Shown here piece by piece: positions 1 through 35,157 of a stretch of 35,157 nucleotides of DNA. This DNA is from Betaproteobacteria bacterium (GTDB lineage Bacteria > Pseudomonadota > Gammaproteobacteria > Burkholderiales > Burkholderiaceae), in assembly GCA_013205155.1 (NCBI GenBank), contig JABMMT010000035.1, positions 1 through 35,157 of the forward strand, read 5' to 3'. The notes below the pieces were generated by a model. It did no database searches and was not told where the DNA came from. It saw only the letters and a list, made by a program, of their open reading frames with translations. The translations under genes and the position numbers were made by a program. Numbering within the stretch: the first letter of the stretch is position 1; each line of letters begins with the position of its first letter.

Positions 1-375
1 AGTATTCGTAACTATCAACGCAAAACGACTCAATGGACTATTGGTAAGAATTTTGATCAGACTGGCGGCTTTGGTCCGTTCTTAGTGACACCGGATGAAG
101 TTCCTTTAGGCGCTCATGGCCTGCAAATTCAATCGCGCCTGAATGGGACGATTATGCAAAACGCCAATACTAAAGATTTTTTATGGGGTGTTGCAGAAAC
201 TATTGTGTTGATTACAGAGTGTATGACTTTAGAGCCTGGAGATGTTGTCATTACTGGAACTCCAGCAGGCGTTGGGTATGCCAGAACACCACCTGTCTTT
301 ATGAAACCTGGAGATGTATGTGAAATTGAAGTTGAAGGCGTTGGGATCTTAAGAAATACTATTCAAGATGAGTAA
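1..375 (+). CDS. Fumarylacetoacetate hydrolase family protein (5' truncated by window edge)
   Basis: Frame 1 is open from base 1 (SIRNYQRKTTQWTIGKNFDQTGGFGPFLVTPDEVP...); FAH-fold motifs 'TKDFLWGVAETI', 'LEPGDVVITGTPAGVG', 'PGDVCEIEVEGVG'. Confidence 0.9.
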   Translation, partial: SIRNYQRKTTQWTIGKNFDQTGGFGPFLVTPDEVPLGAHGLQIQSRLNGTIMQNANTKDFLWGVAETIVLITECMTLEPGDVVITGTPAGVGYARTPPVFMKPGDVCEIEVEGVGILRNTIQDE

Positions 376-408
376 AAAGCAAGTATTCATTACCATTACA
401 GTTGGTGA

Positions 409-810
409 TTAAGCATTTCCTTTAGGCCGTATTACTCTTGAAGGGTTCTCTTCATAGGGTGGTGAGTAAATTACTAAGAGCTTTACTGGCTCATCACTAA
501 TGACTGTGAAAACATGCATTGCATCGGCTGGAAAAAAACAGGCGTCACCAGGACCGATTTCACAAACCTCACCATTGACTTCAGCACGAGCACGACCTTC
601 TAGTATGTAGCAGACTTGTTCTATACCAGGATGTGCATGAGGAAGAGCGCCTTTACCCTTTTCAATCGTGCCGTGTAACACTTCTAGCTGCTTTGCGCCG
701 ACTGTTTCAGTGCCAATAATTCTGCGGTTCACTGTAGCTAAATGATTGGCTGGATGGTAGCCCTCTACCTCGCCAGCCTTGACAAAGTAACGTGATTTAG
801 TAGCACTCAT
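409..810 (-). CDS. Cupin domain-containing protein
   Basis: 133 aa ORF with cupin motifs (G...PHAHPGIEQVCYILEGRARAEVNGE...GDACFFPADAMHVF). Confidence 0.85.
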   Translation of the reverse strand: MSATKSRYFVKAGEVEGYHPANHLATVNRRIIGTETVGAKQLEVLHGTIEKGKGALPHAHPGIEQVCYILEGRARAEVNGEVCEIGPGDACFFPADAMHVFTVISDEPVKLLVIYSPPYEENPSRVIRPKGNA

Positions 811-828
811 TATTTTCTCTTCTTTGGT

Positions 829-1992
829 TCAATAGGATTTAGGAAGCCCCAAAACTTTCTCAGCAATAAAACAGAGAATGAGCTGAGGGCTGACAGGAGC
901 TAAGCGAGGAATCCAGGATTCACGAAGATAGCGCTCTACGTGGTACTCCTTGGCATAACCCATGCCGCCATGAGTCATGATGGCATTTTCACAAGCATGA
1001 AAGCAGGCTTCACCAGCAAGGTATTTAGCGGCATTCGCTTCAGCGGCACAGGAATTATTGTTGTCATACAGGCTAGCGGCCTTGAAGACCATCAGGTTCG
1101 CAGCTTCTAGTTCCATCCAGGATTTTGCAAGTGGGTGTTGAATTCCTTGATTTTGACCAATCGGACGATCAAATACGATGCGCTCTTTAGCATAAAGCGC
1201 AGCTCTAGCAAGTGCTACTTGTCCTAAACCAATAGCTTCTGCGGCAATTAAAATTCTTTCGGGGTTGAGGCCATGCAGGATGTAGGAAAAGCCTTTACCC
1301 TCTTCGCCGATGAGATCTTGTGCTGGAACCTTGAGTTGATCAATAAAAACCTCGTTGGAATCAACGCACTTACGACCCATTTTTTCAATTTCTTTTACAT
1401 CAATACAAGAGCGATCTAAGTCGGTATAGAACAATGACAAACCTTCAGTCCCTTTGGAATCCTCGATAGAGGTAGTGCGCGCTAGAAGCAAGATCTTATT
1501 AGCTACTTGTGCGGTTGAAATCCAAATCTTTTGCCCGCTGACTAAATAGTGATCACCCTTTTTTTCAGCCTTAGTAGTGAGCTTAAGGGTATTTAAGCCT
1601 GCGTTAGGTTCTGTGACGCCAAAGCAAGCACGATCTTTACCTGCAATTAAAGGAGGTAGCCAGCGCTTTTTTTGTTCATCGGACCCAAAGACAACCACTG
1701 GGTGCAAACCAAAAATATTCATGTGAACTGCAGAGGCACCCGATAAGCCAGCCCCACTGCCAGAAATCGTGCGCATCATAATCGTGGCTTCAGTGATCCC
1801 AAGACCTGCTCCACCATATTCAGTAGGCATCGCAATACCAAGCCACCCTGCATCCGCTAGGGCTTTATGAAAATCAAAAGGGAAGTCACCAGACTGATCT
1901 TTTTTAAGCCAGTAATCTGCATCAAATGGTTTACAAAGTTTTTCAATAGCATCTTGGATCTGTAACTGCTCTGGTGTGAATTGGAAATTCAT
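829..1992 (-). CDS. Acyl-CoA dehydrogenase
   Basis: 387 aa; ACAD motifs 'CFGVTEPNAGLN', 'GQKIWIS', 'FDRPIGQNQGIQHPLA', 'MTHGGMGYAKEYHVERYLRE'. Confidence 0.93.
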   Translation of the reverse strand: MNFQFTPEQLQIQDAIEKLCKPFDADYWLKKDQSGDFPFDFHKALADAGWLGIAMPTEYGGAGLGITEATIMMRTISGSGAGLSGASAVHMNIFGLHPVVVFGSDEQKKRWLPPLIAGKDRACFGVTEPNAGLNTLKLTTKAEKKGDHYLVSGQKIWISTAQVANKILLLARTTSIEDSKGTEGLSLFYTDLDRSCIDVKEIEKMGRKCVDSNEVFIDQLKVPAQDLIGEEGKGFSYILHGLNPERILIAAEAIGLGQVALARAALYAKERIVFDRPIGQNQGIQHPLAKSWMELEAANLMVFKAASLYDNNNSCAAEANAAKYLAGEACFHACENAIMTHGGMGYAKEYHVERYLRESWIPRLAPVSPQLILCFIAEKVLGLPKSY

Positions 1993-3179
1993 TTTTTACT
2001 TCCTGAGCGTATCAGTGCCTCGATAGCATCTTCTGCATAGCCTAGGCCTCTTAATATTTCAGCTGTATGTTGTCCTAGGCTTGGTGCGGGACTGAGATCT
2101 TCTTTTGCCGGAGTCTCAGACCAAGAAACGGGACTTTTCAGCACTCGAATTTGTCCTTCAGTAGGATGATTTTCGGTATAGATGAAGGATTTACTTTTGA
2201 GATGTTCATCTTGAATGAGGTCATCGATCGAATTCATGGTTTGGTTGGGTAAATCAAATTGATCTAGGAGCTGACGCCATTGGGCAGTCGTTTTGGTCCC
2301 CATAATCGCTTCAACTTCTTGATAAACTTGATCGATATTATTTGCGCGATTGACATGAGTGCAAAAAATTTCTTCCTGTAGGCGCTCTGGTTGACCAATT
2401 GCCTCAAAGAAACTTTTCCAATGCTTGTCGTTATAAATCAGAATAGAGATGTATCCATCCTCAGTAGCATAAGGCTTGCGATAGGGAGATAAGAGGCGAG
2501 CATATCCAGATTTACCAATTGGCGGAATAAAGGACTCGCCACCCAAGTGATCCCCCAAAATAAACTGGGCGATGGATTCAAACATGGGAACCACAATGTG
2601 CTGGCCCTTACCTGTCTTCTCCCTGGCATAGAGGGCTGATGTGACTGCGTAAACAGAGTGCAGCCCTGTGACTCTATCGCCTAAAGTAGTCGGTGCATAA
2701 CGCGGTTCATGAATTCCGTATTGCTGCATTAGCCAGGGCACACCAGCAGCGCCTTGTATTAAATCATCGTAGGCGGGTTTATCAGCATAAGGACCATCTA
2801 GACCAAACCCAGAACAAGAAACGTAAATAAGCTTGTCATTTACTTTTTTTAAATCCTCATAACCAAGACCAAGTCGATCAAGCGCCTGGGGACGGATATT
2901 AGAAATAAATACATCCACTGTTTTTGCAATATCAATCGCTGCCTGTTTAGAAGCAGGATCTTTGAGGTCGAGCACCACACTTTTTTTACCACGATTGGCT
3001 TGTAAAAAAATATGCCCCATTTTTGGATTTCTCATGGGACCGACATCCCGCATATTATCTCCATCAGGAGTTTCAATCTTGATGATTTCAGCACCCATCG
3101 ATGCCAAAATTTGGGTTGCAAAGGGCCCCAGAATCACTGCAGTTAAATCTAATATACGAACGCCAGCTAATGGGCCCAT
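1989..3179 (-). CDS. CoA transferase, class III (CaiB/BaiF family)
   Basis: 'MGPLAGVRILDLTAVILGPFATQILASMGAEIIKIE' and 'LDLKDPASKQA' are typical. The track ORF runs to 3278, but the Met at 3179 fits the family N-terminus and avoids overlap with the next gene. Confidence 0.92.
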   Translation of the reverse strand: MGPLAGVRILDLTAVILGPFATQILASMGAEIIKIETPDGDNMRDVGPMRNPKMGHIFLQANRGKKSVVLDLKDPASKQAAIDIAKTVDVFISNIRPQALDRLGLGYEDLKKVNDKLIYVSCSGFGLDGPYADKPAYDDLIQGAAGVPWLMQQYGIHEPRYAPTTLGDRVTGLHSVYAVTSALYAREKTGKGQHIVVPMFESIAQFILGDHLGGESFIPPIGKSGYARLLSPYRKPYATEDGYISILIYNDKHWKSFFEAIGQPERLQEEIFCTHVNRANNIDQVYQEVEAIMGTKTTAQWRQLLDQFDLPNQTMNSIDDLIQDEHLKSKSFIYTENHPTEGQIRVLKSPVSWSETPAKEDLSPAPSLGQHTAEILRGLGYAEDAIEALIRSGSKK

Positions 3180-3198
3180 CACATTCCTTAATTTCTGA

Positions 3199-4164
3199 TT
3201 AATTGAGTTCGGACTTAATACCAGACTGAGTAATGAGTTTGCCCCAGTAAGCCATTTGTTCGCTAACGTATTGTGCAAACTCCTGAGGATTTTTGGATGG
3301 TAAAACTAAAAATCCGAGCTGTGCTAATTTAGATTGGACCTCAGGATCTTTTATCGCCTCCTGAATAGCCGCATTGACTTTATCAACGATTGGTTTTGGT
3401 AGATTGGCTGGACCAAAAATACCATTCCATGACACGAGGTCAAAGCCCTGAACTGTTTTGGCAATAGGGGGTATGTTAGGTAATTGTGCAAAAGGCCTGT
3501 TGCCGGTTAACCCAATAGGGCGTACCTTACCTGCCTTAATCATCGCCATGCCTGAACCAGTATCTACAACATAGACCTGAATTTGATTACCAATTAAATC
3601 GGTCAGCGCTTGGGGGCTCGACTTATAGGGTATCTGCGTCATACTGATTTTTGTCAGATACATAATTGTTTCAGTGGTAACCAGTGAGGTGCTATTCGGG
3701 GTACCGTAGGATAATTTTCCGGGGTTTGCTTTGGCGTAATCAATCAGTTCTTGAACGCTCTTCACTGGCAAATCATTATTTACGGTCAGCACGAAAGGCA
3801 ATTCACCAACCCGTGTAATTGGTGTGAAATCTTTAATCGGATCGTACTTCAGATTTTGGAATAACCAAGGATTTGCTGAATGTGAGGTATTGGTAGTCAT
3901 CAGCAAGGTGTAACCATCGGGTTTAGCAGATGCAACGAATTGGGCTCCGATTTGCGCGCTGGCGCCAGGTTTGTTATCCACAATGACTGGCTGCCCTAAG
4001 ATACTTCCCATCTTAGTAGCCATGATCCTCGCTATTGCGTCAGTACCACTTCCCGGTGCGAACGGTACCACCAAGGTGATGTTTGAGCTCGGGTAACTTT
4101 GTGCGGCAACCTGTAGCGAAATGGCGCTTAACCCAATTGTCAGTAGTTTAAGAAATTGATTCAT
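3199..4164 (-). CDS. Tripartite tricarboxylate transporter substrate-binding protein (Bug/TctC family)
   Basis: Signal peptide, then 'YPSSNITLVVPFAPGSGTDAIARIMATKM...VIVDNKPGASAQIGAQFVASAKPDGYTLLM', a classic Bug signature. Confidence 0.95.
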   Translation of the reverse strand: MNQFLKLLTIGLSAISLQVAAQSYPSSNITLVVPFAPGSGTDAIARIMATKMGSILGQPVIVDNKPGASAQIGAQFVASAKPDGYTLLMTTNTSHSANPWLFQNLKYDPIKDFTPITRVGELPFVLTVNNDLPVKSVQELIDYAKANPGKLSYGTPNSTSLVTTETIMYLTKISMTQIPYKSSPQALTDLIGNQIQVYVVDTGSGMAMIKAGKVRPIGLTGNRPFAQLPNIPPIAKTVQGFDLVSWNGIFGPANLPKPIVDKVNAAIQEAIKDPEVQSKLAQLGFLVLPSKNPQEFAQYVSEQMAYWGKLITQSGIKSELN

Positions 4165-5090
4165 GTTGATCTCCCGTTCATTTTTGCGGCTATTGCTTTA
4201 CCAACGCGGGATGCATTCGTTTTGCCTGTAGCCCTTGCAATATATTCACCAATTTTGACAGTAGCATCAAAGTCTATTCCAGTTTCGATGCCTAAGCCTT
4301 TAAGCATATACAAAACATCTTCGGTAGCGACATTACCAGTTGCTCCTTTTGCATAAGGGCAACCCCCTAGACCTGCGATAGAGGAATGAAAAATACTGAC
4401 ACCTGCTTGCATTGCAGCATAGATATTAGTAAGGGCTTGCCCGTAAGTATCGTGAAAGTGCCCTGAAAATTGCTGTTTGGGTGCAAAGGTGAAGAGACCC
4501 TCAAATAAAGCCGCTATTTGCCCCGGGGTTCCTACTCCAATCGTGTCTGCAATATCAATTTCATCGCAACCCAATGCCATCATTCTTTTGACAACTTCCG
4601 CAACTTGGGCAGGTTCTACGAATCCCTCGTAGGGGCAGCCAAACGAGCAAGAAATGCTGCCACGAATACGAATGCCATCTTGTTTGGCTGCTTTTGCTAC
4701 CGGTGCAAATCGCTCAATAGATTCAGTAATGCTGCAATTGATATTTTTTTGAGCAAAAGCTTCAGATGCCGCAGAGAAAATAACGATCTCATCTACCTTG
4801 GCCGCTAAGGCAGATTCATAACCTTTCATATTCGGGGTGAGGGCTGAATAAATCGTACCAGGCTTTCTGGTGATGGCAGCCATCACTTCATCGCTACCAG
4901 CCATTTGCGGAATCCATTTAGGGGAAACAAAAGATGCTGCCTCAATATTCGGAAATCCGGCACTTGAAAGTTGATTAATCAGATCTACTTTGACATCAAT
5001 GGGAACAAATTCTTTTTCGTTTTGCAGGCCATCACGCGGACCCACTTCAACGATCTTGACCTGCTTAGGAAGGTTGGAAGATGGGCTCAT
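4161..5090 (-). CDS. Hydroxymethylglutaryl-CoA lyase
   Basis: 'VKIVEVGPRDGLQNE', 'EAASFVSPKWIPQMA', 'GHFHDTYGQAL' and 'SSIAGLGGCPYAKGATGNVATED' (HMGL active-site Cys signature). Confidence 0.95.
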   Translation of the reverse strand: MSPSSNLPKQVKIVEVGPRDGLQNEKEFVPIDVKVDLINQLSSAGFPNIEAASFVSPKWIPQMAGSDEVMAAITRKPGTIYSALTPNMKGYESALAAKVDEIVIFSAASEAFAQKNINCSITESIERFAPVAKAAKQDGIRIRGSISCSFGCPYEGFVEPAQVAEVVKRMMALGCDEIDIADTIGVGTPGQIAALFEGLFTFAPKQQFSGHFHDTYGQALTNIYAAMQAGVSIFHSSIAGLGGCPYAKGATGNVATEDVLYMLKGLGIETGIDFDATVKIGEYIARATGKTNASRVGKAIAAKMNGRST

Positions 5091-5872
5091 TTACTTTTTT
5101 CGAGAAAGGCTTTCATGCGCAGTTGGGCTTCATCACTAGTGCGGATAGTCGCAATACGCTCTACAGTTTCCTCTAGCAACGCCGGAGTGATTGCTTGCTG
5201 CGAAATATCGCGTACCATTTTTTTACAGGCCATTACTGCCAGTGGACCATTACTAATAATGGCTTGGCAAACTTCATCCACTTTAGTATCAAGGGCATCA
5301 GGCTCGACTAATTCATGTACGAATCCCATTTCCTTTGCTTGGGCAGCAGTAAATATTTCAGCAGTTACAAAATATCGACGTGCGGCTTGTTCACCAAGCG
5401 CTCTCATAACGTAGGGTGCAATAGTTGCTGGTAGCAAACCTAATTTTGCTTCAGAGATGCAGAAGCGAGCTTGCGTAGAGGCAATCAAGATATCGCATAC
5501 TGAAGCTAGCCCAACTCCACCCGCATAGGCATCACCCTGTACTTTGGCGATGACGGGTTTTGGACAGGCGTAGATTGTATTGAGCATCAATGCCATTTTG
5601 CGAGAGTCAGCTAGATTCTCTTCTTTGGTGAAGTTAGCCATACTCTTCATCCAATTGAGATCAGCTCCCGCACAAAAAGTCTTGCCATTAGCCTGAAGTA
5701 CAATAACGCGGCAGCAGTCATCAGAGCCTAGTGTAGTAAAGATCTCTTGTAGTTCGCTAATTAAGCCTTCGTTAAAGGCATTGCGTACTTCTGGTCGATT
5801 AAGAGTGACGTGAGTAATACCTTCACCTTGAACAGTAAGGTATTGATATGAGGATGCGTTATAGGTAGCCAA
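5087..5872 (-). CDS. Enoyl-CoA hydratase/isomerase family protein, methylglutaconyl-CoA hydratase-like
   Basis: Crotonase motifs 'LNRPEVRNAFNEGLI', 'CAGADLNWMKSMA', 'GDAYAGGVGLASVCDI', 'SEAKLGLLPATIAPYVMRALG'; the last resembles LiuC-type hydratases. Confidence 0.9.
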   Translation of the reverse strand: MATYNASSYQYLTVQGEGITHVTLNRPEVRNAFNEGLISELQEIFTTLGSDDCCRVIVLQANGKTFCAGADLNWMKSMANFTKEENLADSRKMALMLNTIYACPKPVIAKVQGDAYAGGVGLASVCDILIASTQARFCISEAKLGLLPATIAPYVMRALGEQAARRYFVTAEIFTAAQAKEMGFVHELVEPDALDTKVDEVCQAIISNGPLAVMACKKMVRDISQQAITPALLEETVERIATIRTSDEAQLRMKAFLEKSK

Positions 5873-6116
5873 AGACAGTCTCCAATTACTTCAATTTTCT
5901 TTAATTTACTGGAATCTGGAGCATAAGGTGAGATTAAGGCAATTAAAGCTTATGGCTTATGGCATTTCACTAGCAAACTAAGTCCATTGCGCTAAGGACA
6001 CTTTAAACAAGGTTCTAAGCCAAGATTAGATTTCTTCTATTGTCATCCGCCAGAATTGGGTAATATGAATTACCTTTATCTGCAAAAGATTACTAAGACC
6101 CTTTTTGTGAAAACTT

Positions 6117-6923
6117 ATGTTACTTAGCGAAAACCTGCGTTTACAAATATTTTCATCAGATTTATTGTTCTTGATTTTGCTAGTTCTGATGCTTTTAATG
6201 ATAGAAGTCGGCTGGCGAGTGGGCTTTAATCTTGCGTCGAAATACAGCATGCAAAAAGTAGATGCAAGTGAAACATTTATGGCTGCTATCTTTGGGCTCT
6301 TGGCGCTCCTAATTGCATTGACATTTTCTGGAGCATCTGATCGTTTCGATCACCGCCGTGAACTAATTGTTTTAGAGGTCAGCGCAATAGGAACTGCTTA
6401 CCAATCTATTGATCTATTGAGCCATAAAGATCAGCCGCAGGTTAGAGAGCTATTCAAACAATATCTTGATAGTCGTATCAATCTATATCAGGATAATGAA
6501 ACTTTATCTGAATTGCATCTAGAGAAAAAAGTTGCGGCACATAATGCAATTGGAAATCAGCTTTGGAAAGCTGTGGTCCGCGCAGTGGAAGACACTGTTT
6601 ACCCACAAAAATTAGTTGCTGCCCAAATCCTTCCGGAGGTATCTGACATGTTCACCGCCTCCGAAAATCAAAGACTTGCGAGTAAATTTCATCCACCTCA
6701 GATTATTCAGCGTGCACTCATAGGCCTAGCTTTTATTGGATCTCTTATTGCTGGGTACAACATGGGAGTTGAAAAAAAACGCGATTGGCTGGTGGTCATT
6801 GTTTATTCGATTCTGATGTCGGGGGCTATTTTTATTATTTTCAGTCTTGAATATCCCAGGATTGGCAAAGTGAGCTTAGGCGACTTTGACGCGGAATTAA
6901 TGGTCCTCAGAAAATCCTTTTAG
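6117..6923 (+). CDS. DUF4239 / bestrophin-like membrane protein
   Basis: 268 aa with N-terminal TM helices, 'AIFGLLALLIALTFSGASDRFDHRRELIVLEVSAIGTAYQSIDLL', and two C-terminal TM segments. Confidence 0.7.
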   Translation: MLLSENLRLQIFSSDLLFLILLVLMLLMIEVGWRVGFNLASKYSMQKVDASETFMAAIFGLLALLIALTFSGASDRFDHRRELIVLEVSAIGTAYQSIDLLSHKDQPQVRELFKQYLDSRINLYQDNETLSELHLEKKVAAHNAIGNQLWKAVVRAVEDTVYPQKLVAAQILPEVSDMFTASENQRLASKFHPPQIIQRALIGLAFIGSLIAGYNMGVEKKRDWLVVIVYSILMSGAIFIIFSLEYPRIGKVSLGDFDAELMVLRKSF

Positions 6924-7019
6924 ATTGATATAAATCGGATCTCTCTACTGGTATTCCTCTATGGAAAGCTCTCAAAACGAGAGTAGATTGGTAGATATAT
7001 TCACTAATGGGGAGGCTTT

Positions 7020-7571
7020 ATGGCAAAGAGTCCATTTGATTTAAATGCCCTTGAGGGGCAGCAAAAGATGATCAAGGCGACAAAAGAACTTGGCGCAGTG
7101 GCTATCGAATCTGCACAATCAATTAATCAAATTAATCAACAAGCTGCCCAGGAGTTAGCTGCCCTGGTTCAGAAACGGGTCGCTGAATTAATCAAGACCC
7201 AAGACCCCAAGAGCGCCTTTGATTATGTTCATGCAGAAGTATTGCAGGATGCTGCTAAAGAAGTGACCCAATATCATCAGAAGCTTTTAAAAGTTCTCAA
7301 TCAAGGCAATAAAGAACTTGCTGAGATTGCTGAATCCATGATTGAGGAGTCCAAGGCTGATCTCATTCACTTTGTGAACGATGCTACCAATAACGCCCCC
7401 AAGGATAGCCAAGCTTATGTTTCAGTATTTAAGACTTCATTTAATACTGCGCTACAAAATTTTGATTTAATTCGTGCGGGAATGGCTGATTCATTTTCTC
7501 AATTTGAAAAGAGCGTGGAGAATGTCAGTAAGGCGACTAATAGCCCAGTAGCAGGCAAAAAGACATCCTAA
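7020..7571 (+). CDS. Phasin family protein
   Basis: 183 aa helical, Gln/Ala/Lys-rich protein; 'SIQTINQQAAQELAALVQKRVAELIKT..'-like pattern typical of PHA-granule phasins. Confidence 0.85.
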   Translation: MAKSPFDLNALEGQQKMIKATKELGAVAIESAQSINQINQQAAQELAALVQKRVAELIKTQDPKSAFDYVHAEVLQDAAKEVTQYHQKLLKVLNQGNKELAEIAESMIEESKADLIHFVNDATNNAPKDSQAYVSVFKTSFNTALQNFDLIRAGMADSFSQFEKSVENVSKATNSPVAGKKTS

Positions 7572-8467
7572 TATTGTTGCTGGAATTGCACGGCAGTTTT
7601 GATAGTTTGAAAATGGATATTAACGGTTGATGCTATTTCTTTACCATAACCACCTGCCATCGAAATGGCTAAGGGTAGCTTTCTATCAAAAGCATATCTC
7701 AGTACGGCCTCATCTCGCAGTCGCATTCCCTCACTGCTAATATTTAATCGTCCAAGACGATCATCCTCATGGGGATCGGCCCCCGCTAAAAAAATAAGGC
7801 TATCCGGCTTGAAACGAGAATCTAGTTTATCTAGACAATGACTCAAAGTATTTAAATAGGTTTGATCATTACATTCATCTGGTAAGCCAAAATCTAAATT
7901 ACTGACTTCCTTTTTAAAAGGGAAATTATTTTCACCATGAATCGACAGAGTGAAGATGGAAGAATCGTTTTGCAGAATAGCTGCTGTACCGTTACCTTGG
8001 TGAACATCTAAATCGATGATTGCAATTTTCAGTTTAGGATTAATTTCTTTCTGTAAGGCTCGTGCGGCAATGGCAGAATCATTGAAAACGCAGAAGCCAG
8101 ACCCCTTGTCTCGATAGGCATGATGTGTGCCTCCTGCCAAATTGACCGCAACACCCTCAGTTAAGGATGTTTTGCATGCTGCTACTGTTGCCCCAGCTGA
8201 TCTTCGTGAACGTTCCACCATCTTCTGACTCCACGGGAAACCAATCTCTCTTTGTTCGTGCGCGCTTAAATTACCCTTAATGATATTAATTAGATATTGC
8301 GGGTCATGTGCGTAAAGAATTTGAGTATCACTTGCAGCAGGCGCTTCAACCAGTTTGACGCCTTCTAAATGACCCACTAAGTTTCTGAGTTGAGAATACT
8401 TCTCCATGGGAAAGCGATGACCACTTGGTAGCGGCAAAATAAAATGGTCGGTATAAAACGCCTTCAA
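7568..8467 (-). CDS. Histone deacetylase family protein
   Basis: 'LAGGTHHAYRDKGSGFCVFNDSAIAARAL', 'IAIIDLDVHQGNGTAAIL', 'FLAGADPHEDDRLGRLNIS', 'SMAGGYG'. Confidence 0.93.
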   Translation of the reverse strand: MKAFYTDHFILPLPSGHRFPMEKYSQLRNLVGHLEGVKLVEAPAASDTQILYAHDPQYLINIIKGNLSAHEQREIGFPWSQKMVERSRRSAGATVAACKTSLTEGVAVNLAGGTHHAYRDKGSGFCVFNDSAIAARALQKEINPKLKIAIIDLDVHQGNGTAAILQNDSSIFTLSIHGENNFPFKKEVSNLDFGLPDECNDQTYLNTLSHCLDKLDSRFKPDSLIFLAGADPHEDDRLGRLNISSEGMRLRDEAVLRYAFDRKLPLAISMAGGYGKEIASTVNIHFQTIKTAVQFQQQY

Positions 8468-8469
8468 CC

Positions 8470-8838
8470 TTAACTCGAGTATTGCTTCAGAAAATCTAAT
8501 GAAACTAGCTCAAGAGCTTTGATGTTAGTGCTTTCAAGTTTGATCATTGGTGCACACTTGGCTTGAACGGCCTCAATCCAGCGATTGAGGCAAAGACACC
8601 ATTGATCGCCTGCTACCAAACCAGGAAATTGATATTCTGGCCTAGGTGTAATCAGATCGTTGCCTTTGCTTAGGCTAAATTGTAAAAATTCCTTAGTGAC
8701 TATCGCACACACCAAATGACTCCCAATATCTTCCTCGTTAGTCTTGCAGCATCCATCTCGAAAAAATCCGGTAAGTGGTTCAAAGGAACAGGGAACCAAG
8801 GGTTGACCAAGCACATTTAGCGCCATATTTTTTTGCAT
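8470..8838 (-). CDS. DUF2237 family protein
   Basis: 122 aa; 'LNVLGQPLVPCSFEPLTGFFRDGCC', 'SHLVCAIVTKEFLQFSLSKGNDL', 'PGDQWCLCLNRW'-type motifs. Start may be the second Met. Confidence 0.85.
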   Translation of the reverse strand: MQKNMALNVLGQPLVPCSFEPLTGFFRDGCCKTNEEDIGSHLVCAIVTKEFLQFSLSKGNDLITPRPEYQFPGLVAGDQWCLCLNRWIEAVQAKCAPMIKLESTNIKALELVSLDFLKQYSS

Positions 8839-8944
8839 AAAAGCCCTTTTATAAGTAATAAATATCAGTTTATTGAAATAAGTTTAAACTTGCTGAATAG
8901 TAAAGCCTTATACATCTATATTAGATCTGCTCCTAATACTCCAT

Positions 8945-9490
8945 ATGAAAAAATTCTTACTATCTATTTGTGCATTGCTTTGCTTGCATAGCTCGGTGAG
9001 CTTTGCGATGGATACGGCGCATATTAATTCAGCATTTGGCGCTACTAGACTTCAGGGCGCTGGAAAGCTAACTTGGTGGGGTTTTGATATTTATGATGCC
9101 ACTCTCTATCGTGCTGGTAGTCTCAGTTCTCCAGAATTTGCCTTAAATCTACGCTACCAAAAATCGTTTACAGGAATATCTATCGCCAACAAAACTGCGG
9201 AAGAGATGAAAAAAATGGGTATTCCTGATGCTCAGGCTGTTCTTTGGGGTAAAGAGATGGCCGCATTCTTCCCTAATGTAGAGCCTGGGCAAAATTTGAC
9301 AGCTATTTATACCCCCAAGCAAGGGACCTTATTTTTTTATGATGGCAAACAGATTGCTCAAGTCAAAGGCACTGAATTTTCAAAGGCATTTTTTGGAATT
9401 TGGTTCGATTCTAAAACTAGCGCACCCAAACTGCGTACTGAACTTCTTGGGCAACATTGTCCACCCCCACTCATTAGCGAAGGTTGTTAA
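8945..9490 (+). CDS. Chalcone isomerase-like family periplasmic protein
   Basis: Signal peptide; 'GAGKLTWWGFDIYDATLYRAG', 'FALNLRYQKSFTGISIANKTAEEM'. Confidence 0.85.
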   Translation: MKKFLLSICALLCLHSSVSFAMDTAHINSAFGATRLQGAGKLTWWGFDIYDATLYRAGSLSSPEFALNLRYQKSFTGISIANKTAEEMKKMGIPDAQAVLWGKEMAAFFPNVEPGQNLTAIYTPKQGTLFFYDGKQIAQVKGTEFSKAFFGIWFDSKTSAPKLRTELLGQHCPPPLISEGC

Positions 9491-9493
9491 GTT

Positions 9494-10042
9494 ATGAAAA
9501 CAAATATATATAAATTAGCAGCATTAATTTTTATAAGCTTCTTATTGAGCGCCTGCTCAGGGCCAAAAATTTCTGATTACGCTAAAGAGAAGCCCACCCT
9601 AGAATTAAGTGAGTATTTTTCAGGAACGATTGATGCCTATGGAATATTTACAGATCGTAGTGGCGCAGTTGTAAAAAGATTTACCGTCTTAATTGAGGCT
9701 AAATGGTCAATAGTTGACGGCAAAAAAGTGGGTGTACTCGACGAAAGCTTTGAGTATTCTGATGGCAGTAAACAAAAAAGAATTTGGAAATTAACTGAAG
9801 TTTCTCCTGGTAGATATATCGGTAAAGCCGATGATGTGATAGGGGATGCCCAGGGTGAGTCAGCTGGAAATGCCTTAAATTGGGCCTATACCTTGGCATT
9901 GCCGGTTGACGGCACTATTTATCATGTACAGTTTGACGACTGGATGTATCTTGTAACTCCTAAGGTCATGATTAATAAGGCCAAGATGAGTAAGTTTGGA
10001 ATATATCTAGGCGAAGTGACGCTGAGTTTTTATAAGCGCTAA
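9494..10042 (+). CDS. DUF3833 family lipoprotein
   Basis: Lipobox 'FLLSACSG'; 'YFSGTIDAYGIFTDRSGAVVKRFTV', 'LPVDGTIYHVQFDDWMYLV'. Confidence 0.85.
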   Translation: MKTNIYKLAALIFISFLLSACSGPKISDYAKEKPTLELSEYFSGTIDAYGIFTDRSGAVVKRFTVLIEAKWSIVDGKKVGVLDESFEYSDGSKQKRIWKLTEVSPGRYIGKADDVIGDAQGESAGNALNWAYTLALPVDGTIYHVQFDDWMYLVTPKVMINKAKMSKFGIYLGEVTLSFYKR

Positions 10043-10048
10043 ACAGAG

Positions 10049-10068
10049 GTCTGAAACGTATCTCAGAC
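10049..10068 (+). terminator. Weak stem-loop after the DUF3833 gene
   Basis: GTCTGA-aacgtatc-TCAGAC six bases after the stop codon; poor T-tract. Confidence 0.3.
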
Positions 10069-10134
10069 TTTGTACTACAGGAGCAGCTTTTAAAAACTGC
10101 AATCAGTATTTAATAAAAAATCATAAGGTGACAT

Positions 10135-11115
10135 GTGACAACAGCTCGAGTCGTTAGTCTTTCTGAACTCGGTAGTGCCGAGGTAATTAAATTGATCGAT
10201 CAAGAATTGCCTCCACCTGCAAAGGGTGAAGTACAAATTCGCCAAACTGCTATTGGGTTTAATTTTATTGATGTCTATCAGCGCTCTGGTGTCTATCCCT
10301 TAGATCTACCAACTGGCCTTGGTCATGAGGCCGTTGGGGTAGTAGAGGCCCTGGGTGAGACCGTTAGCAATTTTAAAATTGGCGATCGTGTCATGTATAT
10401 CAATGCTGGCATTGGTGCGTATGCAAGCGCTCGTAATGTACCCGCTGACAAATTAGTCCCAGTTCCAGATCAGATCTCGGATGAAGTAGCAGCAGCAGTT
10501 TTTTTCAAAGCCATGACAGCGCAATATCTTGTGCAAAAAACGTATCAGGTTAAGGCGGGTGATATCGTCCTGGTACATGCTGCTGCAGGTGGTGTTGGTC
10601 AAATTTTGGCAGGCTGGGCAAAAGCCTTAGGTGCTTTTGTTGTGGGTACTGTTGGATCTCCCGCCAAATTTGCTGCGGCTAAAGAGGCCGGATGTGATGC
10701 TGTGATCGATTACTCAAAGCCGAATTGGGTTGAAGAATTTATCAAAGCAACTGGCGGCAAAAAGGCTAATGTAGTTTATGACTCCGTTGCTAAAGATACC
10801 TTCTTGGGATCTTTAGATTGCACTGCTCCGTTTGGAACCGTTGCCTTATTTGGTGGTGCATCAGGACCTGCGCCTGAGATTCAGCCAGAAATCCTCAATA
10901 AGAAAGGCTGCTTATTCTTGACAAGACCTTCAGTATTTCCTCATAACGCAACTCCAGCTCTATTGCAGGAGAATGCCCGTGCGGTATTTGATGCAATAGC
11001 AAAGGGATATGTCAAGGTTCAAATTGGCGCTAAGTTTTCCTTAGAGCAGGCAGCAGATGTGCATCGTGCTGCTGAAGGAAGAAAGGTATCCGGCGCAATC
11101 ATCATGATTCCCTAA
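10135..11115 (+). CDS. NADPH:quinone reductase (zinc-independent MDR family)
   Basis: GTG start; 'GFNFIDVYQRSGVYP', 'LGHEAVGVVEALG', 'VLVHAAAGGVGQILAGWAKALGAFVVGTVGS', 'VYDSVAKDTF'. Confidence 0.93.
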   Translation: MTTARVVSLSELGSAEVIKLIDQELPPPAKGEVQIRQTAIGFNFIDVYQRSGVYPLDLPTGLGHEAVGVVEALGETVSNFKIGDRVMYINAGIGAYASARNVPADKLVPVPDQISDEVAAAVFFKAMTAQYLVQKTYQVKAGDIVLVHAAAGGVGQILAGWAKALGAFVVGTVGSPAKFAAAKEAGCDAVIDYSKPNWVEEFIKATGGKKANVVYDSVAKDTFLGSLDCTAPFGTVALFGGASGPAPEIQPEILNKKGCLFLTRPSVFPHNATPALLQENARAVFDAIAKGYVKVQIGAKFSLEQAADVHRAAEGRKVSGAIIMIP

Positions 11116-11133
11116 ATGAATATGCTTTGATCT

Positions 11134-11158
11134 AAGCCCAGTTTACGGGGGCTTTTTT
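11134..11158 (+). terminator. Rho-independent terminator downstream of quinone reductase
   Basis: AAGCCC-agtttacgg-GGGCTT followed by TTTT. Confidence 0.65.
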
Positions 11159-11161
11159 ACT

Positions 11162-11311
11162 AGTAGGTTCATTCCAGATCTTAGACAGCGTCTAGAGTCG
11201 GTCGGTTTTGTAGTGCCAACCCCAGGTTAGGCAGCTTATGTCAGCTTTTTAAAGTCGGAGATTGAGCAATGGGTCTCTTTGATTAAAAAATCAGGGATCA
11301 AGCCTGAATAG
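11162..11311 (+). pseudogene. Relic of the C-terminus of a Bug/TctC receptor
   Basis: Frame read: SRFIPDLRQRLESVGFVVPTPG*AAYVSFLKSEIEQWVSLIKKSGIKPE*. This matches the Bug C-terminal pattern (DPDLRQRLxxxGFxxxxxxPxxFxxFxxxExxxWxxxIKxSGIKPE), has one internal TAG at 11228-11230 and lacks the N-terminal two thirds. Confidence 0.8.
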
Positions 11312-11451
11312 TTGGTGTTTGATGCAGTTCAACGAGCTAGATCGAGGAAAAACGACTTTCGGTAGTTTTTTCTTGCTGAGCTCCCAAGGTTTATAATTCT
11401 CTAAACGATTGAATTAAAAGAGAATATTCTCAAAAAACCATTTTGCTTGGT

Positions 11452-11480
11452 TTGACAGCCCCTGTAGGGTCTTGGACAAT
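11452..11480 (+). promoter_or_regulatory. Putative sigma70 promoter of the ccm operon
   Basis: TTGACA (11452-11457), 17-nt spacer, GACAAT (11475-11480), about 35 nt upstream of the ccmA ATG. Confidence 0.6.
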
Positions 11481-11515
11481 GACAGGAGTGGTTTGATTCA
11501 AGCCTACAACCTTTC

Positions 11516-12163
11516 ATGACAGCCACTATTCCTGCAACCTCCAGTAAGTCTGATCTTGTACTTCAAGCGCGAGCTCTGACCTGTGTGCGTGGCGAACGAC
11601 AGTTGTTTACTGGGCTGGATTTGCAATTGAATTCAGGTGAGTGTTTGCATGTGCGTGGTGCAAATGGGGTGGGTAAAACCAGCTTATTGCGACTCTTAAC
11701 AGGCTTATCTAAGCCTGAGTCAGGAGAAATTTTGTGGAAGCATCATTCTATTCAAGAAGATCCCAAGCAATATCACCGTGAACTTTTATTTTTGGGCCAT
11801 CGCGATGCATTGAAAGAAGATCTGACTGCTTTAGAAAATTTAGAAATGTACGCATCCCTGGACGATATTTCTATTACACACCAGCAGGCCCTGTCTTCTT
11901 TAGGGCGCTTTGGCTTACGTGGGCGTGAAGATCTACCAGTTCAATATTTATCTGCTGGTCAAAAGCGTCGGGTACTGATGGCACGCATGGCAATACATCA
12001 TGCCAAATTGTGGATTTTGGATGAGCCCTTTAACGCCCTTGATGTTGATGCTGTAAAAGCATTGCAAGATTTGATTGCAGAGCACCTTGAAATGGGTGGC
12101 TTAGTTGTTTTGACTAGTCATCAAGATATTCAGGTTCCTTATGTCAGGGTGTTAGAGCTGTGA
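11516..12163 (+). CDS. ccmA: Cytochrome c biogenesis heme-transporting ATPase CcmA
   Basis: ABC ATPase: Walker A 'GANGVGKTSLLRLLTGL', signature 'YLSAGQKRRVLMARM', Walker B 'LWILDEPFNALD'; first gene of the ccm order. Confidence 0.95.
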   Translation: MTATIPATSSKSDLVLQARALTCVRGERQLFTGLDLQLNSGECLHVRGANGVGKTSLLRLLTGLSKPESGEILWKHHSIQEDPKQYHRELLFLGHRDALKEDLTALENLEMYASLDDISITHQQALSSLGRFGLRGREDLPVQYLSAGQKRRVLMARMAIHHAKLWILDEPFNALDVDAVKALQDLIAEHLEMGGLVVLTSHQDIQVPYVRVLEL

Positions 12164-12825
12164 ACGCTTTTTTCGCCATCATTCATCGAGATTTACTCTT
12201 AGTCATGCGTCGCAAGAGTGAGGTTCTCACTGCACTCTTTTTCTTCGTGGTAGTCACTAGCCTTTTCCCTTTAGGAATTGGGGCTGATGGGGCTTTGCTG
12301 CGCAAGATTGCACCTGGCGTTCTTTGGGTGGCAGCTTTACTTTCGACTTTATTAGGTTTGCAGCGGATGTTTGCAGCAGACTATTTAGATGGCGCTTTGG
12401 AGCAGCTTATTTTGACCCCACAGTCTTTAGTGCTTTTAGTATCAGGAAAGATTGCGGCGCACTGGTTAGTCAGTGGTTTGCCCCTAGTGTTATTAGCCCC
12501 TATTATTGGTATTCAGTTTGATTTGGACGCTAGTTCCTTGTATGTATTAATGGCTAGCTTACTACTGGGGACCCCAGTGTTATCCTTGCTGGGCTCGATT
12601 GGCGCTGCCTTGACATTGGGAGTCCGGGGTGGAAGCGTGCTGATGAGCTTATTAATCCTGCCACTGTATGTACCCGTCCTTATTTTCGGGGCTGGGGCTG
12701 TTTATGCCAATAGTGTAGGCCTGGACATCACGGGTCATTTTTCACTGCTGGGCGCCTTATTGATTTTGGCTTTAGCATTTGTACCTTGGGTAAGCGCTGC
12801 TGCCCTAAAGATTGCGATTGAATGA
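12160..12825 (+). CDS. ccmB: Heme exporter protein CcmB
   Basis: Six-TM 221 aa protein, 'LFFFVVVTSLFPLGIG', 'APGVLWVAALLSTLLGLQRMFAADYLDGALEQLIL'. Confidence 0.96.
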   Translation: MNAFFAIIHRDLLLVMRRKSEVLTALFFFVVVTSLFPLGIGADGALLRKIAPGVLWVAALLSTLLGLQRMFAADYLDGALEQLILTPQSLVLLVSGKIAAHWLVSGLPLVLLAPIIGIQFDLDASSLYVLMASLLLGTPVLSLLGSIGAALTLGVRGGSVLMSLLILPLYVPVLIFGAGAVYANSVGLDITGHFSLLGALLILALAFVPWVSAAALKIAIE

Positions 12826-13598
12826 GTAAGGTGAATAGTTTCTCTACCGCTGATAGTCGCTGGATAAATTGGTTTAAGTTGTCCAGCCCAAGCGCCTTTT
12901 ATCCGGTGGCGGGCAAACTCATTCCTATTTTTTGGGCACTTACAGCTATCTCTGGAATTGCTGGTTTATGGGTGAGTTTTTTTGTAGCACCAATTGATGC
13001 AGTTCAAGGTCAAGGCTATCGCATTATCTTTGTGCATGTACCTGCATCATGGATGTCTATGTTGATTTATTTAATGATGGCAGCATGGGCTGGTCTTGGT
13101 TTGATATTCAATACCCGTCTCTCTGCCATGATGGCGCAAGCACTGGCACCGGTCGGCGCATGGATGGCTTTTCTATCTTTGTGGACAGGTGCATTTTGGG
13201 GTAAGCCAATGTGGGGCACTTGGTGGGTGTGGGATGCTCGTCTAACTTCAGAATTAATTTTGTTATTCCTCTATTTGGGATTTATTGCACTGCAAGCCTC
13301 GATTGATAACCCACGCAGAGCAGATAAAGCGGGAGCAATATTAGCTCTGGTTGGCGTAGTCAATGTCCCTATTATTTATTTCTCGGTAAAGTGGTGGAAT
13401 ACCTTACATCAGGGCGCATCTGTTTCATTAAATAAAGCACCAGCTATGGCGCAAACCATGGTTTGGGGTATGTTATTGATGACCTTATGTTTCTGGATGT
13501 ATTCCATTGCGGTGAGCCTAATGCGAGTTCGAACTCTGATTCTTGAGCGTGAGGCCCATACTGACTGGGTGAGACAATTAAACGAGGTCAACCATTAA
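12822..13598 (+). CDS. ccmC: Heme exporter protein CcmC
   Basis: WWD motif 'WGKPMWGTWWVWDARLTSELILLFLYLG'; 'YRIIFVHVPASWMS'. Confidence 0.97.
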   Translation: MSKVNSFSTADSRWINWFKLSSPSAFYPVAGKLIPIFWALTAISGIAGLWVSFFVAPIDAVQGQGYRIIFVHVPASWMSMLIYLMMAAWAGLGLIFNTRLSAMMAQALAPVGAWMAFLSLWTGAFWGKPMWGTWWVWDARLTSELILLFLYLGFIALQASIDNPRRADKAGAILALVGVVNVPIIYFSVKWWNTLHQGASVSLNKAPAMAQTMVWGMLLMTLCFWMYSIAVSLMRVRTLILEREAHTDWVRQLNEVNH

Positions 13599-13783
13599 TG
13601 TGGAATAGTCCTTCAGAATTTTTTGCCATGGGTGGTTATGCACTTTACGTATGGTGCAGTTTTGGCGCTTGTGCTCTAGTCTTATTCCTAGAGCTTATAG
13701 TGATACGCAGGCGTAATAATGCAGTGATTGGTAGATTGAAGCAGCAATTTATAGCAGAGCGTTTTGATAAAGAGAGTAGTTAG
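13598..13783 (+). CDS. ccmD: Heme exporter protein CcmD
   Basis: 61 aa single-TM protein between ccmC and ccmE: '[27 protein letters not shown]'. Confidence 0.92.
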
Positions 13784-14217
13784 TGAAGCCTAGACATAAG
13801 CGTGCATTACTAATAGTTGCTGCTGTAGCGGTGATCGGTGTTGCTGCGCTCTTGATTCTGAATGCGCTCAATAGCAATATTGCTTTGTATGTCACGCCAA
13901 GCGATGTGGCTGCAGGAAAATCACCACAAGGACAGGCGTTCCGAATTGGTGGCATGGTCAAGGACGATTCAGTAAAACGTGACGGCTTGACGGTTCATTT
14001 TGTCATTACTGATTTAGTAAAAGATATTCCAGTTTCTTATACTGGAATTCTTCCAGATTTATTTAAAGAAGGTAAGGGCGCGGTCATTCAAGGCCGGCTG
14101 GATTCTAAGGGTCAATTTATTGCGAGCGAAGTTCTTGCTAAGCATGATGAAAATTATATGCCTCCAGAAGCCCAGCATGCATTAGAGCAAGCACAAAAAA
14201 ATGGAGGTACTAAATGA
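13783..14217 (+). CDS. ccmE: Cytochrome c maturation heme chaperone CcmE
   Basis: '[25 protein letters not shown]', '[13 protein letters not shown]' with the heme-binding His motif; GTG start. Confidence 0.96.
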
Positions 14218-16133
14218 TTCCTGAGTTTGGACATTACGCGCTCATTCTGGCGCTCTGTATTGCGGTCATACAAGGGATACTGCCACTTGTGGGGGCACAT
14301 CAAGGCCGTCGTGAGTGGTTGATACTGGCACGACCTGCAGCGCAAACAGTTTTCCTATTGTTATTGATTGCCTTCTTGTGCTTAACATGGAGTTTTTACA
14401 TCAATGATTTCTCAGTGCTTTATGTAGCTGAGCATTCTAATTCTCTGCAACCGATGATGTATCGCTTAGGGGCAGTTTGGGGAGGCCATGAGGGCTCATT
14501 ATTACTCTGGGTATTTTTATTAAGTACCTGGACTATTTTGGTTGCACAGCTTTCTAAGGCGCTCGATGAGTTTATGGTTTCTAGGGTCATTGGAGTTTTA
14601 GGTTTGGTCATTAGTGGTTTGCTTTTATTCGTCATTGCTACTTCCAATCCATTTACTAGATTATTGCCTGCTGCGCAGGATGGACGATCTTTAAATCCAC
14701 TATTACAAGATCCAGGTTTAGTATTCCATCCGCCGATGCTATACATGGGGTATGTTGGTTTTTCTGTAGCATTTGCATTTGCTATTGCTTCGTTATTGTC
14801 TGGTCGTTTGGATGCAGCATGGGCACGCTGGTCAAGGCCATGGACAACTGCTGCATGGATCTTTCTAACTCTCGGTATCGCCTTAGGATCTTGGTGGGCT
14901 TATTACGAATTAGGTTGGGGAGGTTGGTGGTTTTGGGACCCCGTGGAAAATGCCTCATTTATTCCCTGGTTAGTTGGCACAGCGCTATTACATTCCTTGG
15001 CTGTTACTGAGAAGCGCGGTGGCTTTAAAAGCTGGACTATATTGCTTGCGATCACCGCTTTTTCTTTATCCCTCTTGGGGACTTTCTTAGTTCGCTCAGG
15101 AGTACTGACTTCAGTACATGCTTTTGCTACTGATCCAAAGCGCGGTATTTTTATTTTGATCTTTTTATCTTTGGTTGTTGGCTCATCATTAGCCCTTTAT
15201 GCATGGCGTGCACCGAAGAGCACCATGGGCGGTAAATTTAGCTTAAGTTCACGTGAGACAATCATTCTGCTTGGCAATGTGTTTCTAGTAGTTTCAGCGG
15301 GCTCCATATTGCTGGGAACTTTATATCCTTTATTAATAGACGCACTTCATTTAGGCAAGATTTCTGTTGGGCCTCCATACTTCAATAGTGTCTTTGTGCC
15401 CATCACGGCTCCATTATTAGTATTGATGGGAATAGGACCGTGGGCTAACTGGAAAAATACCAATCTTTTGACTGTTCTAAAGCGCCTATGGCTCGCAGGA
15501 TTAGTGGCGATTGTTGCTGGTATCGCCATTCCCTTGACGATGGGTGAGTTCACTTGGCTTGCCAGCCTTGGTTTCTTGTTAGCGTTTTGGGTGATTGCCT
15601 CTGGGTGTTTGCAGATTATTCGCCAAGCTAAGACGGGTAAGCCAACTCGCTCTTTTATTGGCATGCAATTTGCTCACTTAGGAATTGCCGTCTTTGTGAT
15701 TGGCGTAACCATGGTAGGCGCCTATCAAGAAGAAAAGGATGTACGGATGTCGGCTGGTGAAACTGTCAGCGTTGGTGGCTATCAGATCCAGTTACAAACG
15801 GTAAAACCAGCTCCCGGACCAAACTACAATGCGATGCGCGGCACTTTCTTGCTCAGTAAAAATGGAGTGAGTGAGGCAACCCTTTACCCTGAAAAGCGTA
15901 GTTACTTTACTTCTACGATGCCTATGACCGAGGCTGCGATCGATATTGGTCTGACCCGCGATATTTATGTTTCATTAGGCGAAGATCTTGGCGATCGGTC
16001 TTGGGCGGTGCGCGTCTACTACAAGCCATTTGTGGATTGGATTTGGGGTGGTTGCTTGCTCATGGCTTTAGGCGGCGTCTTATCAATTTCAGATAAGCGC
16101 TATCGCATAAGATTAAGAAAGCAAACTTCATGA
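14214..16133 (+). CDS. ccmF: Heme lyase CcmF (NrfE/CcmF family)
   Basis: 639 aa multi-TM; '[13 protein letters not shown]', '[27 protein letters not shown]'. Confidence 0.97.
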
Positions 16134-16660
16134 AGTCTAAGTTTCTGATTCCCTTAATGATTTTTGGGGTCTTGGTAGCCTTTCTCGCGCTTGGTTTGAA
16201 TCGCAATCCACAAGAAGTGCCATCTCCTTTGATTAATAAAGCAGCGCCGGCATTTGAGATTGCGCAACTAGAGCAAACCAATAAGATGTTTTCACCAGAG
16301 AGCATGAAGGGGCAAGTATGGATTCTGAATGTTTGGGCCTCATGGTGTGCTGCCTGTCGTGAAGAGCATCCGGTGCTTGTAGAGTTGGCTAAGTCCCAAA
16401 TTGCCCCGGTGATTGGTCTTGATTACAAAGATAAGCGTGATGATGCTTTGGCAATGCTCGCAAATCAAGGTAACCCATACCTTCTGTCAGCCTTTGATGC
16501 AAATGGACGCGTAGGAATCGATTATGGCGTGTATGGTGTGCCAGAAACTTATGTGATCGATCGAGCAGGGATTATTCGTTTTAAACACATTGGTCCCATT
16601 AGCACTGATGTATTAAATAAAAAGATTTATCCCTTGGTCAGTGAGTTAAAGAAATCGTGA
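16130..16660 (+). CDS. ccmG: Thiol:disulfide interchange protein CcmG/DsbE
   Basis: 'LNVWASWCAACREEHPVL', 'YGVYGVPETYVIDRAGIIRFKHIGP'. Confidence 0.96.
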   Translation: MKSKFLIPLMIFGVLVAFLALGLNRNPQEVPSPLINKAAPAFEIAQLEQTNKMFSPESMKGQVWILNVWASWCAACREEHPVLVELAKSQIAPVIGLDYKDKRDDALAMLANQGNPYLLSAFDANGRVGIDYGVYGVPETYVIDRAGIIRFKHIGPISTDVLNKKIYPLVSELKKS

Positions 16661-17133
16661 AGTCCTTATTCTTTCTCTTTGTAACCATTCTTTGCTTTAG
16701 CCTATCTGTTGCCAAGGACGCCGCTCCACTTGCACAAGATCCTGTACTAGAGCAGCGTTTAATCAGCATTTCTGAGGAGATGCGTTGTTTGGTTTGCCAA
16801 AATGAATCCTTAGCAGGCTCGCGTTCAGATTTAGCGAATGATCTTCGTAGAGAAATTCGCACCCTCATACAAGAGGGTAAAAGCGATGATCAAATCAGAA
16901 CCTTTATGGTTGAGCGCTATGGTGATTTTGTGCTCTATCGTCCACCAGTTAAGCCTATTACTTGGTTGCTGTGGATTGGACCCTTTGTCATTCTTGTTAT
17001 AGGAATTGTCGTTTTATTGAGCTACCTACGTCGCAGGAATCTGAGCATACCTAGCACGGCACTCTCTAAAACAGATAATGAAAAGATTGATGCCTTACTT
17101 AATCAAGATAGAAAATATAGGCGCAATGACTAA
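16657..17133 (+). CDS. ccmH: Cytochrome c-type biogenesis protein CcmH
   Basis: 'EEMRCLVCQNESLAGSRSDLANDLRREIRTLIQEGKSDDQIRTFMVERYGDFVLYRPP'. Confidence 0.96.
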   Translation: MKSLFFLFVTILCFSLSVAKDAAPLAQDPVLEQRLISISEEMRCLVCQNESLAGSRSDLANDLRREIRTLIQEGKSDDQIRTFMVERYGDFVLYRPPVKPITWLLWIGPFVILVIGIVVLLSYLRRRNLSIPSTALSKTDNEKIDALLNQDRKYRRND

Positions 17134-18316
17134 TTTTTTCGTACCTGCTTTTTTGTTATTGGTGCTTGTGCTCTTATTGTTATTGCGCCCCTTTTTATTT
17201 CCTGCAAAGGTACAGGCTACCTCTCGTCGTCAGATGAATGCAGCGATTTACCGTGAGGAGCTCGATAAACTAGAGGCCGAGCGTAATACTGGCTTGATCG
17301 CTGAGGCTGATTATGAAATTGCCCATGCTGAGATGCGTCAGCGACTCTTTCAGGATACGACTGAAGAGGATGATCTCGCTACTTTAGGATCAACTAAAAA
17401 AACAGCCATCGGAATCTGCGTTTTTATTGTGGTGATCTCATCTGGTTTATATTTTTCTTTTGGTGATGTGTATCGTGTTGCCCAGAAAAATTCTGAAACA
17501 CCTATCAGTCAAGAGGGTGTTGAGAAAATGGTGACCGAGTTTGCCACCAAGATGGAAAAAGACCCTAGCAATCTTCAGGGGTGGGTAATGCTCGCACGCT
17601 CATACCGAATCTTAGGGCGTAATCAAGATGCAGTTAAAGCATATGAACGTGCAGGTAGCTTTGTCGAGTCTGATCCTCAGTTATTAGCCGACTATGCTGA
17701 TACCCTTGCTGCAAATGCAAATGGTAATTTTGCAGGTAAACCTTTAAGTCTCATTAATCAGGCTCTGAAATTAGATCCTAATAATTTATTGGCGCTTTGG
17801 TTATCTGGCACGGCCGCATTTAATGCTAATAACTATCGTTCTGCAGTGCAAACCTGGGAAAAGCTTGCTTTGCAATTACCTCCTAATTCGGAGGAGCTAA
17901 AGATGATAGAGGGATCGATAGCGGAAGCGCGCTCTAAGGGTGGCTTAGCACCAAAAGCCACTATTATCTCTTCTGCAAAAGGCATTAGCGGTCAGATTGA
18001 GTTAGCTGGTGATATGAAGTCCAAGGTAAAGCAAGGCGATACGGTGATGGTTATTGCTCGTCAAGTGGGTGAGCGCATGCCTGTTGCAGTATTTAAAACA
18101 CCCATAGCTCAATTTCCGATGAGTTTTCTACTCAACGACGAATTAGCCATGAATCCAAGTGCACCATTATCAAAGCTGACCGAGGTCTCGATTGAAGTCA
18201 GAATATCAAAGACAGGAATGGCTAAGCCAGAAACTGGCGATTTGATTTCTGTAGCGAAGACGATCAAAGTTGGAGCAGAGAATGTCCGGCTCTTAGTAGA
18301 TCAAGAACGCCAGTAG
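17126..18316 (+). CDS. ccmI: C-type cytochrome biogenesis protein CcmI (TPR protein)
   Basis: 'YREELDKLEAERNTGLIAEADYEIAHAEMRQRL' and TPR repeats. The track ORF starts at 17078, but the Met at 17126 (MTNFFVPAFLLLVLVLLLLLRPF) gives the expected N-terminal TM helix. Confidence 0.93.
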   Translation: MTNFFVPAFLLLVLVLLLLLRPFLFPAKVQATSRRQMNAAIYREELDKLEAERNTGLIAEADYEIAHAEMRQRLFQDTTEEDDLATLGSTKKTAIGICVFIVVISSGLYFSFGDVYRVAQKNSETPISQEGVEKMVTEFATKMEKDPSNLQGWVMLARSYRILGRNQDAVKAYERAGSFVESDPQLLADYADTLAANANGNFAGKPLSLINQALKLDPNNLLALWLSGTAAFNANNYRSAVQTWEKLALQLPPNSEELKMIEGSIAEARSKGGLAPKATIISSAKGISGQIELAGDMKSKVKQGDTVMVIARQVGERMPVAVFKTPIAQFPMSFLLNDELAMNPSAPLSKLTEVSIEVRISKTGMAKPETGDLISVAKTIKVGAENVRLLVDQERQ

Positions 18317-18325
18317 TTCTTATTT

Positions 18326-19087
18326 TTAGCCACGACCAACAAATGGCATCTTCGTAGCCATAATGGTCATTGATAAGATGTTGCTCTCTAAGGGGAGCTG
18401 TGCCATGTGAAGTACTGCTTCACCGACATGGGCAACATCCATTCGTGGCTCAACCTTAATCGATTGATCGGCCTGCATAATGCCATTCGCCATGCGTTCT
18501 GTCATCTCAGTTGCAGCATTACCAATATCGATTTGACCGCAAGTTATATTAAATGGACGACCATCTAATGTAATTGCTTTTGTTAAGCCGCTAATTGCAT
18601 GCTTAGTAGAGGTATAAGGTGCAGACATTGGTCTTGGTGCATGGGCTGAAATCGAGCCATTATTGATAATTCTGCCACCTTGGGGTGATTGTGACTTCAT
18701 CATCCGAATCGCTTCTTGTGAACACAAGAAAGCACCACAAAGATTGGCGTTCACTACATTCATCCATTGCTCATAAGTAATATCTTCCATGGGAATAGCA
18801 GGGGCGCCCATGCCAGCATTATTAAACAGGACATCAATTCGAGAAAATTTAGCTTTTAGAGCAGCAAATAAGGCTTTGACTTCTTCGGGCTTACCTACAT
18901 CGCAAGCAACTGCTAGACAGTTATTTTCATTGCCACCAATATCGGCTATCGCCTTTTGGAGTCGATCTAGATTACGACCAGTCAGGACAACATTAAATCC
19001 TCCTTGAAGGAGTGATTTGGCGGCAGCTTTTCCGATGCCGGTGCCGGCGCCAGTAACAAGGGCTATTTTTGCTTGGCTTGTATTCAT
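18326..19087 (-). CDS. SDR family oxidoreductase
   Basis: '[19 protein letters not shown]', 'LFNNAGMG', '[29 protein letters not shown]'. Confidence 0.94.
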
Positions 19088-19149
19088 GATGTTCTCTAGC
19101 AGTTCTTAAAGGTCTTATCTTAGCTTGATTTATTTACTGGATTTGAATT

Positions 19150-19178
19150 TTTACGAATTTCTTGGCTAGGGGCATAAT
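19150..19178 (+). promoter_or_regulatory. Candidate sigma70 promoter upstream of the Bug pseudogene
   Basis: TTTACG, 17-nt spacer, CATAAT (19173-19178). Confidence 0.4.
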
Positions 19179-19281
19179 GAAAAAATGCAAAGAAATATAA
19201 AAACTAAAGAATTGTGTGACTTAAAAGGGCATGCTGGAGACGTACGTAAGCGCTTAAATCAGCTGAAATAATGGAAAAAAA

Positions 19282-19609
19282 ATGAAAAATAAACTATGTC
19301 ATTATTTGCTAGGAACTGTATTGGGATTATTGGCAATGCAGCTTGCTGCTCAACCTTATCCTAATAAACCAATTTCTCTAGTAGTACCTCAGGCTGCTGG
19401 TGGAACGAATGACATTGTTGCTCGCATGGTAGCTCCTCCATTTGGTGAAGCTATTGGTGCTTCTGTGGTGGTTGAGAATCGGCCTGGTGCTGGCGGAAAT
19501 ATCGGCACACAAGGCGTAGCACGCGCTGCGAAAGATGGCTATACCTTGTTACTGATGGCTAGCCAAGTGGGTGAAAATTGTGAAAGCTTCAGGCGCCCAG
19601 CTTGATTAA
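19282..19609 (+). pseudogene. Bug/TctC receptor gene with internal deletion
   Basis: Normal Bug signal peptide and N-terminus through 'AKDGYTLLLMAS', then directly the C-terminal tail, which is legible only in another frame: AAG TGG GTG AAA ATT GTG AAA GCT TCA GGC GCC CAG CTT GAT TAA = KWVKIVKASGAQLD* (19565-19609). Most of the mature domain is missing. Confidence 0.85.
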
Positions 19610-19629
19610 GCTTTACCATTAGAAACTCT

Positions 19630-20385
19630 ATGTCTATTTCGCCGCTCAATCCTCCTTTAACTTCTGCAAAAGAACTGGCTCATGGCTTACGTGAGAATGG
19701 CTACGTGGTAGCTTCAGCAGAAACTGTCGCTGAGCTGGCTCATGTCCCTTTGACTAACTTGCAAGGCTTAACTCAATATTGGGAAGGCTTACCCCGTGAT
19801 CCATATCTAAAAGATGGTGGTCGTTATCGTTTTCGACGCCATGCCAGTTATGAGATACAAAAAGGTGGACTTACCTTAGTGCCTCATCGTGCGCATTGGC
19901 AATCGGTTAATTACAACGCCTTACATGGCGGAATTGAGCGTTGGTTTGAGCCGATTCAAAATCAATTAATAGATAGTGCTGCTTGGCAATCACTCTTACT
20001 TGGTTTAGGACAGATGTTAAGTACTCTAAAGCCAGTCAATGCTTGGTTTATAGAGGCGCACCAATTTCGGATTGATACTACGGATGGTATTGGCCGACCA
20101 ACCCCTGAGGGGGCTCATCGAGATGGGGTTGATTTCGTAGCAGTTTTTTTACTAGACCGACTTGGTATCAAAGGTGGAGAAACGAGAATATTTGATGCCC
20201 AAGGATCGGCTGGCTTACGATTTACACTCACTCAGCCTTGGTCCTTATTGCTAATGAATGATGAGAAGATGATTCACGAGTCCACACCCATTCAGCCGAG
20301 CGAGAATTATGGGTATCGCGATACATTGGTCTTAACATATCGCTCAAATGGCTTTCAGGATTCCCCTAAGCGAAGTCAGCAATAA
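19630..20385 (+). CDS. 2OG-Fe dioxygenase family protein
   Basis: 'DPYLKDGGRYRFRRHASYE', 'HQFRIDTTDGIGRPTPEGAHRDGVDFVAVFLLDR', 'ETRIFDAQG', 'MIHESTPI', 'YRDTLVLTYR': HxD...H pattern of the PF10014-type family. Confidence 0.85.
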   Translation: MSISPLNPPLTSAKELAHGLRENGYVVASAETVAELAHVPLTNLQGLTQYWEGLPRDPYLKDGGRYRFRRHASYEIQKGGLTLVPHRAHWQSVNYNALHGGIERWFEPIQNQLIDSAAWQSLLLGLGQMLSTLKPVNAWFIEAHQFRIDTTDGIGRPTPEGAHRDGVDFVAVFLLDRLGIKGGETRIFDAQGSAGLRFTLTQPWSLLLMNDEKMIHESTPIQPSENYGYRDTLVLTYRSNGFQDSPKRSQQ

Positions 20386-20388
20386 GGC

Positions 20389-21372
20389 TTATTCTGGCTC
20401 CATGCCAGCTTCTTTAATAGCCTTGGCCCATTTCGCTGTTTCTAGTTTAATTTTCTGACTTAACGCCTCTGGTGTACCGGGTTGTGATTCAAAACCCATC
20501 GCAGAAAAACGCTCAACTAAGTCTTTAGATTTAGCGGCATCATTTATGGCCTTATTCAGTCTTATTACAGCATCATTAGGCATGCCTGCTGGTCCAAAGG
20601 CGGCAAAAAATGCGATTAACTCATAACCCTTGATACCAAGAGCTTCGTTAACAGTTGGTAATTCAGGGATAGCAGGCGAACGCTTCAATGAAGTCACTGC
20701 AAGCCCACGGATTTTGCCAGCTTGCACCTGTGGCAATGTCACGGCAAAGTCGGCGGTAAACATATTGATTTGGCCGCCAATGAGATCGGTCATGGCATTT
20801 GGACCGCTCTTATAAGAAACACCTGTCATTTTGATGCCAGCAACACTCGAGAGCATTTCTGAAGAAACGCGTTGTGAAGTACTAGCATAGCCAAAGGTAA
20901 TTTTTCCTGGATCTGCTTTTGCAAGAGAAACAAATCCGTTGAGAGATTTTGCTGGCACATCATTGTTGATGGCAACGATTAAAGGAACCGAGCCAAAATA
21001 GCCAATAGGAGCAAAAGCAGTGTCTTGGTTATAGGGCAGATTTTTTACTAAGCTCTTTAATGCGGCGTTAGTACTATTAGTTCCAAATAGCAGGGTATAG
21101 CCATCGGCTGGTGCTTTGGCAACCAAGTCAGCACCAATCATGCCATTGGCTCCTGGGCGGTTTTCAATCACCACTGGCTGCCCTAAAGATTCAGTCATTT
21201 TTGCCGCAAAGGCTCGTCCAATTTGATCTGTTGCGCTACCAGCAGCAAAGGGAACAATCGCTTTAATTGGTTTTGAGGGGTAGTTGTCCGCAAAGACGAG
21301 TGTGCTGCTAATGGCTAACATTAGGCCTGCACAGGACAAAATAAAGTGCTTTAAGAAGGTGTTGGTTTTCAT
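20389..21372 (-). CDS. Tripartite tricarboxylate transporter substrate-binding protein (Bug/TctC family)
   Basis: Signal peptide; 'YPSKPIKAIVPFAAGSATDQIGRAFAAKMTESLGQPVVIENRPGANGMIGADLVAKAPADGYTLLFG'. Confidence 0.95.
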   Translation of the reverse strand: MKTNTFLKHFILSCAGLMLAISSTLVFADNYPSKPIKAIVPFAAGSATDQIGRAFAAKMTESLGQPVVIENRPGANGMIGADLVAKAPADGYTLLFGTNSTNAALKSLVKNLPYNQDTAFAPIGYFGSVPLIVAINNDVPAKSLNGFVSLAKADPGKITFGYASTSQRVSSEMLSSVAGIKMTGVSYKSGPNAMTDLIGGQINMFTADFAVTLPQVQAGKIRGLAVTSLKRSPAIPELPTVNEALGIKGYELIAFFAAFGPAGMPNDAVIRLNKAINDAAKSKDLVERFSAMGFESQPGTPEALSQKIKLETAKWAKAIKEAGMEPE

Positions 21373-21456
21373 AGTGTCTCCTGCTGTTTTTCATAGTGTA
21401 GCGGGTTTGGCCCTCTTGGGGCGAGTAGAATGACTTCACGTTTTCACTGAGTCTTT

Positions 21457-22692
21457 ATGCGCTTTCGATCAGCTGGCTATACCCCTCTTATGCTTCTTGC
21501 ACAAACCTGTGCTTTATTGGGTTTTGCTTGCTACGCAGTAGTTTTAACCACCTTGCAAGAAGAGTGGCGCTTATCAAACCTCCAGTCAGGTTTGATAGCT
21601 AGTGCTTTCTTCCTTGGATATATGCTTGCAGTGCCCCTAGCAACTGCGCTGACTGATCGAGTAGACGCTCGTAAGGTGTATTTAGTGGGAGGTCTTTCCG
21701 CTACTCTTGGTCTTCTAGGCATGGCCTTTTTTGCTTTTAATTTTTGGACCGCCCTGATTTTTATGGCCATTAATGGCGCTGGTCTTGCTGGCACCTATAT
21801 GCCGGGACTCAAAATTTTATCTGATCGTATTCAGACTGGTGAGTTAACTAGGCACATTGCTTTTTATACAGCTTTCTTTGGCATTGGAACTGGTTTTTCT
21901 TATCTCTGTTCTGGTTGGATCTTAAGTGCACTTGGTTGGCATTATGTATTTGGCATTATTGCGCTTGGTCCCTTTAGTGCTTTTTTAATTGTGCTCTTAT
22001 TGATTCCACCTTTGCAACATGAGAAGTGGAAAGGCCCTATCAATATTCGTCTGCATGATATTTTTCCAGTCGATAAATGGAAATTAGTTTTACAAGATAA
22101 AAATGCATCCGGATTTATCTTTGGTTACACCGTGCACTCTTTGGAGTTGTTTGCCTCAAGAAGTTGGCTGGTTGCTTTTTTTGCTTTTTGTACTGTAGTG
22201 ACAGGTGAAACTTTCTTATTAGCTGCAACGACTCTAGCTGGCATTATTACTTTCTTTGGTGTTCCTTCATCTATTCTCGGTAATGAAATCGCACTTCGTA
22301 TTGGCAGGCAAAAATGGATTTGTATAGTGATGGTGACGAGTGCAGTTTTTGGGATTGCCTTAGCCTGTTCTACAGGCCAATCTTGGTGGTTGATCTTTGC
22401 TTTAGCCGTTGGACATGCCATTTTTATCATGGCTGATTCTTCTACTTTGACTGCAGGCCTAGTGATCAGCACCAAAGAAAATATCAAAGGTGCTGCGATG
22501 GGGCTGCACTCTCTTATGGGCTTTGGTGGGGGTTTATTAGGCCCAGCGATTTTTGGTTTTATGTTGGATATTTTTGGATCCCGCGCATCCCAATCCTCCT
22601 GGATCTGGGCATATGCTTCGGTAGTGATTTGGGGCATCCTATTTGTTATTTATGAACGTCGAAATGGTTGGGGTAGTAAAACAAGTAGATGA
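21457..22692 (+). CDS. MFS transporter
   Basis: 12-TM hydrophobic profile; 'FFLGYMLAVPLATALTDRVDARKVYLVGG'. Confidence 0.92.
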   Translation: MRFRSAGYTPLMLLAQTCALLGFACYAVVLTTLQEEWRLSNLQSGLIASAFFLGYMLAVPLATALTDRVDARKVYLVGGLSATLGLLGMAFFAFNFWTALIFMAINGAGLAGTYMPGLKILSDRIQTGELTRHIAFYTAFFGIGTGFSYLCSGWILSALGWHYVFGIIALGPFSAFLIVLLLIPPLQHEKWKGPINIRLHDIFPVDKWKLVLQDKNASGFIFGYTVHSLELFASRSWLVAFFAFCTVVTGETFLLAATTLAGIITFFGVPSSILGNEIALRIGRQKWICIVMVTSAVFGIALACSTGQSWWLIFALAVGHAIFIMADSSTLTAGLVISTKENIKGAAMGLHSLMGFGGGLLGPAIFGFMLDIFGSRASQSSWIWAYASVVIWGILFVIYERRNGWGSKTSR

Positions 22693-22778
22693 AAGATAGC
22701 CTCGTTTCTTATCACTGCTCTAGCGTCATACTGCCTAGTTAGCTGATTGAGCCGGCTCTGGTGGTGTCTGCAGTCTAT

Positions 22779-23180
22779 CTAGGAGAAGCGACTTCCGATC
22801 CAGTAAGTAAAGCCAGCAGTAACTGAAGTTACTGCGCTTCCCCAAGCAATATCAATAAAGGCGAGTCTCGTAGGAAAGTCGCGAACCACGGCTAGATTGG
22901 TGAGGTCGTAGGTCATATAACAAAAAAACCCAAACAATGCACCATATTGCACTGCATATACCCACGATTGTTTTGAGAGCGCTGGGACAATCACAAAAAT
23001 AGTCACTCCGAGGGCATATAGAAGATAAAAGGCAAGACCAGCAATCAATTTGGGTTCAGTCGCCATCAGACTCCCCATTTCTTGCTGGTAAAGGTTCTTG
23101 GCTACAACTAGGAGCCAGATTAAATCAATGGCTACTAGCATAATCAGAAACGAAAAATAGATAGTTAAATACTTGATCAT
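22779..23180 (-). CDS. DUF2177 family membrane protein
   Basis: 'DLIWLLVVAKNLYQQEMGSLM', 'GFFCYMTYDLTNLAVVRDFPTRLAFIDIAWGSAVTS'. Start shortened to the Met at 23180. Confidence 0.88.
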   Translation of the reverse strand: MIKYLTIYFSFLIMLVAIDLIWLLVVAKNLYQQEMGSLMATEPKLIAGLAFYLLYALGVTIFVIVPALSKQSWVYAVQYGALFGFFCYMTYDLTNLAVVRDFPTRLAFIDIAWGSAVTSVTAGFTYWIGSRFS

Positions 23181-23269
23181 TTTATTTATCCTTTTGAGCT
23201 TTAATGCATTAATTATCAGTATTATGATGTAATCAGTAAATAAGCAGTTCAATTTAAAGGGAGTCGGAT

Positions 23270-23710
23270 ATGTTTAAGCATTTATTGGTACCAGTAGATG
23301 GTTCAGATGTAAGCAAAAAAGCCCTCAAGGAAGTCGCGAAGCTTGCCAACGCAGATAAAGCGGCAGTGACGTTAGCATATGTCTCTGATCCGCTTCCGCC
23401 TATGGTGTACTCCGATAGCACCATGGGTTATGGAGTGTCTCAAAAAGACCACCAGAAGGTTTGTGCTGCCTATGCAGAGGATGTGTTTAAAAATGCAGCT
23501 AAAGCGCTAGGGCTAGGTATTAAGGCCAAATCCTTGCATGTTTCTAATACCAATCTATCCGCTGGCATTTTGGACGCTGCAAAAAAAGCGAAAGCGGATG
23601 TCATTGTGATGGCATCGCATAAGCGCACTGGCATCAAAGGAATATTACTTGGTAGCGAGACGCATGAAGTGATTGTGCATGCTACTTTGCCAGTTTTAGT
23701 GCTGGGTTAA
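23270..23710 (+). CDS. Universal stress protein (UspA family)
   Basis: 'KHLLVPVDGSDVSKKAL', 'DVIVMASHKRTGIKGILLGSETHEVIVHATLPVLVL'. Confidence 0.96.
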   Translation: MFKHLLVPVDGSDVSKKALKEVAKLANADKAAVTLAYVSDPLPPMVYSDSTMGYGVSQKDHQKVCAAYAEDVFKNAAKALGLGIKAKSLHVSNTNLSAGILDAAKKAKADVIVMASHKRTGIKGILLGSETHEVIVHATLPVLVLG

Positions 23711-23730
23711 GTTCTTATTGCAATAGTGAA

Positions 23731-23757
23731 AAGGGTCCACTAGGACCCTTTTTTTGT
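23731..23757 (+). terminator. Rho-independent terminator after the UspA gene
   Basis: AAAAGGGTCC-ACTA-GGACCCTTTTTTT: near-perfect stem with T-tract; potentially bidirectional. Confidence 0.88.
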
Positions 23758-23783
23758 CGCCAAAGTTTTGAAGATGAAGATGA

Positions 23784-25226
23784 TTATTTGACTGGGCTGC
23801 CAAATAATAAGATCTCTCGAGTGAGTTGGCCGCTCTCATTGTCACGCATTGACCATAAATCTAGCTGTGTTTTAGCAGCATAAGGATCTATATAGATACC
23901 ATTCTTTCTTAATTCAAAATGAAGATGTGGACCTGTTGACCTACCAGTAGATCCAACATAGCCAATTTCAAAGCCACGACGCACTTCATTGCCTAGTTGA
24001 AGTTCTACGTTGTAGTTACTCAAGTGGGCATAGTAGGTGTGGTAATTTCCAGGATGCTCAATCACAATCAGATTACCAAATGCGCCGTTAAAGCCAAGGT
24101 GAGCAATCTTGCCATTGGCTACGCTGAAAACAGGAGTGCCAGTAGGCGCTGCATAGTCGATACCCATATGAGCGCGGTAGCTTTGCTTTGGTGCTTCAGC
24201 CTGTACTGTTGGGGTATTTTTATTTGGACGTTTACTAGAGGCTTTCACGCTACCAACTCCACGGGAGATACGACGATAGCTTAATGGGTTAGTCCAAAAG
24301 GAACGTTCAAGCGATTCACCGCTGCCAGTAAAAAATCCACCAGGTATATCGCTGCGCTCAACCCAGAACGCGCTTGCGAACACTTCATTCTCAGAAGGAT
24401 CAATAATTTCTACAGCCCAAATTTGAGCCCAACGCTCACGATCGCCAAAATCTACAATTAAACGCACTAGGCTATTGGTATTTTCAAGTGAATTATTTTC
24501 TTCAGGATAGATTTGTTTAATGATGGAATTGAGTTCCCAAACTAACTCTACGGGTAGCCTATCACTGACTTTAGAGGGATCGTATAAAACTTCTCGCAAG
24601 GGAATACGGATTTCGCTAAGATTTTTAGATTCGTTAATGAGGTAATCTTGTTGCACTAAAAACCCACCAAATGCAGACGCTGTAAATGTCCATACCTCCG
24701 TTTTGACATCCTGAATGGGGCCGTTCATGATACTCAGTGAATTAAAGCGATTACGATTACCAAATGCAACTACATAGGGAATACAGTCACCACGCATGCG
24801 ATCGAAGAATGTTTTTGTTTGGTTCTTAAAAAATTCAGAAAAAGCCTGATTATCAATTCCGATGTTGGCTGGAAGATTATTTTCATTAAGGTTTCTTCTG
24901 AGGCAGCCTTGGCTGATGCGGTAGTCAAGATTACCTACGCTATCAAGAATGAGCTCATTTGGATCTTTGCGCTGAAAAAGTGCTGGATCGAGGGCGTTCG
25001 ATTTTGTTTTACTGCTTCCCGCAGTATCTTTTAAGCCCCGTTGCTCAGAACTTTGAATAACGACTTTTTGACGGGTTTGAGAATCTTTTGGTTTTTGCTT
25101 AGTTTGGGCTTGAGCTTGTGCTTGAGCTTGTGGCGCTAACCCTAATGTCAGGATTATTAGGATGTAGCTTAATAAGGGGAGTACCCACATAAAAGCTCGG
25201 GTGGATTGAGATGCTTTTCTATTCAC
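23784..25226 (-). CDS. M23 family metallopeptidase
   Basis: C-terminal LytM domain 'HMGIDYAAPTGTPVFSVANGKIAHLGFNGAFGNLIVIEHPGNYHTYYAHLSNY...GSTGRSTGPHLHFELRKNG'. Start could be GTG 25226 or ATG 25190. Confidence 0.93.
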   Translation of the reverse strand: MNRKASQSTRAFMWVLPLLSYILIILTLGLAPQAQAQAQAQTKQKPKDSQTRQKVVIQSSEQRGLKDTAGSSKTKSNALDPALFQRKDPNELILDSVGNLDYRISQGCLRRNLNENNLPANIGIDNQAFSEFFKNQTKTFFDRMRGDCIPYVVAFGNRNRFNSLSIMNGPIQDVKTEVWTFTASAFGGFLVQQDYLINESKNLSEIRIPLREVLYDPSKVSDRLPVELVWELNSIIKQIYPEENNSLENTNSLVRLIVDFGDRERWAQIWAVEIIDPSENEVFASAFWVERSDIPGGFFTGSGESLERSFWTNPLSYRRISRGVGSVKASSKRPNKNTPTVQAEAPKQSYRAHMGIDYAAPTGTPVFSVANGKIAHLGFNGAFGNLIVIEHPGNYHTYYAHLSNYNVELQLGNEVRRGFEIGYVGSTGRSTGPHLHFELRKNGIYIDPYAAKTQLDLWSMRDNESGQLTREILLFGSPVK

Positions 25227-25400
25227 AGCAACATTATCTAATAATGTGAGCTCCAGCCCTGATATTGATGTTGTGGCGCAACAAATAGCTGAAGTTCATT
25301 GAATATTCACCAAATATGACATCTTGCATCTAAGGGCGGACAGTGTATACCTCCTCAAATGATAATAATCGATACAATATTTTTTTATTAAGGAGTTTAG

Positions 25401-26534
25401 ATGCCCATTATTGATTCTGTACAGGTTACTTCAGTGGCTGTGCCTTTAGATAAAGTCACTTCATTTTCTACTCGTACTGTATCGGAGCGCCACTATTGCT
25501 TAGTGAAGGTACGTAGTAAAGACGGACATGAAGGAATCGGTTTTTGTTATGTCGGTAGCGCAGGAGGTGATATTGCTAAAGTTGCTGTAGAGCAATTATT
25601 AGCCCCTAAATTGATTGGACAAAATAGCCATCGCAGCGAGGGACTTTGGATGGATATGTATAACGAATCCATCTTGCAGGGACGTGCAGGATCTGTAATG
25701 CGTGGCATTTCTATTTTAGATACGGCGCTATGGGATTTAAACGCCCGTTCAGTGGGATTGCCTTTACATCAGTATTTAGGGTCAGTAGTAGATGATCGTG
25801 TACCAGCATATGCCAGTGGCGGTTACTACCTTGATGGAAAAACGCCTGCTAAGTTAGGCAAGGAGATGGAGTCCTACGTTAAGCTGGGTTTTAAAGCCGT
25901 CAAAATGAAAGTGGGGCGCTTATCTCCATCCGAAGAAGAGTCGCGAGTGAAAGCTGCCCGCAAAGCAATTGGTGAAGATATTTTGTTAACCTTAGATGCG
26001 AATAATGCATGGCGTGATTTACCTACCGCTTTAGAGTATGTGCGGCGCTTTGAGGCCTATAACCCCTATTGGATAGAGGAGCCTTTTTCACCAGATGCGA
26101 TTGACTTACATGCAGCTCTAGCGCGTCAAACTAAGATTAATGTTGCTACCGGTGAGATGGAGGCAGGCCGCTGGCGCTTTAGAGAGTTGATTGATGCAGG
26201 GGGCGCTGCAATTTTGCAATCAGATGCTGCAGTATGCGGTGGTATTACAGAATGGCGCCGGATCTCTGCTTATGCAGACTTAAAGGGTGTAATCGTTTGC
26301 CCACATTGGATGCACGATCTACATGCGCCGCTAGTAGCTGCTACCCCGAATGCTCGTTTTGTAGAATTCTTTTTAGATGATCAGGTATTGAATTTCCGTA
26401 GGTTAATTAATAAACAATTGACCTTTAAGAATGGCGACCTCATCTTACATAAAACACCAGGGCTCGGATTTGAATTTGATGAGGCTGCGGTGAAAAAATA
26501 TGCGGGTAAATCTGCCTGGACTAAAATTGCTTGA
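25401..26534 (+). CDS. Mandelate racemase/muconate lactonizing enzyme family protein
   Basis: Enolase superfamily: KxK 'AVKMKVG', metal ligands 'LTLDANNAW', 'WIEEPF', 'ATGEMEAG', His region 'VCPHWMHDLHAPLVAATPN'; strong RBS AAGGAG. Confidence 0.93.
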   Translation: MPIIDSVQVTSVAVPLDKVTSFSTRTVSERHYCLVKVRSKDGHEGIGFCYVGSAGGDIAKVAVEQLLAPKLIGQNSHRSEGLWMDMYNESILQGRAGSVMRGISILDTALWDLNARSVGLPLHQYLGSVVDDRVPAYASGGYYLDGKTPAKLGKEMESYVKLGFKAVKMKVGRLSPSEEESRVKAARKAIGEDILLTLDANNAWRDLPTALEYVRRFEAYNPYWIEEPFSPDAIDLHAALARQTKINVATGEMEAGRWRFRELIDAGGAAILQSDAAVCGGITEWRRISAYADLKGVIVCPHWMHDLHAPLVAATPNARFVEFFLDDQVLNFRRLINKQLTFKNGDLILHKTPGLGFEFDEAAVKKYAGKSAWTKIA

Positions 26535-26558
26535 TAGAACTTGATGATTATTCATAGT

Positions 26559-28574
26559 TTAGGAAGAAGATCGGGGGTGGAGCTTGAAGTGAGTAATGAT
26601 TTGGGTGATGAGTACCAAAGCAAATCCAATGAAGCCGATCAGATCAGCCTCTGTCGAGGGGTAGGCTAAAGCCACCCCAGATATCACCATAATGACGCGT
26701 TCAAATACTTTGGTTTTTTCAATAAACCATCCCTGTAAGCCGCCAGCCAAACAAATGATGCCAATCACAGCAGTAAATGATATCCAGGCGATCTGCGACC
26801 AATCAGCTTGCTCTAGGGCGCTGGTGGAGCCCATCAGGAGCAAGCTCACGCCCGACTTATCGAGGACAAACATAAATGGCACCAAGATTGCTGGAGCAAC
26901 GTATTTCCACGTTTGTAGAGTAGTTTTATAAGGATTACCTTTGCAAATTGCGGCTGCGGCAAATGGTGACAAGGCTGTTGGAGGCGACACCTCTGAAAGT
27001 ACGGCGTAATAGAAGATAAACATATGCGCGGCAAATGCAGGCACACCTAGGTTAATCAGTGCCGGTGCAGCGATCACAGCGCAAATAATATAAGAAGCAG
27101 TTACCGGTACTGCGAGGCCGACGATCCAGACAATCAATGCTGTAAAGATGGCGGTCAGTAGCAACGAGCCACCCGCATATTGAATCACGATTGAACTAAA
27201 TTTGAGACCAAGTCCGGTAAGTGTTACAGTGCCAACAATCAGACCCGCACCTGCACACGTTGCTGCAATTGCTAATACTCCTGTAGAACCAGTGGAGAGG
27301 GCCTTCACTAAATTGGAGTGATAAAAACCAGAAAGGATAGGTTCTTTTCCTTTAAACCAGGCCCAGGGAATAATTGCAGTATCTTGGCGCAACATACTAG
27401 ACAGTGCAGAAACAACGGTAGCCCAAAAGACTGACATCACTGGCGAGAAGCCCATCATCATGAACACCACGATGGAGATCAAAGAGAAAAAATGAAACCA
27501 ATATTTCTTAGTTAACTGCCAAGCACTTTCTACTGATGGAAAATGAATATTTTTCATGCCGTACTTACGCACGTCGATTTCAACCATGACAAACAAGCCA
27601 AGGTAGAACAAAATCGTGGGGATAGTTGCCATGAGCAACACATCTAAATAGGAGATTTTAAGGAAGTCAGCAATCAGGAAGGCAGCAGCACCCAATACCG
27701 GTGGCGAGATGATGGCACCAAGTCCACCTGCAGCCAAAAGACCGCCTGCAGCATTTTTTTCGTAACCTACCTTTTCAAGCATGGGTGCAGCAACAGAGCC
27801 TACCGTAACGGTAGTTGCAACCCCCGATCCTGATGGGCCACCCATCAAGAATGAGGACAAGACAATCGTTCTGCCTACCCCGGATGATTTGCCGCCCATC
27901 GCAGCAAAAGAGAAGTCGATGAAGAATTTTCCTGCACCAGTAAATTGCAAAAAGGCACCAAAGATGGTGAAAAGAATAATGAGGGTTGCAGAGACGTCGA
28001 CTGCAGTGCCATAGATGCCTTCTAGGGTCATATACATATAACCTACGAGCCGATCTAAGTCGTAACCTTTGTGAGTCCATGGGGCAGGAAGGTAATTGCC
28101 AAAGAAGGCATATAGCAAGAAAAGTACCGTAACGGCAACGAGTACCATGCCATTAGTTCTCCTCACACCCTCGAGAATGAGTAGGATGAGAGCAATACCC
28201 ACCATCACATCAGTAGAATTTGGGGCAGTATTTCTGTCCATCAGGTCATCGCCGCCGGCCAGAATGTAATAGGCGATGGCAACTGAGCCTATGGCAAATA
28301 AAACATCCCAAAACATTAATTTGTTTTTAAAACGAGCAGCAACCGGAAAACTAAGGAACACTAAAAACAAGACTAGCGCAACGTGAATAACTCTGAGCTG
28401 ATGGGTTGGAACGATCGAGTAGGCTGCATACAAATGAAACAATGACATGCCCACTGCCACCAGTGTGATGAATATAGCGAGTAGGCCTTTGTAGTTATTA
28501 GAGTCACCCTCTTCTTGCTTAATGAAGGCGTCTAACTTTTCTTGGGTTTCGTTGTCAATCACATTTTGATTCAT
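26559..28574 (-). CDS. TRAP transporter permease (fused 4TM/12TM subunits)
   Basis: 671 aa; 'GGKSSGVGRTIVLSSFLMGGPSGSGVATTVTVGSVAAPMLEKVGYEKNAAGGLLAAGGLGAIISPPVLGAAAFLIADFL'. Confidence 0.95.
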   Translation of the reverse strand: MNQNVIDNETQEKLDAFIKQEEGDSNNYKGLLAIFITLVAVGMSLFHLYAAYSIVPTHQLRVIHVALVLFLVFLSFPVAARFKNKLMFWDVLFAIGSVAIAYYILAGGDDLMDRNTAPNSTDVMVGIALILLILEGVRRTNGMVLVAVTVLFLLYAFFGNYLPAPWTHKGYDLDRLVGYMYMTLEGIYGTAVDVSATLIILFTIFGAFLQFTGAGKFFIDFSFAAMGGKSSGVGRTIVLSSFLMGGPSGSGVATTVTVGSVAAPMLEKVGYEKNAAGGLLAAGGLGAIISPPVLGAAAFLIADFLKISYLDVLLMATIPTILFYLGLFVMVEIDVRKYGMKNIHFPSVESAWQLTKKYWFHFFSLISIVVFMMMGFSPVMSVFWATVVSALSSMLRQDTAIIPWAWFKGKEPILSGFYHSNLVKALSTGSTGVLAIAATCAGAGLIVGTVTLTGLGLKFSSIVIQYAGGSLLLTAIFTALIVWIVGLAVPVTASYIICAVIAAPALINLGVPAFAAHMFIFYYAVLSEVSPPTALSPFAAAAICKGNPYKTTLQTWKYVAPAILVPFMFVLDKSGVSLLLMGSTSALEQADWSQIAWISFTAVIGIICLAGGLQGWFIEKTKVFERVIMVISGVALAYPSTEADLIGFIGFALVLITQIITHFKLHPRSSS

Positions 28575-28621
28575 GGCTGAACCTATCTTTATTTATATTT
28601 ATGTACCGCATTAAAGCAGAA

Positions 28622-28642
28622 GGGGTGAGATTAACTCACCCC
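28622..28642 (-). promoter_or_regulatory. Stem-loop between TAXI receptor and TRAP permease genes
   Basis: GGGGTGAG-ATTAA-CTCACCCC, a perfect 8-bp inverted repeat 8 bases downstream of the receptor stop codon. Confidence 0.7.
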
Positions 28643-28650
28643 AATATGGC

Positions 28651-29601
28651 TTAGTTTACCTTGACACCTTTTTCTTTAAAGTACTTTAAAGCACCTGGAT
28701 GATAGGCAATCGGTGTTGCATTCGATTTTTGGTTCTCTAATTTGATATTTCTGTACTCAGCATGTGAGCGGACAAGTTCAAGCTGATTATCAAAAATGGC
28801 TTTAACAATTTTGTAAGCCTCTGCATCAGACATAGTGGAGTTGACAACTAAAAGATTGGCAACTGCTGCAACTTTATTATCTTTTTCCATGCCGCTATAA
28901 GTCTGCTTTGTAATCTCGGATGGGAAATAAAGATTGCCATATTTTTTATTCATAGCGGGGACTTCAGCAGAAGTGTCTACCATCACGATTTTCATGCTCG
29001 GGCTGTTTGCCAAATCAGTAACAGCTGCAGTTGGTAGTCCACCTACCCAAAAGAAGGCGTCAATCTTACGGTCTTTTACAGCATTGACAGATTCTGCAAC
29101 GCTCAAACGCTCACGCTTGACATCTTTGTCTTTATCAAGCCCTGCAGCCTCTAACAAGCGAAAAGCCATGACTTCAGTGGCACTTCCTGGTGCGCCTGTG
29201 CTTACGCGCTTACCTTTAAGATCTTTCATGGTCTTAATGCCAGTGGATTCCACGGTAGCAACGTGCATGAGGTTTGGATACAGTATGAGTAAATTGCGCA
29301 AATCTACGGGCTTGTCTTTAAATTTATCCTCACCAACTAACGCGTCTTTGGCAGCATCAGCCATTGAGAAAGCAACGTAAGGTTTGCCAGTACCAACCAG
29401 TTTTAAGTTATCAACTGAGCCACCTGTCACTTCAGCAGTCGCTGACATTCCTGGGACATGCTTGGATAAGACAGAGGCTAGGCCCCCACCCATTGGGTAG
29501 TAGACACCCCCTGTACCACCGGTAGCAATAGAGATATTTTGTGCTTGCGCATTAGCCCATAAAAAGCTGAGCGATAGTACGACGATTTTTAATAACTTCA
29601 T
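28651..29601 (-). CDS. TAXI family TRAP transporter solute-binding subunit
   Basis: 'ISIATGGTGGVYYPMGGGLASVLSKHVPGMSATAEVTGGSVDNLKLV', 'LKGKRVSTGAPGSATEVMAFRLLEAAGL'. Confidence 0.96.
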   Translation of the reverse strand: MKLLKIVVLSLSFLWANAQAQNISIATGGTGGVYYPMGGGLASVLSKHVPGMSATAEVTGGSVDNLKLVGTGKPYVAFSMADAAKDALVGEDKFKDKPVDLRNLLILYPNLMHVATVESTGIKTMKDLKGKRVSTGAPGSATEVMAFRLLEAAGLDKDKDVKRERLSVAESVNAVKDRKIDAFFWVGGLPTAAVTDLANSPSMKIVMVDTSAEVPAMNKKYGNLYFPSEITKQTYSGMEKDNKVAAVANLLVVNSTMSDAEAYKIVKAIFDNQLELVRSHAEYRNIKLENQKSNATPIAYHPGALKYFKEKGVKVN

Positions 29602-29627
29602 GGTTGTCTCCTTTGGATATTTTTAAA

Positions 29628-30554
29628 TTAAAGACCAGGCATTGAAAAATGAGCTTTTTGTAGTTCACTTAATAATTTTGCTTGTTGATCAGCAGTTAAT
29701 TGCATCAGTGGCGGAAGAACTCTGAGCCAATCAGAATCTTTACTGAAATGGGCAACAGCAGTTTTCATGCCAGCAATCATTTGGTATTGCGCAAAGATCG
29801 AGCGGAGACTATCTAAATCTGCTTGACGTTGATCGGCATTCGATTCTCTCCAGTGCGCTGCTAAATCAGCGATCGCCTTTGGATTAACGTTTGCAGTAGC
29901 AGAAATGCATCCAACCCCACCAGCTCGCAGGGTACGCATTAAGAAAACTTCACTACCAGCATAAACACGGAAACCAGATGGAGCTAGCAACTTAATAACG
30001 GATTCTGTATAAGCCCAGTCACCAGAACTATCCTTCATGCCAACCACAGTTTTTGGATATTCTTTGGCTAGGCGCTCAAGCAATGCCAAACTTTTATTAA
30101 TCTTGGTAACGGGCGGAATGTTGTAGATATAAATCTTCAAGGCTGAGCTACCTACCTTTTGAATCACCTCCGAAAAATATGCAAAGAGTCCATCATCAGT
30201 AACGTCTTTGTAATAGAAGGGCGGAAGCATGAGAACGCCAGCACATTTGTGTGCAACCGCATGTTTAGTCATGGTCACGGTTGCATCAATCGAGGTAGCC
30301 CCGGTACCCGGCATCATGTGCTCGGGATTGAGTCCACCTTCGATGAGCGCTGTTAGCACACTCATTTTTTGTGGATCAGACATAGAGTTTGCTTCTGAGT
30401 TTGTGCCAAAGATTGCTTGACCAACACCATTAGCCCCTAACCATTTGCATTGCTTCAATAATTTTTGTGCATCAGGGCTACCATCTGCTTTGAACGGTGT
30501 TAATACTGGCGATAGCACTGCAGGCAATGTTGAAGGGTGTAAGGAAATAGTCAT
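29628..30554 (-). CDS. Dihydrodipicolinate synthase family protein (class I aldolase superfamily)
   Basis: 'PVLTPFKADGSPD', 'YIYNIPPVTKI', 'VVGMKDSSGDWAY' (Schiff-base Lys context), 'VYAGSEVF'. Confidence 0.93.
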   Translation of the reverse strand: MTISLHPSTLPAVLSPVLTPFKADGSPDAQKLLKQCKWLGANGVGQAIFGTNSEANSMSDPQKMSVLTALIEGGLNPEHMMPGTGATSIDATVTMTKHAVAHKCAGVLMLPPFYYKDVTDDGLFAYFSEVIQKVGSSALKIYIYNIPPVTKINKSLALLERLAKEYPKTVVGMKDSSGDWAYTESVIKLLAPSGFRVYAGSEVFLMRTLRAGGVGCISATANVNPKAIADLAAHWRESNADQRQADLDSLRSIFAQYQMIAGMKTAVAHFSKDSDWLRVLPPLMQLTADQQAKLLSELQKAHFSMPGL

Positions 30555-30565
30555 TCTTGCTCCGA

Positions 30566-31495
30566 TTAATTTTTTACTTCTGTCAGAAGTGGCTGCTGGT
30601 TAAAAAAGGCTTCTAAATTATCTACTGCTAAATGAATCATTGCTATCCGTGTTTCTGCGGTAGCGCTGCCGATATGAGGCGTTAAAAGTACATTATCAAG
30701 ATTTAAGAAAGCAATATTGGGATTAGGTTCATTTTCGAAGACATCCAAGGCTGCGCCAGCAATCTTTTTATGCTGCAGTGCATATAAAAGAGCGGGTTCA
30801 TCAATTACGCTGCCACGAGCAATATTGATTAAGTAAGCCTTGGGACCAAGAGCTTCAAGCACCTTAGCATTAATCATTTTATCGGTATCGGGGGTGGCTG
30901 GACAGGTCAAAAAAAGCACATCACATGCATCTGCTAAAGATTGGATGTCTTTAATATAGGTGTATGGCAAGTCCTTAGGAGAGGGTCCGCTATAACAAAT
31001 CTCCACCTTAAAGGGCAAGAGGCGTGTAGCTAGCCCTTGCCCAATCCGACCCATACCAGCGATGCCTACTCGTTTACCCGATAAGTTAGTGGTAATCCTA
31101 AAGGGGCCCTTAGACCAAGCGGTACTTTTGACAAGCTCTTGGGCGTCAGGCAAGCGCCGTATGAGTCCGAGCATTATCCCCATCGCTAACTCACAAACAG
31201 CATCATTGAGAACCCCTGGGGTGTTGCTGATTTTGATTCCCCGCTCTTTAAGGTAAGCCAGCGGAAGATTGTCATAACCAACACCACAGGTTGATACCAT
31301 TCTGATGCTGGGGATTTGCCTAACTAAGATTTCAGGCAGAGTAATGTTAGAGCGAACTAAGATGGCCTCAAAATGACCTTCAGGTGCTGGGGCTCTTGGA
31401 TCAGGATGGAGTATTGGAGTAAAACGTCGATTAATTTCTGCCTGCATCATTTCAGGAAAATGGCCGACCTCTAACACCGAATTGACGGGAATCAT
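30566..31495 (-). CDS. 2-hydroxyacid dehydrogenase (D-isomer specific family)
   Basis: 'VGIAGMGRIGQGLATRLLPF', 'LINIARGSVIDEPALLYALQHKKIAGAALDVFENEP', 'LTPHIGSATAETR'. Confidence 0.95.
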   Translation of the reverse strand: MIPVNSVLEVGHFPEMMQAEINRRFTPILHPDPRAPAPEGHFEAILVRSNITLPEILVRQIPSIRMVSTCGVGYDNLPLAYLKERGIKISNTPGVLNDAVCELAMGIMLGLIRRLPDAQELVKSTAWSKGPFRITTNLSGKRVGIAGMGRIGQGLATRLLPFKVEICYSGPSPKDLPYTYIKDIQSLADACDVLFLTCPATPDTDKMINAKVLEALGPKAYLINIARGSVIDEPALLYALQHKKIAGAALDVFENEPNPNIAFLNLDNVLLTPHIGSATAETRIAMIHLAVDNLEAFFNQQPLLTEVKN

Positions 31496-31581
31496 GTCTC
31501 ACTAACTTTTTTATTGGAATAATGCATCTATTGTAAAAGGATTTTTACCTAAAATTGCGCCCCCTATGAGGAGAATATGTC

Positions 31582-32526
31582 ATGTTGTTTACCCCAGCCG
31601 AAACTAAAGTAGTGATTGTTGGAGGGGGCACTATGGGCGCAGACGTAGCTGCTGTCTGCGCGCGCGGTGGTTGTGCTGTGCAGGTGGTTGAGCCTACCAC
31701 TGAACGCAGAGCCCTTTTGCCAGATTATTTTGCAAATACCCTAGCTGAGTTGGGTTACGAAAATCGTGTTCATTTACTCAGCACTGCTGGGTCTTTAGAG
31801 GAAGTCGATTGGTCGGATGTGGATTTGGTGATTGAGTGCGTGCCTGAGCGCTTAGATATCAAACAAGAATTATTTGCCAAGCTTGAGAAGTACGCAAAGC
31901 CAGAAGCCGTATTAGCTAGTAATAGCACTAGCTTTCCCATTAGCCAAATTGCAAGCGGTTTGAAAACAGCGGCGCGAATGATTGGCCTACATTTTTTTAT
32001 GCCAGCCCATTTGATTCCTTGTGTAGAAGTAGTTTATGGCGAGAAAACTTCACCCATGGTTGCCGACAGTCTTACTAGATTGATGACTGCTTGTGGCATG
32101 GTTCCAGTGACCGTTAAAAAAGATTTACCCGGATTCTTGGCTAATCGTTTACAGCATGCACTATCACGTGAAGCATTTTCGATGGTAGATCAAGGTATAT
32201 GTACTCCTGAAGATATTGACAAGGCAGTCCGCTTTGGATTTGGCTTTCGCTATATCGCAGCTGGTCCAGCAATGCAGCGTGATCATGCAGGACTTGAAAT
32301 CCATGCCGCTGGAGGAGCGACGATTTATCCTTCCTTAAATAACTCTTCTACGATTGCAAAGTGCTTAAGTGAGCGCGTGGAGAGCGGGAAGTTTGGTATG
32401 AAAACTGGGGAAGGATTTTTCTCTTGGACTGCAGAAACGATTCAAGCAGAGCGTAAGCGTTATCAGAAAGCATTACGTGAGGGCTTAAAAATTATTCAGA
32501 AAGACCTACCGGAAATTAAACAATGA
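31582..32526 (+). CDS. 3-hydroxyacyl-CoA dehydrogenase-family NAD-dependent oxidoreductase (single-domain, possibly a 3-hydroxyacid/L-gulonate/carnitine dehydrogenase-type enzyme)
   Basis: 'VVIVGGGTMGADVAAVCARGGCAVQVVEP', 'ASNSTSFPISQIASG', 'HFFMPAHLIPCVEVV', 'LPGFLANRLQHALSREAFSMVDQGICTPEDIDKAV'. Confidence 0.9.
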   Translation: MLFTPAETKVVIVGGGTMGADVAAVCARGGCAVQVVEPTTERRALLPDYFANTLAELGYENRVHLLSTAGSLEEVDWSDVDLVIECVPERLDIKQELFAKLEKYAKPEAVLASNSTSFPISQIASGLKTAARMIGLHFFMPAHLIPCVEVVYGEKTSPMVADSLTRLMTACGMVPVTVKKDLPGFLANRLQHALSREAFSMVDQGICTPEDIDKAVRFGFGFRYIAAGPAMQRDHAGLEIHAAGGATIYPSLNNSSTIAKCLSERVESGKFGMKTGEGFFSWTAETIQAERKRYQKALREGLKIIQKDLPEIKQ

Positions 32527-32536
32527 TGAAGGCTGG

Positions 32537-33742
32537 CTAGGCAATATCTTTGATATTGAGTTTGCGCAAGTTGGGTGCGAATCGATAAGTCAGCAAAACA
32601 ACCAAGATCGTCGCGCCTCCGCCAAATATGATCGAGGGCACTAAGCCCATGAGACTGGCCGCAATACCCGACTCTAGTGCGCCTAGTTCATTTGATGAGC
32701 CGATGAAGATGCCATTAATGGCACTAATCCTACCGCGCATGTGATCCGGTGTTGTGAGTTGCATAATGCTGCCACGAATCACTACTGAAACAGAATCACA
32801 ACATCCAGAGATGAATAAGAAAAATGCGCAGATCCAGAGATTGCTTGAGATCGCAAAAGCAATAATGGCAATACCAAAGCCTGCTACTGAGAGCAGAAGA
32901 TATTTTCCCGACTCAGTCAGTATGGGACGTCTTGCGAGGTAAATTCCCGTAATGACAGCACCAGCTGCCGGCGCTGCTCGTAATATGCCAAGAGTCTCAG
33001 GCCCGGCATTGAGAACTTCTTTTACAAAAGCCGGCAGAATCGAGACTGCACCTCCAAAAAGTACAGCAAACATATCGAGTGCCATCACACTCAATATCAG
33101 TTCATGTTTTCTGACGTAATGAAATCCTTGTAAAAAGCTTTTCAAAAAATGATTAGAGAGTTCACCCCTCTTTTCTTGAATCACTTTAATGAAGGTAATG
33201 CCATACAAACCAAAGACAGCACAGAAGGCTGCCAATAAATAAGTCCACTCTAAGCCAGCGAAACCAATCATCAAGCCACCAAGTCCTGGACCCGCTACTA
33301 CGCAAATCTGAAATGCAGAAGAAGCATAGGCGGTATAGCGGGTGAGTTGGTCTCTTGGAATGATTTGTCCAAAGAGGGCTTGGTAGGATGGGCGCAATAG
33401 GGCGCGGCCAATACCAATGAAGGCGACTGCACAATAAATAAGGGGGACAGGTGGTGTTAACCATCCCAGGGCAATCGCTGCCAGAAATAAAGCTACTGCC
33501 ATATGTATTGCACAGGCTAATGCTGCAATCAGCTTTCTGGAGTAGTGGTCTACCGCATGTCCTGAATACAAGGCGAGGGCAAAATAAGGAATTAACTCAG
33601 CTAGGCCGATCAGCCCTAGTGAAACTACACTGTTCGTAATTTCGTAAATGTGCCAACCTACCGCCACCATCGTGATCTGATAACTTAAGGTCGCGCCAAT
33701 GCGATAGAGCAGTAGAGTTCTAAAGGCTTTACTAGGGTTCAT
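32537..33742 (-). CDS. MFS transporter (enterobactin exporter-like MFS_3 type)
   Basis: 'YQITMVAVGWHIYEITNSVVSLGLIGLAELIPYFALALYSGHAVDHYSRK', 'RGRISAINGIFIGSSNELGALESG'. Confidence 0.9.
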   Translation of the reverse strand: MNPSKAFRTLLLYRIGATLSYQITMVAVGWHIYEITNSVVSLGLIGLAELIPYFALALYSGHAVDHYSRKLIAALACAIHMAVALFLAAIALGWLTPPVPLIYCAVAFIGIGRALLRPSYQALFGQIIPRDQLTRYTAYASSAFQICVVAGPGLGGLMIGFAGLEWTYLLAAFCAVFGLYGITFIKVIQEKRGELSNHFLKSFLQGFHYVRKHELILSVMALDMFAVLFGGAVSILPAFVKEVLNAGPETLGILRAAPAAGAVITGIYLARRPILTESGKYLLLSVAGFGIAIIAFAISSNLWICAFFLFISGCCDSVSVVIRGSIMQLTTPDHMRGRISAINGIFIGSSNELGALESGIAASLMGLVPSIIFGGGATILVVLLTYRFAPNLRKLNIKDIA

Positions 33743-33786
33743 GAATTTTGCTTAGTTTAAGTCAGATCCTGCTTTATTCTTTAGGA

Positions 33787-34470
33787 ATGAAGAAAATCAT
33801 TCGTGTTTGGGACTTACCAATTCGGCTATTTCATTGGCTATTGGTATTGTGCATTACCGGTAGCGTGGTCAGCGTCAATATAGGTGGTAATGCTATGGAG
33901 TGGCATGCCTATTTTGGCTACAGCATTTTGGTCTTATTACTGTTTAGGATCGTTTGGGGTTTTATAGGCTCAACCCATGCTCGATTTGCCTCCTTCTTTC
34001 CGTCGAAGGAAAACGTATTGAACTATCTCAGTGGCAAGTCACCCCGAGTTTTAGGTCACAACCCTCTAGGAGCTATTTCTATTTTTGCGCTGCTCTTTGT
34101 ATTAAGTGTGCAAGTATTTACGGGCTTATTTGTAGATGATCAAATTGCTTTTCAGGGCCCACTGTCTAAATATGTTTCCAACTCAATGGTCTCTATTTTC
34201 TCGCAGATTCATGAGGGCAATCAGTTTCTGATCTACACCTTCATTACCATTCATATTGCAGCTATTCTCTACTATCGCAAATTTAAGGGTGAAGATTTGA
34301 TTGGGCCAATGTTCAGTGGCGATAAAGAAATTGACCCAAGCGAGGAGGCAAATTATTTGCCAGCTGACTTGGGTCGACCATCCAAAGATGGTTTTATACA
34401 GCGTACGCTCGCCTTAATTCTATTGAGCGTGATCGCTTTAGCGATAGCTTATTTAATTACTTCTTCTTAA
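33787..34470 (+). CDS. Cytochrome b/b6 domain-containing protein (cytochrome b561 family)
   Basis: 'VWDLPIRLFHWLLVLCI', 'EWHAYFGYSILVLLLFRIVWGFIGSTHARF', 'HIAAILYYRKFKGEDLIGPM'. Met at 33787 preferred over track start 33748. Confidence 0.92.
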   Translation: MKKIIRVWDLPIRLFHWLLVLCITGSVVSVNIGGNAMEWHAYFGYSILVLLLFRIVWGFIGSTHARFASFFPSKENVLNYLSGKSPRVLGHNPLGAISIFALLFVLSVQVFTGLFVDDQIAFQGPLSKYVSNSMVSIFSQIHEGNQFLIYTFITIHIAAILYYRKFKGEDLIGPMFSGDKEIDPSEEANYLPADLGRPSKDGFIQRTLALILLSVIALAIAYLITSS

Positions 34471-34909
34471 AGTCATCGTGACAATTATTGCAACTTGCCC
34501 CTGCAGTACCAAAAGCTTTCTTGATACTCTCTAAGTCGCCTGATTGAGCAGCTTTATTGAGATCAACTACTGCTAACTGCATTTTTTCAGAAGCTGCTTT
34601 GAACTTAGCGTTATCAGACCAAATGGCGGGTTGAGCTTTACCACCTTCCGTGCCTGGGCCAAATGCCTGCCATGGCAAAGTAGACATCATGGCAATAATG
34701 GCTGCATTCTTGGCAACATCATCTTTGTTGTATGGGACCTGACCTTTAACAACAGCGCTAATTTTTCCAAAAGAATTTCCCAAGACGGTATAGACGCTCT
34801 GACGATATTTAATAGCATCTTCAGGCTTTTGGAATTGAGCAACAGCAAAGCCTGAACTCATTGTGAGGATAGTAGCGCTAGCAGCGAGAATAATTTTTTG
34901 TAGTTTCAT
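34457..34909 (-). CDS. Cytochrome c (cytochrome c' family)
   Basis: Signal peptide from Met 34909; 'KPEDAIKYRQSVYTVLGNSFGKI', C-terminal heme motif 'CNNCHDDFKKK'. Confidence 0.93.
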   Translation of the reverse strand: MKLQKIILAASATILTMSSGFAVAQFQKPEDAIKYRQSVYTVLGNSFGKISAVVKGQVPYNKDDVAKNAAIIAMMSTLPWQAFGPGTEGGKAQPAIWSDNAKFKAASEKMQLAVVDLNKAAQSGDLESIKKAFGTAGASCNNCHDDFKKK

Positions 34910-35000
34910 GAGAGGCCTCCATTGATTAGGGGTGAAAGGGGGTGAATCAAACAGTGAAATGAGCATACCCCAGAATGGCGGTTTTTGCCGCAGTAGCGGT

Positions 35001-35157
35001 CTACAGAATCATTTGCAGGGGTAGCGTAATGAGATAAAGAAGCCACTTAAAAAATGCGATGAGTGGCTCCATCCATAGACTGCCGATAATGCCGGTAAAT
35101 ACCAGGGCAAGAACAATAAAAAAGCCCCAAGGTTCAAGTTTTCCTAGGGCGATGGAC
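35001..35157 (-). CDS. Membrane protein C-terminus, probably site-2 protease (M50) family (truncated by window edge)
   Basis: Minus-strand read: SIALGKLEPWGFFIVLALVFTGIIGSLWMEPLIAFFKWLLYLITLPLQMIL*. The hydrophobic tail resembles bacterial M50 peptidases; not in the ORF track. Confidence 0.55.
   Translation of the reverse strand, partial: SIALGKLEPWGFFIVLALVFTGIIGSLWMEPLIAFFKWLLYLITLPLQMIL

Follow-up and report, generated by a model that had tools for sequence, protein, structure and literature searches.

A probable sugar-acid catabolic locus with a TAXI-TRAP transporter in Polynucleobacter

In a window of 35,157 nucleotides (the whole stretch of DNA analysed) from a Polynucleobacter-like genome, we describe a set of genes that probably forms a catabolic locus for the uptake and breakdown of a polyhydroxylated carboxylic acid of the sugar type, with formation of pyruvate and a small second fragment. 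Acid-sugar catabolism had been proposed for these genes from a sequence-only reading, and this role is well supported, since the linkage is conserved in several genera and the closest structures are those of sugar-acid enzymes. Our leading guess for the substrate is a C5 or C6 aldarate or aldonate, cleaved to pyruvate and a short fragment. A more tentative proposal, for and against which the balance is close, is that most Polynucleobacter possess a dedicated TAXI-TRAP transporter for an aldarate or related sugar acid, with a Met/Asn/Trp pocket of non-amino-acid type, feeding a dehydratase-aldolase pathway that combines an uncharacterised mandelate racemase (MR)-type enzyme with a DHDPS-family enzyme bearing a GTNS motif. 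If true, this would add a sugar acid to the ligands of TAXI-TRAP transporters, a poorly characterised class, assign a function to an enolase-superfamily subfamily spread across beta-, gamma- and alphaproteobacteria, and account in part for the diet (oxidised, acid-type breakdown products) of a very abundant freshwater genus nearly free of carbohydrate transporters.

Organisation and conservation of the locus

Five open reading frames were confirmed, all with strong family-profile scores and, in the enzymes, intact catalytic residues. The MR-type gene (25401..26534, plus strand) lies tail to tail with the gene for a fused TRAP permease (QM; 26559..28574, minus strand), 24 bases away, and so converges, as had been described before, on a minus-strand operon in which a D-2-hydroxyacid dehydrogenase gene (30566..31495) is followed by those for a DHDPS/NAL-family class I aldolase-type enzyme (29628..30554), a TAXI receptor (28651..29601) and the permease, with gaps of 11, 26 and 76 bases. 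The earlier account of the gene content was correct for these five but left out a divergent gene for a 3-hydroxyacyl-CoA-dehydrogenase-family (HCDH) NAD-binding dehydrogenase (31582..32526, plus strand; profile assignment), the start of which is 86 bases from that of the D-2-hydroxyacid dehydrogenase. Between the receptor and permease genes, a consensus scan placed a terminator-like hairpin (28622..28642, minus strand; 8 pairs, 6 of them GC), a possible attenuator, although such sites were about as numerous as expected from shuffled sequence.

The order dehydrogenase-DHDPS-TAXI-TRAP with divergent HCDH is identical in 20/20 of the most similar congeneric loci (L003-L022), and because all of these keep it, the arrangement is more than chance. 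The MR gene is present in 52 of the 61 Polynucleobacter genomes sampled, and an IlvD/EDD gene lies within the same cluster in two of the genus (G188 and G250) and also in Paraburkholderia, where P. graminis and P. fungorum are carriers of the cluster. Outside the genus, MR orthologues of 60–76% identity have a member of this DHDPS family as neighbour, together with genes for a 2-hydroxyacid dehydrogenase and for a sugar-acid dehydratase of the IlvD/EDD type. Across 96 distinct but mutually related loci with MR orthologues at 60% identity or more (genes in GC-rich loci being called by codon-usage scoring in place of the longest ORF), the DHDPS family stands beside MR in 48, IlvD/EDD in 43 and both in 36. 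Their co-occurrence gives a Fisher p of 2.8e-9 if loci are counted as independent, while a tree-aware test, with too few independent pairs, gives a median p of 0.25. Such a DHDPS gene (E 1e-40 or better) is mostly single-copy in the 5–9 Mb genomes of the family, so chance adjacency to MR is expected in only about 0.3% of genomes where it is present. A lack of conserved linkage, named in the sequence-only reading as an objection to itself, thus does not apply: order is kept within the genus and MR-DHDPS linkage outside it. It counts against the sugar-acid reading, however, that TAXI, MR and DHDPS genes were seen together at one site in Polynucleobacter only.

Enzymes of the locus

The MR-type enzyme, a predicted sugar-acid (aldarate or aldonate) dehydratase yielding a 2-keto-3-deoxy acid, scores 202.6 bits against MR_MLE_C and has the KxK motif, three carboxylate metal ligands and His-Asp dyad of the mandelate racemase subgroup (K168/K170, D199, E226, E252, D275-H302), together with E322; these residues are invariant across 17 diverse aligned orthologues. 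The best PDB fold matches of its predicted structure (model pLDDT 92.3) are talarate/galactarate dehydratases at about 30% identity. L-talarate/galactarate dehydratase (2pp0, 3cb3; NF047820) shares with it the fold (TM about 0.89), KxK, metal ligands and aldarate context, but identity is just 30–31%, the gene neighbours differ and the score of 234.7 bits is below the equivalog cut-off of 500 (NF047820, TalGalacDh). Indeed, the enzyme reached none of the curated acid-sugar equivalog cut-offs, a point against the sugar-acid reading. Further close folds include galactarolactone and anhydrogalactonate cycloisomerases (4hpn, 5xd7, 5olc), of the same subgroup but 28–30% identical, and a Bordetella bronchiseptica enolase-superfamily member solved with m-xylarate and L-lyxarate (3ozm/3op2; 30–31% identity), for which we know of no published function. 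The 4hpn enzyme is a member of the oxidative uronate route, from which Polynucleobacter differs in that no uronate dehydrogenase homologue was found in 12 genomes of the genus.

The DHDPS-family enzyme (profile score 124.2 bits) retains the Schiff-base lysine K174 and catalytic tyrosines Y144 and Y115 of the class I DHDPS/NAL enzymes and is a predicted 2-keto-3-deoxy-acid aldolase. It has GTNS in place of the substrate-recognising GXXG motif, a change kept in its orthologues except for GTTS in L145. Its scores are below the cut-offs for DapA (TIGR00674; 116.6 bits, cut-off 206.15) and for KdgD 5-dehydro-4-deoxyglucarate dehydratase (TIGR03249; 49.5 bits, cut-off 373.95). The top PDB match is the Agrobacterium protein 3b4u (149.6 bits; next 84), of no known function to our knowledge, which carries GTTG rather than GTNS. 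Nor does the enzyme match the L-2-keto-3-deoxyarabonate dehydratase type, in which Gln replaces the catalytic Tyr (PMC9795676), as Tyr144 is retained.

The D-2-hydroxyacid dehydrogenase (2-Hacid_dh_C, 176.2 bits; catalytic residues R227, E254 or E256, and H274) is close to the glyoxylate/hydroxypyruvate reductases, with scores under the equivalog cut-offs for GhrB (172.2 of 492) and GhrA (78.7 of 403). The HCDH-family gene also lies beside DHDPS and TAXI genes in L199, L212 and L213, but it counts against the sugar-acid reading that paralogues elsewhere accompany enoyl-CoA hydratase and CoA-transferase genes (L081, L082).

The TAXI-TRAP transporter

Both transporter proteins clear their family cut-offs, the receptor with 296.6 bits against TRAP_TAXI (TIGR02122; cut-off 84.35) and the permease with 528.6 bits against TRAP_fused (TIGR02123; cut-off 320.65), and together they make up a TAXI-TRAP transporter. 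In the glutamate receptor VcGluP, Gln93 and Glu125 hold the amino group of the ligand and Tyr45 is the main determinant of affinity (PMC11574862). The receptor described here belongs to the same family as VcGluP (8s4j) and TtGluBP (1us4/1us5) and keeps the key tyrosine (Tyr34) and serine, but the amino-group residues are replaced by M80 and N110, with W185 for Y200 and V186 for M201 as further changes. Glutamate is thus disfavoured as ligand. The Azoarcus o-phthalate transporter, as described where it is cited in PMC11574862, is likewise a TAXI system for a non-amino-acid carboxylate, though an aromatic one.

We considered the Met/Asn/Trp pocket as a possible mark of MR-linked receptors and rejected it: most receptors of 52–71% identity that have no MR nearby share it, so the pocket alone does not point to sugar acids, and same-pocket receptors also adjoin fumarase-type, SDH-flavoprotein or unrelated genes. 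Related TAXI/TRAP genes, the permease gene included, are linked to MR in other lineages too (9 of 82 loci outside Polynucleobacter), and the pairing is spread over clades that stand apart in the MR tree; elsewhere TctABC or MFS systems take their place. The proposal that the receptor imports the sugar acid of this locus is therefore plausible and moderately supported; the earlier claim to this effect gains from these nine loci and the non-glutamate pocket, but is weakened by the lack of a DHDPS gene in all nine (0/9) and by the occurrence of the pocket far from MR.

Proposed route and alternatives

Substrate and direction are proposals, made on enzyme classes and a linkage read directly from the sequence. 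Judging by linkage and pocket, the periplasmic acid would be caught by the TAXI receptor and carried in by the permease. Family, fold and residues suggest that the Lys/His pair of the MR enzyme would then abstract the proton alpha to the carboxylate, with elimination of water to give a 2-keto-3-deoxy acid, and the lysine and both tyrosines of the DHDPS enzyme that it would cleave this product, through a Schiff base at K174, to pyruvate and a short fragment. More speculatively, the 2-hydroxyacid dehydrogenase may reduce a 2-oxo acid of the pathway, perhaps glyoxylate for a five-carbon diacid or an isomer of tartronate semialdehyde for a six-carbon diacid, and a related hydroxyacid is probably supplied or removed by the enzyme of the HCDH family. 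The earlier description of the locus as probably new can stand as regards the pairing with this transporter and the subfamily of the enzyme, though the type of pathway was already known. Our literature search turned up neither a paper that treats these genes in Polynucleobacter nor one on such a combination of enzymes, and no laboratory test either of the MR dehydratase subfamily or of whether TAXI-TRAP transporters have a role with sugar acids. In favour of the sugar-acid reading, Polynucleobacter asymbioticus assimilates D-galacturonic acid (PMC5018217) despite having hardly any carbohydrate transporters in its genome (PMC3308952); poor or no growth of a tested strain on carbohydrates (PMC3308952) counts against the sugar-acid reading.

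In one specific form of this reading, the route could run on hexarates, hexonates or pentonates, giving pyruvate with tartronate semialdehyde, glyceraldehyde or glycolaldehyde. A 2-keto sugar acid would then be formed or consumed by the dehydrogenase, for instance in a change of the C2 configuration with an L-specific partner (Ldh2 or an FMN dehydrogenase in relatives). This is a serious possibility, though one we would not assume: the nearest characterised enzyme is talarate/galactarate dehydratase, the MR neighbours in relatives include SMP-30 lactonase (17 loci), uronate-dehydrogenase-like (16), GarD-like (16), FMN_dh (16), Ldh2 (12) and galactonate-transporter-family MFS genes, and the IlvD/EDD partner resembles L-arabinonate dehydratase. 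However, tartronate semialdehyde reductase exceeds its curated cut-off in only 5/8 genomes, with weaker matches in the other three, and neither a Udh homologue (in a search with no positive control) nor UxaC was detected in 12 Polynucleobacter genomes, which also weighs against the sugar-acid reading in general, since no entry route for galacturonate is evident. Unlikely, by our estimate, is a second form of the reading, a pentarate route, in which xylarate, lyxarate or arabinarate would be converted by MR to 4-hydroxy-2-oxoglutarate and cleaved, as by the mitochondrial 4-hydroxy-2-oxoglutarate aldolase, to pyruvate and glyoxylate, the latter being reduced by the dehydrogenase and the remainder taken by malate synthase G. 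The ligands of the Bordetella structure, the membership of the human aldolase in the DHDPS family (at a weak score) and the closeness of the dehydrogenase to glyoxylate reductases all fit, but none of the supporting points is specific. RraA-like aldolases, which are associated with 4-hydroxy-2-oxo diacids, substitute for DHDPS in eight loci and never occur with it (0/8 vs 48/88, p 0.006), whereas known IlvD/EDD sugar-acid dehydratases act mostly on aldonates. Malate synthase G and the MOFRL glycerate kinase, of which the former suits pentarates and the latter hexarate or aldonate routes, do not separate C5 from C6 because each is in 8/8 genomes examined; PF02595 glycerate kinase was absent from those checked.

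For the MR enzyme itself, sequence and structure make activity on muconate or N-acyl amino acids unlikely, and an identity as muconate cycloisomerase, dipeptide epimerase or N-acyl amino acid racemase very improbable, as only superfamily membership favours it, scores are far under the cut-offs (mucon_cyclo 115 of 335; L-Ala-D/L-Glu epimerase 22.6 of 343), KxK and the His-Asp dyad follow the MR pattern, and sugar-acid genes adjoin MR in relatives. A larger, though still doubtful, alternative is that the transporter serves another compound, such as a C4-C5 dicarboxylate (fumarate, hydroxyglutarate or glutarate), next to sugar-acid enzymes in some lineages only. Same-pocket receptors do have fumarase, SDH-flavoprotein and UxaA-type genes as neighbours (L205-L207), or else L-2-hydroxyglutarate-oxidase-like, CoA-transferase and glutaryl-CoA-dehydrogenase-like genes (L070, L199, L213), and some have no recognisable metabolic neighbour. 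Import of the sugar acid is favoured instead by the fixed gene order that in Polynucleobacter ties the transporter to MR, DHDPS and the dehydrogenase, the DHDPS, HCDH and IlvD genes adjoining TAXI in L199 and L213, the association with MR in several separate clades, and the distribution of TctA, which is found in 21/76 MR loci that lack TAXI and in 0/20 that have it. The two-subunit dehydratase of L205, considered as a tartrate dehydratase, scores instead as a fumarate hydratase.

Genes of the locus and their predicted chemistry

The five genes recognised by the sequence-only reading between 25401 and 31495 are real, and Pfam and NCBIfam confirmed their families: an MR/MLE enzyme of the mandelate racemase subgroup (MR, 25401–26534, +) and a minus-strand operon encoding a fused TRAP permease (TRAP_fused, 26559–28574), a TAXI receptor (28651–29601), a DHDPS-family enzyme (29628–30554) and a D-2-hydroxyacid dehydrogenase (30566–31495). 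The catalytic residues that a functional MR-subgroup enzyme, a Schiff-base DHDPS/NAL enzyme and a 2-hydroxyacid dehydrogenase should have are all in place. A 3-hydroxyacyl-CoA-dehydrogenase-family gene (HCDH, 31582–32526, +) is kept together with the operon; it lies on the opposite strand, its start 86 bases away from that of the dehydrogenase gene. The receptor and permease genes are separated by 76 bases, within which lies a terminator-like hairpin (GGGGTGAG..CTCACCCC, 28622–28642, −) that could lower permease expression relative to the receptor.

The predicted model of the MR protein (pLDDT 92.3) best matches talarate/galactarate dehydratases (E 1.6e-33, TM ~0.89, 30% identity), with further high matches to galactarolactone and anhydrogalactonate cycloisomerases, a Streptomyces protein annotated as a racemase and a Bordetella enzyme solved with m-xylarate and L-lyxarate. 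As none of the solved structures among the matches listed exceeds ~31% identity, we regard the subfamily as uncharacterised. The DHDPS-family enzyme retains the aldolase lysine and both tyrosines, but carries GTNS, as do almost all its orthologues, where other DHDPS/NAL enzymes have the GXXG motif. An RraA-like aldolase is found in eight loci lacking DHDPS and never alongside it (p 0.006), which fits a pyruvate-releasing cleavage at this step.

Linkage beyond the genus

A genome collection was scanned with an MR alignment, and the best 80 loci came from Paraburkholderia, Caballeronia, Trinickia, Noviherbaspirillum, Polaromonas, Halomonas, Salinicola, Marinobacter, Aurantimonas, Palleronia and others. 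With loci from other searches these gave 96 with distinct MR proteins, in which the genes within 8 kb of MR included DHDPS at ≥40% (48/96), IlvD/EDD (43), 2-hydroxyacid dehydrogenase (36), FCD-type GntR (34), TctA (21), TAXI (20), lactonase (17), and GarD-like and uronate-dehydrogenase-like genes (16 each). DHDPS and IlvD co-occur with p 2.8e-9 when loci are treated as independent, a tree-aware paired test being low-powered. In Paraburkholderia a single cluster combines MR, DHDPS, dehydrogenase and IlvD with galactonate-type MFS transporters and lacks TAXI. The enzymes are therefore the core of the locus, and the transporter is the exchangeable part, being either TAXI-TRAP, TctABC or MFS.

Linkage of MR with DHDPS, IlvD/EDD and 2-hydroxyacid dehydrogenase across genera thus supports well the proposed acid-sugar catabolic locus. 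Its description as probably new holds for the subfamilies of the enzymes and for their pairing with TAXI, but not for the pathway type, dehydration followed by a pyruvate aldolase, which is known.

Ligand of the TAXI receptor

In the glutamate receptor VcGluP the ligand's amino group is held by Gln93 and Glu125, and affinity is dominated by Gln93 and Tyr45 (PMC11574862). The receptor of the window has Met80, Asn110 and Tyr34 at the positions of Gln93, Glu125 and Tyr45, respectively, and Asn replaces Glu125 in all MR-linked TAXI receptors except the distant L069. Judged from these residues, the replacements at the amino-group positions speak against an amino acid ligand, and are neutral as to which acid is bound. 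However, receptors with the same pocket also occur without MR nearby, beside DHDPS, HCDH and IlvD (L199, L213), beside fumarase, SDH-flavoprotein and UxaA-type genes (L205–L207, two with Gln in place of the Met), or with no recognised partner genes. The suggestion that TAXI imports the acid sugar thus receives moderate support, and we regard sugar-acid import by this transporter as probable only.

The same TAXI-TRAP subfamily faces a recurrent convergent cluster of L-2-hydroxyglutarate-oxidase-like and acyl-CoA dehydrogenase genes (L070, L071, L199, L212, L213), in most cases also with CoA-transferase, SDR, aldo/keto reductase and 2-hydroxyacid dehydrogenase genes. At L073 and L146, genes for a DUF1537 (OtnK-type) kinase and a class II aldolase run divergently from an MR orthologue, and TAXI-TRAP comes after them, a possible link of the subfamily to four-carbon sugar acids.

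Host, conservation and substrate

MR orthologues are 80–94% identical in Polynucleobacter loci and up to 97% in several betaproteobacterial MAGs, which would place the host (assembly of 2.13 Mb, 358 contigs) in Polynucleobacter or very near it. MR is present in 52 of 61 genomes sampled from that genus. Among loci outside the window, the 20 most similar all keep the order HCDH / dehydrogenase-DHDPS-TAXI-TRAP unbroken, with MR next after the permease where both ends are covered. The operon is retained at 60–74% identity in L025 and L026, and DHDPS alone at its place in L023 and L024. In two genomes (G188, G250) an IlvD/EDD-family relative of L-arabinonate dehydratase lies between the dehydrogenase and HCDH genes.

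Many congeners (L033, L034, L040–L042, L045, L046, L049–L051, L080, L085) have a second HCDH-family paralogue, 41–47% identical to that of the window, between MR and an M23 peptidase gene; the window lacks it there. DHDPS in one congener (G094:C1:220942-221783) and MR in another (G263:C1:1114167-1115292) are split over two frames, possibly decaying genes or else assembly errors.

All eight congeners examined have malate synthase G and MOFRL glycerate kinase, and five have a tartronate semialdehyde reductase above the cut-off. Neither a uronate dehydrogenase homologue nor uronate isomerase was detected in 12 genomes of the genus. P. asymbioticus assimilates D-galacturonic acid (PMC5018217). Its growth is otherwise supported chiefly by small carboxylic acids, and it has very few transporters for carbohydrates (PMC3308952). 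Gene content and growth data fit a sugar acid as substrate, but they do not discriminate C5 from C6 or aldarate from aldonate.

Elsewhere in the window, an apparently truncated 107-aa start of a TctC-type receptor (19282–19605, +) adjoins a 2OG-Fe dioxygenase gene (19630–20385, PF10014) and a full TctC gene (20389–21372). Translations read by eye along 409–5872 (−) give one run of cupin, acyl-CoA dehydrogenase, CoA-transferase, TctC receptor, HMG-CoA-lyase-like and enoyl-CoA-hydratase-like ORFs, which suggests an acyl-CoA catabolic operon equipped with a TTT receptor of its own.
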